Of a stretch of DNA of 64,000 nt, positions 1 to 64,000 are shown one piece after another. The DNA is from Cryomorphaceae bacterium (GTDB lineage: Bacteria > Bacteroidota > Bacteroidia > Flavobacteriales > ECT2AJA-044). The notes beneath the pieces were generated by a model. The model did no database searches and was not told the DNA's origin. It saw only the letters and a list, made by a program, of their open reading frames with translations. Each line of letters begins with the position of its first letter. Position 1 is the first letter of the stretch. Both the position numbers and the translations under genes were made by a program. The stretch covers positions 1,798,001 to 1,862,000 of the forward strand of contig CP059070.1 in NCBI GenBank assembly GCA_017798125.1, read 5' to 3'.

Positions 1-995
1 AAGTTGCTCAGCATTTCTACTAAAAAACGGCTGTTGAAGCCGATTTCGATGTCTTCTCCTTCGTATTGACACGTCAATCGCTCGTCTGCCTTGTTGGCAA
101 AATCAAGATCTTCAGCGCTGATTTGCAGCTCATTACCCGCGATCTTCAAGCGGATTTGATGGGTCGTTTTATTGGAGAAGATACTCACACGACGGACCGA
201 GCTCAGGAAAGCAGTTCGGTTAACGGTGAGCTTATTCGGGTTCGTTTGCGGAATGACTGCTTCGTAATTCGGATACTTCCCGTCGATCAGACGACAGCTC
301 ATATCGATGCCGTCAAAAAGGAATCGGGCATTGCTATCGTTGTACTCAACGGTTACTTCTCCGTCTGCACTTCCCAAAATGCTCTTCAATAAATTCAGAG
401 GTTTCTTCGGCATGATGAATTCGGCGGAAGAATCTGTTGTGGCATCTGTTCGTGTGTAGCGTACGAGCTTATGCGCATCGGTGGCCACAAAACGAACATG
501 CTCGGAACTAAATTGGAAAAAGACACCAGACATTACGGGGCGTAAATCGTCGTTCCCACTCGCAAACAAAGTCTTGTTGATGGCTGTCGCCATAATCTCA
601 GGCTGAATACTCGCTGTACTGGGGTCTTCCAAAGCCTGAGCTTTAGGAAATTCTTCACCGTCCAAATAGCTTAGAGAGTACTTTCCATAGTCGGAACTCA
701 ATTCCACTTTTTTGCTCTCAGGGTCGAGCAAGAAGGTCAAGGGCTGCTCGGGAAAAGTTTTCAGCGTATCGAGGAGAAGGCGAGAGGGGATAGCTGCGCT
801 TCCTTCTTCATCGCTCTGTGCTTCCAAGCGCGTAGAAATAGTGGTTTCCAAGTCGGAAGCCGTGATCTTCAATTCGTTTTCTTTAATCTCGAACAAGAAG
901 TTGTCGAGAATCGGAAGCGTATTGCTGCTGTTGATGACCCCGCCAATCGTCTGTAGTTCCTTTAAAAGCTGGGTGCTCGAAACAATGAATTTCAT
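1..995 (-). CDS. dnaN: DNA polymerase III subunit beta (sliding clamp), 3' end missing
   Basis: The reverse strand reads MKFIVSSTQLLKEL from the ATG at 995 and stays open to the window edge, giving 331 residues of a family usually about 365-375 long, so roughly the last 40 are outside. The text shows the three-fold repeated clamp pattern, for example LPILDNFLFEIKENEL and LRPVMSGVFFQF. The clamp encircles DNA and tethers the replicative polymerase. The gene follows the leftward gldFG operon but has its own -7 box (1047-1054) and a hairpin motif just upstream (1016-1033). Identification is firm; only the C-terminus is unseen. Confidence 0.95.
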   Translation of the reverse strand, partial: MKFIVSSTQLLKELQTIGGVINSSNTLPILDNFLFEIKENELKITASDLETTISTRLEAQSDEEGSAAIPSRLLLDTLKTFPEQPLTFLLDPESKKVELSSDYGKYSLSYLDGEEFPKAQALEDPSTASIQPEIMATAINKTLFASGNDDLRPVMSGVFFQFSSEHVRFVATDAHKLVRYTRTDATTDSSAEFIMPKKPLNLLKSILGSADGEVTVEYNDSNARFLFDGIDMSCRLIDGKYPNYEAVIPQTNPNKLTVNRTAFLSSVRRVSIFSNKTTHQIRLKIAGNELQISAEDLDFANKADERLTCQYEGEDIEIGFNSRFLVEMLSN

Positions 996-1015
996 GCGTA
1001 GAATGTCTTGGTTTT

Positions 1016-1033
1016 GGGCCTCAACGGCCCGAT
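1016..1033 (+). repeat. Hairpin motif copy, dnaN leader
   Basis: GGGCCTCAACGGCCCGAT: arms GGGCC and GGCCC around TCAAC, then GAT. It lies in the 5' leader of dnaN, between its -7 box and start codon. It is a member of the interspersed motif family described in the findings. Confidence 0.6.
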
Positions 1034-1046
1034 TTTCGCCTAAGAG

Positions 1047-1054
1047 CAAATATA
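1047..1054 (-). promoter_or_regulatory. Promoter -7 box for dnaN
   Basis: The reverse strand has TATATTTG, an exact match to the Bacteroidota -7 consensus TAnnTTTG, 51 bases before the dnaN ATG. No clear TTG -33 element is seen at the usual spacing. Confidence 0.55.
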
Positions 1055-1089
1055 AATTTTTAGGACTCTACGGCCCGAAAAGAAATCAA

Positions 1090-2112
1090 CTACTTACTAA
1101 CAAGCGCCTCTCCTTCAAAGTAGTTTCTGCTCCTAAGAACTCGACGTAAGGCGTAGTTCTGAATTAAGATGAAATCCTTCCCATTGAGCAGAGCGTAAAA
1201 GCGGTCCAAATCGTAGGACCGAGGGGTTCCGTCCTCATTCACTGTTCCTGGAAGTGCCTTTTTGTAGTAAGCCACAAGCTCTGTGTCTCGATCTCCAGCG
1301 CCTTCAATGCGCAAAGTGAATACAGGTTCACTTCCGAGAATGCTGTCCTTCTTAGCCCAGATACGGTCTTCTTCCGTGATTAACCCTTCGAAATAAATTC
1401 GCCCGAACTCACTCAAGTATCCCAGAGCAGCCGCCGAATCAAATAAAATGGGCTCATTACCTGGCCAGCTGCGAACCCCAACGGTTCCTGCGGAAGGCTG
1501 CTCTATGGCAAACCCGGCTTCAGGCTCTCGATGATATTGCAACGTAAGACGCTCAATGCGATCAGCACTAATTCCGACAATGCTTCGATCTCGCCACAGC
1601 ATGGGGTCTGCGAAGTACCGTGTGTTCAGGAAACCGTTGAATCCTGGGATATGTACCAAATAGGGGCCATCGGAGCCCTTGATCATCATGTATGTCCCAA
1701 GCAAGTCCGGAGCGTTTCCACCCACGTAGAAGTGCTTTACCGCGGCGCCTTTGCTCTCCACAATAACTTCGAGACCGCGAGTGCTCATCATATTCATCAC
1801 GCGCTCCTTGGCATTTTCCGGTGCAAAGCTTCTCATCTCTTGGCGCTTCAAGGTCTCCATCAGTACCTCCATAGCATCAGGACGTACGGGATATTGACCG
1901 TCGACCATCCAGCCGTCTTCGGTTCTGATCAACACTGTTTCTTTTGGACGCTTGTCTTTAATCACAATTCGATCCACTGCTGCGGTATCTTCAACTGTGA
2001 AATCGTAGAGCTGAGGTCGGGTGGTGTTTTCGTCTTTGAACATGGTCAAATAGACGACCACCGCACCTAGAATAAGGGCGATTACTACATAGAGTCCTAG
2101 TCTGTTCTTCAT
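1090..2112 (-). CDS. DUF4340 domain protein downstream of gldG
   Basis: This 340-residue protein has one N-terminal membrane segment (about residues 6-24, LGLYVVIALILGAVVVYL) followed by a long extracytoplasmic part with the repeated beta-rich pattern of DUF4340 proteins (ETVLIRTEDGWMVDGQYPV, then a second lobe near TLQYHREPEAGFAIEQP). Such proteins usually accompany GldFG-like ABC exporters and are thought to act on the outer face with them. It starts one base after the gldG stop codon, so it is almost certainly co-translated with gldF and gldG. A precise function is not known; the family call is from recognition of pattern and context. Confidence 0.75.
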   Translation of the reverse strand: MKNRLGLYVVIALILGAVVVYLTMFKDENTTRPQLYDFTVEDTAAVDRIVIKDKRPKETVLIRTEDGWMVDGQYPVRPDAMEVLMETLKRQEMRSFAPENAKERVMNMMSTRGLEVIVESKGAAVKHFYVGGNAPDLLGTYMMIKGSDGPYLVHIPGFNGFLNTRYFADPMLWRDRSIVGISADRIERLTLQYHREPEAGFAIEQPSAGTVGVRSWPGNEPILFDSAAALGYLSEFGRIYFEGLITEEDRIWAKKDSILGSEPVFTLRIEGAGDRDTELVAYYKKALPGTVNEDGTPRSYDLDRFYALLNGKDFILIQNYALRRVLRSRNYFEGEALVSK

Positions 2113-2113
2113 C

Positions 2114-3826
2114 TTACTTCGCGTATTTTCTTCGTCTCCAGTAGTTCAACAATAGTCCCATCAGTACTACCAGTACTAACGGTAGGGCGGTATTCAAGGT
2201 TTTCCAATACGTCATGGAACCGCGAATGCGCGTAGCATCGAGCAAGCGCAATTGCAATTCCCGAGAACGAACAGCGGTGAGGCCCGAGTCGTCCAAGAGG
2301 TAATCCACGGCATTTAGAATGAGGTCTTCATTGCCGTATTGATTTCCGGTGAACTTATCGTACCCCAATCGAAGGGCCTCGCCCCTTTGAAATTGGTTTT
2401 TCACTACGTCACCATCGGCAATCACAATTTGCGCGGTTGGCTCAGATTCTTCAATCAAAGAGAGTTCTTCACCGTTTCCATCACGCGGTTGAAGGCGATT
2501 CTTAAAATTCGAGGTGAAGGTGCCCTCCAGCAGAACGGCCAAGGGTAGGTACTGCTCTGTAAACTCTTCGGGCTGAGGTTGTTCGTTCAAAGAACTCAAT
2601 CGAATGTTTGTCGGAGCCTGCGTGGTTTTGGTGTAGCGAGAACTCGATAATAGAATGGTCTTCTGCACTCCAGGGGTGACAATCGTATCAATGGATGCAG
2701 GGAACTCAAATCGCACGGGATTGATATTGGACACAATCGGGTGATCCTGGTAGGGCATGGCCAAGGGAAAGTAAAAGCCAAGGAAGAACTCGTACTGGGG
2801 GACCCCGTTTACTTGATTAACGACCACGGGAATTTCGGCACACAGCGCATCCTGAACCAAATGGTCGTTGAGTCGAACACCGTACCGGAACAGGATGTCG
2901 TTCAATCCCAAGTCCAGCGGATAGGAGAGGGCTTGGTTCTTGGTCGACAAGGAATCCATATCGGCGAATACGGCATCGATGAGCCAGATGATCTTTCCGC
3001 CTTGCATCACGAATTGATCCAATAGGTATTTGTCTAGGTCGGCAAAGGTCTCCCTTGGTTTGGCGATCACAAGCAAATCAAAACGGTTCAATTGAGCCTG
3101 CTTCACAGCAATGCTGATTTGACCACTCACCGAGTCGACTTCGAAAGAGCGCAGATCCAGTCTGGCCAAATCGTAGGACTCTTTCAGAACCCGACCAATA
3201 CCTTCGGTTTCCAGATCGCTCAATTCCCCGTGCCCTTCGACAAAGCCAATCCCTTTGCGATCGTTCGCTTGAAGTTTGCGCAGCGCATTGGCAAGCTCAA
3301 ACTCTAAAGACTGAATAGAGGTATTCAATTGGGCTTCGGGACTGGCCCCAGCCTGACTCTTGAGAAGGGTAAACACCCCTTCACGACCGAAGTAGTATAC
3401 AACGCCGCCCGGGAAGATGATTTGTGAACTGCGCTGATCGCCTTCGTTGATCTGAAGTTGAGTGCCCTCAATCCCCTTTTCGGTCAACTGACGATAAAGC
3501 TGCTGGCGTTCCTCTTCACTTTCGCCAGCGCTGGGGTCGACGAACTCGAATTCAATATTGTCGTTGTACGCCCTGAATTCGCGAAGCATTCTTTTGGTCT
3601 CATTGCTCAGGCGGCGGAATCCTGAAGGGAATTCTCCTTCTAAGTATACTCGGAACAGTACTTTGTCTTCAAGGCCATCCAGCACTTCCTTGGTCGGTTC
3701 ACTCAAAGTATAACGCCCTTCGGCGGTCAGGTCTAAACGGAAGTATTGGAACGAACCCAATACGTTTAGCAACACCAAGATGAGGAGCAGTAGTATCAGT
3801 CGGAGGATGTCGGTTCTATTGTTCAC
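2114..3826 (-). CDS. gldG: Gliding-associated ABC transporter component GldG
   Basis: GldG is the auxiliary (substrate-binding-like) part of the GldA-GldF-GldG transporter required for gliding in flavobacteria. The protein has an N-terminal membrane helix (ILRLILLLLILVLLNVLGSF), the typical LDLTAEGRYTLSEPTKEVL segment, a large periplasmic region, and a C-terminal membrane helix (ALPLVLVVLMGLLLNYW). An ATG at 3856 would overlap gldF by 34 bases; the GTG at 3826 forms a GTGA overlap with the gldF stop and leaves a normal N-terminus, so it is preferred (570 residues). The adjacent GTG at 3829 is also possible. The ATPase GldA is not in this window. Confidence 0.9.
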   Translation of the reverse strand: MNNRTDILRLILLLLILVLLNVLGSFQYFRLDLTAEGRYTLSEPTKEVLDGLEDKVLFRVYLEGEFPSGFRRLSNETKRMLREFRAYNDNIEFEFVDPSAGESEEERQQLYRQLTEKGIEGTQLQINEGDQRSSQIIFPGGVVYYFGREGVFTLLKSQAGASPEAQLNTSIQSLEFELANALRKLQANDRKGIGFVEGHGELSDLETEGIGRVLKESYDLARLDLRSFEVDSVSGQISIAVKQAQLNRFDLLVIAKPRETFADLDKYLLDQFVMQGGKIIWLIDAVFADMDSLSTKNQALSYPLDLGLNDILFRYGVRLNDHLVQDALCAEIPVVVNQVNGVPQYEFFLGFYFPLAMPYQDHPIVSNINPVRFEFPASIDTIVTPGVQKTILLSSSRYTKTTQAPTNIRLSSLNEQPQPEEFTEQYLPLAVLLEGTFTSNFKNRLQPRDGNGEELSLIEESEPTAQIVIADGDVVKNQFQRGEALRLGYDKFTGNQYGNEDLILNAVDYLLDDSGLTAVRSRELQLRLLDATRIRGSMTYWKTLNTALPLVLVVLMGLLLNYWRRRKYAK

Positions 3827-4554
3827 CACTTTCTGCTTTGAAGGACGGTGACACATCCTGCCGTGAAGGCAGCCATTAAAGAAAAGAAGTAGAGGACGTC
3901 ACGGGAATCCAAAACGCCGCGGCTCATGCTGACGTAGTGACTGCTCATGCCCAATTGTTCTACGAGGTAATCCGCGGGTCCTAGAAGTGACCATGAAGCG
4001 AGATTGTCCAGTCCTAAATAGAGTAGGAAGCTCAGGAAGAGGGCGACGATAAAGGCAACGATCTGATTACTGGTTAAGCTGGAGGCGAAGAGTCCAATAC
4101 TTACGTAGGCCCCTGCGAGGAGGAGTAAGCCAATATAGGAGCCCATGGTTCCTCCGGAATCAATGTTTCCGGCCGGAGCCCCAAGGGTTGAGACCGTATA
4201 ATAATAAAGGAGCGTCGGCACCAAGGCCAGCGCTACCAATGCCCAACCGGCCAAGAATTTGGCCAGAACAATGCTGAGATCGCTGATGGGCCGAGTAGCG
4301 AGCAGCTCCATAGTTCCCGCTTTGTGTTCGTCCGCAAACATCCGCATGGTAATGGCCGGGATGAGGAAAAGAAAAACGAAGGGGGCAATAATGAACAAGG
4401 GGTCTAGGGTGGCATATCCGGCATTGAGGATATTGAATTCCCCGTCGAAGACCCATAGAAACAACGAGGTAATCAACAAGAAGACGAGAATCACCAGATA
4501 TCCGATGATCGAGCTCAAGAAACTACTGATCTCCTTGCGGAAAAGGCTCCACAT
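3823..4554 (-). CDS. gldF: Gliding-associated ABC transporter permease GldF
   Basis: A 243-residue integral membrane protein with about six hydrophobic segments. The sequence MWSLFRKEISSFLSSIIGYL and the stretch ITMRMFADEHKAGTMELLAT are characteristic of GldF and related ABC-2 permeases. It forms the membrane channel partner of GldG with the ATPase GldA. Its ATG shares one base with the stop codon of the upstream small gene (TAATG), and its stop overlaps the GTG start of gldG, so the three are translationally coupled. Confidence 0.92.
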   Translation of the reverse strand: MWSLFRKEISSFLSSIIGYLVILVFLLITSLFLWVFDGEFNILNAGYATLDPLFIIAPFVFLFLIPAITMRMFADEHKAGTMELLATRPISDLSIVLAKFLAGWALVALALVPTLLYYYTVSTLGAPAGNIDSGGTMGSYIGLLLLAGAYVSIGLFASSLTSNQIVAFIVALFLSFLLYLGLDNLASWSLLGPADYLVEQLGMSSHYVSMSRGVLDSRDVLYFFSLMAAFTAGCVTVLQSRKW

Positions 4555-4847
4555 TACACTTCAACTTTTTTATTCAAACTCCACGCCTCTGGCTTATCGC
4601 CAAACAATGCCTTCGTGTTTGCCCAAACTTCTTTAAAGAGCGCTGAGTGACGGTAGGCTTCCAGATCATCAGGATGTCTCCACCAGGAGTAAGTGAAGAA
4701 AACGTGCTCGTGCTCCGCATGTTGCAAGAGCTCGAGGTGTTCACATCCCTCGAAGCCGCGTATGAGCTCTTTGCTCTGCTCAAAGATGTGCAAAAAATCA
4801 TTAATCCCTTCGGGCCTGAAGGTCATCTTGACGATGCGTACAATCAT
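4554..4847 (-). CDS. Small antibiotic-biosynthesis-monooxygenase (ABM) family protein
   Basis: A 97-residue single-domain protein with the ferredoxin-like ABM fold pattern: MIVRIVKMTFRPEGINDFL, then FEGCEHLELLQ, then VFFTYSWWRHPDDLEAYR. Related proteins are quinol or cofactor-free monooxygenases, or simply small dimeric barrels of unknown role. It overlaps the SAM hydrolase stop by four bases (ATGA) and the gldF start by one base, so it is embedded in the gliding operon. The family call is solid; a substrate cannot be inferred. Confidence 0.75.
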   Translation of the reverse strand: MIVRIVKMTFRPEGINDFLHIFEQSKELIRGFEGCEHLELLQHAEHEHVFFTYSWWRHPDDLEAYRHSALFKEVWANTKALFGDKPEAWSLNKKVEV

Positions 4848-5659
4848 GCAAAGGTGATTTTAATGGTTTCACCATAGCTTATGCCCAGCAGGCTACTGGC
4901 ACCCCCGACCGTTTGCAAATCACTTTTGGCGATGGCGATTTCTAAATGCCCTGCGCTGTTGAATAAGGCCAGCGCTTGACCTTCTCCCATTTCGCTGTAG
5001 CGGCGACGCAGGGTTCTAATGCTCTCTTTGCTGTGACGCATCCTGGGTAAGTGAATCTCAAAGTCACGACCCTTGCCAATGTCCTTGAAGATCTGACGTG
5101 TTACGTTGGTCACCACATTACCAAAATGATCGATGTAAACCACGGCCGCAGTAATCTCCTTGCCATCGCTCGTTACACTTGGTTGAATTCCTTTTCTTTC
5201 TACAAATGCCCTACGGGCCGATCCGAGGAGCGATATCTTTCCGCCTCGTGCCAGATGGCAGGCTGCAGTGACGAATACGTCTCGTGCCGGAAAACTGTAG
5301 CTGTCCGTATCCTGTGCGATGTTCAACTCGATGATGGCGGAAGGTCGAAGGTCCGGAAATAGAAGCGCAAAAATTCCGGTATCGGCACCAATGAAAAAGT
5401 GACCGTCTACTTCCACGGCCAAATGCGGTTTGCTTTCCGTCAACTCGGAATCAATTCCGATGATGTGAATACTTCCTTTTGGGAAGTCTTTATAGGCATT
5501 GCGCAACACGTATGCGGCTTCGCTCAAATTGAAGGGTCGAATCTCATGGGTGACATCCACGATGTGAGCGTCCGGAAGTTCGCGAAGAATGGAGCCTTTG
5601 ACCGATGCAGCGTGGTAGTCTTTGGTTCCGTAATCCGTCGTGAGGGTGATGATGGCCAT
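4844..5659 (-). CDS. S-adenosyl-L-methionine hydrolase (DUF62 family)
   Basis: A 271-residue protein with the family signatures LTTDYGTKDYH near the N-terminus, FIGADTGIFALLF in the middle and YIDHFGNVVTNV in the C-terminal barrel domain. Members split S-adenosylmethionine to adenosine and methionine using an activated water; a few relatives are fluorinases or chlorinases. It is the first gene of a five-gene leftward operon ending in the DUF4340 gene. The -7 box is at 5711-5718. One hairpin motif copy (5208-5222) lies inside the gene in antisense orientation, encoding S-A-R-R-A. Confidence 0.88.
   Translation of the reverse strand: MAIITLTTDYGTKDYHAASVKGSILRELPDAHIVDVTHEIRPFNLSEAAYVLRNAYKDFPKGSIHIIGIDSELTESKPHLAVEVDGHFFIGADTGIFALLFPDLRPSAIIELNIAQDTDSYSFPARDVFVTAACHLARGGKISLLGSARRAFVERKGIQPSVTSDGKEITAAVVYIDHFGNVVTNVTRQIFKDIGKGRDFEIHLPRMRHSKESIRTLRRRYSEMGEGQALALFNSAGHLEIAIAKSDLQTVGGASSLLGISYGETIKITFA
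5208..5222 (+). repeat. Hairpin motif copy (core form) inside SAM hydrolase gene
   Basis: Exact GCCCTACGGGCCGAT, identical over 15 bases to copies at 13931, 36905 (reverse) and 57308. It is antisense to the host gene. Confidence 0.75.
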
Positions 5660-5710
5660 AGGTGCGCGAATCGCCTGTTCTTAGGAGAAAGTTCCGTAAT
5701 TTGCGTGCCT

Positions 5711-5718
5711 CAAAAGTA
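5711..5718 (-). promoter_or_regulatory. Promoter -7 box for the SAM hydrolase-gldFG operon
   Basis: The reverse strand has TACTTTTG, an exact TAnnTTTG match, 51 bases before the SAM hydrolase ATG. It lies just upstream of the proposed phoH start, which argues against the longer phoH reading from 5662. Confidence 0.55.
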
Positions 5719-5724
5719 ACCAAT

Positions 5725-6720
5725 TTGAACGAACGCATTTTTCCGTTAGAGAACGTTGATCCTCTGGATTTTTTAGGGGCTCAGAACAAGAAACTCTCCC
5801 TGGTTAAAACATATTTTCCTCAGCTGAAATTAGTGGCCCGCGGCAACAAGATTACCGCCATCGGCCCTGATGAACTCATCGATCAATTTGAGGTCAAGTT
5901 CAACCTGCTGATGGAGCACCTGAATAAATACAATCAGCTCACTGAGGGAAACATCGAGCGCCTGATGGTTGAAGACGCCAAGGAGATCGATTCCAAAGGA
6001 GGAGGTGATGTCTTGCTTCACGGAACCAGTGGGCGCATGATTAAAGCCCGAACGGCCAATCAGCGCAAGATGGTGGAGCTCAGCGACAAGAACGATATGG
6101 TTTTTGCGATTGGACCGGCCGGTACCGGAAAAACTTACACCGCCGTGGCGCTGGCCGTACGAGCTCTTCGTCGCAAAGAAGTCCGTCGGATCATCTTGAC
6201 GCGTCCTGCCGTTGAAGCGGGGGAGAACCTGGGATTCTTGCCGGGTGATCTCAAAGAGAAGCTGGATCCTTATTTGCAGCCACTTTATGACGCCTTGCGC
6301 GACATGATTCCCAATGAGAAACTTCAATACTTTATTGAAAACCACGTCGTACAAATTGCGCCACTGGCCTTCATGCGGGGACGTACTTTGGATAACGCCT
6401 TCGTCATTTTGGACGAGGCGCAGAACACGACGCATTCACAAATGAAGATGTTCTTGACGCGAATGGGTAAGTCGGCCAAGTTCATTGTAACGGGCGATGC
6501 TTCACAAATTGACCTTCCTCGGAATCAGAGAAGCGGATTGTTGGAGGCATTACACGTACTTAAGCACATCGATGGGATTTCCATCTTGGAACTGGATGAG
6601 AAAGACGTGATTCGCCATGGATTGGTGAAGAAGGTGATTAAGGCCTACGAAAAGCAGGAGGAAAGAGAAGCTAAGGAGCGAGAAAACAAGAGAAAAGTAG
6701 AACGTAAACCGAAAGACTGA
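5725..6720 (+). CDS. phoH: PhoH family P-loop ATPase
   Basis: PhoH-like proteins are cytoplasmic P-loop ATPases linked to RNA metabolism. The Walker A motif [11 protein letters not shown] lies near residue 130 and Walker B ([11 protein letters not shown]) near 228, followed by the sensor-like [15 protein letters not shown]. The open frame begins at an ATG at 5662, but that would cover the divergent promoter; homologues begin with a (M)NER sequence, which matches the TTG at 5725 ([18 protein letters not shown]). The start is therefore taken as TTG. The C-terminus is a charged tail rich in Lys and Glu. The stop shares one base with the purC ATG. Confidence 0.88.
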
Positions 6721-7667
6721 TGGCGCAGCCACTGAAGGAGACCCACTTTGAACTACCGGGTCAAACCAAATTCTACCGAGGTAAAGTCCGCGATGTATAT
6801 ACGATTAACGACGATTTGCTCGTCATGGTCGCCAGCGACCGTATCTCGGCTTTTGATGTTGTCTTGCCTAAAGGAATCCCCTACAAAGGACAAGTGCTCA
6901 ATCAAATCGCTGCGAAGTTCATGCGCGCTACTGAGGACATCGTCCCCAATTGGTTGCTGGACACTCCAGACCCTCAGGTAGCTGTCGGTCAGAAAGCAGA
7001 GCCCTTCAAAGTCGAAATGGTCATTCGCGGATACATGTCTGGACACGCTGCTCGAGAGTATGCTGCCGGAAAAAGATTGCTTTGTGGTGTTCCGATGCCG
7101 GAGGGAATGAAGGAAAATGACGCCTTCCCAGAACCCATCATTACTCCAGCCACAAAGGCAGAAGAGGGGCATGATGAGGACATCAGTAGAGAGGAGATTA
7201 TTGATCGTGGCATAGTTGTTGAAAGTGACTATGTGCAGCTGGAAGACTATACGCGCCGGTTGTTTGCCCGAGGTACAGAAATGGCCAGGGAACGGGGGCT
7301 CATCTTAGTGGATACTAAGTATGAATTCGGAAAACTTGAAGACGGCACAATTGTGTTGATCGATGAAATCCACACCCCAGACTCGAGTCGATACTTCTAT
7401 GCCGAAGGGTATGAAGAGCGACAGGCGCGAGGTGAAAAGCAAAAGCAATTATCGAAGGAATTCGTGCGCCAATGGTTAATCGCCGGAGGCTTCCAGGGCA
7501 AAGAAGGTCAGGTCATTCCGGAAATGACCGCCGATTACGTTGCCTCCGTAAGCGAACGCTACATCGAGCTCTACGAGCAGATTACCGGTGAGCGTTTTGA
7601 AAAGGCGGATACCACCCAGGTGGAAGAGCGTGTCGAGCGAAATATTCGGGAGTTCCTGGCACAATAG
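6720..7667 (+). CDS. purC: Phosphoribosylaminoimidazole-succinocarboxamide synthase
   Basis: PurC joins aspartate to CAIR in purine biosynthesis using ATP. The 315-residue protein carries [29 protein letters not shown]-type motifs (KVRDVY and ASDRISAFD), [14 protein letters not shown] and [10 protein letters not shown], then [12 protein letters not shown], all typical of SAICAR synthetase. Length fits the larger bacterial form. The ATG overlaps the phoH stop (TGATG), so the two are coupled. Confidence 0.95.
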
Positions 7668-7689
7668 GAACACGAAAACACGAGAAGAG

Positions 7690-8319
7690 ATGAAGAAGTG
7701 GATGATGACCTTAGCGGTCGTGTTGATGATCGCAGGAACGGCGCAAGCCCAGGTATTTCAAATCGGAGCCCGAGCGGGAATCAATAGAGCAGATGTAACT
7801 GCAGATGAGATTCTGGACATGGGCGATGATTTAGAGCAAAAATTGACGAGTGGAACTCAAGACTATGGCTACCACCTAGGACTGTACACGCGATTCAAAT
7901 TGTTGGGATTGTACATTCAGCCAGAAGCCTTGTTCACCAAGCTGAATACGGAGGTGACTATTGACGAATACGAAAATGGGGTGCCTACAGGAAACACCGA
8001 AGATGCGAGAATCAGCTATACTCGCTTGGACTTTCCTATCCTCGCCGGCTTGAAACTAGGTCCAGTGCGCGTGAATGCAGGGCCCGTAGCGAGTCGCGTC
8101 ATCACCAATGAAACAGAAGGGATTAGTATCACCTTACAGGACGGAACCTACTGGGGCTACCAAGCGGGTATTGGATTTGATATCTGGAAGATCTTGATCG
8201 ACTTGAAGTACGAGGATGCTTTTAACTCACAAACCAATCAGGTAACCTTTGCCGGGCAACAGTTCGATGTAGATTCCCGCGCAAGTCAGCTTATACTTTC
8301 GTTGGGATACCGATTCTAA
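7690..8319 (+). CDS. Outer-membrane beta-barrel protein (PorT-like fold)
   Basis: A 209-residue protein starting MKKWMMTLAVVLMIAGTAQAQ, a clear Sec signal peptide with cleavage after AQA. The mature part has alternating strand patterns (FQIGARAGINRADV, GLYTRFKLLGLYIQPEALF, LDFPILAGLKLGPVRVNAG) and ends in LSLGYRF, the usual barrel C-terminus. This matches the small outer-membrane barrels annotated as PorT-family in Bacteroidota. It lies 22 bases after purC and may be read from the same transcript. Its last bases overlap the convergent YggS gene. The specific function is unknown. Confidence 0.8.
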   Translation: MKKWMMTLAVVLMIAGTAQAQVFQIGARAGINRADVTADEILDMGDDLEQKLTSGTQDYGYHLGLYTRFKLLGLYIQPEALFTKLNTEVTIDEYENGVPTGNTEDARISYTRLDFPILAGLKLGPVRVNAGPVASRVITNETEGISITLQDGTYWGYQAGIGFDIWKILIDLKYEDAFNSQTNQVTFAGQQFDVDSRASQLILSLGYRF

Positions 8320-8975
8320 GTATTCCGAGAACCGAAGATATCGGTGCCGATGCGCACCATAGTGCTTCCTTCTTCGATTGCGATTTGATAATCATTGCTC
8401 ATGCCCATGGACAATGTATCGCAAGCGGAGAAGGAAGTTTTGATTTGATCAAAAGCGGTTTTCAAGCTTCTAAACTCCCTTCGGACTTGATCCTGATCGG
8501 AGGTGAAGGTGGCCATGCCCATCAGGCCTCTGATCCTTAGACTTTCTAGACTGTGGAGCGATTTGGACTCGACCAACTCTACGAGCTCAGAAATCGATAG
8601 GCCAAACTTGGTGCTCTCCTCGGCTATGTGGACTTGAAGGAGCACATCTATGACTCGGTCGTTTTGCGTTGCTCTCTTATTGATTTCTTCAGCCAAGCGC
8701 AGACTGTCCACACCGTGCACCAAATGCACAAAAGGCGCAATGTACTTGACCTTGTTTCTCTGAAGATGTCCAATGTAGTGCCAGAGAATGTCTTTGGCTA
8801 GCGCCGGGCCTTTGACTTGCAATTCCTGAACCTTGTTCTCGCCAAAATCCCGGTGTCCCACGCCATATGCTTCTTCAATGGCTTCATTGGGCTTTGTTTT
8901 GCTTACTGCAACCAGGGTGACGTGGCTTGGGAGTCCAGCCTTGATGCGTTCTAAGTTTTCCGTAATGAAGCTCAT
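8316..8975 (-). CDS. YggS-family pyridoxal-phosphate homeostasis protein
   Basis: A 219-residue single-domain PLP-binding protein of the YggS/PROSC family. The PLP lysine is in VAVSKTKP near residue 27, and the family motifs DFGENKVQEL, WHYIGHLQRNKVKYI and LSMGMSNDYQIAIEEGSTMVRIGT are all present. It buffers free PLP and affects amino-acid metabolism rather than catalysing a known reaction. It overlaps the DUF1015 stop by four bases, so it closes the serine-biosynthesis transcript. Confidence 0.93.
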   Translation of the reverse strand: MSFITENLERIKAGLPSHVTLVAVSKTKPNEAIEEAYGVGHRDFGENKVQELQVKGPALAKDILWHYIGHLQRNKVKYIAPFVHLVHGVDSLRLAEEINKRATQNDRVIDVLLQVHIAEESTKFGLSISELVELVESKSLHSLESLRIRGLMGMATFTSDQDQVRREFRSLKTAFDQIKTSFSACDTLSMGMSNDYQIAIEEGSTMVRIGTDIFGSRNT

Positions 8976-10222
8976 TCGTTTCTTCCTTCTATAGGATAAA
9001 CCGTCAGACCACTGCGAAGTTTAGGCTCAATGTAGGTGCTTTTTGGAGGCATCGTTTTACCCGCGTCAGAGATCCGCTTCAGTTGCTCCATGGAGACTGG
9101 ATGCAGAGCAAAAGCTACAGCGAATCCACCGGAGTCGACACTGGCCTCCAAGCCAATGACTCCTTTTCGTCCGTCGAGGAAGGAAACGCGCTCATCGCTC
9201 CGTAGATCCTCTATACCTAAGAGAGGAGTCAATACCTTTTCGGTAAGGATTTGCGCATCCAAATCAGCTACAGGATCAGAGGGGTCCACCGCTTGTCCAT
9301 CGTAGATGAGGCTGTACCATTCCCCGTCCAAATACATGGAGAAATCGTGCTTGGATCGCGGTAAGGGGTCCGTTCCTTGAGGAATTCTAGAGACCTGAAA
9401 ATGCTCTTCAACGGCTTTGCGAAAACGCTCTGCTGTATGCCCGTTGAGGTCCCGAACCAAACGGTTGAAGTCCCAAATGTGCAATTGACTTTCCGGCATT
9501 AAAAGAGCCATGAAGTAACGACATGTACCGTTCTCACGGGCTTCTGAGCTGTTGCTGCAGATTTCTTCGGAAAGGAGTGCAGATGACGCACAGCGGTGAT
9601 GGCCATCGGCGATGTACATCGCTGGAATACGCTGGAAGTAGCTTTCAATGGAGTGATGGTCTTCCTCTTCGTCAATAGTCCACAATCTATGAAGATGACC
9701 GTCCGTGGTATAGAACTCGTATTCAGGACGTTCCATGCGGTGACGAGCCACAATAACATCAAGTCCAGGGACATCTGGGTAGGACAGCAATACAGGCTCT
9801 GCATTGAAGTCGGTCACCTTAAGGTACTCTTTAAACATGGCTTCACGGGCACTTAAGGTGTCTTCGTGTTTGCGAATCGTGCCTTCAGCATAATCGTCAA
9901 CAGCTGCTCCGCCGATAATGCCCATAAAGCTTCTACCGCGGACAACTTGTTCGTAAAGGTAGTAGGCGGGTTTCTCGTCCTGAACAAAATAACCTTCGTC
10001 CATGAATCGATGGAATTCCGATCGAACCGCTTCAAACTTTTCCGGACCGTACAGCTTTTCGCCTTCCCAATCTGGATTGATGACGCGAAGAAAGGTATAG
10101 GGGTTGTTTTCGAGCTTGTCCTTCAAGGCAGGCTCGGAATACGTCATGTAACTGCGCGTCGCAACCAGGTGCACCAAGTCGCGTGGCGGTCGTATGGCCC
10201 GAAAGGGGATAATCTTCGCCAA
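8972..10222 (-). CDS. DUF1015 family protein
   Basis: A 416-residue cytoplasmic protein with the DUF1015 hallmarks: AKIIPFRAIRPP at the N-terminus, then YYLYEQVVRGRSFMGIIGGAAVDDYAEG, IADGHHRCASSA and TYIEPKLRSGLTVY at the end. Function is unknown in general, but it is nearly always beside serA and serC in Bacteroidota, as here, suggesting a role in serine or amino-acid metabolism. The start is TTG (10222). A TACCTTTA box (10248-10255) could give it a separate promoter. Confidence 0.85.
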   Translation of the reverse strand: MAKIIPFRAIRPPRDLVHLVATRSYMTYSEPALKDKLENNPYTFLRVINPDWEGEKLYGPEKFEAVRSEFHRFMDEGYFVQDEKPAYYLYEQVVRGRSFMGIIGGAAVDDYAEGTIRKHEDTLSAREAMFKEYLKVTDFNAEPVLLSYPDVPGLDVIVARHRMERPEYEFYTTDGHLHRLWTIDEEEDHHSIESYFQRIPAMYIADGHHRCASSALLSEEICSNSSEARENGTCRYFMALLMPESQLHIWDFNRLVRDLNGHTAERFRKAVEEHFQVSRIPQGTDPLPRSKHDFSMYLDGEWYSLIYDGQAVDPSDPVADLDAQILTEKVLTPLLGIEDLRSDERVSFLDGRKGVIGLEASVDSGGFAVAFALHPVSMEQLKRISDAGKTMPPKSTYIEPKLRSGLTVYPIEGRNE

Positions 10223-10247
10223 GGCGTTTCTTTTTGTGTGTGAACCG

Positions 10248-10255
10248 TAAAGGTA
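10248..10255 (-). promoter_or_regulatory. Possible -7 box for DUF1015-YggS
   Basis: TACCTTTA on the reverse strand, one base off TAnnTTTG, 25 bases before the TTG start, in the short gap after serA. Confidence 0.35.
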
Positions 10256-10261
10256 GTAAGC

Positions 10262-11218
10262 TTAGGCGAAGTGCTCGATGAGGTAACCGGCCATTTCGCT
10301 TCCGATTCGATCTTGAGCTTCTTCTGTAGCCGCACCAATGTGAGGGCTTAGGCTCAATTTTGGGTGCATCAAGACTTGAACCGGAGGTGTGGGCTCGTTC
10401 TCAAATACATCGAGTGCAGCAAAGCTCAAGTGCTCATCATCGAGGGCTTTCAGTAAAGCCGCTTCGTCAATTACTCCACCTCGTGCAGCATTGACAACGG
10501 CGGCACCAGCCTTCATTTTGCCGAATTCTTCTGCGCCCAAGACGTACTTTCCATCTGCTTGAGCAGGCATGTGAAGGGTGATGAAGTCAGACTGTGCTAC
10601 GACGTCTTCCTTACTCATGCTCTCAAAAGCAAAAGACAGGCTCTGACCGTCGTAAAAGGACAAGTCGAGACTCACATTCTCTAGGAAAGGGTCGTGATAT
10701 ACAACCTTCATTCCAGCACCGAGTGCAATCCTGGCCGTAGCTTGGCCAATTCGACCAAATCCAAGTACACCTAAGGTTTTTCCGCGTAATTCGCGTCCGC
10801 TGGCGTAGGCTTTCTTGAGTCCTTTGAAGTTGGTTTCTCCTTCAAGAGGCATTTCACGATTCGCACTGTACAAGAAACGCACACCTCCGTACAGGTGGGC
10901 AAAGACTAACTCGGCTACGGACTCTGAAGAAGCGGCAGGAGTGTTTTGAACGCGAATGCCCTTTGAACGACCGTATTCTACGTCAATATTGTCCATTCCA
11001 ACACCTCCACGTCCAACGAATTTGAGCCCTGGGCAAGCATCCATGAGGTCTTTACGCACCTTCGTTGCTGAACGAACGAGTAGGGCGGCCACATCATTTT
11101 CGTTGATAAAGTTTGCCAACTGTTCTTGAGCAACTTTATTGAGGAGTACCTCGTGTCCGGCTTCTTCGAGCATGGTTACGCCCACGGCAGCCATGCCGTC
11201 ATTTGCCAATATTTTCAT
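10262..11218 (-). CDS. serA: D-3-phosphoglycerate dehydrogenase-type 2-hydroxyacid dehydrogenase
   Basis: First enzyme of serine synthesis, oxidising 3-phosphoglycerate with NAD. The 318-residue protein (start MKILANDGM, ATG at 11218, one base after the serC stop) has the nucleotide-binding GVLGFGRIGQATARIALGAG, the arginine in NAARGGVIDEAAL, and the catalytic histidine in LSPHIGAATEEAQ. It is the short form without a C-terminal regulatory ACT domain. An in-frame ATG at 11239 would overlap serC and is less likely. Pairing with serC makes the assignment more secure. Confidence 0.92.
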   Translation of the reverse strand: MKILANDGMAAVGVTMLEEAGHEVLLNKVAQEQLANFINENDVAALLVRSATKVRKDLMDACPGLKFVGRGGVGMDNIDVEYGRSKGIRVQNTPAASSESVAELVFAHLYGGVRFLYSANREMPLEGETNFKGLKKAYASGRELRGKTLGVLGFGRIGQATARIALGAGMKVVYHDPFLENVSLDLSFYDGQSLSFAFESMSKEDVVAQSDFITLHMPAQADGKYVLGAEEFGKMKAGAAVVNAARGGVIDEAALLKALDDEHLSFAALDVFENEPTPPVQVLMHPKLSLSPHIGAATEEAQDRIGSEMAGYLIEHFA

Positions 11219-11219
11219 C

Positions 11220-12296
11220 TTAACCGAATTGCTGTTCAAAGTTCTTCATGACATCTACGAGTACCTGCACGCTTTCCAGAGGAAGGGCGTTGTACATAGA
11301 CGCTCGATATCCGCCCACGGAGCGGTGACCCTTAAGGCCGTTGATGTCGGCACCTTGCCACATCTCATCAAATTTGGGTGCCAGATCTTCATTCTCTAAC
11401 AAGAAACAAGCGTTCATGTTGGAGCGACTCGCTACCTCTGCAGTTCCCTTAAACATCGGGTTGCGATCGATTTCACCGTAAAGAAGATCAGCTTTAGCTT
11501 GGTTGAGCGCTTCAGCACCGGCAATACCGCCGTTCGCTTTAAGATGGCGCAAGGTCAACATGGACGCGTAAATAGGGAATACCGGAGGCGTATTGAACAT
11601 ACTGTCTTTGCTCAAGTGAACATCGTAGTCCAACATCGATGGAATGGTTCTTCCTGTCTTTCCCAAGATTTCTTTTTTCACGAGCACGAGTGTAGCTCCG
11701 GCAGGTCCCATATTCTTCTGGGCTCCGGCGTAAATCAAATCGAACTTGGTGAAGTCCATTACTCGACTGAAGATGTCCGAAGACATGTCGCATACCATGG
11801 GTACATGCGTCTCTGGGAACTGTTTTATGGACGTCCCGAAAATCGTATTGTTCGAGGTGCAGTGGAAGTAGTCTGCGTCTTCTGGGATGTTGTATTGGGA
11901 TGGAATGTAGTTGTAGTTGGCGTCTTTTGAGCTGGCCACGACATCTACTTCACCAAAGAGCTTGGCTTCCTTGATGGCTTTATTGGACCATGTCCCCGTA
12001 TCGAGGTATGCCGCCTTTCCGTTTTCCGCCTTCATGAGGTTGTTCACCACCATCAAAAACTGCATGCTGGCACCGCCCCCTAAAAAGAGCGCTTCATAAT
12101 CATCCCCGAGTCCGAGAAGTTCTTTGGACAAAGAGCGCGCCTCTTCCATGATGGCGACAAATTCTTTAGATCGGTGAGAGATTTCGAGGAGGGAGAGGCC
12201 CATGCCGTCGAGGTCGAGAATTGCCTGTGCAGATTGCTCGAAAACGCTTTGTTGGAGGATACACGGTCCGGCGCTGTAGTTGTGCTTTTTCATCAT
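11220..12296 (-). CDS. serC: Phosphoserine aminotransferase
   Basis: A 358-residue class V PLP aminotransferase converting 3-phosphohydroxypyruvate to phosphoserine. Start HNYSAGPCILQQSVFEQ and MGLSLLEISHRSKEF are family hallmarks; the PLP-lysine is in IYAGAQKNMGPAG. Two adjacent ATG codons (12296 and 12293) could serve. A perfect -7 box lies at 12313-12320. It heads the operon serC-serA and probably DUF1015 and YggS. Confidence 0.96.
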   Translation of the reverse strand: MMKKHNYSAGPCILQQSVFEQSAQAILDLDGMGLSLLEISHRSKEFVAIMEEARSLSKELLGLGDDYEALFLGGGASMQFLMVVNNLMKAENGKAAYLDTGTWSNKAIKEAKLFGEVDVVASSKDANYNYIPSQYNIPEDADYFHCTSNNTIFGTSIKQFPETHVPMVCDMSSDIFSRVMDFTKFDLIYAGAQKNMGPAGATLVLVKKEILGKTGRTIPSMLDYDVHLSKDSMFNTPPVFPIYASMLTLRHLKANGGIAGAEALNQAKADLLYGEIDRNPMFKGTAEVASRSNMNACFLLENEDLAPKFDEMWQGADINGLKGHRSVGGYRASMYNALPLESVQVLVDVMKNFEQQFG

Positions 12297-12312
12297 GCAG
12301 AGTTTAACGCCC

Positions 12313-12320
12313 CAAAAATA
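12313..12320 (-). promoter_or_regulatory. Promoter -7 box for serC-serA
   Basis: TATTTTTG on the reverse strand, an exact TAnnTTTG match, 16 bases before the serC ATG. Confidence 0.55.
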
Positions 12321-12380
12321 AGCATTATAGGGAGCTCTCCATATGATGATAAAGTTACTTTTTACAGGTTGTGAACAGGT

Positions 12381-13229
12381 CTATCGATTGTTGACTTCGA
12401 CGTCTTCAACCAGCCAAAATTCACCATCTCGGAACTCGATCGCGTCATAGCTAAAATCTGGGATGTAGAAGGCGTACATCCCAGGTTGGGCACCTTCTTT
12501 AGGAACCAAATGGTCAAAGACGTACATCCCTAACTTTCGATTCCACCGGAAACTCACGCCCGCATCTTCACCATACTCTAAGATGAATCGCGTTCTCGGG
12601 TTGCTGTCCACGTGGATGATGGGTTTTCCGAATCGCGGCCGATCCGCAATATCGAAGGTCAGAATTTCGAAAATCTTCATGTTGGAGAAGGGATCCTTTC
12701 CATTCCACCCCAGCAAGGTGTACAGGACTTCGCCTTTGTACCGCTCCTTGCGAATTTCGTAGTACAGGCAGCCAAACCAATTGTCCGCATCTCCAAGGGC
12801 AAAATCTCGATTTTCCATGCCCTGATGGTTGTCGAAAAGCTCGACGACGCGGAATTCCTCTTCACCGGGGATTTGAATAAAGCCATAGAACTCATGAAGC
12901 CCGTTCTCCAAAGGAAGCATCCAGGTGTAGATGCGGAACTTTTCATCCGGAGCCATGAGTTTGGAAACCGTGGTCAATCGATCGAAGCGGTAGCGGAAAC
13001 TCTCCTTTTGCTTCAACATTTCGCGAAAGCCTGCACGCATCACTTCGTTGTGGTAGCGCTTGAGGGAATCGGACCGGCCGTTCAATACGACTTGGCCCAT
13101 CATGCCGAGCTCATCTTCCCATAGATCCATGGTGGTCTTTTCGATACCGTAGGTGCGGACCGTGTCTTCGGACTGAGCTATCGCGCCGTAGGCGCAGAGG
13201 AGGAGAAGAAAGGCGAGGAGCTTGTTCAT
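12381..13229 (-). CDS. Secreted protein of unknown function
   Basis: A 282-residue protein with a signal peptide (MNKLLAFLLLLCAYGAIAQ, cleavage after AIA). The mature protein is charged, with no repeats, membrane segments or metal motifs that I recognise; a run near residue 100 (FRIYTWMLPLENGLHEFYGF) and the region FILEYGEDAGVSFRWNRKLGMYVFDHL look like a beta-rich soluble domain. There is no T9SS-type C-terminal domain. It probably acts in the periplasm. It follows the ferredoxin gene on the same strand, but a terminator separates them. No promoter box was recognised. Confidence 0.7.
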   Translation of the reverse strand: MNKLLAFLLLLCAYGAIAQSEDTVRTYGIEKTTMDLWEDELGMMGQVVLNGRSDSLKRYHNEVMRAGFREMLKQKESFRYRFDRLTTVSKLMAPDEKFRIYTWMLPLENGLHEFYGFIQIPGEEEFRVVELFDNHQGMENRDFALGDADNWFGCLYYEIRKERYKGEVLYTLLGWNGKDPFSNMKIFEILTFDIADRPRFGKPIIHVDSNPRTRFILEYGEDAGVSFRWNRKLGMYVFDHLVPKEGAQPGMYAFYIPDFSYDAIEFRDGEFWLVEDVEVNNR

Positions 13230-13262
13230 GTGTTTATAACGCTGTTCTCGTCACGATGATAC

Positions 13263-13291
13263 AAAAAAGCCGCTCCTTTTCAGCAGCGGCT
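13263..13291 (-). terminator. Intrinsic terminator after ferredoxin gene
   Basis: On the reverse strand AGCCGCT and AGCGGCT form a perfect 7-bp stem with a 10-base loop, followed by six T. It lies directly after the ferredoxin stop codon. Confidence 0.8.
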
Positions 13292-13312
13292 CTTCCGAAT
13301 AATATCGTCTGA

Positions 13313-13660
13313 TTAGAGGTGGAGAAAGTCCTTTTTCTCCAAAAGCTCCGATTCGCTTTCTACGTGTGCTTCATCCGGTACGCAGCAATCTACTGGGCAA
13401 ACGGCCGCGCACTGTGGCTCTTCGTGGAAGCCTTGGCACTCGGTGCATTTATCGGTTACGATGTAGTACACGTCATAATCCACAGGCTCTTGCGCATCAT
13501 CCGCATCCGCTGAAATTCCGGTCTTAGAAGTCACTTGACCACTCAAGCTCGTACCATCGCTAAAGCGCCATTCCTCGCCGCCTTCATAAATCGCGTTGTT
13601 TGGGCATTCGGGTTCGCAAGCTCCGCAGTTGATGCATTCGTCTGTGATCTTAATGGCCAT
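13313..13660 (-). CDS. Dicluster [4Fe-4S] ferredoxin
   Basis: A 115-residue ferredoxin. The first cluster motif is [20 protein letters not shown] at residues 11-30, and the second set is [22 protein letters not shown] near residue 75-95, separated by an insertion that is typical of the Bacteroidota form. It carries electrons in the cytoplasm, partner unknown. The gene is divergent from an acyl-CoA reductase with which it is commonly clustered. Promoter box at 13702-13709, terminator at 13263-13291. Confidence 0.93.
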
Positions 13661-13688
13661 AGGGCAAGTCTTTTTGGGGTTACAATCG

Positions 13689-13696
13689 TACCTTTG
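13689..13696 (+). promoter_or_regulatory. Promoter -7 box for acyl-CoA reductase
   Basis: TACCTTTG, exact consensus, 30 bases before the ATG at 13727. It lies only five bases from the opposing ferredoxin box, so the two promoters must overlap. Confidence 0.55.
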
Positions 13697-13701
13697 AACG
13701 G

Positions 13702-13709
13702 CAAATATA
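13702..13709 (-). promoter_or_regulatory. Promoter -7 box for ferredoxin
   Basis: TATATTTG on the reverse strand, exact consensus, 41 bases before the ferredoxin ATG at 13660. Confidence 0.55.
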
Positions 13710-13726
13710 ACAACAAATCACTGTCA

Positions 13727-14788
13727 ATGTTTCCCTTAGAGGACCGCAAAAACGCCTTGATTTCACTTGGCCGCTTTCTCGCCCAATTTGGCCCTGAGGG
13801 CCAGCGCGATGAGCATCCGCTGAACCACGATTACTACGACGCCTTTGCGACGCTTCTCGATCACCAATTCACCAAGAATGCTTGGTTCACTCCGGAAAAC
13901 GTCCGCTTCGCGGTCGGTGCTTGGGGAATGGCCCTACGGGCCGATGCGGTGAACGAGTGGTTCCAGCGCGAGCAGCCGTCCGAGGACCTCTCTGATCGCA
14001 AGGTCGGCGTAATTATGGCCGGAAATATTCCGCTGGTCGGAATGCACGATTTGCTGAGTGTAGTGGCCTCTGGACATCAGCTCGTCGCCAAATTGAGCAG
14101 TGATGACGCCCATTTGATTCCGGTCATCGGTCGGCTTTTGGAAGAGACCGCTCCTGCACTTAAGGGGCGTTTGGCCTTTACTGAAGAAACGCTAGGAGAC
14201 GTCGATGCCGTCATTGCCACGGGATCGGGGAACACGGCTAGATACTTTGAGTATTACTTCCGCGACAAGCCGGCTCTGATTCGCCGCAACCGAAGTTCTG
14301 TAGCCATTTTGGATGGCTCTGAAACACCTGAGGAGCTCGACGGTTTGGCGGATGACGTCTTCCGTTACTTCGGGATGGGATGTCGAAGCGTTTCTAAGGT
14401 ATACGTGCCCGAAGGCTACGATCTCGATCAACTCTTTGGGGCATTTTACCGCTTCAAGGACATCATCGATAACAACAAATACGCCAACAACTACGACTAC
14501 CACAAGGCCATCTTCTTGATGAATCGGGACGATATCACCGAAAATGGATTCGTCTTGCTCAAGCAGTCCGAAAAGTTGGCCGCCCCAGTCAGTACCGTGT
14601 TTTATGAGGAGTATTCAGACCTTGATGCGGTTCGCAATCAACTGTCTTTAGCGAAGGATGAGCTCCAGTGTATCGTGAGCAAAGATCATGAATGGCCCCT
14701 GCACGTAGCTCCAGGTCAAACCCAGCGCCCCGAGCTTTGGGAATACGCGGATGGGGTGAATGTTATGAAATTCTTGAAGGCGGTTTAA
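13727..14788 (+). CDS. LuxC-like acyl-CoA reductase
   Basis: A 353-residue protein of the aldehyde-dehydrogenase superfamily, close to LuxC fatty-acid reductases. The motif VGVIMAGNIPLVGMHDLLSV and the region IATGSGNTARYFEYYF are characteristic, and the probable catalytic cysteine is in RYFGMGCRSVSKVYVPEGY. It would reduce an acyl thioester to an aldehyde. The open frame extends upstream to 13535 through the ferredoxin gene, but the promoter box at 13689 and the start of homology set the ATG at 13727. A hairpin motif copy (13931-13945) encodes A-L-R-A-D in frame. Confidence 0.83.
   Translation: MFPLEDRKNALISLGRFLAQFGPEGQRDEHPLNHDYYDAFATLLDHQFTKNAWFTPENVRFAVGAWGMALRADAVNEWFQREQPSEDLSDRKVGVIMAGNIPLVGMHDLLSVVASGHQLVAKLSSDDAHLIPVIGRLLEETAPALKGRLAFTEETLGDVDAVIATGSGNTARYFEYYFRDKPALIRRNRSSVAILDGSETPEELDGLADDVFRYFGMGCRSVSKVYVPEGYDLDQLFGAFYRFKDIIDNNKYANNYDYHKAIFLMNRDDITENGFVLLKQSEKLAAPVSTVFYEEYSDLDAVRNQLSLAKDELQCIVSKDHEWPLHVAPGQTQRPELWEYADGVNVMKFLKAV
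13931..13945 (+). repeat. Hairpin motif copy (core form) in acyl-CoA reductase gene
   Basis: Exact GCCCTACGGGCCGAT, sense to the gene and read as A-L-R-A-D. Confidence 0.75.
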
Positions 14789-14808
14789 TGACTTTACTAG
14801 CCGGGGAG

Positions 14809-16314
14809 CTACTCTTTTACAAAGCGGTTAAGGCTATTTCGGACCTCTAAAAAATATAGGCCCGATTTCAATTCCGACACATCTACGCACTCACATTCTG
14901 CGTCGTATGGAACAAGTGCAATGAACCGCCCTTCAGGGCCATACACCCTTAACTTCTCATTGTGGAGAGGAGCACGACCACCTATGAATACGGTATTCTC
15001 ACAGGGGTTTGGATAAAGGATCGAAGGCCTTCTCGGTTCGTTTAATCCCGCAGTGGCAGCGCATTGATCGATTTGCCCAAACTGCTCGATGGCGTTAAAG
15101 ACATCTTGCTCCACAGTATAGAAGACAGACTGATTGTTACTCTGATAACCCATACCTACACCATTCGTTACGAATACGAAGCCTACTTTTCGAATGGTAT
15201 CGAAATAGGCATCACTAACTAAGCCGTATGCCTCACCCGTATGACCAAACATTTGCTGGCTTCCAGAAAGGGCAACATCGTTTCCTGGATAAGAAGTAAT
15301 CCGGTGCATGCCCAGTCCCCAACTTCGAAAGAGTCCGAAGTATGGATTGCCGTTGACCCCGTTGTAAGACCATTGATTGGAGCTCATCTGAAGGCACGCT
15401 GCCGGTGAAAGGAGGGTTGCACCATTCCACGTTCCTTGATTCATGAGGCAAAGGAATAAAACGCTTAAGTCCTCCGCTGAACATCTGAACCCTCCTTGCG
15501 GTGCGAATCGTCCTCCGTTAGTCCCGGGCAAATACCCTATTGTGTTTCCTGGAGGTAGTGGAGTGCCTTGATAGTCATCTACTTGTGCCGTCCAAACGCC
15601 CCCTGGCTTACGGTAGAGGACAGCTAGCTCATTTAAGTCTTGAAGATCTGAAACGTTGAATGATGCATCTAAGCCCAATGGCTGGGAAATGTTTTGTTTG
15701 CAATAGACGTCAAACCGGAGTTGTGATACCGCTTCGACAATGGTTCCAAGAATGACGTAGTTGATGTTGGCGTAGTTAAAGTACTGGCCGGGTATTGTTT
15801 GGTTGAATTGGGTGGCATCGTAATAAGCCCCTGCGGGTTGAAGTAGTGCGTTCAGGTTTGGGATTGGGGTGCTGTTGTAGGTTGCGCTTAAAAAACTGGA
15901 ATAGGTAGGCCCATCAATAATTGACGAGGTATGAGATAATAGCATACGCACCGTAATGGAATCACTCGTATAATGAGGATTCGATACAGCATATCCGAGA
16001 TAAGTATTGATGTTTTCGTCTAGATCAATCAAGCCTTGATCGACCAATTGCATAACGGCAATTGCCGTAACGGTCTTGGATATACTCGCTACTCGGTATT
16101 TCGTGTCAGAAGTAACCGCGATGCCTCTCCCGTAGTCAGCTGTGCCGAATTCGTGGCTTGCAATGACCCCGTTTTCACAGAAAAGGACAAGGGAGCCGCC
16201 CATCATATCGTTTTGTACACCGATATGGCTAAAGGCCGAGTCGAGACTCTGAGCAGTTAGGTTATAGCCGACGAGTAGGCATATACTCAGACAAATTCTA
16301 CTCCAACCGTTCAT
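14809..16314 (-). CDS. Secreted class C beta-lactamase-fold serine hydrolase with T9SS sorting domain
   Basis: A 501-residue exported protein (signal peptide near MNGWSRICLSICLLVGYNLTA). The serine-hydrolase triad motifs are visible: S-x-x-K in VASISKTVTAI, Y-x-N in FNYANINYVI, and H-T-G in MFGHTGEAYG. The last 80 residues, from SILYPNPCENTVFIGG to SGLYFLEVRNS, match a type A C-terminal domain that directs proteins through the type IX secretion system. It could be a D-alanyl-peptidase or esterase; true beta-lactamase activity is not implied. An upstream ATG at 16341 exists. It overlaps the neighbour's stop by 17 bases. Confidence 0.85.
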   Translation of the reverse strand: MNGWSRICLSICLLVGYNLTAQSLDSAFSHIGVQNDMMGGSLVLFCENGVIASHEFGTADYGRGIAVTSDTKYRVASISKTVTAIAVMQLVDQGLIDLDENINTYLGYAVSNPHYTSDSITVRMLLSHTSSIIDGPTYSSFLSATYNSTPIPNLNALLQPAGAYYDATQFNQTIPGQYFNYANINYVILGTIVEAVSQLRFDVYCKQNISQPLGLDASFNVSDLQDLNELAVLYRKPGGVWTAQVDDYQGTPLPPGNTIGYLPGTNGGRFAPQGGFRCSAEDLSVLFLCLMNQGTWNGATLLSPAACLQMSSNQWSYNGVNGNPYFGLFRSWGLGMHRITSYPGNDVALSGSQQMFGHTGEAYGLVSDAYFDTIRKVGFVFVTNGVGMGYQSNNQSVFYTVEQDVFNAIEQFGQIDQCAATAGLNEPRRPSILYPNPCENTVFIGGRAPLHNEKLRVYGPEGRFIALVPYDAECECVDVSELKSGLYFLEVRNSLNRFVKE

Positions 16315-17773
16315 ATGCGCCGAGATCCGGACCGATGTCATTTAGTCTTGGGTTTCCAAGCAGGTCAAAGGGAATCTGCTGGCTCAGCGAGAGCTTGGCG
16401 ATGTTCTGGGCGCCGCTCAAAGTATCGAGCTGATTATCCCCGTTAAAGGGATCCACAAACTTAGGGTCCACATTCCAAGAGATTTGATCGAACTGTGTGG
16501 GGTCGCTGAAATCGATCCACGGTTGGTTGGCGTAATCGTTTTGGTTTAAACGAATGATGCTGTGCTCAAAGAAGTACTCAAATTGACGATCATCATCTCG
16601 ATCGAAGCCTAACTCATTCGTATTATTTCCGTAGATAATGCAGTTCCCGAAATAAGCCTCTTCCAAATCTCTGGGGATGATGTTCCCGTTGATGTCCTCG
16701 TACCAGTTATTCAAAAGAACCGCAGGGGTACCACGCGAACCACCCACCCAGTAGGCGCTCATAGTACAGTGCTCAAAGCGATATCTTCCTCCAATCTGGC
16801 ACACCACATTGTGGATTCCGCAATTGCTGATCTCCACATTTTGCGCCAATAGGTCTGTTCCTTGACCCAGGATTCCCACGGAGGCCATGTTTCTAATAAT
16901 GGAGTTTCGAATGGTTAGATTTCGCTGACCAACGCCCGGCACGGTGTCTACGCGAAGTCCGACCGTTCCGTTTTTAATGGTGGCGTATTCAATTTCATTG
17001 TCTCTAGATCCGGCACTCAACCAAATAAAACCCCATTGCCCCGGTTCTTCTTCGAATTCAGGCTCAAGGCGATCTCCTTGAATGAGGACGTGATTAGCCT
17101 CTTGCCCCTGAATCTTCAAGGTGCCCCCATTGAAGACCCATAGAACGGCTTGGTCGTGCAGATGGACGTTCGCTCCAGCCGTGATGTCCAATTGGCAATC
17201 CGTATCCACCACAGCAAAGCCATAGATAACGTGGGGTTTATCATTGAGCCACACATCATTGCAATCAATAATGGAGTAGCGGAGGATCACGTTGCCTTCA
17301 CTGTCGGTCAGATCGGTGTCGGGGTAGTGGAAGTAGGCGTCTTGCCCCCAAGCTTCCATAATGACGCGCTGTTGGTTGCCATTGGTGTTGCAGATGACGC
17401 TGTCTTCTAGAATGAGTGGATTGTTGTCGTTATTCGGGTCAATAGTGACTTCTGCAAACACGTATATACTGTCTCCACCGTCGAGTACAATATTGTTTAG
17501 CTCGTTGGAAGGTGTTCCGTTGATGTTCAATCGAAACTTACTGTTGTCACCGCCGGCTAAGGCAATACGGTCAATTTCAACGGCTTGATCGTTCCGGTTG
17601 TAGATTTTGAAACTGCGCGTCGCGGAACCAATAGTGGTGAAGACGGTATCAAATATGACCGTATCTTTGCTGAAGCTCAGTTTAGCTGCAGGATCAGTAG
17701 TGATTTGCTGCTCTTTTCGACAAGCCGCGAAGAGAAGGACAACACCGAGCAAAATGAATGTTCCGATACGCAT
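16298..17773 (-). CDS. Lipoprotein with right-handed beta-helix domain
   Basis: A 491-residue protein starting MRIGTFILLGVVLLFAACRKEQQ, so the lipobox is FAAC with the acylated cysteine at residue 18. After a beta-sandwich-like region (SFKIYNRNDQAVEIDRIAL) comes a beta-helix pattern of short turns, such as IEYATIKNGTVGLRV, LTIRNSIIRNMASVGILG and LLAQNVEISNCGIHNVVC. The pectate-lyase-like fold suggests polysaccharide binding, but no catalytic residues stand out. The -7 box (17779-17786) ends five bases before the ATG, so the mRNA is predicted to be leaderless. Confidence 0.8.
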   Translation of the reverse strand: MRIGTFILLGVVLLFAACRKEQQITTDPAAKLSFSKDTVIFDTVFTTIGSATRSFKIYNRNDQAVEIDRIALAGGDNSKFRLNINGTPSNELNNIVLDGGDSIYVFAEVTIDPNNDNNPLILEDSVICNTNGNQQRVIMEAWGQDAYFHYPDTDLTDSEGNVILRYSIIDCNDVWLNDKPHVIYGFAVVDTDCQLDITAGANVHLHDQAVLWVFNGGTLKIQGQEANHVLIQGDRLEPEFEEEPGQWGFIWLSAGSRDNEIEYATIKNGTVGLRVDTVPGVGQRNLTIRNSIIRNMASVGILGQGTDLLAQNVEISNCGIHNVVCQIGGRYRFEHCTMSAYWVGGSRGTPAVLLNNWYEDINGNIIPRDLEEAYFGNCIIYGNNTNELGFDRDDDRQFEYFFEHSIIRLNQNDYANQPWIDFSDPTQFDQISWNVDPKFVDPFNGDNQLDTLSGAQNIAKLSLSQQIPFDLLGNPRLNDIGPDLGAYERLE

Positions 17774-17778
17774 GGGTG

Positions 17779-17786
17779 CAAAAGTA
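17779..17786 (-). promoter_or_regulatory. Promoter -7 box, leaderless arrangement
   Basis: TACTTTTG, exact consensus, then CACCC, then the ATG of the beta-helix lipoprotein: only five bases between box and start codon. Confidence 0.6.
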
Positions 17787-17853
17787 TACAATCATGTACG
17801 AAGGATTAACGAATTTATTTTCTCAAAGGGTTGGTGAATTTGGTATAACTCCG

Positions 17854-17861
17854 TATTTTTG
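17854..17861 (+). promoter_or_regulatory. Promoter of rpmE2
   Basis: TATTTTTG, exact consensus, with TTG at 17831-17833 as the -33 element and a 20-base spacer. The start codon is 24 bases after the box. Confidence 0.65.
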
Positions 17862-17885
17862 CGCTCCCAATTAAAGGTAGAAGAC

Positions 17886-18140
17886 ATGAAAGAAGGAATT
17901 CACCCAGAAGGTTATCGTTTAGTCGCTATGCGCGATGTAAGTGATGGGTATACCATTATCACCAAGTCTTGTGCAGAATCTAAAGAGACTGTAGAAGTGG
18001 ATGGTGTTGAGTATCCTTTGGTAAAATTGGAGATCTCTAGCTCATCTCACCCATTCTACACCGGTAAGATGAAGCTTGTAGATACCGCTGGTCGTATTGA
18101 CAAGTTCAAGAATAAATACGCCAAGTTCTCGAAGAAATAA
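17886..18140 (+). CDS. rpmE2: 50S ribosomal protein L31 type B
   Basis: An 84-residue protein, MKEGIHPEGYRLVAMRDVSDGY then SSSHPFYTGKMKLVDTAGRIDKFKNKYAKF, the standard L31. It lacks the CxxC zinc motif of the type A form, which marks it as type B (the zinc-independent paralogue). Whether a type A copy exists elsewhere cannot be seen. The ATG is at 17886, and a strong terminator follows. Confidence 0.97.
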   Translation: MKEGIHPEGYRLVAMRDVSDGYTIITKSCAESKETVEVDGVEYPLVKLEISSSSHPFYTGKMKLVDTAGRIDKFKNKYAKFSKK

Positions 18141-18170
18141 GACGCTTTACAGCGATCGAAATAAAGGTAG

Positions 18171-18194
18171 ACCCCGCCCTAGGCGGGGTTTTTT
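18171..18194 (+). terminator. Terminator of rpmE2
   Basis: ACCCCGCC and GGCGGGGT form an 8-bp stem with loop CTA, followed by TTTTT. Confidence 0.9.
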
Positions 18195-18201
18195 ATTTCC
18201 C

Positions 18202-18209
18202 TATTTTTG
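18202..18209 (+). promoter_or_regulatory. Promoter -7 box for the GlmU-like gene
   Basis: TATTTTTG, exact consensus, 16 bases before the ATG at 18226 and immediately after the rpmE2 terminator. Confidence 0.55.
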
Positions 18210-18225
18210 GGTAAAACCTAGGCAC

Positions 18226-19416
18226 ATGAACATCCTGCTTTTCGACGGACCGGAACGCGATGACTTACTCCCATTGACCTTTACACGCCCTGTCGCTGAT
18301 TTACGCTGCGGAATTTTAACCCTGCGGGAGAAGTGGGAAAAGCGCAGCGGGCTGACCACAACGACCTTGACCGAGGAGTACTTAAGTGCCAAATGGCCGG
18401 CTGTTGAGGCCGAGGATAATATCTTGGTCAACGGCGCTGCCTGTGTTAATGATGAGCTTTATGAAGCGGTGACTCATCTGGCCGTAGGCCAAGTGCTTCA
18501 CGCTAAAGGGGATGAAGAAGAGCCTGGGCCAGTTTTGGCCGTTCGAGCCAGTATCGATGCTTTGGAAGAGGGTGCTTTAGAGGAAATGGAGTCCGTTGAA
18601 TTTGAAGGTGAATACGTTCATATCCAATTTCCTTGGGATTTGTTTCGAAACAACGGCGAGGAATTGGAGCGCGATTTTGAGCTCCTGACCAATGGAAGAG
18701 AGAGTGCGCCCATTTCAACGTCCAACACCCTGATCGGAGACCGTGTGTTCTTGGAAGAAGGAGCTTCAGTAGAAGCTTCTATTTTAAACAGTACAGCCGG
18801 ACCCATTTATGTAGGTACAGACGCCACCATTATGGAAGGCTGCATTGTTCGTGGAGGCTTGGCGCTTTGCGATCATGCCACTTTAAAAATGGGAGCTAAA
18901 ATTTACGGGCCTTCCACCTTTGGTCCGCATTGCAAAGTCGGTGGAGAGGTTAACAATTCCATTATGATTGGCTACAGCAACAAGGGGCACGACGGCTTCT
19001 TGGGGAATAGTGTCATTGGTGAGTGGTGTAACCTCGGTGCGGATACCAACAACTCAAACCTCAAGAATAACTACGCTGAGGTGAAGGTCTGGAACTATCC
19101 CGCCGGGCGTTTTATTCCGACCGGTTTGCAGTTTTGTGGTCTCATAATGGGGGATCATAGCAAAAGCGGAATCAATACCATGTTCAATACGGGAACCGTT
19201 GTCGGTGTATCCTCGAACATATTCGGAGGTGGTTTCCCTCGGACCTTTATCCCGAGCTTTAGCTGGGGAGGATCGGGTGGAATGACTCAATTCAAGCTTG
19301 CAAAAGCGGAAGAAGTGGCCACCAAGATGATGGAGCGAAGAGGTCTGTCGTACGATGAAGTGGAGCAAGGCATTATGCAGGAAGTGTACAAAATGACTTT
19401 TCCAAAGGAGGAATAA
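18226..19416 (+). CDS. GlmU-like sugar nucleotidyltransferase/acetyltransferase
   Basis: A 396-residue protein. The N-terminus (MNILLFDGPERDDLLPLTFTRPVADLRCGILTL) is the shortened nucleotidyltransferase form seen in Bacteroidota GlmU-family proteins. The C-terminal half has the left-handed beta-helix hexapeptide pattern (GPIYVGTDATIMEGCIVRGG, KMGAKIYGPSTFGPHCKVGGEVNNSIMIGYSNKGHDGFLGNSVIG). It likely makes or modifies an activated sugar for cell-wall or surface glycans, but the substrate is not known. A hairpin motif copy (18475-18492) is inside the gene, antisense. Confidence 0.85.
   Translation: MNILLFDGPERDDLLPLTFTRPVADLRCGILTLREKWEKRSGLTTTTLTEEYLSAKWPAVEAEDNILVNGAACVNDELYEAVTHLAVGQVLHAKGDEEEPGPVLAVRASIDALEEGALEEMESVEFEGEYVHIQFPWDLFRNNGEELERDFELLTNGRESAPISTSNTLIGDRVFLEEGASVEASILNSTAGPIYVGTDATIMEGCIVRGGLALCDHATLKMGAKIYGPSTFGPHCKVGGEVNNSIMIGYSNKGHDGFLGNSVIGEWCNLGADTNNSNLKNNYAEVKVWNYPAGRFIPTGLQFCGLIMGDHSKSGINTMFNTGTVVGVSSNIFGGGFPRTFIPSFSWGGSGGMTQFKLAKAEEVATKMMERRGLSYDEVEQGIMQEVYKMTFPKEE
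18475..18492 (-). repeat. Hairpin motif copy in GlmU-like gene
   Basis: Reverse strand TTGGCCTACGGCCAGATG, an 18-base string repeated exactly at 46347-46364. Confidence 0.7.
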
Positions 19417-19460
19417 CCTGACCTTCTGTCATTGGCACAGCGATTGCAAAAGAGGTGTTC

Positions 19461-19476
19461 ATCGGCCCGCAGGGCC
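19461..19476 (-). repeat. Hairpin motif copy upstream of lon
   Basis: Reverse strand GGCCCTGCGGGCCGAT; one base differs from the core form. It is 45 bases before the lon ATG and continues with the same GAAC flank as the copy at 36905. Confidence 0.65.
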
Positions 19477-19520
19477 AAAATCAGTCTTTTGAATACCCAG
19501 AACTGACAATATTACCATAT

Positions 19521-21983
19521 ATGGATCTTTCCGATTATGACTTTCAACGCGTGTCTTCCGGTGGCTTTGCCGACGAAGACAGCGAATTTATACCCTTGAT
19601 GACCTCGGAGGACGAGGAGCAAATGAATGCCGAAGAAGTTCCGCAGGATTTGCCCATTCTTCCGCTGCGCAATACCGTACTCTTTCCAGGTGTCGTGATT
19701 CCCATTACGGTGGGGCGTGACAAGAGTATCAAGCTCATTAAAGATGCCTACAAGGGCGACAAGACCATCGGCGTGGTGGCGCAAATCGACAAAACGGTAG
19801 AGGAGCCTGGTGCCGAGGATTTGTACCGTGTAGGAACCATGGCACGGATCATCCGCATGTTCCGAATGCCTGATGGAAATACGACCGTGATCATTCAAGG
19901 TAAGAAGCGCTTCCACTTGGAAGAATTGACAGAGACCGATCCGTACTTCCGTGCAATGATCAAGTCCATGGAGGAGGCCAAGCCTGCTGCTGGCGATGAG
20001 GAATTTGAAGCCCTCGTAGGAACCATCAAAGATCTGGCCCTACAGATCATCAAGGATTCCCCGAACATTCCGACCGAAGCGACTTTTGCGATCAACAACA
20101 TCGAAAGCCCGAGCTTCTTGGTGAATTTCATTTCTTCCAACATGAATTTGGAAGTGGAGGAGAAGCAGAAGATGCTCGAGATGGCGGACCTTAAGGTCCG
20201 AGCCAGCCAGACCTTGAAGCACCTGACGGCTGAACTTCAGCTCTTGGAGATGAAGAACGAGATTCAGAGCAAGGTCAAAACCGACATCGACAAACAGCAG
20301 CGTGAGTATTTCCTGCACCAGCAGATGAAGACCATCCAAGAGGAATTGGGTGATAAGACTTTCGAAGCCGAATTCCAGGAGATGGAGGAGAAGGCGGCCA
20401 AAAAGAAATGGCCCGAAAAGGTAGGGGAAACCTTCACCAAGGAGCTGAATAAGCTTCGCCGCATGAATGCGCAAGCTCCTGATTTTACCGTACAGCGCAA
20501 CTACCTAGAGTTGTTGCTGGACCTTCCCTGGAACGAATACACACAGGACAATTTCGACCTGAAACACGCCGAAAAAGTCCTCGACAGCGATCACTACGGT
20601 CTCGAAAAAGTCAAGGAGCGCATTATTGAGCATTTGGCCGTTTTGAAGCTCAAAGGCGATATGAAAGCGCCGATCCTCTGTTTGTACGGCCCTCCGGGAG
20701 TGGGTAAAACCTCCTTGGGGAAATCGATCGCACGTGCCTTGGGACGCAAATACGTTCGTATGTCTTTAGGCGGTCTCCGCGATGAAGCAGAGGTGCGCGG
20801 GCATCGAAAAACCTATATTGGAGCTATGCCGGGTCGCATCGTTCAGAGTTTGAAGAAGGCCGAAACCTCTAATCCAGTGTTTGTTTTGGACGAGATCGAT
20901 AAGCTCTCTCGCGATCTACATGGAGATCCGAGTTCCGCTATGTTGGAGGTATTGGACCCAGAGCAGAACAGTGAGTTCTATGATAACTACCTGGAAATGG
21001 GTTACGACCTTTCTAAGGTCTTGTTTATTGCTACAGCCAATAGCCTAGCGTCTATTCAACCCGCTCTACGTGATCGTATGGAGATCATTGAGATCACCGG
21101 ATATACGGTAGAGGAGAAGGTGGAAATCGCTAAACGTCACCTACTACCGAAGCAAATTGAAATGCACGGGCTTCAAAAAGGTCAAGTGCGCGTGGCAAAG
21201 AAAGCCATGGAATACATGGTGGAGCACTACACCCGTGAATCGGGGGTTCGTGGTCTGGAAAAGACGATTGCCAAGGTAGTGCGTCATGCTGCTAAGAGCA
21301 TAGCTATGGAGCAAAGCTTTAGCGAAAAGGTTGAGGTGGCTCAGGTTCAAGAGATTCTCGGACCAGAACGCATCAATCTCTCTAAGTATCAGGACAATAA
21401 TGTCGCTGGAGTGGTTACCGGATTGGCTTGGACACCGAGTGGTGGTGATATTCTCTTTATCGAAAGTTCATTGAGCAGAGGAAAGGGAATGATGAAGCTC
21501 ACCGGTAACTTGGGTGACGTGATGAAGGAGAGTGCAACCATTGCCTTTGAGTACTTGAAGTCAAATGCGGAGCGTCTAGGGATTGATTACAAGGTTTTTG
21601 ATCACTGGAATTTGCACATTCACGTACCTGCCGGTGCTACGCCAAAAGATGGTCCTTCTGCGGGTATCACCATGCTGACCTCATTGGCGTCGCTGTATAC
21701 GCAGCGTAAAGTGAAGGCACGTTTGGCCATGACTGGGGAGATTACACTCCGTGGACGCGTTCTTCCGGTTGGAGGGATCAAAGAGAAAATCTTGGCCGCA
21801 AAACGAGCCAACATTAAGGAAATCATCCTCTGCGAGGATAACCGAAAAGACATTGAGGAAATTCCAGAGCAGTACATCACTGGATTGACCTTCCATTACG
21901 TACAATACATGGAAGAAGTTCTGGACTTAGCCTTGACCAACCAGAAGGTTAAGGAACCCAAGGAACTCAAAATTTGGAAGTGA
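19521..21983 (+). CDS. lon: Lon ATP-dependent protease
   Basis: An 820-residue Lon. The N-terminal substrate domain starts at LPILPLRNTVLFPGVVIPIT, the AAA domain has Walker A GPPGVGKTSLGKS near residue 390 and Walker B FVLDEIDK, and the C-terminal protease has the catalytic serine in PKDGPSAGITM near 710 and lysine in IKEKILAAKRANI near 755. It degrades damaged and regulatory proteins in the cytoplasm. The ATG at 19521 (MDLSDYDFQR) is preferred; the open frame extends to 19455 through a hairpin motif. Confidence 0.97.
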   Translation: MDLSDYDFQRVSSGGFADEDSEFIPLMTSEDEEQMNAEEVPQDLPILPLRNTVLFPGVVIPITVGRDKSIKLIKDAYKGDKTIGVVAQIDKTVEEPGAEDLYRVGTMARIIRMFRMPDGNTTVIIQGKKRFHLEELTETDPYFRAMIKSMEEAKPAAGDEEFEALVGTIKDLALQIIKDSPNIPTEATFAINNIESPSFLVNFISSNMNLEVEEKQKMLEMADLKVRASQTLKHLTAELQLLEMKNEIQSKVKTDIDKQQREYFLHQQMKTIQEELGDKTFEAEFQEMEEKAAKKKWPEKVGETFTKELNKLRRMNAQAPDFTVQRNYLELLLDLPWNEYTQDNFDLKHAEKVLDSDHYGLEKVKERIIEHLAVLKLKGDMKAPILCLYGPPGVGKTSLGKSIARALGRKYVRMSLGGLRDEAEVRGHRKTYIGAMPGRIVQSLKKAETSNPVFVLDEIDKLSRDLHGDPSSAMLEVLDPEQNSEFYDNYLEMGYDLSKVLFIATANSLASIQPALRDRMEIIEITGYTVEEKVEIAKRHLLPKQIEMHGLQKGQVRVAKKAMEYMVEHYTRESGVRGLEKTIAKVVRHAAKSIAMEQSFSEKVEVAQVQEILGPERINLSKYQDNNVAGVVTGLAWTPSGGDILFIESSLSRGKGMMKLTGNLGDVMKESATIAFEYLKSNAERLGIDYKVFDHWNLHIHVPAGATPKDGPSAGITMLTSLASLYTQRKVKARLAMTGEITLRGRVLPVGGIKEKILAAKRANIKEIILCEDNRKDIEEIPEQYITGLTFHYVQYMEEVLDLALTNQKVKEPKELKIWK

Positions 21984-21998
21984 TAAAGTAGAGTTCCG

Positions 21999-22006
21999 TA
22001 TTTTAG
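21999..22006 (+). promoter_or_regulatory. Promoter of the tandem FadL-like genes, leaderless arrangement
   Basis: TATTTTAG (one mismatch), with TTG at 21974-21976 at a 22-base spacing. The ATG follows four bases later at 22011. Confidence 0.5.
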
Positions 22007-22010
22007 ACTA

Positions 22011-23516
22011 ATGCGGAACCTCTACACGCTCTTGATTTTTAGTCTGGCCTTCAGTGCCACAAAGGCTCAGGATAACAATTACTGGTTTCAAACTTTTGGA
22101 GCTCCGGCCTCCGCGTTGGGTGGAAACGTCATTGCAGGTGTACGCGATAACAGCGCTGCATTCTACAATCCAGGAGCACTGGGCTTTATTGAGGATCCTG
22201 ATATTTCGGTGTCCGGAAATGTCTACGGCTACCGGTATTTTGACTTAGAAAATGGATTGGGCGAGGGTACCGACGTATTTACGGGTGGCTATTTGCTCTA
22301 TCCACAAATGCTATCGAGTGTTTTTCGAGTAGGCAAGGATAACCCTTGGCACATCAATTTCAACTGGCTAACCCGGAATCATGCGTTCAAGATCATGAAT
22401 GAGCGCTATGAGCAGGATTATGACGTTATCTCGGTTCTAGAGGGAGATGAACGGTACGTAGGTTCCTTGGATTATTTTCAAGACCTAAGTGAGCAATGGG
22501 TTGGTATCGGAGCCGGTAGGCCGCTGAATGAATATTGGTCCGTGGGTTTTTCTGTATTCGGGACTTACCGGTGGCAGCTGAACCGTTTCGAATCTACATT
22601 GGAGACTTATCCACAAGACAATTTTGTCGAATTGCCCGATGGTACGGTTACGCCTTGGTATGTGGCCAGTCAAGGCGCATTGCAACGCGTTCAATTCGAG
22701 AATTTTCAGCTCATTGCAAAGGGTGGTGTGGCCTTTGAAAAAGGACCGTGGAAGCTGGGCCTGACGGCGACTGCTCCCAGCATAAACCTGAATGTGCGTT
22801 TGATTGAACTAGGTTATATCACGCGTGTGCAACGGCAGCAAAACTTAGGGGTGCCGTATGACCTGAGCTATGTATTTGAGAACGCCTTATTCGATTTTCA
22901 GATCAGTGACAAGCAGAAAAGGCTACCCACCAACCATAAAAAGCCGCTATCTTTTGGTTTCGGAGCAGAGTATGCTTTCCCACGAACGCGTGTCATGTTC
23001 AGTTGTGAGTATTTCTTTGCCATAGAGACTTATGCCGTGATTCGCGGTGCTCAGCGCGACGATCTAATTAACCCGCCCTTCCTTCAGGAATTCTTGGAGC
23101 GCCCGAACTACATGACCATTTACGAACAGAACAAGGCCGTGTTTAACTGGGGAATTGGCCTCGAGCATGAGCTTGAAAACGGTTGGCTGATCAGCGGAGG
23201 CTTCCGAACAGATGGACATTACCATGAGGACGACACTTCCGAGGAGTGGGAGGGAGCTATGGACCTTCTTCCGCTTGAAATCGACTTCCTCCATTTTAAT
23301 GCCGGTGTTGCTGTTCCCACGGAATCGGGACGTTTTACCCTGGCCTTTCACCATGCACGGGGTAGAACCGAAGAACGCGAGCCTATTATCAACATGATTG
23401 ATCCTATTGACTACAATGAGGAAACCGGTGAGATCTTGCGCGGAACCGTGCCTACGGAGACCAATCTAACCCATTTCCAGATCAACATGATTGTGGGATA
23501 TACGCATTTGTTCTGA
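22011..23516 (+). CDS. FadL/OmpP1-like outer-membrane protein, first of tandem pair
   Basis: A 501-residue exported barrel (signal peptide MRNLYTLLIFSLAFSATKAQ). The mature N-terminus (ASALGGNVIAGVRDNSAAFYNPGALGF) carries the N-P-A/G-like motif of FadL/OmpP1 proteins, and the rest has barrel strands ending in NMIVGYTHLF. Such proteins usually pass hydrophobic molecules across the outer membrane. It overlaps the following paralogue by one base (TGATG). Predicted leaderless mRNA. Confidence 0.75.
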   Translation: MRNLYTLLIFSLAFSATKAQDNNYWFQTFGAPASALGGNVIAGVRDNSAAFYNPGALGFIEDPDISVSGNVYGYRYFDLENGLGEGTDVFTGGYLLYPQMLSSVFRVGKDNPWHINFNWLTRNHAFKIMNERYEQDYDVISVLEGDERYVGSLDYFQDLSEQWVGIGAGRPLNEYWSVGFSVFGTYRWQLNRFESTLETYPQDNFVELPDGTVTPWYVASQGALQRVQFENFQLIAKGGVAFEKGPWKLGLTATAPSINLNVRLIELGYITRVQRQQNLGVPYDLSYVFENALFDFQISDKQKRLPTNHKKPLSFGFGAEYAFPRTRVMFSCEYFFAIETYAVIRGAQRDDLINPPFLQEFLERPNYMTIYEQNKAVFNWGIGLEHELENGWLISGGFRTDGHYHEDDTSEEWEGAMDLLPLEIDFLHFNAGVAVPTESGRFTLAFHHARGRTEEREPIINMIDPIDYNEETGEILRGTVPTETNLTHFQINMIVGYTHLF

Positions 23517-25051
23517 TGAATCGAGCCAGGTGCATACTCTTGATCTTGACCGCGTTTTGGGCCCTACAGCTACGTGCACAAGACAACCACTATTGGTATC
23601 AGACTTTCGGAGCTCATAATGGAGCTCTTGGAGGCAATGTAGTCGCTGGAGTGCGGGACAACAGCGCCTTGTACTATAATCCTGGAGCAATTGGTTTTAA
23701 CTCCCTAGCCAACTTATCCATTGGAGGAACGGTTTACGGGTACAACCACACAAGTTTGAATGATGCCCTAGGGGAAGGGATTGGACTATCATCGAATTCC
23801 TTACTCACATTTCCGCAACTCGTGGCAGGAACTGTGGGTTTCAATAAAGAGGAAGAAGAAAACCCATGGAGACTCACCTTTGGTTTACTTACTCGCCAGT
23901 ATTCATCGAAACGTTTTGATCAAGCCTACACGGAGGTTGGGCCTGATATAATCGCGGCTATTCCTGGAGAAGAACGCTTTACAGGCTCGTTGTTTTACGA
24001 GAATAATTTATTCGAATATTGGATTGGCCTAGGTATGGGTCGGAAGCTCGGAAAGCACCATGCTATTGGAGCATCTTTATTCGGAACCATAAGGTCACAG
24101 AAAAGTCGATTTGAGGTCACTCGAAGGGCTGACTTTCCGGAGACCGAGAATATAACCTTACCGGACGGGAATACGGTGCCTTACTACTGGACTGAAATTC
24201 GCTCATTGCAGGGATATTCCATTCAGACGACAAGTCTTATTCTGAAGCTGGGCTGGGCATATGAAAAGGAGGATTGGAAGTTAGGAGCCACAGTTACCAT
24301 CCCGAGCCTCCCCATTCGATTGACTTCACTGGGAATTGGCGCTGCGAATGTAGTACGTGATCAAAGTCAATTGAATTTAGGAATTCCTTATGACCCTTCA
24401 TTCGTACAAGAATTCCTGCTCGGGGATTTGACTGTTTATAACAAGGAAATCAAAGTTCCGGCCACTTACTTAAACCCAACGTCGATTTCATTTGGAGTAC
24501 AACGGGACTTTCCCAATTCACGGATCATGTTTTCAGCGGAGTACTTTCTTCCCATAAACCGCTATACGGTTGTGGATGCACAGTCCCAAAACAGTATTGT
24601 GAATCCTCCGAATTACTTTCTAGGCATCAACGAGGATAATTATGCCGACGTAGCAGAGCAGCATCGTCAAGTGTTAAACGTAGGGGTTGGCTATGAGTAC
24701 AACTGGGACAGTAGTTTTTATCTTCACGCTGGGTTTCGTACAGATTTTAGTTACTCTGTAGATCAAAGCGAATACTTCAACAGTGCGGAACTCAGCTTGA
24801 CGAGTTTGCCACTAAACTTCTATCATGTTTCACTAGGGGGAACATTTGCACGGCCAAGAGGCTATTTGACCTTAGCGCTGGATCAAGCTTTTGCCGGTAA
24901 AAAAGAAATAGAATCTTTAGTGAACTTCAGAAATCCGGTGGATTTTGATCCGCAGTCAAATACCAGACTTGAAGGTGTCGAAAGTGCTTCGGGTAGCGCA
25001 TTTGTCTATCAAGTCACCCTTATTGTCGGGTACACCTTGGTCTTCTTTTAA
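23516..25051 (+). CDS. FadL/OmpP1-like outer-membrane protein, second of tandem pair
   Basis: A 511-residue paralogue of the preceding gene, sharing HYWYQTFGAHNGALGGNVVAGVRDNSALYYNPG with the other copy's N-terminus, and the same length and C-terminal strand (QVTLIVGYTLVFF). Signal peptide MNRARCILLILTAFWALQLRAQ. It is translationally coupled to the first copy and its 3' end overlaps the convergent fatty-acid-hydroxylase gene by four bases. The two are old duplicates, with clear similarity at the ends and lower similarity in the middle. Substrate unknown. Confidence 0.75.
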   Translation: MNRARCILLILTAFWALQLRAQDNHYWYQTFGAHNGALGGNVVAGVRDNSALYYNPGAIGFNSLANLSIGGTVYGYNHTSLNDALGEGIGLSSNSLLTFPQLVAGTVGFNKEEEENPWRLTFGLLTRQYSSKRFDQAYTEVGPDIIAAIPGEERFTGSLFYENNLFEYWIGLGMGRKLGKHHAIGASLFGTIRSQKSRFEVTRRADFPETENITLPDGNTVPYYWTEIRSLQGYSIQTTSLILKLGWAYEKEDWKLGATVTIPSLPIRLTSLGIGAANVVRDQSQLNLGIPYDPSFVQEFLLGDLTVYNKEIKVPATYLNPTSISFGVQRDFPNSRIMFSAEYFLPINRYTVVDAQSQNSIVNPPNYFLGINEDNYADVAEQHRQVLNVGVGYEYNWDSSFYLHAGFRTDFSYSVDQSEYFNSAELSLTSLPLNFYHVSLGGTFARPRGYLTLALDQAFAGKKEIESLVNFRNPVDFDPQSNTRLEGVESASGSAFVYQVTLIVGYTLVFF

Positions 25052-25962
25052 GCGTCTTCTTCCTTTTTACCTTCCCAACGAGTTAAGTTCCATCCGTAGG
25101 CAATTTGACCCCAGAACCCCTTTGGAAATTTTTCAACCCCTGGGAATCCAATCTTGATGTGGGCATCATCTTTAGGAATGTCCGCCGTGCCGAAAATGTA
25201 ATCCCATACGCTCAGCGAAATTCCGTAGTTCAAGCCGTACTTGCGGCCGTTTGGCATATTGTATACGTGATGCCACAAGTGCATGACGGGATTATTGATG
25301 AGGTACTTTAAAGGGCCATAGGTCAAGTGGATGTTTGCGTGATTCAGGTGTCCGATGGCGATGGCAATGTAGAATACGATGAAGGCCTGTTCAGGGTAGA
25401 AGTTTCCAATGAGCATGACCATGATGTACTTCATGGGAGTGTAGAAAACATTCTCCATCCAATGGTACCGCAAGTGGGCGGCAAATCCCATTTCTTCAAC
25501 ACTGTGGTGGACCTTGTGGAAACGCCACAAAAAAGGAATCCGGTGAAGAAGGACGTGTGTGAACCATTGAATGAAATCGGTCGCTACAAAGAAAACAAGC
25601 AGTTGTATCCATGCAGGGTATTTCTGCATGTCAACAATGATCAGTTTATTTTCCCATCCTGAGCCAAATACATCGTTGACCAGCATATACGTCCACTCTG
25701 AAAACGCCATGAAGATGACGATCTTGAAGATGTAGAAATTGAAAAACATGTAGAAAGCATCGAGCCAGAAGTCTTTGCGTACTCGGGCTTGCCCTTTTCT
25801 CCATGGGAATGCAATCTCCAATCCCCAAACAGCCAAAGAAAGGACGACCAACCACCAAAAGTAATTCACGTACCAAGGGTCAACTTGAAAGGTGATTTCT
25901 CTCCAAGTATAGCCAGCGAAGTTGGTTGTGGCTTGCCAAAAGGCTTCTAAATAGCGCTCCAT
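25048..25962 (-). CDS. Sterol desaturase / fatty acid hydroxylase superfamily protein
   Basis: A 304-residue membrane protein with several hydrophobic segments and the di-iron histidine clusters of the superfamily: HVLLHRIPFLWRFHKVHHS near residue 135, HLNHANIHLTYG in the middle and HLWHHVYNMPNGRKYGLNYG toward the C-terminus. It would hydroxylate or desaturate a lipid. It is the last gene of the sulfite-oxidation operon, 11 bases after the rhodanese stop. Its substrate cannot be read from the sequence. Confidence 0.87.
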   Translation of the reverse strand: MERYLEAFWQATTNFAGYTWREITFQVDPWYVNYFWWLVVLSLAVWGLEIAFPWRKGQARVRKDFWLDAFYMFFNFYIFKIVIFMAFSEWTYMLVNDVFGSGWENKLIIVDMQKYPAWIQLLVFFVATDFIQWFTHVLLHRIPFLWRFHKVHHSVEEMGFAAHLRYHWMENVFYTPMKYIMVMLIGNFYPEQAFIVFYIAIAIGHLNHANIHLTYGPLKYLINNPVMHLWHHVYNMPNGRKYGLNYGISLSVWDYIFGTADIPKDDAHIKIGFPGVEKFPKGFWGQIAYGWNLTRWEGKKEEDA

Positions 25963-25973
25963 GATAATCTCAA

Positions 25974-26933
25974 TTAAGATGTCTCTTCATCTGCGACGGC
26001 CTCGATAGGAAGTTCTTCGAAGAAGCTCCACTCCGTCCAACTGCCATCGTAGTTGCGGACATTTCGGTATCCTAACAATTCTCGTAAAACAAAGGTTGTA
26101 TGGGCCGATCGAACTCCACTGTGGCAGTAGACAATGATCGGCGTGTCAGCATGCAGTCCACGCGATTGATAGAGTTCTTCAATGGCTTCTAACGTATAGA
26201 ACTCTTGGGTCACGCGATAATCAAAGGTCAGGCAATAGTCGACCCAAAGTGCTCCGGGTATATGTCCTGCCCTGAATGCGCCCAACTTCTGGTTTCGGCC
26301 CTCAAACTCATCTTGAGACCTCGTGTCTAATATGACTATTGCACTGTCGGCTAAGGCGGCTTCAACATCTGACCGTTGAGCGTGCCAATCGGCCCGTGAG
26401 GGCCCTTCTAAAACAAACTCCGACGGCGCCTTATGAATGGGCTCCGTGCTAAGCGGACGATTACTTCTTTGCCAAGCCGCTAGTCCGCCATCGAACATGT
26501 AGGCATCATCGTATCCGTAGTACTTCAAAATCCACCAAAGGCGTGCCGCGTCTACTAGACCTTTGGCATCGTATATCAAGATTTTTTGTCCAGTCGAAAT
26601 CCCTAGTTCGGAGAAGAGCTGCTCAATCTGCTCACGAGTGGCGCACATGCCTGAATAGGGAAGATCGTGTCGTTGGATATCGTCGCGCCAAACTTGAAGT
26701 GCTCCGGGTAGATGGCCCTCGGCAAATTCATGTGGTCGCCGTAGGTCGATGACTGCCCATGAGGAGTCGGATAAGGCGTTCTCCACCTCTTCAAGGCTCA
26801 GAAGAGAAGGAGAGCTGACTTTTTCGTTCACAACCACGACCTCTTGTTGCTCTCCGGTAGGGCGGTTGCAGGCCATGGACATCGAGAGGGTTGCTCCCAA
26901 CAAGACAATACTTATAATTCGAGCATGTACCAT
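25974..26933 (-). CDS. Rhodanese-type sulfurtransferase lipoprotein, two domains
   Basis: A 319-residue lipoprotein (MVHARIISIVLLGATLSMSMACNRP, lipobox SMAC). Two rhodanese domains follow. The first (about residues 50-160) has ILIYDAKGLVDAARLWW where the active loop should be and no cysteine. The second has the active loop IVYCHSGVRSAHT with the catalytic cysteine near residue 270. It therefore probably transfers sulfane sulfur in the periplasm or at the outer membrane. It overlaps the upstream cytochrome by 22 bases. It carries a hairpin motif copy read P-S-R-A-D. Confidence 0.85.
   Translation of the reverse strand: MVHARIISIVLLGATLSMSMACNRPTGEQQEVVVVNEKVSSPSLLSLEEVENALSDSSWAVIDLRRPHEFAEGHLPGALQVWRDDIQRHDLPYSGMCATREQIEQLFSELGISTGQKILIYDAKGLVDAARLWWILKYYGYDDAYMFDGGLAAWQRSNRPLSTEPIHKAPSEFVLEGPSRADWHAQRSDVEAALADSAIVILDTRSQDEFEGRNQKLGAFRAGHIPGALWVDYCLTFDYRVTQEFYTLEAIEELYQSRGLHADTPIIVYCHSGVRSAHTTFVLRELLGYRNVRNYDGSWTEWSFFEELPIEAVADEETS
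26388..26405 (-). repeat. Hairpin motif copy in rhodanese gene
   Basis: Reverse strand GGGCCCTCACGGGCCGAT, sense to the gene, with a TCAC spacer. Confidence 0.65.
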
Positions 26934-27400
26934 TCTTCGATGTCTAAGTTTTTTCGGCGGCCAAAGTCCTTGGGCGCATAATACTCGGCCAAGTAGTCCA
27001 GTATTTTGTCTTCATTAGGCCCCAGGTCCCAGAGTTTCTGGGTTTCCTGCATCCAAACGATCGTCTTTTTCCAGTTTTCTCGGCTCATTCGATTTTGTGT
27101 GATCAACTTGGCGCTGTGACAAGCCGTGCAACTGGCCCGGACGATCTCAAATCGCTCGTCGTATACGAGACCCGTGGCGACATGGATGCCTTCTTCAATT
27201 TTTTCCACGGCATCGGTTGATTCTTCGAAGGTGGCCACTTCGGCTTGGGCGGGAAAGTACTGATCCAGCGAAAAGGACTGTGGCCGGGTCAATTGGATAG
27301 CTGTAATGACCCCCAGAACCCCAACCAGAAGAACCAGGCGGGTTAAATTCTGCAGAATGCGCAGTAATTCGGGTTTCTTTGATGGCTCCTTAAAACTCAC
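26912..27400 (-). CDS. Membrane-anchored monohaem cytochrome c
   Basis: A 162-residue protein with one membrane helix at about residues 19-37 (NLTRLVLLVGVLGVITAIQL) and a single haem motif CTACH near residue 91. The following QNRMSRENWKKTIVWMQ resembles the haem-distal helix of sulfite-dehydrogenase cytochromes. It starts two bases after the stop of the molybdenum enzyme, so it is the natural electron acceptor for it. The protein lies in the inner membrane with the haem outside. The family call rests on the haem motif plus context. Confidence 0.82.
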   Translation of the reverse strand: MSFKEPSKKPELLRILQNLTRLVLLVGVLGVITAIQLTRPQSFSLDQYFPAQAEVATFEESTDAVEKIEEGIHVATGLVYDERFEIVRASCTACHSAKLITQNRMSRENWKKTIVWMQETQKLWDLGPNEDKILDYLAEYYAPKDFGRRKNLDIEEWYMLEL

Positions 27401-27402
27401 CT

Positions 27403-28722
27403 TTAGATGACTTTAATGGCAATTCGATGCGTGGCGTTATTCAAATAGCCCTTGGGATTCCAGCCAGGTGTAATCATTGGTTGGGACTCACCGGCATCAT
27501 CCGTGGCCTTAGCCCAGACTTCGTAGTATCCTTTTTGAGGGAATTTCACAGTGGCGGTCCAGTGCTGCCAGGCCAAGCGATTTACGGCGGGTTCGAGCTC
27601 GGCATCTTGCCACGTGGCACCGAAGTCGATGCTGAATTGCATCCGCTTTACTGCTCGCTCTCCGGCCCATGCATGACCCCGAATGTCGAGCGTCTTGCCC
27701 AATTCCATCATTCCCCCAGACTTTGGATAGGTGATCAGTGATTTTACCGGCATCGAGTGAATGATGCACATATCTTCAGGCTTTACTTCCTCTCCGGGGG
27801 CAACCGGCTCGCAAGGCACTCGATAGCTGGGCGCTTCCATCTTGGCGCCATCGTGCACGCGATCACGTACCAAGATTTTGGTCAGCCATTTTCCCGAGAC
27901 ACTTGCCGGCCAACCACCCAATACCAAGCGCAGAGGATATCCATTGTGCTTAGGAATGTCCTGACCATTCATCTGGAAGGCTATCAAACTTTCTTCCTGA
28001 AGGGCTTTTTCGATGGGTACACCTCGGGAGATGACCACTTTATCAGGGTCTCCGCTAAGGTGAATATCTGCACCTTCATAGCCGATGTAGACCGCTTTGT
28101 CGGTGATTCCTACATCTTCTAATAAGTCTTTTAACCGAATTCCAGTCCAAGACGGACAGCCTACGCCACCCGTAGTCCATTGATTTCCTTTGGCGGGAGG
28201 ATTGAATTCTGCACGGCCATTTCCCCCGCACTCTAGGGTCAGCTGGTAGGTATACTGCTTGAAATTCTCTTTGAGCTCACGTAGTGTGTAGGTCTTGGTT
28301 CCATTAACCGCTTCTCCTTCAATAGTGAGCGTCCAGGATTGGAGGTCAAAGGAAGCGGGTAGTAAACCGTTGTTTCGCACAAACATTTTATCTGCCGGGG
28401 TCACACGATCATCAAGGAGGTGAGCGGGCGTCTCAATGTTCCAGGGCTTATCGTTCAGTACTTTCAGTTCCCTTGATTTCCCGTCCAGTTCAAATGGGTC
28501 ATCGCTGTCCGCGAGCAAGGCTGGAATCAATTTGGCCGGAAAGTTTGCACCAAAGACCATGTTCGCACCCAAAACGGCGCCTAAGGTCCCTAGTGCACTC
28601 TTAGTCAAGAACCCTCTTCGCGTAACGGCAGGTGCATCCTTTCCCCAAAGGATCTCGGCCGCGCGTTCAGGATCTTCGGCATAAAGCTCGTGTATTCCCT
28701 TTGGACTGTGCGATTCGTTCAT
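27403..28722 (-). CDS. Sulfite oxidase-family molybdopterin enzyme
   Basis: A 439-residue protein with a twin-arginine signal (VTRRGFLTKSALGTLGA, RR at 35-36), so it is exported folded. The molybdenum-ligand cysteine is in TLECGGNGRAEFNPPA near residue 165. The sulfite-oxidase signatures WTGIRLKDLL, GYPLRLVLGGWPASVSGKWLT and HSMPVKSLITYP are all present, followed by the dimerisation domain. It resembles SorA/SoxC-type enzymes without a haem domain, and would oxidise sulfite to sulfate and pass electrons to the adjacent cytochrome. A weak box TACCTTGG (28745-28752) may be its promoter. Confidence 0.88.
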   Translation of the reverse strand: MNESHSPKGIHELYAEDPERAAEILWGKDAPAVTRRGFLTKSALGTLGAVLGANMVFGANFPAKLIPALLADSDDPFELDGKSRELKVLNDKPWNIETPAHLLDDRVTPADKMFVRNNGLLPASFDLQSWTLTIEGEAVNGTKTYTLRELKENFKQYTYQLTLECGGNGRAEFNPPAKGNQWTTGGVGCPSWTGIRLKDLLEDVGITDKAVYIGYEGADIHLSGDPDKVVISRGVPIEKALQEESLIAFQMNGQDIPKHNGYPLRLVLGGWPASVSGKWLTKILVRDRVHDGAKMEAPSYRVPCEPVAPGEEVKPEDMCIIHSMPVKSLITYPKSGGMMELGKTLDIRGHAWAGERAVKRMQFSIDFGATWQDAELEPAVNRLAWQHWTATVKFPQKGYYEVWAKATDDAGESQPMITPGWNPKGYLNNATHRIAIKVI

Positions 28723-28852
28723 AGCGGATAACTGTAGGTTACTTCCAAGGTACGGCGAATTTAGAGGAAGAACCGGACCTGGTCAGTGATTCCCGTCACT
28801 AAGCACTAAAGCAAAGCCGACTTCGTTTGTGAACTATAACTATCTTGCGCCC

Positions 28853-29875
28853 ATGAAGCGATCGCTCCTTTGGATCCTCTTGTTTACGGCCTTTATAAGT
28901 TCGGCCCAGCCTGGCGGACGACACAGCTATGAGTTCTTGACTTTGGTGATGTCACCGCGTGTTGCGGCTATGGGAGGAGAGCTTTTGGCGATTCCCGACG
29001 GCGATATCAATGTTGGTTTGTGGAACCCCAGCGTACTGAACGACGAATCTACGGGGCAGCTCTCCATGAACTACGTCAATTACTTCGACGACATCAACTA
29101 TGGTCAGGCAGCCTACGGCCGTAAGATTGAGCACGGATACCTGAGCTTTGGGGCGCGCTACGTCAACTACGGCACATTCGTTGAAACTGACGAATTCGGG
29201 AACATCATTGGGGAGTTTACCGGGTCCGATGTGGCCCTGACAGGAGGATACGGTCGTTGGTTAGATTCGTCTTGGTCGGTCGGCGCCAACTTTAAGCTCA
29301 TTGGTTCTGCCTTGGCCAACTACGGCAGCATTGGATTTGCAACGGACTATGCCATTACATGGCACGCCAAAGAATCCAACTTAAACGCCAGCCTTGTTGT
29401 TGCCAACGTAGGTACACAAATTGCCACCTATACCCGTTCTCCCCGCGAGCCGCTGCCTTTCGAGATCAAAATGGCCCTAAGTGGTAAGCCCGAACATGCA
29501 CCGATTCGTTGGCACATTACAGCCGAACATCTGGAACAGCTCGATTTGACCTTCGAGGACCCGAATGCCCCGAACACAGACCCATTAACGGGTGAGCCTA
29601 TTGATAATTCGAATTCTCTGGGCAAAAAAATCATCAGCCATTTTGTCCTTGGAGCGGAGCTGTTCCCGGGAAACAGCTTCAATCTGAGAGCGGGGTACAA
29701 TTTTAGACGTTCACAGGAAATGTCCTTAGCCACGCGCCGTTCCGGTGCGGGTTTCTCCTGGGGTTTTGGGCTTCGGCTGCGAAGCTTTCGAATCGACTAT
29801 GCCATGGCCACCTATCACGTCAGCGGCGCCTCGCACCATTTTGGCATCAGCACAGACCTGAATAAACTATTCTAA
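28853..29875 (+). CDS. porQ: Type IX secretion system protein PorQ
   Basis: A 340-residue barrel with signal peptide MKRSLLWILLFTAFISSAQ. The segment PGGRHSYEFLTLVMSPRVAAMGGELLAIPDGDINVGLWNPSVL is the PorQ hallmark, and the protein ends in ISTDLNKLF. PorQ is an outer-membrane accessory protein of the T9SS, which would export the sorting-domain protein encoded at 14809. It precedes cmk by three bases, the order usual in flavobacteria. An upstream in-frame start at 28829 (GTG) is less likely. Confidence 0.9.
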   Translation: MKRSLLWILLFTAFISSAQPGGRHSYEFLTLVMSPRVAAMGGELLAIPDGDINVGLWNPSVLNDESTGQLSMNYVNYFDDINYGQAAYGRKIEHGYLSFGARYVNYGTFVETDEFGNIIGEFTGSDVALTGGYGRWLDSSWSVGANFKLIGSALANYGSIGFATDYAITWHAKESNLNASLVVANVGTQIATYTRSPREPLPFEIKMALSGKPEHAPIRWHITAEHLEQLDLTFEDPNAPNTDPLTGEPIDNSNSLGKKIISHFVLGAELFPGNSFNLRAGYNFRRSQEMSLATRRSGAGFSWGFGLRLRSFRIDYAMATYHVSGASHHFGISTDLNKLF

Positions 29876-29878
29876 TCC

Positions 29879-30562
29879 ATGAAGGAGTTGACCATCGCAA
29901 TTGACGGTTATTCCAGCACGGGAAAGAGCACCCTTGCCAAAGAATTAGCGAAGGCCCTGGGGTATATTTATATCGATACGGGGGCCATGTATAGGGCTGT
30001 GACTCTAAGTGCCTTACGGCACGATGCATTTGCAACAGGGTCATTGGATCAAAACTGGTTGGATGACCATCTTCCCCAACTTGAAATAAGCTTTGATCGC
30101 GGCCCTGAGGGTCAAGTTTCCACCCTTTTAAACGGAGAAAATGTGGAGCAAGAGATTCGACAAATGGAAGTCAGCTCACGCGTTTCTGAAGTAGCGGCGG
30201 TCTCTGAGGTCCGGCGGTTCCTGGTAGCTCAGCAACAGGCTATGGGCGCTCGTGGAGGCACTGTCCTTGATGGTCGAGACATCGGAACCGTGGTGTTTCC
30301 GAACGCAGAACTGAAAATATTCATGACGGCTTCTGCCGAGGTCCGGACTGAAAGAAGGTATCAGGAGCTCCTTGAAAAAGGAGAGCAGGTGACGCGAGAT
30401 GAGGTTCAATCCAATTTATTAGAGCGGGACCGCATAGACAGCTCAAGATCGGATAGCCCTTTGCGCCAAGCTGAAGATGCGCTGCTCTTGGACAATTCTA
30501 CCTTGACGCGCGAGCAGCAATTTGATCAAGTGCTACGTTGGGCTCGGGAACGAATGAGCTAA
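29879..30562 (+). CDS. cmk: Cytidylate kinase
   Basis: A 227-residue nucleoside monophosphate kinase: IAIDGYSSTGKSTLAKELA (P-loop near residue 10), YIDTGAMYRAVT, and LDGRDIGTVVFPNAELKIFMTASAEVRTERRY. It phosphorylates CMP and dCMP. The gene follows porQ and is likely co-transcribed. A hairpin motif copy (30009-30026) gives A-L-R-H-D in frame. Confidence 0.96.
   Translation: MKELTIAIDGYSSTGKSTLAKELAKALGYIYIDTGAMYRAVTLSALRHDAFATGSLDQNWLDDHLPQLEISFDRGPEGQVSTLLNGENVEQEIRQMEVSSRVSEVAAVSEVRRFLVAQQQAMGARGGTVLDGRDIGTVVFPNAELKIFMTASAEVRTERRYQELLEKGEQVTRDEVQSNLLERDRIDSSRSDSPLRQAEDALLLDNSTLTREQQFDQVLRWARERMS
30009..30026 (+). repeat. Hairpin motif copy in cmk
   Basis: GTGCCTTACGGCACGATG, a variant whose arms are GTGCC and GGCAC: two positions have changed together so that pairing is kept. 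Confidence 0.65.
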
Positions 30563-30567
30563 TCGCC

Positions 30568-30575
30568 TATCTTTA
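30568..30575 (+). promoter_or_regulatory. Promoter -7 box for psd, leaderless arrangement
   Basis: TATCTTTA (one mismatch), then GCGC, then the ATG at 30580. Confidence 0.45.
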
Positions 30576-30579
30576 GCGC

Positions 30580-31245
30580 ATGATACACAGAGAAGGATAC
30601 GGAATTATACTTGGAGCTCTCTTGGGAGTTGTTGTTCTTTCGTGGGGACTCAACAGTCTGCATGATATTTACCTTTTAAAGATTGGGACCACCCTGGTCT
30701 TATGGGTGGTGTTTTTCTTAATCCTTCAGTTCTTCCGGAATCCAAGTCGCCGAATAGACGGCCATTCCTCCAATGAAGTGGTGGCTCCGGCCGATGGAAA
30801 AGTGGTGGTTATAGAAGAAACCGAAGAAGGAGAGTACCTGAAGGATCGCCGCATTCAGTTGAGCATTTTCATGTCTCCTTTGAACGTACACGTCAATCGA
30901 AATCCCATTGGAGGTGAGGTGAAGTATGCGAAATACCACAAGGGTAAATACTTAGTGGCTTGGCATCCAAAATCGTCAACGGAAAACGAGCGCACCACAG
31001 TAGTTGTGGAAAATGAGCACGGTCCCGTGCTTTTCCGGCAAATTGCTGGAGCAGTGGCACGTCGTATTCGATTTTATGTAAAGGACGGTGATCAAGTCCA
31101 ACAAGGACACGAAATGGGGTTCATCAAATTTGGCTCACGGGTCGATGTGTTCCTTCCGCTCAATGCCGAAATCTTGGTTGAAAAGGACCAAAAAACAAGA
31201 GGCGGTGAAACGGTACTCGCTCGTATTCCAGAGGGCAATTCCTAG
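30580..31245 (+). CDS. psd: Phosphatidylserine decarboxylase family protein
   Basis: A 221-residue protein of the short PSD form. Two hydrophobic stretches near the N-terminus (IILGALLGVVVLSWGL, LVLWVVFFLILQFF) anchor it. The catalytic core shows VVAPADGKVVVIEE, IFMSPLNVHVNRNPIGGEV and, near the C-terminus, GFIKFGSRVDVFLP, where the glycine-serine bond is self-cleaved to make the pyruvoyl group. It makes phosphatidylethanolamine. It stands just after cmk with its own box. Confidence 0.92.
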   Translation: MIHREGYGIILGALLGVVVLSWGLNSLHDIYLLKIGTTLVLWVVFFLILQFFRNPSRRIDGHSSNEVVAPADGKVVVIEETEEGEYLKDRRIQLSIFMSPLNVHVNRNPIGGEVKYAKYHKGKYLVAWHPKSSTENERTTVVVENEHGPVLFRQIAGAVARRIRFYVKDGDQVQQGHEMGFIKFGSRVDVFLPLNAEILVEKDQKTRGGETVLARIPEGNS

Positions 31246-32741
31246 AAGAGGAGTTCAGGCTCAATAGCTGTGCTGCCGAGAAAATTTAGTGTCTTTTGAA
31301 TATCCTCGCCTAAAAAGCGATCGTCCTCTACAAAAGGAACCGTCTTGCGGTATTCTCCAACCAGGGTTTCCAACAATTCGCTTGATCGAGCAGGACGTCT
31401 GAATTCAATGGCCTGTGCGGCATTCATCCACTCTATTGCCAAGATACGCTCGAGGTTATGCACGACTCTAATCAGTTTCGTGGCACCGTTGGCACCCATG
31501 CTTACATGGTCTTCTTGACCGTTACTGGAAACAATAGAATCTATTGAAGCTGGCGTGCAGAGTTGCTTGTTTTGGCTCACAATGCTCGCGGCCGTATACT
31601 GAGGAATCATAAATCCACTGTTCAATCCTGGGTGTGCAACTAGGAACTCAGGCAGGTCTCTCAGGCCGCTGACCAACTGGTAGGTGCGACGCTCTGAAAT
31701 ATTGCCAAGTTCGGCCAGGGCTATGGCCAAGTAATCCAGGGCTAGGGCAATGGGTTGTCCGTGGAAGTTTCCTGCCGATATGACTTCATCCTCTTCGATG
31801 AAAATAGTAGGGTTATCCGTTACAGAATTGACTTCAGTCAGCACTGTTTTCTTCACAAAGTGAATGGTGTCTTTGCTGGCACCGTGCACTTGAGGGATGC
31901 ATCGAAACGAGTAAGGGTCTTGAACATGGGCTTTTGGACGCTCAATAAGTTCGCTTCCTTCCAGAAAGTCCCGCATCCGCTCTGCAGTCTCGATTTGACC
32001 CCGATGAGGCCGAACAAGTTGAATCAATTCATGAAAAGGCTCCGGTCTGCCGTCGAAGGCGTCCAGACTCAAAGCTCCACAGAGATCGGCCCAGTAGCTC
32101 AGTCTGTGCGCGGCAAACAGGGCATATACCCCATGTGCACTCATAAATTGAGTCCCATTTAGCAAGGCCAGCCCTTCTTTAGAGCTGAGCGGAATAGGCT
32201 TCCAGTCTTTCGTCTGGAATACGGTTGAGGTAGAGGTTCGTTTTCCTTCAAACCAAACTTCGCCTTCGCCTAAAAGTGGTAGAGCCAGATGAGCTAATGG
32301 TGCCAAGTCTCCGCTGGCACCAAGTGAGCCCTGTTCAAAGATGACGGGAATGACGCCTTCATTATACATGTCTACCAAGCGCTGGACTGTCATTAACTGA
32401 ACCCCGCTATGACCCAGGCTCAGTGCGTGGATCTTGAGCAACAACATGAGGCGAACAATATCCTCGTCTACGAGGTCACCTGTGCCACAGGCGTGCGAAC
32501 GCACAAGGTTATCTTGAAGCGTCTCAATGTTTTCCTCAGAAATGGACACTTTGCAGAGGCTTCCAAAACCCGTATTGATGCCGTATATAGGTTGCTCTGT
32601 GCGCTTTATTTTGTCGTCCAAGAACGACCGACATTTGACAATGAGGTCAATGGACTCTTGAGATAAAGAGATGGGCGCACGTTCATTCCAGATCTCGTAG
32701 ATCTGGTTGAGCGTAAGCGGTTTTGGGCTAATGGCAAACAT
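31242..32741 (-). CDS. hutH: Histidine ammonia-lyase
   Basis: A 499-residue MIO-type ammonia-lyase. The MIO triad Ala142-Ser143-Gly144 is in QGSLGASGDLAPLAHLALPL, numbered as in well-known HutH enzymes. GINTGFGSL, LLNGTQFM, QDPYSFRCIPQVHG and EDHVSMGANGATK are present. It converts histidine to urocanate. No other hut genes are visible, so it may be solitary here. Its -7 box (32761-32768) overlaps the stop codon of the upstream lysoplasmalogenase gene. The end overlaps psd by four bases on the other strand. Confidence 0.93.
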   Translation of the reverse strand: MFAISPKPLTLNQIYEIWNERAPISLSQESIDLIVKCRSFLDDKIKRTEQPIYGINTGFGSLCKVSISEENIETLQDNLVRSHACGTGDLVDEDIVRLMLLLKIHALSLGHSGVQLMTVQRLVDMYNEGVIPVIFEQGSLGASGDLAPLAHLALPLLGEGEVWFEGKRTSTSTVFQTKDWKPIPLSSKEGLALLNGTQFMSAHGVYALFAAHRLSYWADLCGALSLDAFDGRPEPFHELIQLVRPHRGQIETAERMRDFLEGSELIERPKAHVQDPYSFRCIPQVHGASKDTIHFVKKTVLTEVNSVTDNPTIFIEEDEVISAGNFHGQPIALALDYLAIALAELGNISERRTYQLVSGLRDLPEFLVAHPGLNSGFMIPQYTAASIVSQNKQLCTPASIDSIVSSNGQEDHVSMGANGATKLIRVVHNLERILAIEWMNAAQAIEFRRPARSSELLETLVGEYRKTVPFVEDDRFLGEDIQKTLNFLGSTAIEPELLF

Positions 32742-32760
32742 AGGTTTCGATTCAGCCTGG

Positions 32761-32768
32761 CAAAGTTA
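32761..32768 (-). promoter_or_regulatory. Promoter -7 box for hutH
   Basis: TAACTTTG, exact consensus on the reverse strand, 19 bases before the ATG. Confidence 0.5.
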
Positions 32769-33443
32769 ATGCTTCAGGTAGAATTTACTTCCGTAGACGA
32801 TTCCAAATTGGGCAATTCCGTAGGTCAATAGAACACCCAGGCCGCCCGCTGGTAATGTGTCCACAAACTTGTCATATGCCAATAGGCTATCGGATGCTAT
32901 GAAAAAGAGTGCCCCAATAGAAATCCATGTATAGGCCTGTTTTGGTTTGACGGTCCTCCAAAGTGCTGCAATCCCCATGGCCGTGATCATGATACCGTAA
33001 AAGATCACAGGAGCTCTCATCGCTGCCCCATCAGGTTGTGCGTGCAGATTGGAAAGGACTAGGCGCAGAAAGAAGGCGAGGTACCCTAGAAAAGGTAAGG
33101 CAATTAGCCCGCGCTGAAGAGGAGTAAGGCCAGGGCTTCCCTGGCGAGCAAATATGACAGTATAGCTTAGTTGAGCAAGAAAAAAGCACCCGAGGCCAAG
33201 AAGAAAGAAATCGGCACCGAACATCAATGTGACATCTCCTAGCCAGCTAAAAAACAATGCGGCTTGTAAGCCTCTAAAGACTTGTGCGTTTTCGTCCGCG
33301 TGTTCTCGTAAATAATTCCAGAGGATGGGGATGAGCAAGGGCTTAAAGACGTAGACAAGCCAGGAAGTGCTCGTCTCAGCGCCCACTATTACAAGGGCAA
33401 GAACCACAAAATAGAGGATGGGGCGAATATGCTCACGCTTCAT
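32766..33443 (-). CDS. Lysoplasmalogenase (YhhN family membrane protein)
   Basis: A 225-residue integral membrane protein with about seven or eight hydrophobic helices. YhhN/TMEM86 patterns include KPLLIPILWNYL, FFSWLGDVTLMFGADFFLLGLGCFFLAQLSYTVIF, WISIGALFFIASDSLLAYDKF and LTYGIAQFGIVYGSKF. These enzymes hydrolyse the vinyl ether bond of lysoplasmalogens, and some bacterial members have uncertain activity. The ATG at 33443 (MKREHIRP) is preferred over 33455. No promoter box was recognised. Confidence 0.85.
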   Translation of the reverse strand: MKREHIRPILYFVVLALVIVGAETSTSWLVYVFKPLLIPILWNYLREHADENAQVFRGLQAALFFSWLGDVTLMFGADFFLLGLGCFFLAQLSYTVIFARQGSPGLTPLQRGLIALPFLGYLAFFLRLVLSNLHAQPDGAAMRAPVIFYGIMITAMGIAALWRTVKPKQAYTWISIGALFFIASDSLLAYDKFVDTLPAGGLGVLLTYGIAQFGIVYGSKFYLKH

Positions 33444-33506
33444 AGATCCGTTCAAAAGGGTTAGGTACGCACGAATTTAGTTAAATGATCGAATTCCCTA
33501 ATTCCG

Positions 33507-33514
33507 TATTTTTG
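33507..33514 (+). promoter_or_regulatory. Promoter -7 box for the Fur/Zur-like gene, leaderless arrangement
   Basis: TATTTTTG, exact consensus, then AAGT, then the GTG start at 33519. Confidence 0.6.
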
Positions 33515-33518
33515 AAGT

Positions 33519-33929
33519 GTGAAAGAGGCGAAAAAACTACTTCAAGACTACAAGCTCCGCGTGACCCCGGTCCGCAAAGAACTATTAGACGTACTTCGAT
33601 CTCGAAACGAAGCGATGCCTCAACCGGAGTTGGTAAAGGTTATGGAGGGTTTTGATCGGGTGACGATCTACAGGACCTTAGCTGCCTTCGAAGAAAAGGG
33701 TCTGGTGCACCGAATAGTTAATGAACAAGGTGTTGGGAACTACGCGCTCTGTAGTGATGCTTGCGGACCAGATCATCATCACGATGCGCACGTTCACTTA
33801 GAGTGCGCCAATTGCGGAAAAATGTACTGCCTGGACGATGTAGAAGTTCCAGAAATAAAAATACCCGCGCGCTATAAAGCGCACGGGTTAAAAATTGTCA
33901 CCCAGGGCGTTTGCCCTTCGTGTCAATAA
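33519..33929 (+). CDS. Fur-family metalloregulator, probably Zur-like
   Basis: A 136-residue Fur-family repressor. The winged-helix part has FDRVTIYRTLAAFEEKGLVH; the C-terminal part has HHHDAHVHLECANCGKMYCLDD and VCPSC, the paired CxxC structural-zinc motif. The His-rich loop and the adjacent His-rich lipoprotein under TGCAAY palindromes suggest a zinc regulator (Zur), but Fur or PerR cannot be excluded. The start is GTG at 33519. It is convergent with the DUF4625 gene four bases away, and a terminator for that gene is inside its coding end. Confidence 0.82.
   Translation: MKEAKKLLQDYKLRVTPVRKELLDVLRSRNEAMPQPELVKVMEGFDRVTIYRTLAAFEEKGLVHRIVNEQGVGNYALCSDACGPDHHHDAHVHLECANCGKMYCLDDVEVPEIKIPARYKAHGLKIVTQGVCPSCQ
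33852..33888 (-). terminator. Reverse-strand terminator inside the Zur-like gene
   Basis: ACCCG-C-GCGC (33863-33872), loop TATAAA, and GCGC-A-CGGGT (33879-33888) form a 9-bp stem with one mismatch. On the reverse strand it is followed by ATTTTTATT, a fitting terminator for the DUF4625 transcript. Confidence 0.55.
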
Positions 33930-33933
33930 GTGC

Positions 33934-34710
33934 TTAGTGCATATGTCCGTGAATCTCGTAACGTGAAATATGTCCGTCGTTATCAATCGCTGAGATTTCG
34001 ATTACGAAATCCGCGTGATCCTCGTCGAACATTGAAGCGTCCAAGGTGATAGGAGTAAGGTTCACCAAGTCAAAGCTTGTTGCTCCGCCCGCTTCAATTT
34101 CTTCTTCATAGACTGGTTCGTGATCGTGTTCGCCTTCATCATCGTGATCGTGGCCATCATGATCGCCTTCGTCTTCGAATACGCGGACAAAGACTTCTTC
34201 AATCCCAGACATATCGTCAACGCTTCCAGTGAAAGAAACGACATCGTTTACATCATAGTCTTGGTCGTCCATAGGGCTTGAAACCGTGTATTGAGGAGCC
34301 TCGGCACTGGTTACCCAGAAATCGAACTCTTTAAACTCAGCAGAGTTTCCAGCGGCATCGGTACATTGAACAACCACGTGGTAAGGACCTGCGGTTGCAT
34401 TTGCTGGAACCGTAAAGGTCTCTTCAGCTTCTGCATCCTGACCGCTCAACTCTACCGTACGGGTTTCGCTCCAAGAAGAAGCTACTTTACCGTGATCGTG
34501 GCCATCAAAGATGTCGTGAATGTCAAACTTAGCTTGTCCGAGCTCTTCGTTATCCGAAAAATCGGCATCCACTTCAAAATCATCACCTACAGCAACTTCT
34601 TCTGAACCATGAACATGCTCAATGATTGGTGCAGTGGTGTCTTCATCCGAGTCACAGGCAATAAAACCAAAGGAGATTGACAGGGAAAGGAATAATACTT
34701 TTGCTTTCAT
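33934..34710 (-). CDS. His-rich lipoprotein with DUF4625-type domains
   Basis: A 258-residue lipoprotein (MKAKVLFLSLSISFGFIACDSDED, lipobox FIAC). Two Ig-like DUF4625-type units are visible, the first at about residues 26-130 and the second at 135-255. His-Asp clusters occur in both (FDGHDHGKV, then DHDGHDHDDEGEHDHEP), a typical metal-binding surface. Twin palindromes sit on its promoter, so it is probably derepressed when zinc is low and may bind or hand over zinc at the outer membrane. Binding itself is inferred. Confidence 0.8.
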   Translation of the reverse strand: MKAKVLFLSLSISFGFIACDSDEDTTAPIIEHVHGSEEVAVGDDFEVDADFSDNEELGQAKFDIHDIFDGHDHGKVASSWSETRTVELSGQDAEAEETFTVPANATAGPYHVVVQCTDAAGNSAEFKEFDFWVTSAEAPQYTVSSPMDDQDYDVNDVVSFTGSVDDMSGIEEVFVRVFEDEGDHDGHDHDDEGEHDHEPVYEEEIEAGGATSFDLVNLTPITLDASMFDEDHADFVIEISAIDNDGHISRYEIHGHMH

Positions 34711-34727
34711 CTATTATTAATTTGTTA

Positions 34728-34742
34728 TGCAACAGAGTTGCA
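34728..34742 (-). promoter_or_regulatory. Putative Zur operator 1, overlapping the -7 box
   Basis: TGCAAC-AGA-GTTGCA, a perfect 6-3-6 palindrome. Its right end runs into the -7 box of the His-rich lipoprotein gene. Confidence 0.6.
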
Positions 34743-34748
34743 AATATA
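34741..34748 (-). promoter_or_regulatory. Promoter of the DUF4625 lipoprotein gene
   Basis: TATATTTG, exact consensus on the reverse strand. A TTG (34767-34769) lies 18 bases upstream as the -33 element, which is inside operator 2. The ATG is 30 bases downstream. Confidence 0.6.
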
Positions 34749-34756
34749 ATAGTTCG

Positions 34757-37120
34757 CTAGAATATGCAATAGAGTTGCAGCGTGAAATTTCGTCCAGGCT
34801 CGGGCAAATTGAGGTATCGGTACCTGCTTAAGTGTTGTAAATAGGCCTGGTCCAAGAGGTTGCGCACCTCGAAACGCAGTCCCAACCTCGACTGATTTAT
34901 GGACCATTCGTTCCCAAGTGCCACGTGAAGTAGACCATAACCCGGCGTAGATCGTTCGTTTCGATCCACTTGATTTTGAGCTGCTGTAGCTCGGTACCGT
35001 ATTTCGGTATTCCAGTCTTCGGATCCCAAGAAGTGAATATGCCACTCAGCTTTCCAGCGAGCGAGTGCGCTAAAAGGCGGCATGAAGGGAAGAGGAAGGT
35101 TTTCGTCAAGGTTGAAGCCATAAACGTATTCGGCTCCTAAGTCAAGGGATTGGGTGGCGGTCATGAGCCAAGTAAACGCTAGTTCTGATCCGGTATGCAC
35201 AGCTGGGGCCTGTTCATATACAAAGAGCTGCCCTGCTTCCGGAAGTGGCGAAAACTCGGCTGTGGGTCTCAGAAACAAGAAGTTGGTGAAGTAATTAAAG
35301 AACGGGCTTACCTGAAGACTCCAGCGGCGATCTTTCCAGGTAAGCTCTCCATCGAACTGGTACCCGACCTCCGCCTTGTTTTCTTGGTTTCCTACTTCGT
35401 GTCGGAAGGTACCGTGATGAACACCGTTCGCCGATAATTCGGCGATGTTTGGGGCGCGAAAAGTTCTGGCCGCGTTGATTTTTGTCGAGAATTGGTCCGT
35501 CCAATCATAGGCCCAGCCAAAGGCCGCACTTATGTTGGGGAAGTTGATTTGGTTGCTCTGTGCTCGAAGACTGGAGTCTACTTGGACAACTTCTCCGTCA
35601 ATAAAGTCATAGATGGCTTGATAGTGACCATCAATATCATAATGCGCAAAATCTGCACGTACACCTGCATTAAAGGAGTGTCTGCCTCGAGTCCATTCGT
35701 CAATGAAATAAGCACCGGCTAGCCAGCGCTGATAATTCGGGATCAAAAATTCAAACCCGTTGCGACGATTCTTTTGAGCTTCTCCTTGCACGCCCCATTG
35801 TCTCTTGTGGTTGTCTTTGTATTGAAATGCGCGTGTATTGATCGTGGCCGTAGTCAATTCCAGACCAAGAGCGAGGGTATTGCTGCTATCGGGGGTGATT
35901 CCGTGAAGATGAGGGAAGGAACGTTCTTCTCGGTGGTTGTGCTGAACGCCAAAGTCGGTTACCCATTGCCATTGAGTGCCGTGATAGTGGTGATGAGCAC
36001 TAGCGCGAACATGGGTAATGTCTTGATAGGGAAGGTCAATGTTTCTGCGGTCCCCATCATCAGCAAGCTGATACGCTCTGGGGATGCCAATAGCTCCAGG
36101 AAAAATGCCAACGCGCTGGTCATAATAGCTCAATCGCCCTTCAAAATCATGGGCGCCGCGGTTCACGCCTCCTTCGAGTTGTACACTCCACTGTTCTCCG
36201 GCTGTGTTCTTGAGTTGCTCGTTTTCTATCTCGAGCAAAAAGGAATTATAGTTAAAGGTTTCCGCGGGTACGCTGTAATCGCCAAAGCTCTGCCCGGAAA
36301 GTCTCCCTTTTACCCATCCGCGCTCTCCTCGATAGGTCGTCTGCGCTGTAGCCCCAAGGCTTTGGTTAACACTTTGGTAGAAGGTGGTGGCTTCGCCACT
36401 CCATTTCGCATTGGGTAAGGTTGCAGGTCTGAGGTTGATTACTCCCCCGGTGGCATCGGACCCGTAGGCCAGTGCTTGAGCACCTTTAACCACCTCAACT
36501 TGCTCTACGCTAAAAGGGTCGACTTCCAAGCCATGGTCCATACCCCATTGCTGTCCTTCTTGTTTGATGCCGTTCACATTAACTTGAAGCCTCGCTCCCA
36601 AAAGGCCGCGGATTACGGGCTTTCCAATGCCTACTCCTGTGGTCATGGATTGTACACCAGGCAAATCCAGAAGAGTCGTTGAAAGGGTATTTGTCCACTG
36701 CTCACGCAATTGGTCTCGATCCGCGAGCAGTACGGTAGCGCTCGTGCTGGTTGTCGGGCTCTTTCGATCAACAGAGACGGTCACCTCGTCAATGAGGTAG
36801 TTCTCTGGCGACAGTTCAATAATGAGCAGGGAATCCGTGTTTTCAGTTTCCAGGTGAAGGTGCTGATATCCAATGGCTTGAATGTGAAGGTGCAGCGTGG
36901 GTTCATCGGCCCGTAGGGCAAAAAAACCATTGGAATCTGCCGTCGTTCGGTCATGCCCATGGCCATACTGAATGAGCGCGTAGGGGACACCGTTTCCGGT
37001 TTTGCGATCCACGATCTGGCCCTTGGTCTCTACTTGCCCCACGGCACGAAAAGCCAATAAGCCAAGAAGAAATAAAAGTATCCGCGTTTTATTCAAATTA
37101 CGATGCCTTGATCCGCGCAA
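34757..37120 (-). CDS. TonB-dependent receptor, probable zinc or metal uptake
   Basis: A 787-residue outer-membrane receptor. A signal peptide around NKTRILLFLLGLLAFRAVGQ is followed by a carboxypeptidase-regulatory-like domain (VETKGQIVDRKTGNGVPYALIQ), a plug (VTVSVDRKS to AYGSDATGGVINLRP) and a barrel ending FTLQLYCIF. It is His-rich (YGHGHDRTT, HLHLETEN, ASAHHHYHGTQ). It overlaps hisS by 23 bases; a TTG at 37096 would begin one base after the hisS stop. The neighbouring regulator and operators suggest zinc uptake, but this is inference. A hairpin motif copy encodes A-L-R-A-D. Confidence 0.88.
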   Translation of the reverse strand: MRGSRHRNLNKTRILLFLLGLLAFRAVGQVETKGQIVDRKTGNGVPYALIQYGHGHDRTTADSNGFFALRADEPTLHLHIQAIGYQHLHLETENTDSLLIIELSPENYLIDEVTVSVDRKSPTTSTSATVLLADRDQLREQWTNTLSTTLLDLPGVQSMTTGVGIGKPVIRGLLGARLQVNVNGIKQEGQQWGMDHGLEVDPFSVEQVEVVKGAQALAYGSDATGGVINLRPATLPNAKWSGEATTFYQSVNQSLGATAQTTYRGERGWVKGRLSGQSFGDYSVPAETFNYNSFLLEIENEQLKNTAGEQWSVQLEGGVNRGAHDFEGRLSYYDQRVGIFPGAIGIPRAYQLADDGDRRNIDLPYQDITHVRASAHHHYHGTQWQWVTDFGVQHNHREERSFPHLHGITPDSSNTLALGLELTTATINTRAFQYKDNHKRQWGVQGEAQKNRRNGFEFLIPNYQRWLAGAYFIDEWTRGRHSFNAGVRADFAHYDIDGHYQAIYDFIDGEVVQVDSSLRAQSNQINFPNISAAFGWAYDWTDQFSTKINAARTFRAPNIAELSANGVHHGTFRHEVGNQENKAEVGYQFDGELTWKDRRWSLQVSPFFNYFTNFLFLRPTAEFSPLPEAGQLFVYEQAPAVHTGSELAFTWLMTATQSLDLGAEYVYGFNLDENLPLPFMPPFSALARWKAEWHIHFLGSEDWNTEIRYRATAAQNQVDRNERSTPGYGLLHVALGNEWSINQSRLGLRFEVRNLLDQAYLQHLSRYRYLNLPEPGRNFTLQLYCIF
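34765..34779 (-). promoter_or_regulatory. Putative Zur operator 2, overlapping the -33 element
   Basis: TGCAAT-AGA-GTTGCA, the second palindrome, one base from perfect symmetry, 37 bp centre-to-centre from the first. It lies within the last codons of the TonB receptor gene. Confidence 0.55.
36905..36919 (-). repeat. Hairpin motif copy (core form) in TonB receptor gene
   Basis: Reverse strand GCCCTACGGGCCGAT, exact core; sense to the gene, read A-L-R-A-D, and followed by GAAC as at 19461. Confidence 0.75.
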
Positions 37121-38474
37121 TGACTTCCTCCGGAGTGAGTTCGGCTTGCTCGCCTTTCTGCATGTCCTTTAAGGCCAAACGGCCCGATTCGATTTCTCGA
37201 CTTCCGACCACAGCAACAAAGGGAATTCCTTTTCGGTCCGCGTAAGTCATTTGCTTTTTCATTTTGGCCGCTTCGGGATATACTTCACAGCGAATGCCTG
37301 CTGCTCTTAGTTCCTGGGCCCATTTGAGACACCAAACAGCCTCCGTTTCACCGAAGTTCACGAAAAGCAGTTGTGTTTCGTTGGCCACGGTCTCGGGAAA
37401 GCGACCCAATTCATCCAACACTAGGTAGATCCGGTCGAGGCCAAAACTAATTCCGACACCTGGGAGTTGATTTCCGCCGAAAACGCTGGTCAGATCGTCG
37501 TAGCGGCCTCCTCCACCAATGGAGCCTAGCTCCACTTCCGTAGAAACTACCTCGAAGATTGGCCCCGTGTAGTAGTTGAGTCCTCGCGCAAGCGTAACGT
37601 CCCACCGCAGCTGGGCTTTGCTCAACCCGAGGTCTGAAGCCGTAGAGAAGAGGAAGCGCATTTGGTTGAGGGCCTCACGGCCCGATTCGAATTGTCCGAG
37701 CATCTCCTCGAGTACGTCGAACTGAGCTTCAAAGTTATCGGGCATGTCGAATAGTGGAGCAAGACGCTCAATAGCCGCCGCGGAAAGCCCGCGTTCACGC
37801 CATTCTTTTTCTACACCGTCGCGCCCAATTTTGTCTAGCTTATCCAAAGCGACGGTTAAATCTGTGACTTGATCGGGAGCTTCGATCAACTCAGACAATG
37901 CGGTCAACAAGCCTCGATGGTTCACGCGAATTTCGACATCCAGACCAAGGCGATGGAAGACTTGGTCGTAAATATGAATCAAATCTACTTCCTGTAAGAG
38001 ACTCTTGGAGCCAACGACATCAGCGTCACACTGATAGAATTCTTGGAATCGGCCCTTTTGAGGGCGATCGGCCCGCCAAACCGGTTGGATTTGGTAGCGC
38101 TTAAAGGGTAGGGCAAACTCGTTTTGATGCATGACCGCATAGCGTGCAAAGGGCACGGTGAGGTCATAGCGCAGTCCTCTTTTTGAGATTTGTTCCGTAA
38201 CTTTCGATAAATCCACCTCCGTAGGAGATTCTGAAGACTGGCGATAACCCCTTAGATAGTCGCCATTGTTGAGGATCTTAAAAACAAGTCGATCACCTTC
38301 TTCGCCATACTTGCCAAGAAGGGTCTCCAAATTCTCGAAGCTTGGAGTTTCGATGGGTTGAAATCCAAAGGACTCGAATACGGTGCGGATATGTTGAATG
38401 ATGTATTGGCGACGCTGAACCTCTTGTGGGCCGAAATCTCTTGTTCCTTTAGGTAGAGAAGGTTTGGCTGGCAT
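37098..38474 (-). CDS. hisS: Histidyl-tRNA synthetase
   Basis: A 458-residue class II synthetase starting MPAKPSLPKGTRDFGP. Motifs include TPSFENLETLLGKYGEEGDRLVFK, YDLTVPFARYAVMHQN, PQKGRFQEFYQCDADVVG, RGLNYYTGPIFEV and GGGGRYDDLTSVFGG. It charges tRNA-His. The upstream start at 38492 falls inside a near-consensus -7 sequence, so the ATG at 38474 is used. Two hairpin motif copies sit in the gene, both antisense (read as E-S-G-R-L-A-L and E-S-G-R-E-A-L). Confidence 0.97.
   Translation of the reverse strand: MPAKPSLPKGTRDFGPQEVQRRQYIIQHIRTVFESFGFQPIETPSFENLETLLGKYGEEGDRLVFKILNNGDYLRGYRQSSESPTEVDLSKVTEQISKRGLRYDLTVPFARYAVMHQNEFALPFKRYQIQPVWRADRPQKGRFQEFYQCDADVVGSKSLLQEVDLIHIYDQVFHRLGLDVEIRVNHRGLLTALSELIEAPDQVTDLTVALDKLDKIGRDGVEKEWRERGLSAAAIERLAPLFDMPDNFEAQFDVLEEMLGQFESGREALNQMRFLFSTASDLGLSKAQLRWDVTLARGLNYYTGPIFEVVSTEVELGSIGGGGRYDDLTSVFGGNQLPGVGISFGLDRIYLVLDELGRFPETVANETQLLFVNFGETEAVWCLKWAQELRAAGIRCEVYPEAAKMKKQMTYADRKGIPFVAVVGSREIESGRLALKDMQKGEQAELTPEEVIARIKAS
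37173..37188 (+). repeat. Hairpin motif copy in hisS, 3' part
   Basis: GGCCAAACGGCCCGAT, spacer AAAC; antisense to hisS. Confidence 0.5.
37671..37688 (+). repeat. Hairpin motif copy in hisS, middle
   Basis: GGGCCTCACGGCCCGATT, spacer TCAC; antisense to hisS, and continuing with the same TTCG flank as the copy at 37173. Confidence 0.6.
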
Positions 38475-38489
38475 GGAGTAAGATTTTGG

Positions 38490-38497
38490 CAAATATC
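38490..38497 (-). promoter_or_regulatory. Possible -7 box for hisS
   Basis: GATATTTG on the reverse strand, one base off TAnnTTTG, 15 bases before the ATG at 38474. Confidence 0.35.
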
Positions 38498-38526
38498 GGA
38501 AATAGTAAATGGACGAAAAGGGCTAA

Positions 38527-38591
38527 TTAGCTCGAGAAAATAAACAAAAAAAGAGAAAATTCTAAAAACAAGAATTGATATAACGAGCTAA
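38527..38591. repeat. Nested inverted repeats before the LruC genes
   Basis: TTAGCTCG (38527-38534) pairs with CGAGCTAA (38584-38591). Inside it, AATTCT (38558-38563) pairs with AGAATT (38571-38576). The A-rich region lies between the divergent hisS and lipoprotein genes and encodes nothing. Confidence 0.55.
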
Positions 38592-38664
38592 AGTGCTCTA
38601 AATCAGAATAAAACACTTTGGCACCCCTTTTTCTTTAAACACCATGAATTTAAACACCACCAAA

Positions 38665-39066
38665 ATGAGAAAATTGGCATTTATCACGATCGCAGCACTT
38701 GTTTCGCTAAGCGCGTGTAAGAAAGACGATGAGGAGCCAGTAAACAACAATCCGGATGATTTCAGAGACATGGTTGTCAGCGACAGCTTTGACTGGAGGT
38801 CGACGGATGAGGTGACCTTAAATGTTGAAGGATTGGTAACAGACCACCCCGCGTCATCTACGCTTTATGTCTCCAAATTAGGAGGGGCTATGTTGGTTAA
38901 ACGATATGTATCGATTGACGAGACTTTTAGTCTAGAATTGACATTACCGTCTACAGAAGACCAGTTGGTTGTTCGTTTCAATACCATTGTCGATACAGTG
39001 GATGTAGTGAACGGTCAAGCCGATTTCTCCTATCTCCCGGACGATTTACCTGGAGACGAAGAGTAA
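38665..39066 (+). CDS. Small lipoprotein beside the LruC genes
   Basis: A 133-residue lipoprotein: MRKLAFITIAALVSLSACKKDDEE, lipobox LSAC with the cysteine at residue 18. After an acidic linker comes a short domain (SDSFDWRSTDEVTLNVEGLVTDHPASSTLYV). The start FRDMVVSDSFDWRSTDEVTLNV resembles the N-terminal unit that precedes LruC domains in other proteins, here as a separate gene. An in-frame ATG at 38644 also exists. It is followed by the first LruC gene 21 bases on, so they are probably co-transcribed. Function unknown. Confidence 0.65.
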   Translation: MRKLAFITIAALVSLSACKKDDEEPVNNNPDDFRDMVVSDSFDWRSTDEVTLNVEGLVTDHPASSTLYVSKLGGAMLVKRYVSIDETFSLELTLPSTEDQLVVRFNTIVDTVDVVNGQADFSYLPDDLPGDEE

Positions 39067-39087
39067 AACACTAAAGACACAGAAATC

Positions 39088-40500
39088 ATGAAAAAGGTAA
39101 TAGCATTCGTCATTGGCCTGAGCAGCATTCTCAGTGCCTCTGCACAAGTAACGCAAGATTTTAACGTCGGAAGTCGGAATGCCGTACGTGCCAACTGCTG
39201 GCAAATGTGGGGCATGAACGTCAACGGAGGTAACAATGCCTTGGAAGGATCTCACGGTGCACGAAGCTCACAAATGAGCAACGCTAACGGTACGTATGAG
39301 GTCATTAGTCCTTGGATAACGGTTTCACCGAATACACAGGCGTCCTTTAAATATTCTCGTACCAATTCAAGTACCGGCAGCGTGCAACTACAAGTGGTTG
39401 CCGTGGATGACAACGGTGTAACTACTACCGTTTGGGGTCCACAACCAGTAAACCCCGGAACACAGAATGGGACGTTCAATATCACCTTAACCGGGACGTA
39501 TCAGTTCAAATTTGAATTTTTGAGCGGTGGGGGTGGAAACTCTCGCGGTCTTTTGGATGACATCAGCATCGCTGGAACATTCGCAGCGGATATCACCAAT
39601 AATTCCAATGGGAATTGTGCTTTGGCAACGCAGTCTGCTCCTGATGCTGATGGAGACGGAGTTCCAGATTCGGATGATGATTATCCAAATGACGCAAGCT
39701 TGGCATTCAACAATTTCTATCCTGATGCGAGCAGTACGGCAACCATCGCGTTCGAAGACCTATGGCCTTCTTACGGGGATTATGACTTCAACGATGTAAT
39801 TATTGACTACAAAGTCAATACCATTACAAATTCAGATAATGATGCTGTTCAAGTCATCGTTGAAACGTACGTCCGAGCAGTAGGTGGCTCCAAAGGTCAC
39901 GGTTTTGGAATTCAATTCGATAACCTAACGGATGCTCAGATTCAGTCCGTTACAGGTTCTGTTTTGGCTGGAGGAATCAACATCAGTGGAAAAGGACTAG
40001 AGACTGGTCAATCCAAGCCCGTCGTGATTGTTTACGAAACAGTTGAGGATGTGATCAACCGACCTGGAGGTTCATTGTACAATACGATTCCAGCGAATCC
40101 CACTGGTACATCGGACACGACAACCATTGTCATGACCTTTACTAATCCACTAGCGGTTAATTCCTTTGGAACTATACCATTCAACCCGTTCATCTTCGTA
40201 GACGGCACGCGAAGTCACGAGATTCACATGGTAGATAAAGCACCAACGGATAAGATGGACATGACCTTATTTGGACAAAGTAATGACGCGAGTGACCCTG
40301 CTTCAGGAGTGTACTACAAGAGTGCGGATAATTACTGTTGGGGCATTGAAATCCCGGCTGAATTCGACTATCCGGTTGAAAGACAAGACATCGTTGTTTC
40401 ACACCTGAAATTTGCTCAATGGGCTCAGTCAAGTGGTGGATCCAGTTCGGACTGGTATGAAGACAAGTCCGGCTATCGAGACAACACGAATATATACTAA
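39088..40500 (+). CDS. LruC-domain secreted protein, first copy
   Basis: A 470-residue exported protein with signal peptide MKKVIAFVIGLSSILSASAQ. An N-terminal beta-sandwich region (FKFEFLSGGGGNSRGLLDDI) is followed by a calcium-binding-like repeat (DADGDGVPDSDDDYPNDA), then the LruC core with FEDLWPSYGDYDFNDVIIDYK and the C-terminal YYKSADNYCWGIEIPAEFDYPVE region. It lacks a recognised T9SS tail. LruC proteins are cell-surface or outer-membrane proteins of unclear role. A paralogue follows with a terminator between. Confidence 0.8.
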   Translation: MKKVIAFVIGLSSILSASAQVTQDFNVGSRNAVRANCWQMWGMNVNGGNNALEGSHGARSSQMSNANGTYEVISPWITVSPNTQASFKYSRTNSSTGSVQLQVVAVDDNGVTTTVWGPQPVNPGTQNGTFNITLTGTYQFKFEFLSGGGGNSRGLLDDISIAGTFAADITNNSNGNCALATQSAPDADGDGVPDSDDDYPNDASLAFNNFYPDASSTATIAFEDLWPSYGDYDFNDVIIDYKVNTITNSDNDAVQVIVETYVRAVGGSKGHGFGIQFDNLTDAQIQSVTGSVLAGGINISGKGLETGQSKPVVIVYETVEDVINRPGGSLYNTIPANPTGTSDTTTIVMTFTNPLAVNSFGTIPFNPFIFVDGTRSHEIHMVDKAPTDKMDMTLFGQSNDASDPASGVYYKSADNYCWGIEIPAEFDYPVERQDIVVSHLKFAQWAQSSGGSSSDWYEDKSGYRDNTNIY

Positions 40501-40521
40501 CGTTGCGCTATATTCCACAGG

Positions 40522-40545
40522 AGCCCCGTGAAAGCGGGGCTTTTT
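40522..40545 (+). terminator. Terminator after first LruC gene
   Basis: AGCCCCG and CGGGGCT form a 7-bp stem with loop TGAAAG, followed by five T. Confidence 0.85.
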
Positions 40546-40570
40546 CTATCTTCACCACAAACGAAATTTC

Positions 40571-41992
40571 ATGAAGAAAGGTATTGTTTTCATCTTCACT
40601 CTTTTCACGTTTGTAGGACTACAAGCCCAAGTGAGCCAGGATTTTGAATCAGGAAATCGCAATCAAGTCCGTGCCAATTGCTGGCAGATGAACGGACTCA
40701 ATACTAGCGGCGGAGCCAATTCCATATCAGGCAACTATAGCGCGCGAACCGATAATCTCAAGAAGCCGAACGGTACTCCAAATGTGGTTTCACCCTGGGT
40801 CAACGTTTCCTCGAATACGCAGGTGTCCTTTCTCTTTAACAAGACGAGCAATAGCACCAGTAATGTTCGAATTCAGGTCATAGCTATTGGTGAGGATCAG
40901 GCTGAACAGGTGGTTTGGGGGCCGCAACCGGTAAATATGGGCAACCAAACGGGGACCTTTAATCTCACACTAGACGGAAATTATCAATTCAAATTTGAGT
41001 TTTTGAGCGGCGGCGGTGGGAACAGCCGTGGATTACTGGATGACATTGTCATTCCTGGAACCTACGCGGCGGATATTACGGCCAATCCCGGAGATGGGAA
41101 TTGTCCGCTTTTGGAAGAAGAATGTCCGGATCGCGATGGAGATGGAGTTTGTGACGACGAAGATGATTATCCCGACGATCCCGAACTCGCCTACAACAAC
41201 TACTATCCAGGAGAGGATGAGGTTGGAGCTTTGGCCTTCGAAGATTCATGGCCTTCGTATGCAGACTTCGACTTCAACGACTTAGTTGTGCTTTATCGCC
41301 TGAACACCATCACAAATGCGGACAACGACGCGGCGCGCCTAGTATGGGGCTTTTATGTCCAAGCGGTTGGAGGGTCAAAGAAATATGCCTTCGCCATACA
41401 ACTAGACGATATCGTCCCAAATCAGATTGAATCGGTAACCAATCAAATCTTGAGCGGGGTTACTCAAGTCAACCTGAACGGTACGGAGCCAGGACAGAGC
41501 AAAGCCGTCATTGTGGTTTTTGATGAAGTAAATAACGTCATCAATCGTCCTGGTGGTTCTTTTTACAATACCATACCCGGAAACCCCACGGGAGTATCCG
41601 ATACAGTCTTGATTACCATAGACTTATCTCAGCCATTGAATCCTGATTATTTCTTGGGTTCCCCGCCGTACAATCCCTTCATCTTCGCGGACTTAAATCG
41701 CGGGCAGGAAATTCACATGGCGAATATGCCACCAACCGATTTAGCCGATCCAAATTTGTTTGGAACCGGAAATGACGATACAAACCCCTCAAATGGTCGT
41801 TACTACCGGAGTGTTGACGATTTCTGTTGGGCCGTAGACATCCCGGAATACTTCGATTACCCCGTAGAAAAGGCAGATATAGTAACTGCCCACCTCAAGT
41901 TTCCGACTTGGTGTCAGTCTGATGGTGAGCAGTTTACGGATTGGTATAAAGCCAAGTCTGGCTATCGAGATGATTCGAACATCTACGATTAA
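40571..41992 (+). CDS. LruC-domain secreted protein, second copy
   Basis: A 473-residue paralogue of the previous gene, with signal peptide MKKGIVFIFTLFTFVGLQAQ. The same layout is seen: SQDFESGNRNQVRANCWQM, then GGGGNSRGLLDDI, then DRDGDGVCDDEDDYPDDPE, then FEDSWPSYADFDFNDLVVLY and a matching C-terminus. The calcium-like loop contains a cysteine pair here (CPDRDGDGVC) that the first copy lacks. It has separate transcription, since a terminator precedes it. It overlaps the convergent msrA by four bases. Confidence 0.8.
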   Translation: MKKGIVFIFTLFTFVGLQAQVSQDFESGNRNQVRANCWQMNGLNTSGGANSISGNYSARTDNLKKPNGTPNVVSPWVNVSSNTQVSFLFNKTSNSTSNVRIQVIAIGEDQAEQVVWGPQPVNMGNQTGTFNLTLDGNYQFKFEFLSGGGGNSRGLLDDIVIPGTYAADITANPGDGNCPLLEEECPDRDGDGVCDDEDDYPDDPELAYNNYYPGEDEVGALAFEDSWPSYADFDFNDLVVLYRLNTITNADNDAARLVWGFYVQAVGGSKKYAFAIQLDDIVPNQIESVTNQILSGVTQVNLNGTEPGQSKAVIVVFDEVNNVINRPGGSFYNTIPGNPTGVSDTVLITIDLSQPLNPDYFLGSPPYNPFIFADLNRGQEIHMANMPPTDLADPNLFGTGNDDTNPSNGRYYRSVDDFCWAVDIPEYFDYPVEKADIVTAHLKFPTWCQSDGEQFTDWYKAKSGYRDDSNIYD

Positions 41993-42666
41993 CGGTACTC
42001 TTCTTTAAGCTTATCGGCAAAGACCTTTTTCAATTTCTCAACCTTGGGATCAATAACGTACGTGCAGTACGGTTGAGACCCGTTTAGGTTGTAATAGTCC
42101 TGGTGATAGTCTTCGGCTGGGTAGAAGGAGTCAAATTCCGTGATTTCCGTTACGATAGGGTTGGGGAATACGCCTTCTGAATTAAGCTGTTGCTTGTAGT
42201 ACTCCGCTTTTGAACGCTGCTCTTCATTGTGGTAAAACACTGCGCTTCGGTATTGAGTACCGACGTCAGCTCCTTGGCGATTCATCGTGGTCGGATCGTG
42301 GGTTTGCCAGAAGATTTCCAAAATCTCATCAAAGGTGATCACCGTTGGGTCGTAGGTCAATTGGATCACTTCCGCATGACCGGTTCGCCCTGTGGTCACC
42401 TCGCGATAAGTCGGATTCTTCACCTCACCACCACTATATCCACTTCGCACACTCTCAACTCCTTCTAGGCGTTGAAAAACGGCTTCTACACACCAAAAAC
42501 ATCCCGCTCCCAAAGTCGCGGTCTCTAAAATGCCACTTTGATCATTCATATCTGCTTCCTCCAAGGGTTCTATATTGCTAAAAATTGGTTCTTTGGGCCC
42601 ACTGGTCCGTCCACAAGCCACAAGGCTCATAACAAGGGCGCTCAATATGCTGGTCCATTTCTTCAT
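41989..42666 (-). CDS. msrA: Exported peptide-methionine (S)-S-oxide reductase
   Basis: A 225-residue protein with lipoprotein signal MKKWTSILSALVMSLVACGRT (cysteine at residue 18), so it is likely surface- or periplasm-anchored. The catalytic GAGCFWCVEAVF is near residue 55-60, with SVRSGYSGGEVKNPTYREVTTGRTGHAEVI and NRQGADVGTQYRSAVFY. It repairs oxidised methionine in exported proteins. The ATG at 42666 follows a consensus -7 box by 18 bases; an upstream ATG at 42687 would overlap that box. Confidence 0.93.
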   Translation of the reverse strand: MKKWTSILSALVMSLVACGRTSGPKEPIFSNIEPLEEADMNDQSGILETATLGAGCFWCVEAVFQRLEGVESVRSGYSGGEVKNPTYREVTTGRTGHAEVIQLTYDPTVITFDEILEIFWQTHDPTTMNRQGADVGTQYRSAVFYHNEEQRSKAEYYKQQLNSEGVFPNPIVTEITEFDSFYPAEDYHQDYYNLNGSQPYCTYVIDPKVEKLKKVFADKLKEEYR

Positions 42667-42684
42667 ATCTATCTTATTTACCAC

Positions 42685-42692
42685 CAAAAGTA
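42685..42692 (-). promoter_or_regulatory. Promoter -7 box for msrA
   Basis: TACTTTTG, exact consensus on the reverse strand. A hairpin motif copy directly abuts it upstream and fills the spacer. Confidence 0.55.
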
Positions 42693-42710
42693 GTGCCTCA
42701 CGGCACGATG
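42693..42710 (+). repeat. Hairpin motif copy in the msrA promoter
   Basis: GTGCCTCACGGCACGATG, with arms GTGCC and GGCAC as in cmk and spacer TCAC. It starts one base after the msrA -7 box. Confidence 0.7.
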
Positions 42711-42763
42711 CGTGGTCGTCTTGCAGACAAAGAACAGCCTAGGATTGTTAATGTTTGTTAACG

Positions 42764-43318
42764 CTATCGAACCACGAACGGCCAGTCGAAGCTATAACTG
42801 ATTTCGGGGTAGAAGGGGAGGTAGTTGTCGTCACTGTCAAGCATGGCTCCAATGCCAACGGAAAGTCGTCGGCTTTTCTTTTCCTGCTTCCATTCCCAAG
42901 CCAAGCCCGCTGAGACCATTCCCCCAACGGGGATTTGCTCAACGTCCAAGTCGAGCCAGTCTGTTTCTACGAAATGGCGATACCCGACCCAGGCTTGTGA
43001 ATAGTACCTCGTGAACCCACGTTTGCGCCGGTTTCCCTTACGGAAGTTTTGACTGCGCTTGAAGGTATATCCCATCCGCCCGTAGGGGGAAATCCCATCA
43101 CCATAAAAGCCGGCGCCGCCGCTTAAAGACCATTGTTCCTTGTGGTGATAGCGGATATTTAGTCCGGGCACTGAACCCATCACGCCAAGTTCAACTCCGC
43201 CGGAGACGTAGCTCCAGCCATGCACATTGGCCGTGGTGTTGGAGCCACCGCCTTGTGCCTGAATGGCTCTAGGGGCCAACAGGACAATAAGACCGATAAG
43301 AAAGACGAGTCTTTTGAT
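42764..43318 (-). CDS. Exported beta-barrel-like protein with apparent ATC start
   Basis: A 184-residue frame. The conventional start (TTG at 43279) would lose the signal peptide, while the frame continues upstream as (I)KRLVFLIGLIVLLAPRAIQAQ, an almost perfect Sec signal with cleavage after AIQA. The only codon in starting position is ATC at 43318, which shares its A with the ettA stop (TAATC, where TAATG would be normal). The mature part looks like a small barrel (GGVELGVMGSVPGLNIRYHH, LSVGIGAMLDSDDNYLPFYPEISYSFDWPF). A rare ATC start or a recently lost ATG are both possible. Confidence 0.65.
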   Translation of the reverse strand: MKRLVFLIGLIVLLAPRAIQAQGGGSNTTANVHGWSYVSGGVELGVMGSVPGLNIRYHHKEQWSLSGGAGFYGDGISPYGRMGYTFKRSQNFRKGNRRKRGFTRYYSQAWVGYRHFVETDWLDLDVEQIPVGGMVSAGLAWEWKQEKKSRRLSVGIGAMLDSDDNYLPFYPEISYSFDWPFVVR

Positions 43319-45003
43319 TACTTGACGAGTTTCTTGTACTTGATTCGTTTAGGTCCGGTATCACCCAAACGCTTTTTCTTGTTCTCTTCGTACTCGCTGT
43401 AGCTTCCTTCGAAGTAGTACACCTGTGAATCGCCTTCAAAGGCCAAGATGTGCGTACAGATTCGATCCAAGAACCAGCGATCGTGAGAGATGACCACCGC
43501 GCATCCGGCGAAGTTCTCCAAACCTTCTTCCAAGGCGCGCAACGTATTCACGTCCAAGTCGTTCGTCGGCTCATCGAGCAGCAGTACGTTTCCTTCTTCT
43601 TTAAGGGTCATGGCCAAGTGCAAGCGATTGCGCTCTCCACCAGACAAGACACCGACCTTCTTGCTCTGATCGGAACCGCTAAAGTTGAAGCGACTGACAT
43701 AGGCGCGTGAGTTGATGCTGCGACCGCCGACTTCGATGATTTCGTTTCCGCCGCTGATATTTTCCCAAATACTCTTCTCGGGATCGACTACGGCATGCTG
43801 CTGATCCACATAGGCTATCTTCACAGTTTCGCCCATATCAAAGCTTCCGCCATCTGGATCTTGTTGCCCCATAATCATGCGGAAAATGGTCGATTTACCT
43901 GCCCCGTTTGGTCCAATGATACCCACGATGCCTGCCGGTGGAAGGACGAAGTTGAGGTCTTCATAGAGCAGCTTGTCCCCGAAGGCCTTACTGACGTTTT
44001 TCGCCTCAATCACTTTGTTCCCGAGGCGAGGCCCGGGCGGAATGAAGATCTCCAGTTTCTCTTCTTTTCCTTTAGTGCCTTCTTCAAGCAGTTTGTCGTA
44101 GTTGCTCAAACGCGCCTTGCTCTTAGCCTGGCGCCCTTTCGGGCTCATGCGCACCCACTCGAGCTCGCGCTCCAAGGTCTTTCGGCGTTTGCTTTCTTGT
44201 TTTTCTTCTTGCTCTAGACGCTTGGCCTTTTGATCCAGCCAGCTGCTGTAGTTTCCTTTCCATGGAATACCTTCTCCGCGGTCGAGCTCCAGAATCCATC
44301 CCGCGACATTGTCCAAGAAGTACCGGTCGTGCGTCACGGCAATGACCGTTCCCGCATACCGTTGCAAGTGCTGCTCGAGCCAATCCACGGACTCGGCATC
44401 TAGGTGGTTCGTCGGCTCATCGAGCAGTAGAATATCTGGCTCTTGAAGCAACAAACGACATAGGGCAACTCGGCGTCGCTCCCCACCTGATAGGTTCTTG
44501 ATGGGCGTATCGCCTTCTGGGGTCCGCAATGCATCCATCGCTCGGCCCAGCTTCTGGTCCAATTCCCATCCTCCTGCGGCCTCGATCTTATCTTGAAGCG
44601 CTGCCTGACGATCAATGAGCTTTTGCATTTTGTCTGGATCCTCCATAACAGCAGGGTCCATGAAGGCTTCATTCACTTGCTCGTATTCGGCAAGCACATC
44701 GACGATTTCCTTCATTCCTTCTTTGACGACTTCTTCGACCGTCTTGTTCTCGTCCAATTCAGGCTCTTGAGGAAGGTACCCTACACTGTATCCGTCTGAA
44801 AAGTGAACTTCTCCTTGGTAGCTCTTGTCTACTCCGGCAATGATCTTCAGCAATGAAGATTTTCCAGAACCGTTGAGACCGAGAATCCCAATCTTGGCTC
44901 CATAGAAGAAGCTGAGGTAAATATCTTTAAGTACTTGCTTGTTGTTCGTGTAGCTTTTGCTCACGTTGACCATCGAAAAGATGATCTTTTTATCGTCGCT
45001 CAT
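43318..45003 (-). CDS. ettA: ABC-F translational throttle protein EttA
   Basis: A 561-residue soluble protein with two ATP-binding cassettes: Walker A GLNGSGKSSLLKI and GPNGAGKSTIFRM, signatures NLSGGERRRVAL and VLSGGERNRLHLA, Walker B ILLLDEPTNHLD and VLLLDEPTNDLD. The linker contains VRMSPKGRQAKSKARLSNYDKLL, as in EttA, which acts at the ribosomal E site. The ATG at 45003 (MSDDKKIIFSM) is preferred to 45048. Confidence 0.95.
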   Translation of the reverse strand: MSDDKKIIFSMVNVSKSYTNNKQVLKDIYLSFFYGAKIGILGLNGSGKSSLLKIIAGVDKSYQGEVHFSDGYSVGYLPQEPELDENKTVEEVVKEGMKEIVDVLAEYEQVNEAFMDPAVMEDPDKMQKLIDRQAALQDKIEAAGGWELDQKLGRAMDALRTPEGDTPIKNLSGGERRRVALCRLLLQEPDILLLDEPTNHLDAESVDWLEQHLQRYAGTVIAVTHDRYFLDNVAGWILELDRGEGIPWKGNYSSWLDQKAKRLEQEEKQESKRRKTLERELEWVRMSPKGRQAKSKARLSNYDKLLEEGTKGKEEKLEIFIPPGPRLGNKVIEAKNVSKAFGDKLLYEDLNFVLPPAGIVGIIGPNGAGKSTIFRMIMGQQDPDGGSFDMGETVKIAYVDQQHAVVDPEKSIWENISGGNEIIEVGGRSINSRAYVSRFNFSGSDQSKKVGVLSGGERNRLHLAMTLKEEGNVLLLDEPTNDLDVNTLRALEEGLENFAGCAVVISHDRWFLDRICTHILAFEGDSQVYYFEGSYSEYEENKKKRLGDTGPKRIKYKKLVK

Positions 45004-45052
45004 GTCCTGTGGATTTGGGCGAGCAATATCGGAATTATTCGGAGGCAATCAT

Positions 45053-45553
45053 TCATAGTTCTGGCTCAATAGACCCATCCTGAATCAATATGATTTCTGG
45101 ATTCTGTTTCTCCGATTTCAGCCATTCGATATGGCGGGCCAATGCTTCCTTTTTAAGAAGGCTCCCTTGGACCAGTAAAGTAGGTCCAGCGGACAGGGAG
45201 CTGACAAGGGTAAACATTCCCGCAAAACACGCCCATCGGGAACACCACAGATGATTCCACCAGAGCATGTACGATAAGATAATGCATCCAAAGGCCAAGG
45301 GTAGCCCAAAGAGGAGTAGGCGAGCTCCCCAAATCGCTTTGGTCGTTCCGCGTTGGTATTCCGATTCGCCTTCTTGATCTTCTTGCCACCAACGAGCGTC
45401 TAGTGGGACTCGTACATTTTCTCCTGAATGATCGGTTCGAACGACGTGAGAGCCTTTGATTGCGTAGTTGGTCGATCTGTTGTTGTTCTGACCCACACAG
45501 GGGATCCATATCATTAGAGTAAAGAGTAGTAGCGTTGTCGTTAGAGTCTTCAT
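45053..45553 (-). CDS. Membrane protein of unknown function, paralogue of the next gene
   Basis: A 166-residue protein with signal peptide (MKTLTTTLLLFTLMIWIPCVGQ) and two hydrophobic helices (AIWGARLLLFGLPLAFGCIILSYM and FAGMFTLVSSLSAGPTLLVQG). The order of features and the pattern AGP-x(5)-G-x(2)-LK-x-EA match the upstream gene at 45571. No known family was recognised. It lies 18 bases from that gene and 50 bases before ettA on the same strand, so may be co-transcribed with both. Confidence 0.6.
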   Translation of the reverse strand: MKTLTTTLLLFTLMIWIPCVGQNNNRSTNYAIKGSHVVRTDHSGENVRVPLDARWWQEDQEGESEYQRGTTKAIWGARLLLFGLPLAFGCIILSYMLWWNHLWCSRWACFAGMFTLVSSLSAGPTLLVQGSLLKKEALARHIEWLKSEKQNPEIILIQDGSIEPEL

Positions 45554-45570
45554 GAGATAAGGTGTTTCGG

Positions 45571-46131
45571 TTAGAATTGGAGACTAAATCCGACGCCGTT
45601 GGCGCTAAGGTTAAAGTGGTATTCGGAAGTTGGAATATTGACTGGTCGTACTCCTGTTTCAAGAATGGCCTCGCGCTTCAGCTTTTTCCCTTTTGACATT
45701 TTTACAGGGCCAGCAATTAATGACCATGTAAAGACCGTAGCACCGCCTAGAATAATAATGGCGTTGGTTATTCCGTAGTAATCGACCGAAATTTGAGTGC
45801 CGATTCCGACTAAACCTAAACCTACTAGGGGACCTGCCATTGCGATGGAACCTCCCTTGGCTATTTGATTTTGTCCGAGTTCGTATTTGGCTTTGAGATC
45901 ACTGCGTTCTCCCCAGAACGCATCATCCGGTTCGAAATATTGAAACTTACCGTCTTCCACGCTCTTGTAGAGTCGAGCCCCTTTCAACTTGTAGTGGGTA
46001 TTAGACTCCACAAACCCAATGGTGTCTTGGGGTGTACCTGTTGAGCCTAAAGGCAAAGCGGATTCTGTAGATTGTGCGAATAGCGCAAAGGACATGAGTA
46101 AGGAAATTGCTAGCGTACATAAGGATTTCAT
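45571..46131 (-). CDS. Membrane protein of unknown function
   Basis: A 186-residue protein with signal peptide MKSLCTLAISLLMSFALFAQ, then a small soluble region (THYKLKGARLYKSVEDGKFQY) and two hydrophobic stretches (GGSIAMAGPLVGLGLVGIGTQI and TNAIIILGGATVFTWSLIAGPV), followed by a basic stretch KMSKGKKLKREAI. The C-terminus FHFNLSANGVGFSLQF has a barrel-strand look but is short. It appears to be an older relative of the next gene. Function unknown. Confidence 0.6.
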   Translation of the reverse strand: MKSLCTLAISLLMSFALFAQSTESALPLGSTGTPQDTIGFVESNTHYKLKGARLYKSVEDGKFQYFEPDDAFWGERSDLKAKYELGQNQIAKGGSIAMAGPLVGLGLVGIGTQISVDYYGITNAIIILGGATVFTWSLIAGPVKMSKGKKLKREAILETGVRPVNIPTSEYHFNLSANGVGFSLQF

Positions 46132-46288
46132 TTTGAGATGATTTACTTGGTTTGATGCCTCAAAACTCCGCCATCCTCACCCGCGGCCACAATTGATTTC
46201 CGCGAACCTGGCCCGCGATTTGCAGTTTTTAAGAAAAGGTTCGGTGGATTTGCCGTTCTTGGCGCTTTTATTGCCAAAAGGGCGTTCT

Positions 46289-46296
46289 TACCTTTG
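46289..46296 (+). promoter_or_regulatory. Promoter -7 box, leaderless arrangement
   Basis: TACCTTTG, exact consensus. The first in-frame GTG (46296) overlaps the box; the second (46302) follows five bases after it. Confidence 0.55.
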
Positions 46297-46301
46297 TGAT
46301 C

Positions 46302-47078
46302 GTGAAAAAAGTATTCAGTGTATTGGCGTTTCTCTTGATGTTTTCATTGGCCTACGGCCAGATGGAGACCATAGAGCTTTCAGGTCAAGTACTGAGCCGC
46401 GAAACATTCAAGCCGCTTACCCTGGTGAACGTCATTAACCTCAGGGATCGAACGGGTACCGTCACCAATAAAGAAGGAAAGTTCAGTCTGCGCGTCCGCC
46501 GAACTGATACGATTATTCTCTCCAGCGTAGATCACGTCAAGGATACTTTGACCTTCGGGCATGTCACCTCAAAGCAACACTTTGTTCAGGCACTCCTTTC
46601 TCCCAAAGTATATGTCCTTCGCGAAGTAGAGGTGGGAGAACTGGGGAACTATGACAAACTAAAGAACAAGATTCTAGAGTGGGAGCGGAACAAGAAGCGA
46701 ACGGCTAGAGCCTTTGTTGAAGAACCAGAACCGGTTCGAACGGAAGCCCCTGAGAAGATTGCGGCTACTTGGGCCAGTCCCTTTGATCTCTTGTACGAGA
46801 CCTTCGGAAAGCGCCCCAAACAGTTGCGCAAATTAGCAGAGTTGGAGCGTCAGGATGCGTATGAGGCGGCCCTGGAGTATCGGTTTACCCCTAGAGTTGT
46901 GAATGCCTTAACGGGCTTGGAAGGGGATGACCTGATCAGGTTCATGCGCAAATGCCGGTTCAGTTTTGAATTTGTGTTCACTGCTTCGGATTACGAGTTT
47001 TACATGGCTATTCTGGATTATTATAGAGCCTACGAACGTGATCAGGCGCGGAAAGAGCTCGATTACGTCGATTACTGA
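46302..47078 (+). CDS. Exported carboxypeptidase-regulatory-like domain protein
   Basis: A 258-residue protein (GTG start at 46302) with signal peptide MKKVFSVLAFLLMFSLAYGQ. A CarboxypepD-reg-like domain follows (ELSGQVLSRETFKPLTLVNV, then NKEGKFSLRVRRTDTIILS), and then a charged alpha-helical C-terminal half (KLKNKILEWERNKKRTARAF). Such domains are common as the N-terminal parts of TonB receptors, but no plug or barrel follows here. A hairpin motif copy (46347-46364) is in the signal-peptide region, read L-A-Y-G-Q. Function unknown. Confidence 0.72.
   Translation: MKKVFSVLAFLLMFSLAYGQMETIELSGQVLSRETFKPLTLVNVINLRDRTGTVTNKEGKFSLRVRRTDTIILSSVDHVKDTLTFGHVTSKQHFVQALLSPKVYVLREVEVGELGNYDKLKNKILEWERNKKRTARAFVEEPEPVRTEAPEKIAATWASPFDLLYETFGKRPKQLRKLAELERQDAYEAALEYRFTPRVVNALTGLEGDDLIRFMRKCRFSFEFVFTASDYEFYMAILDYYRAYERDQARKELDYVDY
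46347..46364 (+). repeat. Hairpin motif copy in a signal-peptide coding region
   Basis: TTGGCCTACGGCCAGATG, 18 bases identical to the reverse strand at 18475-18492. Confidence 0.7.
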
Positions 47079-47081
47079 ACC

Positions 47082-47096
47082 ATCGGCCTGTAGGGC
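47082..47096 (-). repeat. Hairpin motif copy between two genes upstream of ispH
   Basis: Reverse strand GCCCTACAGGCCGAT, one base from the core, in the 33-base gap before ispH. Confidence 0.6.
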
Positions 47097-47111
47097 GGTT
47101 TCAAAAAGCAA

Positions 47112-48353
47112 ATGAAGAGTTTCGATATCCCCACGTTTTACCGGTCGCCCATCATCGGGCCCATTAAGGAAGCCCGGAAGATTACAGACCCACGAAAGAA
47201 GGATTTCACGCCGACCATTCTGGACTTTGGGACGGTGCGCTTTGTGATCGCCCGTCATTTTGGGTTCTGTTATGGGGTAGAAAATGCCATTGAGATTTCG
47301 TACCGAGCCATCGAGGAGAATCCGGGTAAGCGGATCTTTTTATTGAGCCAAATGATTCACAATCAGGAGGTCAACGCGGACTTGGAAAGTCACGGCTTGC
47401 GATTCATTCAAGATACACTTGGAAATCAACTCATCTCTTGGGATGAAATAGGAAAGGACGATGTGGTTATTGTTCCTGCCTTTGGGACCACCTTGGAGAT
47501 TGAAGCGCTCCTCAAGGAGAAGGGAATCGAAACCGCCACCTACGATACCACTTGCCCCTTTGTGACTCGAGTTTGGAAACGGGCCGATAAGCTCAGTGAG
47601 CAAGAGTACTCCCTCATTATTCACGGGAAGCACAGGCATGAAGAGACGCGGGCCACCTTTAGTCATACCAGTGCCAAATCTCCTGCATTGGTGATCAAGG
47701 ATATGGATGAAGCCAAGGTTCTGGGAGCCATCATGCGGGGAGACCGTCCGTTGGAAGACTTCTATTCCTTTTTTGAAGGGCGGTTTAGCTCGGATTTTGA
47801 CCCAGCCAAGCACCTTGGTCGATTTGGGGTCATCAATCAAACGACCATGTTGGCGACCGAAACACAGGCCATAACGGACTATTTGAAGGCTATTTCACTT
47901 GAGAAGTACGGTGAAGAAAATATTCGGGATCACGTTGCCGATACTCGGGACACCCTGTGTTATGCCACCAATGATAATCAAGAGAGTACATACGGACTGC
48001 TGGAGCACTCTGCGGATATTGCCGTTGTAGTGGGAGGGTACAACAGTTCGAATACCAGCCACTTGGTCGAGCTTTGTGAAGAAAAGCTACCGACCTTTTT
48101 TGTCAACTCAGAACAGGAGATTGAGGGAGCGCAGAGCATTCATCACTTTGACCTGCACAAGAAAGAGCGTGTTCACAGTGACTCCTTCCTGCCGAACGTC
48201 GATGAGGTGCCTGAGATTATCCTGACGAGCGGGGCAAGTTGTCCGGATGCCATCGTGGACCGAGTGATGATGCGCATTTTGGAATACTATCCAGGCCATC
48301 GTGATCCAGAGGCCGTTGTCACTGAGATTACTTCAAGTCCGGAAAATTCCTGA
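47112..48353 (+). CDS. ispH: 4-hydroxy-3-methylbut-2-enyl diphosphate reductase
   Basis: A 413-residue IspH of the long Bacteroidota type. The three iron-sulfur cysteines are in GFCYGVENAIE, TYDTTCPFVTRVW and ILTSGASCPDAIVD, with YSLIIHGKHRHEETRATF for substrate binding. It makes IPP and DMAPP in the last step of the MEP pathway. It is 33 bases after the preceding gene, with no separate box recognised. It converges on the nuclease-fold gene, overlapping by 26 bases. Confidence 0.95.
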   Translation: MKSFDIPTFYRSPIIGPIKEARKITDPRKKDFTPTILDFGTVRFVIARHFGFCYGVENAIEISYRAIEENPGKRIFLLSQMIHNQEVNADLESHGLRFIQDTLGNQLISWDEIGKDDVVIVPAFGTTLEIEALLKEKGIETATYDTTCPFVTRVWKRADKLSEQEYSLIIHGKHRHEETRATFSHTSAKSPALVIKDMDEAKVLGAIMRGDRPLEDFYSFFEGRFSSDFDPAKHLGRFGVINQTTMLATETQAITDYLKAISLEKYGEENIRDHVADTRDTLCYATNDNQESTYGLLEHSADIAVVVGGYNSSNTSHLVELCEEKLPTFFVNSEQEIEGAQSIHHFDLHKKERVHSDSFLPNVDEVPEIILTSGASCPDAIVDRVMMRILEYYPGHRDPEAVVTEITSSPENS

Positions 48354-48774
48354 GAAAGCGATAGCGTTTTTCTTCGTGGTCCAGGGTACAGTAGTAATGC
48401 TCAAGACCGTTCGTGACGGCTAAGTAGGGGACTTGAAGAACCAAGTTGTATCGAGCAATCTGATCAAATGTTTCCTGAGTGATGGCTACTGTTGGTCGCT
48501 TACACTCCACAATGAGCTGTGGTTTTCCCTCTTGGTTGAAATAAACAGCATCGCACCGTCGAGCCATGCGATTGAGTTCAATGGAATATTCAATAGCAAT
48601 TCTTCCTGCAGGTAAGCCGCCTTCAGAAATCATGAACTGAACAAAGTGCTGGCGTACCCATTCTTCCGGGGTCAATATGATATATTTGTTCCGGACGGGG
48701 TCCAAAATCTCCATTGTGCCATCTGTGTGCTTTCGGATTTTGAAGGGATACGTCGGTAAGTTCAATTCCTGCAT
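48328..48774 (-). CDS. HsdR N-terminal-like (PD-(D/E)xK nuclease fold) protein
   Basis: A 148-residue single-domain protein. The motif MARRCDAVYFNQEGKPQLIVECKRP has the PD-(D/E)xK pattern (Asp, then E-C-K), as in the N-terminal domain of type I restriction enzyme subunit R. It has no helicase or partner subunits nearby, so a restriction system is not implied; such small forms often sit next to holA. It may be a structure-selective nuclease. The -7 box ends four bases before the ATG, so the mRNA may be leaderless. Confidence 0.78.
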   Translation of the reverse strand: MQELNLPTYPFKIRKHTDGTMEILDPVRNKYIILTPEEWVRQHFVQFMISEGGLPAGRIAIEYSIELNRMARRCDAVYFNQEGKPQLIVECKRPTVAITQETFDQIARYNLVLQVPYLAVTNGLEHYYCTLDHEEKRYRFLRNFPDLK

Positions 48775-48778
48775 GGAG

Positions 48779-48786
48779 TAAAGGTA
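48779..48786 (-). promoter_or_regulatory. Promoter -7 box, leaderless arrangement
   Basis: TACCTTTA on the reverse strand (one mismatch), then CTCC, then ATG. Confidence 0.45.
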
Positions 48787-48791
48787 GAACT

Positions 48792-49562
48792 ATGAAGAAT
48801 AAAGAAGACATTATTGCCAATTGGTTGCCGAGGTATACTGGTCTTGCTTTGGAGGACTTCGGTAAGTATATCCTACTCACCAACTTCGACAACTACGTAG
48901 ACCTATTCGCTGAAATGCAAGGGGCCGAAGTTCGCGGACTGGACAAGGCCATGCCAAGCGCCACAGCTGATGGTATAACCATGATCAATTTTGGAATGGG
49001 CTCGCCAAACGCGGCAACCATGATGGACTTACTGGGAGCGATTGACCCAAAGGCTGTCCTTTTCTTGGGTAAATGCGGCGGTCTTAAAAAGAAAAATGAA
49101 CTCGGCGATCTGATTCTTCCCTTGGCGGCTATTCGGGGTGAAGGAACGTCGAATGACTTTTTCCCACCGGAAGTTCCGGCCCTTCCGGCATTTAGCCTTC
49201 AAAAAGCGGTATCCACAACTATTCGAAATCACAGCCGAGATTACTGGACCGGTACGGTTTACACGACGAATAGACGAGTATGGGAGCACGATTCAGATTT
49301 CAAGGAATACTTGCGCTTAACTCGGGCTATGGCCATTGATATGGAAACTGCCACTCTTTTCAGCGTTGGCTTTTACAACGAGATTCCGACCGGTGCGCTG
49401 CTGTTGGTGAGCGATCAGCCCATGATTCCGCAAGGGGTCAAAACAGAAGAGAGCGATAAAAAAGTAACGGGATCCTTTGTTCGCGATCACGTTCAAATTG
49501 GCATAGATGCGCTCAACGAAATCCGCAATGAGGGTTTAACGGTGAAACACCTTCGCTATTGA
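48792..49562 (+). CDS. amn: AMP nucleosidase
   Basis: A 256-residue member of the nucleoside phosphorylase superfamily, in the short form common in Bacteroidota. The phosphate/ribose region has INFGMGSPNAATMMDLLG and FLGKCGGLKKKNELGD, and the base region has MAIDMETATLFSVGFY. It releases adenine from AMP. It is coupled to holA by a TGATG overlap. It is divergent from the nuclease-fold gene, with only 17 bases between start codons. Confidence 0.9.
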   Translation: MKNKEDIIANWLPRYTGLALEDFGKYILLTNFDNYVDLFAEMQGAEVRGLDKAMPSATADGITMINFGMGSPNAATMMDLLGAIDPKAVLFLGKCGGLKKKNELGDLILPLAAIRGEGTSNDFFPPEVPALPAFSLQKAVSTTIRNHSRDYWTGTVYTTNRRVWEHDSDFKEYLRLTRAMAIDMETATLFSVGFYNEIPTGALLLVSDQPMIPQGVKTEESDKKVTGSFVRDHVQIGIDALNEIRNEGLTVKHLRY

Positions 49563-50566
49563 TGGATCAATTCAATCAACTCGTTCACGATCTGAAAGCG
49601 GGTAAGTATGCACCCATTTATTTCTTGATGGGTGAAGAGCCTTTCTTTATTGATGAGGTGGTGCATTTCATTGAGGAAAACGCTCTTGAAGAAAGCGAAC
49701 GCAGTTTCAATCAAACGATTCTTTACGGCAAGGAGACGGATATTGATACTGTGGTTTCAGAGGCCAAGAGGTTTCCAATGATGGCCGAAAGGCAAGTGGT
49801 CATCTTAAAGGAAGCACAGCATCTGAGAAAGTGGGATGCTCTGGAGCACTACGTTGAGCAGCCTCAGCCCACGACGATTCTCATCATTGCTCACAAGTAC
49901 AAGAGTTTCGACAAACGCAAAGCACTCTTCAAGAAGTTGACCAAAAGTGAAGCTATGGTCATGGAGTCGAAGAAGATGTACGACGATAAAGTCCCGGGAT
50001 GGGTTGAACAGCGCGTGCACCAATTGGGCTTCACCATTTCCTTTAAGGCGGCGGCTCTGCTCGTTGAGTTCTTAGGAAACGACTTGGGTAAGATAGCCAA
50101 GGAGTTGGAGAAGCTCTCCATTCTGCTCAAACCTGGAGCAGAAATCACTCCTCAGTTCATTGAAGTGAATATTGGCATAAGTAAAGACTACAACAATTTC
50201 GAGCTCCAAAATGCACTCGGAGCTGGCGATATCGAGAAGTCAAATCGAATCATTGACTATTTCGCCGCTGATCCAAGCCATCATCCCATAGTCGTCACCT
50301 TGGGAGTACTTTATAACTTCTTCAGCAAGCTACTCATATACCACAGCCTTAAAGACCGAAGCCGAGGCGCCGTGGCCAGCGCGTTAAAAGTGAATCCTTA
50401 TTTCGTTGCTCAATATCAACAGGCGGCTCAGCGCTATTCGTTGAGGAAGTCTGCACGTGTCATCGGTTATCTGCGTGAAGCAGATGTGCGCTCCAAAGGC
50501 GTGGGAAATGTCAGTACTGCTCCGCATGATTTACTTCGGGAGCTCGTGTTCAAGGTGCTCCACTAG
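49562..50566 (+). CDS. holA: DNA polymerase III subunit delta
   Basis: A 334-residue clamp-loader subunit: MDQFNQLVHDLKAGKYAPIYFLMGEEPFFIDEV at the N-terminus, then RQVVILKEAQHLRKWDALEHYV and NNFELQNALGAGDIEKSNRIIDYF in the C-terminal half. Delta opens the beta clamp encoded by dnaN at the other end of this window. The ATG at 49562 overlaps the amn stop; a TTG at 49559 would also be in frame. Confidence 0.92.
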   Translation: MDQFNQLVHDLKAGKYAPIYFLMGEEPFFIDEVVHFIEENALEESERSFNQTILYGKETDIDTVVSEAKRFPMMAERQVVILKEAQHLRKWDALEHYVEQPQPTTILIIAHKYKSFDKRKALFKKLTKSEAMVMESKKMYDDKVPGWVEQRVHQLGFTISFKAAALLVEFLGNDLGKIAKELEKLSILLKPGAEITPQFIEVNIGISKDYNNFELQNALGAGDIEKSNRIIDYFAADPSHHPIVVTLGVLYNFFSKLLIYHSLKDRSRGAVASALKVNPYFVAQYQQAAQRYSLRKSARVIGYLREADVRSKGVGNVSTAPHDLLRELVFKVLH

Positions 50567-50612
50567 AGTTATCTCATGGAATTCTTAAATTCGGGTAACC
50601 GAACCTGACTAC

Positions 50613-51902
50613 ATGACCAACAGAATAATGATGGTGCTTTTTGCACTAGTATGCCAGCCGCAGATTATTGTGGCGCAAAAGGATACGGCAAAAGCTTTTC
50701 AGAACACGGACCCTATGGGTGGCCCAAAATCTATTGGCCGGCAACTGGAAGAGGAGAACAACGCAATCACCTTTCAGTATCGTTACAACGGGGAGGTACT
50801 CAAGCCTTACTACGACTTTAAAAAGTCCCTCAACGACAAATACGGCTTGCAGTTCAACGCGTTTTATACGAGTGCATACATCTATTCGACAAAGACAATT
50901 GATGAAGATCGTCAAGCAGGTGTCGGGAGCGGTATTTTGGATCTTCAGCTCGGTTGGAATTTGGTGGGGCGTAAAACGGGTAAAAATCGAGGGACGCTTT
51001 TCATCAAAGCCAATTCCCGTCACACCTACGCGGGTCCGGATGGCCCCGTTCCGATGTTTCATGGATTAACGGAGTCTGGATATTACGGTTTGCCGGCCAC
51101 AGGATTTAACGACTACACCTTTCGTATTCTAGAGCTCAACTGGCAACAGAATTTTTTTAATGAGCGATTGGGTATTGTCCTCGGAAAGGTGGATTTGACC
51201 AATTACTTCAATTTTCACGGTCTAATCATTCCTTGGCGACATTTCATGGGTTTTGGATCGTCCGTTTCAGGAAGTATGAATTGGGGAAATCAGGGCTTTG
51301 GAGCAGTGGCGAGCTATCGCTTGACCGATCACTGGTACGTTATGGCCGGTATTGTGGACGTTTACGGCGATCAGTTTCAAGACGGAGATTTCTTAGATTT
51401 GGGCGAGTATTGGCAAGATGGTTTGTTTCAATTCAATGGGGAAGTTGGCTGGGTACCATCCTACGAAGAGCGGTATTTCAAAAAGATATCGCTGACCTAC
51501 TACACCTCACCCGAATACACGGCTGTTCAGAATGGTGCCGTTATTTCACGTGGTCAAGGAGTGGCTTTTTCTGCCCATTGGTTTTTCCAGGAACGCTATG
51601 TGCCCTTTGTGCGTTTCGGTTTCAGCAATGGGGTAGGAGAGAATAACTTTTACTCGGCAGACGTACAAGTGGGTCATGGCTGGCGCTTCAGGTACCATGA
51701 TATTCTGGGGATTGCGGCGAGTTGGAATCAACCGAATATTCCCGATGTGGACGACCAATTTACGGCTGAAGTCTTTTACCGTATAAATATAAGTGCCCGC
51801 TTGGAAATTACACCAAGTACGCAGTTTATCATAAACCCCACACTTAATCCAACAGAGCGCTCACTCTTGTATTTTGCGATTCGAGGAAGAGCGAGACTTT
51901 AA
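50613..51902 (+). CDS. OprB-like carbohydrate porin family protein
   Basis: A 429-residue outer-membrane protein. Signal peptide [22 protein letters not shown] is followed by a coiled region, then strands typical of the OprB family ([58 protein letters not shown]). The OprB family forms sugar-selective channels. A weak box (TAAATTCG, 50586-50593) is 19 bases before the ATG. The neighbouring M19 gene begins 10 bases after it, so they are probably co-transcribed. Confidence 0.78.
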
Positions 51903-51912
51903 AACCAGAACT

Positions 51913-53163
51913 ATGAAAAAGATTTGGATTCTACTCACGGCTTTTACTTTTGCGGCACAGGCACACGAACCACGGCCAGGTGAGGAAAGTAAAACCTGGG
52001 ATGCCTCTCAAAAGGCTAAGGACTTTGTCGAAGAGACTATTGTGATTGGCTTTTTTGCCAGCCCCTATGGTGCTGGTTGGTTGGAAGATCAGACCTTTCA
52101 CGACTATTTAAATCGTTCTCGTGCAGCAGGCATTACGGGACACAGCATGACCTTAGCTGCGGCAAGCCACACCTGGGAGCAATTTGAAGCGGAGCACCAG
52201 AAATGGAAGTCGACAATGGCGCAAGATCCGGAAAAGTACATTTACGTGCGTAGTATTCGAGATATTGAGGCCGCTCATATTCGTGGAAACACTACAGCGG
52301 TCATTTGGAACTCACAGACTTCCACAATTTTGAATGGAGACCTCAAAAAGGTCGCGACCCTCAAAGAGATGGGGATTTCGAGCATGATCCTTTCGTACAA
52401 TGACTTATTTCGAGCGGGTTCTGGTTGCTTAGCAGAGTTTAACGGGAATAATACAGGCGTTACTCCATGGGGATTGGCCATCGTTGACGAAATGGTGAAA
52501 CATGGTATAATCGTGGATCTTAGTCATTTAGGTCCAAAAATGACCATGGGCATTATGGACTATATGGACGAACGATATCCTAATGTTCCGTATGTCTTTA
52601 CTCATTCAGTACCGGCAGGTTTATACAAAAATGAGCCAAAGGCCACGGAACGTGGGTGTTATCGAAATATCTCGGATGAAGAGGCCCTCCGTGTTGTTAA
52701 GTCTGGCGGATACGTATCTCCCACTTTTACGGAATGGATGATGGATGGTATATGGCCCGACGACATTACCCCTCAACAGTGTGCAGACATGATCGATTAC
52801 TACGTCCAATTGGTTGGAGTAGACCATGTAGGGATAGCTTCGGACGATATGTTTACTACAAAACCCACTATGGACTTTGTTGCGGCAAATCCAACCATGT
52901 ACAATGATGGAGGATACATGGTCGACGCATTCAATAAAGGAGCTTCTGGTTGTGGTGAATTGGCAAAAATTCTGGCAGCAGTAACGGATGAGCTTTGGAG
53001 CCGGGGCTACACCAATGAGGACCTTGCCAAAATCTACGGAGGAAACAAAATGCGGGTATACAGAGAGGTTTGGGAAGGTTTTGCTCCGGAAAATGACCCT
53101 GTTGACGCTCGTGAGCGTGAGGAGTTCGTGCGCGAACAGCGCCAGAAATACCTCCAGCGATAG
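51913..53163 (+). CDS. Exported M19 (membrane dipeptidase) family protein with altered metal site
   Basis: A 416-residue exported protein (signal peptide [17 protein letters not shown]). The M19 fold is shown by [37 protein letters not shown] and [14 protein letters not shown], which keep the two histidines and late aspartate. The usual HxD near the N-terminus is replaced in [10 protein letters not shown], and the bridging glutamate by Gln in [11 protein letters not shown]. It may be a non-canonical or one-metal member. The ATG at 51913 is preferred over 51874. Confidence 0.78.
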
Positions 53164-53202
53164 AGCGTGAAGGGCAGGCCAACCTGCTTTGGTAAGATTA
53201 CT

Positions 53203-53210
53203 TATCTTAG
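53203..53210 (+). promoter_or_regulatory. Possible -7 box for TonB receptor
   Basis: TATCTTAG (one mismatch), 20 bases before the ATG at 53231. Confidence 0.35.
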
Positions 53211-53230
53211 CGCTCTTGCTGAAACGGACT

Positions 53231-55540
53231 ATGGTTAATAGAATGCTACGAAACACAGTCCTGACTATTGGGCTCTCTCTTTTGTCACTTTTTGCCCAGG
53301 CTCAGGATTACGGTACCCTAAGGGGATTTGTATACGAGAAAGAAACAGGTGAGCCGGTTATGTTCGCCAATGTTATTTTGGAAGGAACCACTTTTGGAGC
53401 CTCCACAAACATTGACGGGTTTTTCACAATCGCCAAGGTTCCTACAGGAACTTATACTGCCCTTGGACTCTACATTGGATACGACACCGCCTCGGTGGAA
53501 GTGAGTATCCAAAAAGATAAGATCACTACTGAGAAATTCTACCTCGGAGAGTCGAGCGTGCAGCTGACTACTGTTGAGGTTTCGGCTGAGCGTCAAGAAA
53601 TGAAAACGGAGGTGCGTACTTCTGTGACCAAGGTGACCGCCAAGGAGATTACGACCATGCCGGCAGTGGGAGGGGAGCCCGATTTGGCTCAATATCTTCA
53701 AGTACTGCCTGGAGTGATTTTCACCGGAGACCAGGGAGGTCAGCTCTACATTCGTGGTGGTGCGCCTGTGCACAACTTGACTCTTTTGGACGGAATGGTC
53801 ATCTACAATCCGTTTCATTCCATAGGTTTCTTCTCTGTATTTGATACGGATATCATCCGCAACGCAGATGTATATACAGGGGGTATGCCTGCTGAATACG
53901 GAGGGCGAATTTCCTCAACGATGGACGTCAGTATTCGTGACGGGAACAAGAATCGCTTAGCCGGAAAAATTGGAGCGAGCACCTTCGCCACCAAGCTCAT
54001 GCTTGAAGGTCCGTTGAGAAACAATGAAAAAGGGAGCACCACTTTTTTGGTAAGTGCCAAGCGCAGCTACTTGGAAGAGAGTTCTCAAATCTTCTACGAC
54101 TACGCTTCTGAAGATGGACTTCCATTCGGCTTTACGGATCTCTATGCTAAGTTGAGCTCTAGCAATAGCTCGGGTTCGAAGTTCAATGTCTTTGGTTTCA
54201 ATTTCCGTGACCGCGTAAACTACGCAGGTGTTCAGGAGATGAACTGGAACAGCTACGGTGCTGGATCGAATTTCGTATTGGTGCCTGCAGCTTCTCCCTT
54301 CTTGATGCAAGGAGATTTTAGCTTCTCAAACTACGCTATTGAATTGGACGAGGGGGACGGACTTCCTCGTACCAGTGAGGTCGGCGGATTTAACCTAGGA
54401 TTGGATTTCACCTACTTCCTTCCTAATGATCGAAACCTAGAGTACGGATTAGATATTCAAGGATTCAACACAGATTTTATCTTCTTCAACAGCCTCGGTC
54501 GTAAGATCGAGCAGCGCCAGAGCACTACGGAGCTCGCGGGATACTTGAAATACAAATGGAATACCGCGCGCTGGGTTTGGGATCTGGGATTCCGTATGCA
54601 CTACTACGCTTCTTTGAGTTCAGCTAGCCCGGAACCGCGTATTGGAGTGAAGTTCAACGCCACCGAGAAGTTGCGATTCAAGGCAAGCGGTGGATTGTAT
54701 AGTCAGAACTTGATTGCAGCAAATAGTGATCGCGATGTGGTCAACCTCTTTTACGGTTTCTTAAGTGGTAGCGATAATATTCCGGACGAGTTCCGTGGAG
54801 AGCCCGTCAATAACCCGTTGCAGAAGGGTCGTCACGTGATTTTCGGATTTGAATACGACTTAACAGATCGAATTGATGTGAATGTTGAAGGGTACATCAA
54901 GGACTTCAACCAAATGACCAACATCAACCGGAACAAGATTTACGAAGACAACCTATCGAACAATGATAAGCCCGAGTATCTCGTGAAGGATTTCATCATT
55001 GAAACTGGATTGGCCCGTGGAATTGACGTGAGCATGAAGTATGCGGATAAGAATATGTATGTCTGGTTCGTCTACAGTTTGGGTAAAGTGACCCGTACAG
55101 ACGAATTCATTACTTATGCACCACATTTTGACCGTCGCCACAACATTAACATAGTGACGACCTATAAATTTGGAAAAGACGACGCTTGGGAAATTAACGG
55201 ACGTTGGAACTTTGGTTCTGGATTTCCTTTCACCCAAACGGCTGGCTTCTATGAGCTGCTGAACTTCGAAGATGGTATCAATACCGATCCTTCAAATACC
55301 AATGGGGAGCTGGGTATTGTATACGACGATTTGAATGGAGGACGTCTTCCGACCTACCACCGTTTGGACTTGGGAATGAAGCGTACATGGAAATGGGGAC
55401 AACACAATGTTCTTGAAGCGATCCTTAGTATTACGAATGTCTACGATCGTCAGAATATTTTCTACTTCGATCGTGTTGATTACGAGCGTGTTGATCAGCT
55501 TCCAATTCTGCCGAGTGTAGGATTTACCTACTCGTTCTAA
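53231..55540 (+). CDS. TonB-dependent receptor
   Basis: A 769-residue receptor: signal peptide (MLRNTVLTIGLSLLSLFAQAQ), a CarboxypepD-reg-like domain (DYGTLRGFVYEKETGEPVMFANVILEGT), a plug (DLAQYLQVLPGVIFTGDQGGQLYIRGG to EYGGRISSTMDVSIRDGNK) and a barrel ending SVGFTYSF. It is shorter than SusC-type receptors and no SusD follows, so a siderophore, metal or peptide substrate is as likely as a glycan. The neighbouring M19 and OprB-like genes make peptide or sugar import plausible but unproven. An ATG at 53243 is an alternative start. Confidence 0.88.
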   Translation: MVNRMLRNTVLTIGLSLLSLFAQAQDYGTLRGFVYEKETGEPVMFANVILEGTTFGASTNIDGFFTIAKVPTGTYTALGLYIGYDTASVEVSIQKDKITTEKFYLGESSVQLTTVEVSAERQEMKTEVRTSVTKVTAKEITTMPAVGGEPDLAQYLQVLPGVIFTGDQGGQLYIRGGAPVHNLTLLDGMVIYNPFHSIGFFSVFDTDIIRNADVYTGGMPAEYGGRISSTMDVSIRDGNKNRLAGKIGASTFATKLMLEGPLRNNEKGSTTFLVSAKRSYLEESSQIFYDYASEDGLPFGFTDLYAKLSSSNSSGSKFNVFGFNFRDRVNYAGVQEMNWNSYGAGSNFVLVPAASPFLMQGDFSFSNYAIELDEGDGLPRTSEVGGFNLGLDFTYFLPNDRNLEYGLDIQGFNTDFIFFNSLGRKIEQRQSTTELAGYLKYKWNTARWVWDLGFRMHYYASLSSASPEPRIGVKFNATEKLRFKASGGLYSQNLIAANSDRDVVNLFYGFLSGSDNIPDEFRGEPVNNPLQKGRHVIFGFEYDLTDRIDVNVEGYIKDFNQMTNINRNKIYEDNLSNNDKPEYLVKDFIIETGLARGIDVSMKYADKNMYVWFVYSLGKVTRTDEFITYAPHFDRRHNINIVTTYKFGKDDAWEINGRWNFGSGFPFTQTAGFYELLNFEDGINTDPSNTNGELGIVYDDLNGGRLPTYHRLDLGMKRTWKWGQHNVLEAILSITNVYDRQNIFYFDRVDYERVDQLPILPSVGFTYSF

Positions 55541-55545
55541 TTGCT

Positions 55546-55553
55546 TAGCTTTG
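55546..55553 (+). promoter_or_regulatory. Promoter -7 box for pyrG-yidC
   Basis: TAGCTTTG, exact consensus, 34 bases before the pyrG ATG. Transcription would start at or inside the following hairpin. Confidence 0.55.
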
Positions 55554-55555
55554 TA

Positions 55556-55584
55556 CGCGGTTTCAACCTTACTTCTAAACCGCG
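55556..55584 (+). promoter_or_regulatory. Leader hairpin directly before pyrG
   Basis: CGCGGTTT (55556-55563) and AAACCGCG (55577-55584) are a perfect 8-bp stem with a 13-base loop, ending three bases before the ATG. It could hide the ribosome-binding region; no T-run follows, so it is not a terminator. Confidence 0.55.
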
Positions 55585-55587
55585 GGT

Positions 55588-57210
55588 ATGTCGAGCACCA
55601 AGTACATTTTTGTCACCGGAGGGGTGACAAGTTCATTAGGTAAAGGGATTATTTCGGCCTCTCTGGCCAACTTGCTTCAAGAGCGTGGTTACTCGGTAAC
55701 CATTCAGAAGTTCGACCCCTACATCAATGTCGATCCAGGAACACTTAACCCTTACGAGCACGGAGAATGCTACGTAACCGATGACGGTGCAGAAACCGAC
55801 CTTGACCTTGGGCATTACGAGCGTTTCTTGAACCGACCAACGTCGCAGGCAAATAATGTGACCACGGGTCGTATTTACCAAAGCGTTATCGAAAAGGAAC
55901 GTAAGGGTGAATACCTCGGCAAGACGGTTCAGGTTATTCCTCACATCACAGATGAGATCAAGAACCGCATGATGCTCTTGGGCAAATCAGGTGATTACGA
56001 AATCATCATTACCGAAATTGGCGGCACTGTGGGTGACATTGAGTCACTTCCATATATAGAAGCAGTTCGTCAGTTGACTTGGGAATTGGGCGATGATTGT
56101 ATGGTTATTCACCTTACCCTGATTCCTTATTTGGCGGCCACGGGTGAATTGAAGACCAAGCCGACACAGCATTCTGTTAAACTGCTCCAAGAATCGGGAG
56201 TACAGCCGCACATTTTGGTTTGCCGTACCGAGCACAAGTTGAGCGATGAAATCCGCAATAAACTCGCCTTGTTCTGCAACGTGAAGAAAGAAGCGGTGAT
56301 TGAGTCGATCGACGCAGATACCATATACGACGTGCCTTTGCTCATGCAAGAAGAGCGTTTGGACGAAGTGGTTTTGAAGCGCTTGAACTTACCAAGCTCC
56401 AGTAAACCTGACATGCGGGATTGGAAGAACTTCTTGCACAAGCTCAAGAACCCAGACAGCGAAGTCAAGATAGGCTTGGTGGGTAAATACGTAGAGCTTA
56501 AGGACGCGTACAAGTCCATTGCAGAGGCCCTTATTCACTCTGGAAGTGCCAATGAGTGTAAGGTCAATGTTCGTTGGATTCACAGTGAATACTTGGATGA
56601 AGAGAATGTGCCAATTCGTCTGAAAGGATTGGATGGCATTATCGTTGCACCGGGCTTCGGTGAACGCGGACTAGAAGGGAAGCTCGATGCTGTGCGCTAT
56701 GCACGGGAAAACAAGATCCCATTCTTGGGTATCTGCCTCGGAATGCAATGTGCGGTTATCGAGTACGCCAGAAATGTTGTGGGGCTGAAAGACGCCAACA
56801 GCACGGAGATGAATCCAGAAACGGATCATCCGGTCATCGCGCTCATGGAAGAACAAAAGAAAGTGATCAATAAAGGTGGTACCATGCGTCTCGGAGCTTA
56901 TCCGTGTACCCTTGAAAAGGGGAGTACGGCTGCAGGAGTTTATGGTCGAAGCCAAATTTCAGAACGTCACCGTCACCGCTTCGAATTCAACAACGATTTC
57001 CGCGCACAGTTGGAAACCGCAGGAATGAAATGTAGCGGGATCAATGACGAGTCTGGATTGGTTGAAGTGGTTGAATTGGAAGACCACCCTTGGTTTGTCG
57101 GTGTTCAGTTCCACCCAGAGTACAAGAGTACGGTGGAGCGTCCAGCACCGCTTTTCATCCACCTGGTAAAAGCCGCCATCGCGCACAAAGAATCAAAGAA
57201 TGGAAAATAA
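55588..57210 (+). CDS. pyrG: CTP synthase
   Basis: A 540-residue two-domain enzyme. The N-terminal synthetase domain has [17 protein letters not shown] and [18 protein letters not shown]; the C-terminal glutaminase has [19 protein letters not shown] with the catalytic cysteine, and the histidine-glutamate pair in VQFHPEYKS. It makes CTP from UTP with glutamine. The yidC start overlaps its end by 11 bases. The leader hairpin at 55556-55584 is a candidate for translational or transcript-based control. Confidence 0.97.
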
Positions 57211-59023
57211 AGGATTCGACTGGAATTCTTTTATCGGAATGATCCTGATCGGGGGTATCCTCGTGTGGTTTGCCTATACCAACCAAGGATCCGATGAAGA
57301 CAATGAGGCCCTACGGGCCGATACTTCACGCACGGAGCAAGTAGAAGAGAAGGTCCGTGAAGCAGAACCCGAAGTAGTCATCCCAGACCTCGCCGTTCAG
57401 GAAATCCCTGAAACAACGGATACGGTATCGGAGACAACAACGACTGCTCAAAAGCAATTGGGATTCTTCAACCCCGTGCCTGAAGACTTGAGCACGACGA
57501 CGTTGGAGAATGACGTTCTGAAGGTAACCATCGCGCCGCGAGGCGCTCGCTTATCAAGCGTTGTATTGAAGGAGTACGAGCGTTACGGCGGTGGTGAACT
57601 CGAATTGATTGATCCTGAGCGCAGTACTCAGACGTGGGAGTGGAATGTCAATGGAGTGCCCGTCCCTTCAGACAAACTGTTCTTTGAGAAAATGCCGTCT
57701 TCAAGTGACGAAGCCATCTACCGCTTGTCCCATTCAGACCGCTCCTATGTGGAGATTCGCTATGCCTTGGAAGAAGGAACGGATCTGAAGTACAGTGTTC
57801 GTAGCTACGGAATGGATGAATTCCTCTCTGGAACAACAAATTTTGTGTGGTCTCTTGATGCATTGAAGCTCGAAAAGACCAAGGACAACCTCCAAAACCC
57901 CACGGCCATCTACTACCTCCGCAATGGAGATGTGGATCGCATGGGAGTTAGAGGAGATAAAGAAGATACCAAGACGGAGATTGAGTGGTTGGCCTACAAG
58001 CAGCAGTTTTTCAGCTCCATTCTTCAGCCGGATTTTGTTCTTCCTCAGGCGACCCTTTCTACTGTGACCCTGGAGGACAGCACGCACACGAAGCGCATGG
58101 TGGCGCGTATGCCACTAGAGCAAAAAGCAGAGTACGGCTTTACGTATAGCTTTGTACCCAACCAGTACAATACGCTGGATGCCTACGACAAGGATTTCGA
58201 CGAGATGATTCCTCTAGGCTGGGGAATTTTCGGCTGGGTCAACCGCTGGATGGTCATTCCGGTCTTTAATTTCTTCGACGGTCTGGGTTGGAACTACGGT
58301 ATCATCATCTTGGTGATGGCCATTGGAATTAAGGTGGTGTTGTTGCCCTTCCAATACCGCAGCTATTACAGTATGGCCAAGATGCGCGTGTTGAAGCCCG
58401 AGTTGGATGAAATCAATGAAAAGCACTCGGATAACATGAAGAAGCAACAAGCTCAAATGGAGCTCTACCGCAAGGCTGGTGTGAATCCATTGGGTGGTTG
58501 TTTGCCGATGTTGTTCCAGCTTCCGTTTTTGATAGCTCTTTTCCGCTTTTTCCCGGCGAGTTTTGAATTGCGGGGCCAAGGCTTTTTGTGGGCCGATGAT
58601 CTGAGCTCATACGACAGCATCATGACCTTGCCGTTCTCGATTCCCTTCTACGGGGATCACGTGAGTCTCTTCACCATATTGATGGCAACTTCACTGTTCT
58701 TCTATACGCGCATCAACCAGCAGATGACACCTCAGTCTGGAAACAACCAGATGCAACAGCAGATGAAAATCATCCAGTACATCATGCCGTTTATGATGCT
58801 TTTCTGGTTCAATAGCTATTCCAGCGGATTGAGCTATTACTACTTCTTGGCCAACGTTATCTCCTTTGGACAGCAGTTTGCCATTCGCAGCTTCATTGAC
58901 GAAGATGCCATTCACGCAAAGCTTCAAGAGAACAAGAAAAAGGAGAAGCCCAAGTCTGCTTTTTCGAAGCGATTGGAGCAGATGATGAAAGAGCAGCAGC
59001 AGGCCCAACGGAAGAAGAAGTAA
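57200..59023 (+). CDS. yidC: Membrane protein insertase YidC
   Basis: A 607-residue insertase with an N-terminal signal-anchor ([19 protein letters not shown]), a long periplasmic domain, and five C-terminal membrane segments including [40 protein letters not shown] and [21 protein letters not shown]. The C-terminus is basic. It inserts inner-membrane proteins alone or with Sec. A hairpin motif copy (57308-57322) lies early in the gene, read A-L-R-A-D in the flexible linker after the first helix. Confidence 0.96.
57308..57322 (+). repeat. Hairpin motif copy (core form) in yidC
   Basis: GCCCTACGGGCCGAT, exact core, sense, read A-L-R-A-D. Confidence 0.75.
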
Positions 59024-59030
59024 TTGCGTT

Positions 59031-59038
59031 TATTTTCG
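59031..59038 (+). promoter_or_regulatory. Possible -7 box for Omp28-like gene
   Basis: TATTTTCG, one mismatch, 60 bases before the ATG at 59099. Confidence 0.3.
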
Positions 59039-59098
59039 TAAATTCGGCCAACATTACCTTAAACTGACTGTACGTCAAGCAATTAATTTCTACTCGCT

Positions 59099-59947
59099 AT
59101 GAAAAAAGTCTTAGCAATAGCCCTCGCGACCGGAATGATCTTCGCCGGTTGTAAGAAAAAAGATGAAAACAACGGAACGGGTACCCTCGAGCCAGCACAA
59201 AAGCAGCGCGCTTTGGTGATGGAAACGACCGGTTCTTGGTGTGGTTACTGCCCTAATGGTGCGGAGACCATGGTTCAAGAAGAGCACAACTTCGGTGACG
59301 ACATGATGGGTGTTGCCGTTCACACGGGAGACGCCTTGGAAACGCCTACGGCAAGCGATTTCAGCGACAACTTCCCAGCTAGTGGTGTTCCTAACTTCTA
59401 CGTTGGAAACCAAAACTCTGGACAGAGTATCGCCGGAAACATCGCGGCCTTGATTCAGCAAGCTCCTATGGCTGGTGTGGGTCACAATTGGTCTCGTTCA
59501 GGAGATGCGATCAGCGTTCAATCTAAAGTGAAGTTCTACGAAGCTGGAACGGGTAACTACTATGTAGGTTGCTACTTTATCCAAGGAGATATCGAAGCTT
59601 CAGGTGCCTTGACTCAGTCTGATTACACAGATCGTCTAGAAGATGTTGACGGAGTTTCTAAGTGGAAAGTCGATGCGGCTCCAGTGAACAACGGAGGATC
59701 TCAAGAGTACTTGATCAAAGCGGGTGACACATTCATCCACGCGCACACGTTGACTTCTCATGCGGACGGATTGAACACATGGGGTGAAATGATTCCAGTG
59801 ACTCCGACTGCAGGAGATCAGTACACCATGAACTTTACCTTGACTATGCCAGCTAACTCAGCAACAAACGGCATGAAAGTATTGACCGTGCTTTGGAAAG
59901 ATAACGGAGCGGGTGGCGTACAATTCGTCAACGGTTACATGAAATAA
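59099..59947 (+). CDS. Omp28-like lipoprotein with thioredoxin-like motif
   Basis: A 282-residue lipoprotein (MKKVLAIALATGMIFAGCKKK, lipobox FAGC). The motif ETTGSWCGYCPNGAETM is a thioredoxin-type CxxC in an Omp28-like context, and FIHAHTLTSHADGLNTWGEMIP is in the second half. Omp28-family proteins are surface-exposed in Bacteroidota, and the CxxC suggests a redox role. A strong terminator follows (59979-60007). Confidence 0.82.
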   Translation: MKKVLAIALATGMIFAGCKKKDENNGTGTLEPAQKQRALVMETTGSWCGYCPNGAETMVQEEHNFGDDMMGVAVHTGDALETPTASDFSDNFPASGVPNFYVGNQNSGQSIAGNIAALIQQAPMAGVGHNWSRSGDAISVQSKVKFYEAGTGNYYVGCYFIQGDIEASGALTQSDYTDRLEDVDGVSKWKVDAAPVNNGGSQEYLIKAGDTFIHAHTLTSHADGLNTWGEMIPVTPTAGDQYTMNFTLTMPANSATNGMKVLTVLWKDNGAGGVQFVNGYMK

Positions 59948-59978
59948 TCAATCTGTATTAATCACAGCTTGCAGGAAG

Positions 59979-60007
59979 ACCCCTTTCGAAAATCGGAAGG
60001 GGTTTTT
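59979..60007 (+). terminator. Terminator after Omp28-like gene
   Basis: ACCCCTTTCG and CGGAAGGGGT form a 10-bp stem with one G-T pair and loop AAAAT, followed by TTTT. Confidence 0.9.
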
Positions 60008-60025
60008 CTTTGGCCCGGTTTTGGC

Positions 60026-60033
60026 TACGTTTA
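60026..60033 (+). promoter_or_regulatory. Promoter -7 box, leaderless arrangement
   Basis: TACGTTTA (one mismatch), then CCAT, then ATG at 60038. Confidence 0.45.
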
Positions 60034-60037
60034 CCAT

Positions 60038-60640
60038 ATGAAACATATCCTCATCGCATGTCTGGCCTTCGGTATGTTGGCCGCCTGCAACGGCAGTAAA
60101 GAAGTGAGCAGCCCTGCTCCTGAAGCTCAAGTGCAACAACCAGAGGCTCCAGCCACGCCTAGAACTCCGCAAAGTTCAGAGGTGACGCCAGCCCCAGGTG
60201 CCATGCGCGATGCTGCGCTTGATGGAGCAGAAGCGCCAAAGTGGGGATTCACATACGATCGTCAGCCTTGCTTCGGGAAATGCCCATGGGATAGTTTCAC
60301 GGTATATGCAGATGGCTCGGTACTGTACGTCGGTACACGAGACGTTGAACGCATCGGAAGCTTTAAGGGGAGATTGCCTCAAACCAAAGCCACGGCGCTT
60401 CAAAACAAGCTCTCGGAACTAGGCTTTTTTAAGTGGGACGATAAGTACGACAATAACATCACTGATTTACCCTCCCTTCAATTGCGCTATATGGCACGAG
60501 ATGGATTTACCAAGAGTGTATTCATTCGAGGTGAAGCGCCTACGGGAACAGAGTCTTTAGGGAACTACATGATTGGACTATACGAGTCGGTTACCAACTG
60601 GGAAGAGGTCGAGGACTTAGAGGTGCCACACAACGAATAA
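60038..60640 (+). CDS. DUF6438-domain lipoprotein
   Basis: A 200-residue lipoprotein (MKHILIACLAFGMLAACNGSKE, lipobox LAAC). A Pro-rich linker is followed by the DUF6438 motif FTYDRQPCFGKCPWDSFTVYADG with its two cysteines four residues apart. Function unknown. The -7 box is four bases from the ATG. It converges on the MBL gene with seven bases between them and shares a bidirectional terminator. Confidence 0.78.
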   Translation: MKHILIACLAFGMLAACNGSKEVSSPAPEAQVQQPEAPATPRTPQSSEVTPAPGAMRDAALDGAEAPKWGFTYDRQPCFGKCPWDSFTVYADGSVLYVGTRDVERIGSFKGRLPQTKATALQNKLSELGFFKWDDKYDNNITDLPSLQLRYMARDGFTKSVFIRGEAPTGTESLGNYMIGLYESVTNWEEVEDLEVPHNE

Positions 60641-60647
60641 ACCGGTC

Positions 60648-61505
60648 TTATAGATCGCTTAGTGAAAAGGTCTCCTTCAAACGGGGACCTTTTTCTGTTT
60701 GCTGTAGAGTGCAACAGTCGTTGTAATAGTCGTGCTCCAAGAAAAGGACATATTCCTCCTCAGCGATTTCCGGGAAGAAACTCTTGCGTTCGGATAGGGT
60801 GAGCAAGGGCCGTGTATCGTACCCCATAACGTAGGGGAGTGGGATATGTCCGGTTGAAGGAAGCAGATCGGCCATGAAGACCAGTTTTGTCCCCTTGTAG
60901 TCGATCATAGGAATCATTTGACTGTCCGTATGCCCATCGGCAAAAAGGACATCTATGCCCGGAAAAACATCGAATGCACGGTTTCCATCTCCGCGTTCGA
61001 TAAACTTGAGCTGTCCACTTTCCTGAAGGGGTAGGATGTTCTCGCTCAAGAAGCTCGCCTTTTCCCGCGCATTGGGTTCAGTGGCCCATTTCCAATGACG
61101 TTCATTGCTCCAAAACGTCGCGTTTTTAAAGGCCGGCTCAAAGTGATCAGCTTCAGAGCTTGCGCGTTGGATGGCGCCTCCTACGTGATCGAAATGAAGG
61201 TGGGTGAGAAAAACATCTGTGATGTCATCTCGAGAGAACCCAGCCGCCTTCAAACTGCCGTCCAGACTGTGGTCTCCGAAGAGGAAGTAAAAACTGAAGA
61301 ACTTCGCACTCTGTTTATCCCCGATCCCGGTATCTACAAGCATTAAGCGATTACCATCTTCAATCAAGAGCAGACGCATGCTCCACGGGCACATATTGTT
61401 GTCGTCAGCGGGGTTCGTTCGCGACCAAAGGCTCTTGGGCACTACGCCGAACATGGCTCCTCCATCGAGCTTAAAGTTTCCAGAATGGATGGTGTGTAGT
61501 TTCAT
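60648..61505 (-). CDS. MBL-fold metallo-hydrolase
   Basis: A 285-residue metallo-beta-lactamase-fold protein. The metal motif THLHFDHVGGAI is near residue 105, with further ligands in FADGHTDSQMIPM and near LFLEHDYYND. The start MKLHTIHSGNFKLDGGAMFGVVPKSLW and the size resemble lactonases of the AttM/quorum-quenching type, but many relatives have other substrates. The ATG at 61505 is chosen because a longer frame to 61838 runs through the divergent mpl gene. The -7 box is at 61520-61527. Confidence 0.85.
   Translation of the reverse strand: MKLHTIHSGNFKLDGGAMFGVVPKSLWSRTNPADDNNMCPWSMRLLLIEDGNRLMLVDTGIGDKQSAKFFSFYFLFGDHSLDGSLKAAGFSRDDITDVFLTHLHFDHVGGAIQRASSEADHFEPAFKNATFWSNERHWKWATEPNAREKASFLSENILPLQESGQLKFIERGDGNRAFDVFPGIDVLFADGHTDSQMIPMIDYKGTKLVFMADLLPSTGHIPLPYVMGYDTRPLLTLSERKSFFPEIAEEEYVLFLEHDYYNDCCTLQQTEKGPRLKETFSLSDL
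60665..60694. terminator. Bidirectional terminator inside the MBL 3' end
   Basis: AAAAGGTC-T-CC (60665-60675) pairs with GG-G-GACCTTTT (60683-60693) around TTCAAAC: an 11-bp stem with one T-G pair, with A-tract and T-tract on the two sides. It serves the convergent lipoprotein and MBL genes. Confidence 0.8.
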
Positions 61506-61519
61506 ATCGGGGCTTTGCT

Positions 61520-61527
61520 CAAAGGTA
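61520..61527 (-). promoter_or_regulatory. Promoter -7 box for the MBL gene
   Basis: TACCTTTG, exact consensus on the reverse strand, 14 bases before the ATG. Confidence 0.6.
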
Positions 61528-61546
61528 AAATTCTCTGCGCATTCCT

Positions 61547-61554
61547 TACCTTCG
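61547..61554 (+). promoter_or_regulatory. Promoter -7 box for mpl
   Basis: TACCTTCG (one mismatch), 18 bases before the GTG start at 61573. Confidence 0.4.
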
Positions 61555-61572
61555 ACACACAATTCTGAGCAC

Positions 61573-62931
61573 GTGAACGTACATTTCATTGCCATCGGTG
61601 GTTCGGCCATGCACAATTTGGCCTTGGCCTTACAAGCTGCGGGACATCGCGTCACCGGTTCCGACGACCACATCTTTGAACCCAGTAAAAGCCGATTAGA
61701 GTCCGTGGGACTTCTTCCCGAAACTGAGGGGTGGTTCTCCGAGCGTATTTCGGAAGAACTTGACGCCGTGATATTGGGAATGCACGCCCATGCCGATAAT
61801 CCAGAATTGGCTCGAGCACAGGAGTTGAATCTGCCCATTTACAGTTATCCAGAGTTTCTGTATCACCAGAGCCAGGATAAAACGCGTGTGGTGATTGCCG
61901 GATCTCACGGGAAAACCACGATTACCAGCATGATCCTACATGTCTTGGGCTACCACGACTTGGAAACGGATTTTATGGTGGGTGCGCAACTGGAAGGATT
62001 TGACGTCATGGTTCAGATTACTGAAGGTGCCGAATTCATGTTGCTCGAAGGAGATGAATACCTCAGTTCGCCCGTCGATCGCAGGCCGAAGTTCCTGCAC
62101 TACAAGCCCAATGTCGCCTTGCTTTCTGGAATTGCTTGGGACCACGTGAACGTCTTTCCCACATTCGAGGATTACCTCGATCAATTCCGCCAATTCTTGA
62201 TGGCTATAGAGCCGGGCGGGGCAGTAGTCTACAACGAGGAAGACGAACACGTGAAGAGAGTTGTGGAAGAAACGCCCAACGAGATTAAGCGATTCCCGTA
62301 TCGAACCCCAGCCTATCGGATGGAAAACGAACAGTGTGTCTTGGAAACCTTCATGGGTGATCTACCCTTGGAAGTCTTCGGAAAACACAATTTGAGCAAT
62401 CTTGAGGGAGCTCGTTGGATCTGCAACCAAATGGGAGTGACCGATGAGCAATTCTACGAGGCTATTCCAAGCTTCGGGGGCGCCAGTCGTCGCATGGAGC
62501 TCTTGGCTAAAAATGACGTGCTGTCCGTTTATCGTGACTTCGCCCATGCGCCATCCAAGGTTGCCGCTACAGTCAAAGCGGTGCGAGAGCTTTATCCTGA
62601 AAGACGCTTCATCGCGGCTCTGGAACTCCACACTTATAGCAGCCTTCAAACGAAATTCATGCCGGAGTATGCCGGGTCTCTGGATGCAGCGGACGAGGCG
62701 TATGTTTATTACAATCCCGAGGCTGTTCAGGCGAAGAGATTGCCTGAGCTTTCACCAGACCAGGTGCAATCCGCTTTCGGCAATGACCAGATTCGCGTTT
62801 TTGACGACAGCACATCCCTCTTTGCCCGACTGGATGAACCCTTCGATGATCGGACGGTTGTACTGCTGATGAGCTCCGGGAATTTCAACAATATTGATCT
62901 CAAGTCCTGGGCTGAACTCCGAACTGAATGA
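61573..62931 (+). CDS. mpl: UDP-N-acetylmuramate:tripeptide ligase-like Mur ligase
   Basis: A 452-residue Mur ligase of the Mpl type, used to recycle cell-wall peptide. GTG start at 61573 (VNVHFIAIGGSAMHNLALAL). The P-loop GSHGKTTITSMI is near residue 111, then FMLLEGDEYLSSPVDRRPKFLHY and GIAWDHVNVFPTFEDYLDQF, and YRDFAHAPSKV in the C-terminal domain. Its stop overlaps the bshC ATG (ATGA), so they form an operon. Confidence 0.88.
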   Translation: MNVHFIAIGGSAMHNLALALQAAGHRVTGSDDHIFEPSKSRLESVGLLPETEGWFSERISEELDAVILGMHAHADNPELARAQELNLPIYSYPEFLYHQSQDKTRVVIAGSHGKTTITSMILHVLGYHDLETDFMVGAQLEGFDVMVQITEGAEFMLLEGDEYLSSPVDRRPKFLHYKPNVALLSGIAWDHVNVFPTFEDYLDQFRQFLMAIEPGGAVVYNEEDEHVKRVVEETPNEIKRFPYRTPAYRMENEQCVLETFMGDLPLEVFGKHNLSNLEGARWICNQMGVTDEQFYEAIPSFGGASRRMELLAKNDVLSVYRDFAHAPSKVAATVKAVRELYPERRFIAALELHTYSSLQTKFMPEYAGSLDAADEAYVYYNPEAVQAKRLPELSPDQVQSAFGNDQIRVFDDSTSLFARLDEPFDDRTVVLLMSSGNFNNIDLKSWAELRTE

Positions 62932-64000
62932 GTCGATTTCACGGACACAAGATACCCATTGCCGATACACAGGCCTTTTCAAAGCTCGTGGTGGACTACG
63001 CCCATGGGGCGGAAGAGTTGTCTGATTTTTATGGCCTACGGCCCGATCTGCGCTCCTTCGAAGCGCAGATGAAGGCAAAGGCCAAGTTTGATTCCGAGCA
63101 TCGGTACACCTTGGTAAAAGCCCTGACCGAACAGTACAGTCGTTTGAAGTCTGTTCAAGTGGACTCTGAAAAAGTCGAGAAGAATGTCCTAGCCCTTGAG
63201 CATGCCAACACCTTTACGGTGACCACGGGTCATCAGCTGAATTTGTTTACCGGACCGCTTTACTTTTGGTTTAAGATCGTTCACGCGATTCGCCTCTCCA
63301 GATCTTTGAAGCGAGCATACCCCGATTATGACTTTGTTCCGGTTTATTGGATGGCCACAGAAGACCATGATTTCGCTGAGATTAACCATATCCACCTCTT
63401 CGGTGGTACTCCGAGATGGGATCGCCCTGACGGAGGAGCAGTAGGTCGAATGACCCTCGAAGGAATGGATCGCGTACTCACTGACCTAGGAGAAGTATTG
63501 GGGCCTGGGAACAACGCTGATCAATTGAGGGGTCTTTTCAAACGCGCTTACACAGAACAGCACACGTTGGCGGATGCCACGCGCTATCTGGTACATGAAT
63601 TCTTTGCCGAAGACGGGCTAGTCATTGTGGACGGGGATGATCCCAGTCTGAAGTCGCTCATGCATCGGGCCGTAGGCCTTGAAATGAAAGAGCAAGTGAC
63701 GCACAAGGCTTCAACACAGGCTGTTGCTGCTTTGGACTCGGCATACCACGTGCAAGTCAATCCGCGGGAAATCAATCTTTTCTACCTAGATGACGAAGGC
63801 CGTAATCGTCTTGAATTGCATGAGAAGGGGTGGCATGTCGTGGATCGCGATAAGCTCTTTACCCCGGAATCATTTGATGCGGAACGCGCCGCACATCCAG
63901 AGCGATTTAGTCCGAATGTATTGATGCGTCCGCTTTATCAAGAGATCATTCTTCCGAATCTGGCCTATATCGGAGGTGGGGCGGAAGTGGCTTACTGGAT
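62928..64000 (+). CDS. bshC: Bacillithiol biosynthesis cysteine-adding enzyme, 3' end missing
   Basis: The first 357 residues of a protein usually about 520-540 long. TVTTGHQLNLFTGPLYFWFK, FVPVYWMATEDHDFAEINHIHLF and LPNLAYIGGGAEVAYW are BshC motifs. It adds cysteine to the glucosaminyl-malate precursor of bacillithiol, so the organism probably makes this low-molecular thiol. The gene contains two hairpin motif copies (63033 and 63664) with identical 15-base cores. It continues beyond the window. Confidence 0.92.
   Translation, partial: MSRFHGHKIPIADTQAFSKLVVDYAHGAEELSDFYGLRPDLRSFEAQMKAKAKFDSEHRYTLVKALTEQYSRLKSVQVDSEKVEKNVLALEHANTFTVTTGHQLNLFTGPLYFWFKIVHAIRLSRSLKRAYPDYDFVPVYWMATEDHDFAEINHIHLFGGTPRWDRPDGGAVGRMTLEGMDRVLTDLGEVLGPGNNADQLRGLFKRAYTEQHTLADATRYLVHEFFAEDGLVIVDGDDPSLKSLMHRAVGLEMKEQVTHKASTQAVAALDSAYHVQVNPREINLFYLDDEGRNRLELHEKGWHVVDRDKLFTPESFDAERAAHPERFSPNVLMRPLYQEIILPNLAYIGGGAEVAYW
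63033..63047 (+). repeat. Hairpin motif copy in bshC, 5' part
   Basis: GGCCTACGGCCCGAT; sense, read G-L-R-P-D. Identical to the reverse strand at 63664-63678. Confidence 0.7.
63664..63678 (-). repeat. Hairpin motif copy in bshC, second
   Basis: Reverse strand GGCCTACGGCCCGAT; antisense, read H-R-A-V-G-L. Confidence 0.7.

Follow-up and report, generated by a model that had tools for sequence, protein, structure and literature searches.

What does a membrane protein of the FA_hydroxylase superfamily do in a bacterial operon for sulfite oxidation? The question arises in a window of 64 kb, the whole stretch of Cryomorphaceae DNA that we analyzed, in which four open reading frames (ORFs), all on the minus strand, encode a sulfite dehydrogenase (SDH), a cytochrome c, a rhodanese lipoprotein and an FA_hydroxylase-fold protein (FAH). 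To our knowledge, the helpers of the flavobacterial sulfite step are little described.

The Four-Gene Locus

27403..28722, minus strand: SDH, Tat-type sulfite dehydrogenase of the sulfite oxidase family, 439 aa (PF00174 and PF03404)
26912..27400, minus strand: membrane-anchored mono-heme c-type cytochrome, 162 aa, GTG start (CXXCH)
25974..26933, minus strand: two-domain rhodanese lipoprotein, 319 aa (PF00581, two stretches)
25048..25962, minus strand: FAH, membrane FA_hydroxylase-superfamily protein, predicted di-iron oxygenase, 304 aa (PF04116)
28785..28800, minus strand: candidate Crp/Fnr-type operator, palindrome AGTGA-N6-TCACT, 62 bp 5' of the SDH start

A sequence-only reading of the window had described the four genes as tightly packed, and we found all ORFs in place, with a gap of 2 bases between SDH and cytochrome, an overlap of 22 bases between cytochrome and rhodanese, and a gap of 11 bases between rhodanese and FAH. 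The gene content and order are observed directly; cotranscription is predicted.

The SDH matched the Pfam families Oxidored_molyb (160.5 bits) and Mo-co_dimer (73 bits), both above the gathering score, and its top PDB profile match was SorA (2blf, E 2.7e-60), with which, and with its point-mutant entries, the active-site residues aligned. R116, C165, R170 and Y300, comprising the Mo-ligand cysteine and the active-site arginines and tyrosine, were invariant in 17/17 aligned sequences. Scores fell below the NCBIfam equivalog cut-offs for SorA (242 vs. 600 bits), SorT (192 vs. 570) and SoxC (177 vs. 420). The protein is a member of the sulfite oxidase family with SorA-like active-site residues, and sulfite oxidation is its predicted reaction. 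The cytochrome gave a single, subthreshold Pfam match to a heme-binding family (20.5 vs. 25.2 bits) and scored 26.5 bits against the SorB cut-off of 93; its CXXCH and M117 were invariant in 16/16 aligned sequences (alignment A3, which excludes the L033 cytochrome). By eye, we found a twin arginine (RRGFL) in the SDH; the cytochrome has a single CTACH motif and is hydrophobic over a stretch at its N-terminus. Together with the Pfam domains, these bear out the earlier description of a Tat-exported dehydrogenase with a membrane cytochrome c, the localization being predicted.

The rhodanese had likewise been read as carrying one active cysteine, and the loop cysteine (C270, in CHSGVR) indeed occurs in domain 2 only, with Asp122 at the corresponding position of domain 1. 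Both C270 and the lipobox Cys22 were invariant in the five aligned orthologues. The protein scored below the cut-off for SseA, mercaptopyruvate sulfurtransferase (NF008557; 132.7 vs. 250 bits).

The FAH matched PF04116 with 91.3 bits (gathering cut-off 31), and its histidine clusters HX3H, HX2HH and HX2HH were invariant in a 41-row alignment (A1); in the FA_hydroxylase family, these clusters bind two irons. Against the model for the ornithine lipid hydroxylase OlsE (NF052566), it scored 87.2 bits, under the cut-off of 475. An AlphaFold2 model (mean pLDDT 86.2) gave no Foldseek match at E ≤0.001, and the best match to a solved structure was Scs7p (Z 5.8, rmsd 4.9, 172 residues aligned; Foldseek E 7.7). 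The helix list and hydropathy peaks seem to place the positive loop R55–K63 on the same side of the modeled helices as the histidine clusters; by the positive-inside rule, the active site would seem to face the cytoplasm. We also considered FAH as an electron partner of SDH and judged this unlikely, since SDH, cytochrome and rhodanese are predicted to be exported.

Recurrence at Other SDH Loci

We studied 395 genomes of the phylum Bacteroidota, 14 with SDH and 381 without; all recurrence counts below are inflated by the relatedness of the genomes. The SDH–cytochrome pair was present at 16/16 other SDH loci, and the order SDH–cytochrome–rhodanese–FAH recurred at three of them (L016, L027 and L032). 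The four genes are thus found together outside the genome under study, and the repeated order argues that their packing exceeds chance. FAH adjoined the SDH–cytochrome pair at 8 of the 16 loci, in two gene orders, and was not adjacent at the other 8; rhodanese was found at 4. FAH is therefore the more constant addition and rhodanese the less constant one. In L028, SQR, DsrC-like, DsrE2, SDH, cytochrome, FAH, rhodanese, PDO-like and Crp genes lie inside 10 kb.

At the genome level, FAH was present in 10/14 SDH genomes vs. 40/381 others, and the remaining four SDH genomes had no FAH match at E 1e-25. Two genomes (G101 and G166) keep FAH though SDH–cytochrome sits elsewhere in the genome. The one same-genus genome searched had no SDH.

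FAH beside Sulfur Genes without Adjacent SDH

A within-locus comparison of rhodanese density gave 11 hits in 233 kb near FAH vs. 5 in 302 kb farther away (P 0.037), but P 0.15 without the arsenosugar-type loci. Because this control was weak, we took 40 separate control stretches from 30 of the 37 case genomes, ten genomes being used twice and the other seven having short contigs only. The case set consisted of 38 loci from 37 of the 42 genomes in which FAH reached E ≤1e-54 without adjoining SDH (G275, G362, G395, G462 and G484 were left out, as were loci L117 and L118). Sulfur markers lay within 3 kb of FAH at 11/38 case loci vs. 0/40 control loci; the other 27 case loci had no such marker within this distance. 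The partners include PDO-like genes and a TauE-type exporter, and in L116 the order is PDO-like, FAH, NrfD/FeS and molybdenum oxidoreductase. Both Bacteroidota plasmid matches (Pontibacter and Haliscomenobacter) also had FAH beside sulfur genes.

In the FAH tree, sulfur genes adjoined FAH in several separate branches, with nine state changes, while one branch had 6/7 rows in an arsenosugar-type operon instead of a sulfur context. In these labels, L094, L104 and L107, with rhodanese within 3 kb, count as arsenosugar-type and not as sulfur-linked. The trees exclude ORFs shorter than 230 aa (L115, a broken copy), the second one also L118, and the FAH sequences of L100 and L103 were added by tblastn coordinates. 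The new observation is that FAH is a recurrent neighbor of sulfur genes, even where SDH is not adjacent.

Sulfur Source

An unlinked island ∼165 kb away in the same genome has the order Crp, SulP, PDO-like, YeeE, YeeE, PDO-like and SQR-like. The names PDO and SQR rest on domain make-up, the genome's own copies scoring below the NCBIfam cut-offs: in L120, the SQR-like protein had 219 bits (cut-off 525, for the selenoprotein subtype), and of two MBL–rhodanese proteins, the one tested had 56 bits against 625 for Blh, with a fitting domain make-up. As SQR-like, two PDO-like and YeeE-type genes occur in the same genome, the sulfite for SDH probably derives from sulfide or sulfane sulfur. The earlier proposal of sulfite oxidation is supported. 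Flavobacteria are named among marine thiosulfate oxidizers (PMC12345210).

A Candidate Operator

The palindrome AGTGA-N6-TCACT upstream of SDH was the sole match in the window (0.02 expected), and similar boxes precede SulP, PDO-like, YeeE and rhodanese genes of this genome. None of the other SDH loci scanned had this exact form upstream. A related pattern, GTAACN4GTTAC, had 12 matches in 839 kb vs. 0 in 600 kb of controls; it was derived from L027 and L028, and seven matches were left without these loci, of which one (L108) was intragenic. Ten of the 12 lay 5' of SDH, SQR, PDO-like, TSUP–FAH, FAH or YeeE genes, and a box of this type preceded the lone FAH in L109.

Looser forms were without clear enrichment between the same 839 and 600 kb (GTAAN6TTAC, 24 vs. 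9; the A/G–C/T form, 23 vs. 13). The wider pattern GTRACN4RTYAC had 5 of 27 places in the own genome 5' of sulfur genes, a biased count given that the pattern was picked after viewing these sites, and the reversed control pattern was commoner there than the box pattern. Among seven genomes searched for the full box, two had none and two (G094 and G344) were not above the reversed control. The box also occurred 5' of genes reading as nitrate and other respiratory reductases. We consider the Crp/Fnr-type palindrome a candidate operator common to several of these sulfur genes in some genomes, through which the operon may be regulated.

Function of the Operon and of FAH

We think it reasonably probable that the operon is the sulfite arm of an aerobic oxidation of sulfide or sulfane sulfur, joined by a membrane oxygenase that probably acts on lipid. 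SQR would produce persulfide or polysulfide, from which persulfide dioxygenases would form sulfite in the cytoplasm. Sulfite exiting the cell, or formed outside, would be oxidized in the periplasm by the exported molybdenum SDH, with electrons passing through the membrane-anchored cytochrome c to the respiratory chain. Outside the inner membrane, the rhodanese lipoprotein may shuttle sulfane sulfur among persulfide, sulfite and thiosulfate. FAH would be a coregulated membrane oxygenase whose active site would face the cytoplasm and which would most likely hydroxylate a membrane lipid upon exposure to sulfide or sulfite, though lipid as its substrate is a guess with about an even chance of being right.

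FAH might instead be a functionally unlinked passenger on mobile sulfur islands. Plasmids do carry such islands with FAH, and the 27 case loci without a nearby sulfur marker fit this as well, but the two FAH–SDH gene orders, the marker-free control loci, the retention of FAH in G101 and G166 and the box before the lone FAH in L109 speak against it, and we regard it as unlikely. Slightly less probable still is a direct role, in which FAH oxygenates membrane-dissolved sulfur (polysulfane, S8, or a sulfonate or organosulfur lipid) and hands sulfite to SDH. Its recurrent partners make or use sulfite (SDH, PDO-like, the TauE-type exporter and the L116 cluster), and the association appears in separate tree branches; yet FAH also occurs alone or in arsenosugar-type operons, no feature marking a sulfur substrate was found in its alignment, and we know of no characterized member of the superfamily that oxidizes inorganic sulfur. 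The stronger version, that FAH is a core, coregulated oxygenase of Bacteroidota sulfide and sulfite oxidation, oxygenating membrane sulfur or sulfur lipid at the cytoplasmic face and feeding SDH-type enzymes, we hold to be improbable. If true, this would make FAH a sulfur oxygenase of a new kind.

The sequence-only reading had speculated on a link between the operon and a lipid change, for example in sulfonolipids, and FAH could modify these lipids and so tie sulfite to their metabolism. A SulA orthologue is present in the genome (7u7h as best PDB match, E 2e-174), as in all 14 SDH genomes, but this does not discriminate, SulA being absent from just seven genomes of the sampled class and near-universal with or without FAH. 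Of the 50 FAH genomes, 20 lacked SulA at E 1e-120, among them G339 and G559, where a rhodanese gene lies near FAH (L098 and L100). FAH is thus not confined to SulA genomes: sulfite oxidation with a cytochrome was upheld, the sulfonolipid link as a requirement was not, and what is left of that link is weak. We accordingly demoted this reading and give it little chance.

FAH recurs with genes for SDH, PDO-like proteins, SQR and sulfur transport and has an operator-like box in common with them in some genomes, which suggests that sulfur oxidation includes an undescribed step or an undescribed adaptation of the membrane. "Undescribed" refers to open-access PMC articles: among the matches listed for sulfur terms together with hydroxylase or desaturase, no article contained the latter term, except one parasite review.

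Comparison with Known Systems

The genome resembles the SQR–PDO–rhodanese sulfide oxidation of heterotrophs (PMC12345210) in having SQR-like, two MBL–rhodanese PDO-like, YeeE/YedE-like, SulP, rhodanese and SDH genes, but here they are spread over at least three genome places. Neither "desaturase" nor "hydroxylase" occurs in the main text of that article.

With the 3-mercaptopyruvate/thiosulfate sulfurtransferases (SseA and rhodanese), our rhodanese shares two domains and an active cysteine in the second; it differs in its lipoprotein signal, CHSGVR loop and score below the SseA cut-off. Like the hydroxylases OlsE and Scs7p, FAH has PF04116 and the histidine clusters, matches the OlsE model and finds its best match among solved structures in Scs7p; unlike them, it lies far under the OlsE cut-off, the Scs7p Z score is just 5.8, and its gene context is sulfur.

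In SorAB, the sulfite:cytochrome c oxidoreductase of Starkeya novella (2blf), a molybdenum enzyme of the same family is likewise followed directly by a c-type cytochrome gene. The SorA residues R55, C104, R109 and Y236 have invariant counterparts in SDH, whereas SDH has Asn at the position of SorA His57, and neither SDH nor cytochrome reaches the respective SorA or SorB cut-off. In contrast to SorAB, the cytochrome here is membrane-anchored, and the genes for rhodanese and FAH come after it.

The operon and its proteins

The sequence-only reading had proposed four packed genes, and open reading frames were found at each of the positions, all on the minus strand:

Genes of the operon, from the ORF listing
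28722-27403, minus strand, Tat-type sulfite dehydrogenase (SDH)
27400-26912, minus strand, c-type cytochrome
26933-25974, minus strand, two-domain rhodanese lipoprotein
25962-25048, minus strand, FA_hydroxylase-superfamily membrane protein (FAH), a predicted di-iron oxygenase

From SDH to FAH, the genes are separated by a gap of 2 bases, an overlap of 22, and a gap of 11. The 3' end of FAH overlaps the convergent gene 23516-25051 by 4 bases, and the divergent gene upstream of SDH (28829-29875) encodes the type IX secretion protein PorQ. This gene, together with Flavobacteriales MAGs as the nearest named contigs, assigns the window to Bacteroidota. A tandem gene pair at 22011-25051, its products weakly PorV/PorQ-family-like, is convergent to the operon.

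SDH carries both sulfite-oxidase-family domains (Pfam). In a profile search, its nearest solved relative was SorA (2blf, E 2.7e-60), with chicken sulfite oxidase behind; a single-sequence search placed the chicken enzyme marginally above SorA. Residues R116, C165, R170, and Y300 are invariant in 17/17 aligned sequences. R116 and Y300 align with the SorA residues altered in 2ca3 and 2c9x, and C165 with the Mo-ligand cysteine; the position altered in 2ca4, a histidine in SorA, is an asparagine in SDH. Because SDH falls below the NCBIfam cut-offs for SorA, SorT, and SoxC, each by a wide margin, we treat it on sequence grounds as a separate branch of the sulfite oxidase family, SorA-like in working. 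The cytochrome has one CXXCH. Judged by eye, its relatives seem to differ in the anchor: some have a transmembrane helix, some a lipobox, and others just a signal peptide. It is very likely that SDH and its cytochrome oxidize sulfite. The alignment bore out the proposed rhodanese lipoprotein with a single active cysteine: only one of its domains is active, and the lipobox cysteine is conserved. In domain 1 (gene at 25974-26933), residue 127 is a valine, whereas each of the four other aligned orthologues carries a cysteine there, and the protein thus lacks a cysteine common to those four.

SDH neighborhoods in other genomes

At a threshold of E 1e-60, with the own genome counted in every total, SDH was found in 7/246 genomes of the order, 14/395 of the phylum sample, and 1/2 of the family. 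We compared 16 other SDH loci, two further contigs included and one genome (G569) contributing two. The cytochrome accompanied SDH at all 16, and FAH adjoined the pair at eight, lying downstream of SDH in L016, L026, L027, L028, L029, and L032 and upstream, overlapping SDH, in L035 and L038. A rhodanese gene was adjacent at four loci (L016, L017, L027, and L032), and three of the 16 (L016, L027, and L032) had the complete set in the same order as the window; the set is thus not confined to one genome, whereas such confinement was part of what the sequence-only reading had said would count against it. Two genomes (G101 and G166) contain the pair and FAH apart, and there the surroundings of FAH match those in L026, where the pair is next to FAH. 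Among 33 plasmid records with SDH relatives, five were inspected (Vibrio, Spirosoma, Pontibacter sp. G13, Paracoccus, and Leisingera); a small gene, possibly the cytochrome, follows SDH in all five, and none has an FAH annotation in the 5-6 kb SDH flanks.

The own genome is a single contig of 2,844,510 bases. About 165 kb from the operon lies a sulfur island with the order Crp/Fnr, SulP, small ORF, PDO-like (MBL+rhodanese), YeeE, DUF6691/YeeE, PDO-like, and SQR-like (sulfide:quinone-reductase-type), adjoined by a cysteine dioxygenase gene; three single-domain rhodanese genes are grouped elsewhere. In L028 and L029, island-type sulfur genes are close to the SDH-FAH unit, the order in L028 being SQR, DsrC-like, DsrE2, SDH, cytochrome, FAH, then rhodanese, PDO-like, and Crp. 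Against the NCBIfam SQR cut-off of 525 bits, the L028 copy scores 650 and the own-genome protein 219. The operon's setting is probably sulfide/sulfane oxidation.

FAH and sulfur genes beyond SDH

FAH relatives (E 1e-54 or better) occurred in 50/395 phylum genomes, in 10/14 SDH genomes vs. 40/381 others and 16/59 SQR genomes vs. 34/336 others, statistics that ignore kinship. An SQR, PDO, YeeE, TSUP, or rhodanese gene was located within 3 kb in 11/38 SDH-less FAH loci vs. 0/40 controls (Fisher P 1.5e-4), and over the whole 15 kb in 13 loci vs. 0 controls; of the 11, 7 have only a rhodanese-type or PDO-like match, 3 are in an arsenosugar-type operon, and 3 are close relatives. Both Bacteroidota plasmids found by FAH search alone showed a sulfur link: Pontibacter akesuensis (MBL, rhodanese, YeeE, DUF6691, MFS, hypothetical, DoxX, TlpA, DsrE, and FAH) and Haliscomenobacter hydrossis (MBL+rhodanese, MFS, and FAH). 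A third plasmid match, in Sphingobium (30% identity), had no sulfur link. In a phylogeny covering 48 FAH proteins, where the window clade comprises 11 rows with support 100/100, the 19 rows labeled as sulfur-linked require at least 9 state changes, and the link has therefore been gained or lost repeatedly. We consider with good confidence that FAH is functionally tied to sulfide/sulfane oxidation.

Several FAH loci have other features. In L116 (5536-12875), a PDO-like gene, FAH, an NrfD/4Fe-4S fusion, and a 962-aa molybdopterin oxidoreductase are consecutive; the last falls below every NCBIfam cut-off and might act on sulfite, polysulfide, or thiosulfate. One FAH branch (L091, L094, L095, L096, L104, and L107) lies in an operon resembling an arsenosugar-type cluster, its genes named by eye as ArsM-like methyltransferase, DUF2064-like, DUF547-like, and glycosyltransferase; three of the six have a single-domain rhodanese within 3 kb. 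In L115, a stop codon interrupts the FAH copy, which has the appearance of a gene in decay; at the search thresholds applied, its genome (G137) gave neither an SDH nor an SQR match.

Palindromic boxes upstream of the genes

The palindrome GTAACN4GTTAC was first noticed upstream of SDH in L027 and L028. Sulfur/FAH loci totaling 839 kb, for which base composition predicts 0.8 matches, contain 12; control loci totaling 600 kb, with 0.6 predicted, contain none. Ten of the 12 sites are upstream of genes.

Positions of GTAACN4GTTAC
L027: 65 bp before SDH; a second, upstream of SDH by 260 bp and of a divergent gene by 52 bp
L028: 55 bp before SDH; 118 bp before SQR; at 12776, the 5' end of a PDO-like ORF of uncertain start
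L029: 46 bp before SDH
L080: 54 bp before SQR and 81 bp before FAH; 45 bp before a PDO-like gene
L086: 55 bp before a TSUP-FAH operon
L108: within the FAH gene
L109: 44 bp before a lone FAH
L120 (own genome): 49 bp before YeeE

Within the 64 kb of the window, AGTGA-N6-TCACT occurs once, 62 bp before SDH, and similar sites precede the own-genome SulP, PDO-like, and rhodanese genes. The complete 16-base box TGTAACN4GTTACA was searched in seven genomes with the reversed sequence as control. It occurred at six places in G078 and seven in G108 (controls 0 in both), once each in G094, G240, and G344 (controls 2, 0, and 1), and not in G200 or G132. By eye, the genes behind it include rhodanese, a polysulfide-reductase-like molybdenum enzyme, nitrate reductase, and unrelated genes. 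The box resembles a Crp/Fnr-type element for respiratory or redox genes, with a putative regulator, and not one reserved for sulfur genes. In G344 (L208, 1384-1567), the box lies between divergent genes that by eye are thioredoxin-like and fatty-acid-desaturase-like, the latter possibly a second membrane-lipid gene near such a box; in G240 (L212, 1060-1449), it is upstream of a gene for a small protein, DUF302-like by eye.

The substrate of FAH and known systems

A connection to sulfonolipids had been speculated from the sequence. A SulA orthologue is present in the own genome; its best match is 7u7h, and it includes the AKSLP segment, where, as we read PMC9304779, the SulA lysine lies. At E 1e-120, SulA was found in 139/395 genomes, including 14/14 SDH genomes and 30/50 FAH genomes; the 20 FAH genomes without it are evidence against an obligatory link. 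A lipid substrate for FAH is about an even call, and a sulfur or organosulfur one improbable. In a limited search of the open-access literature, the recurrent FAH partner appears undescribed so far; the core of the operon is known chemistry.
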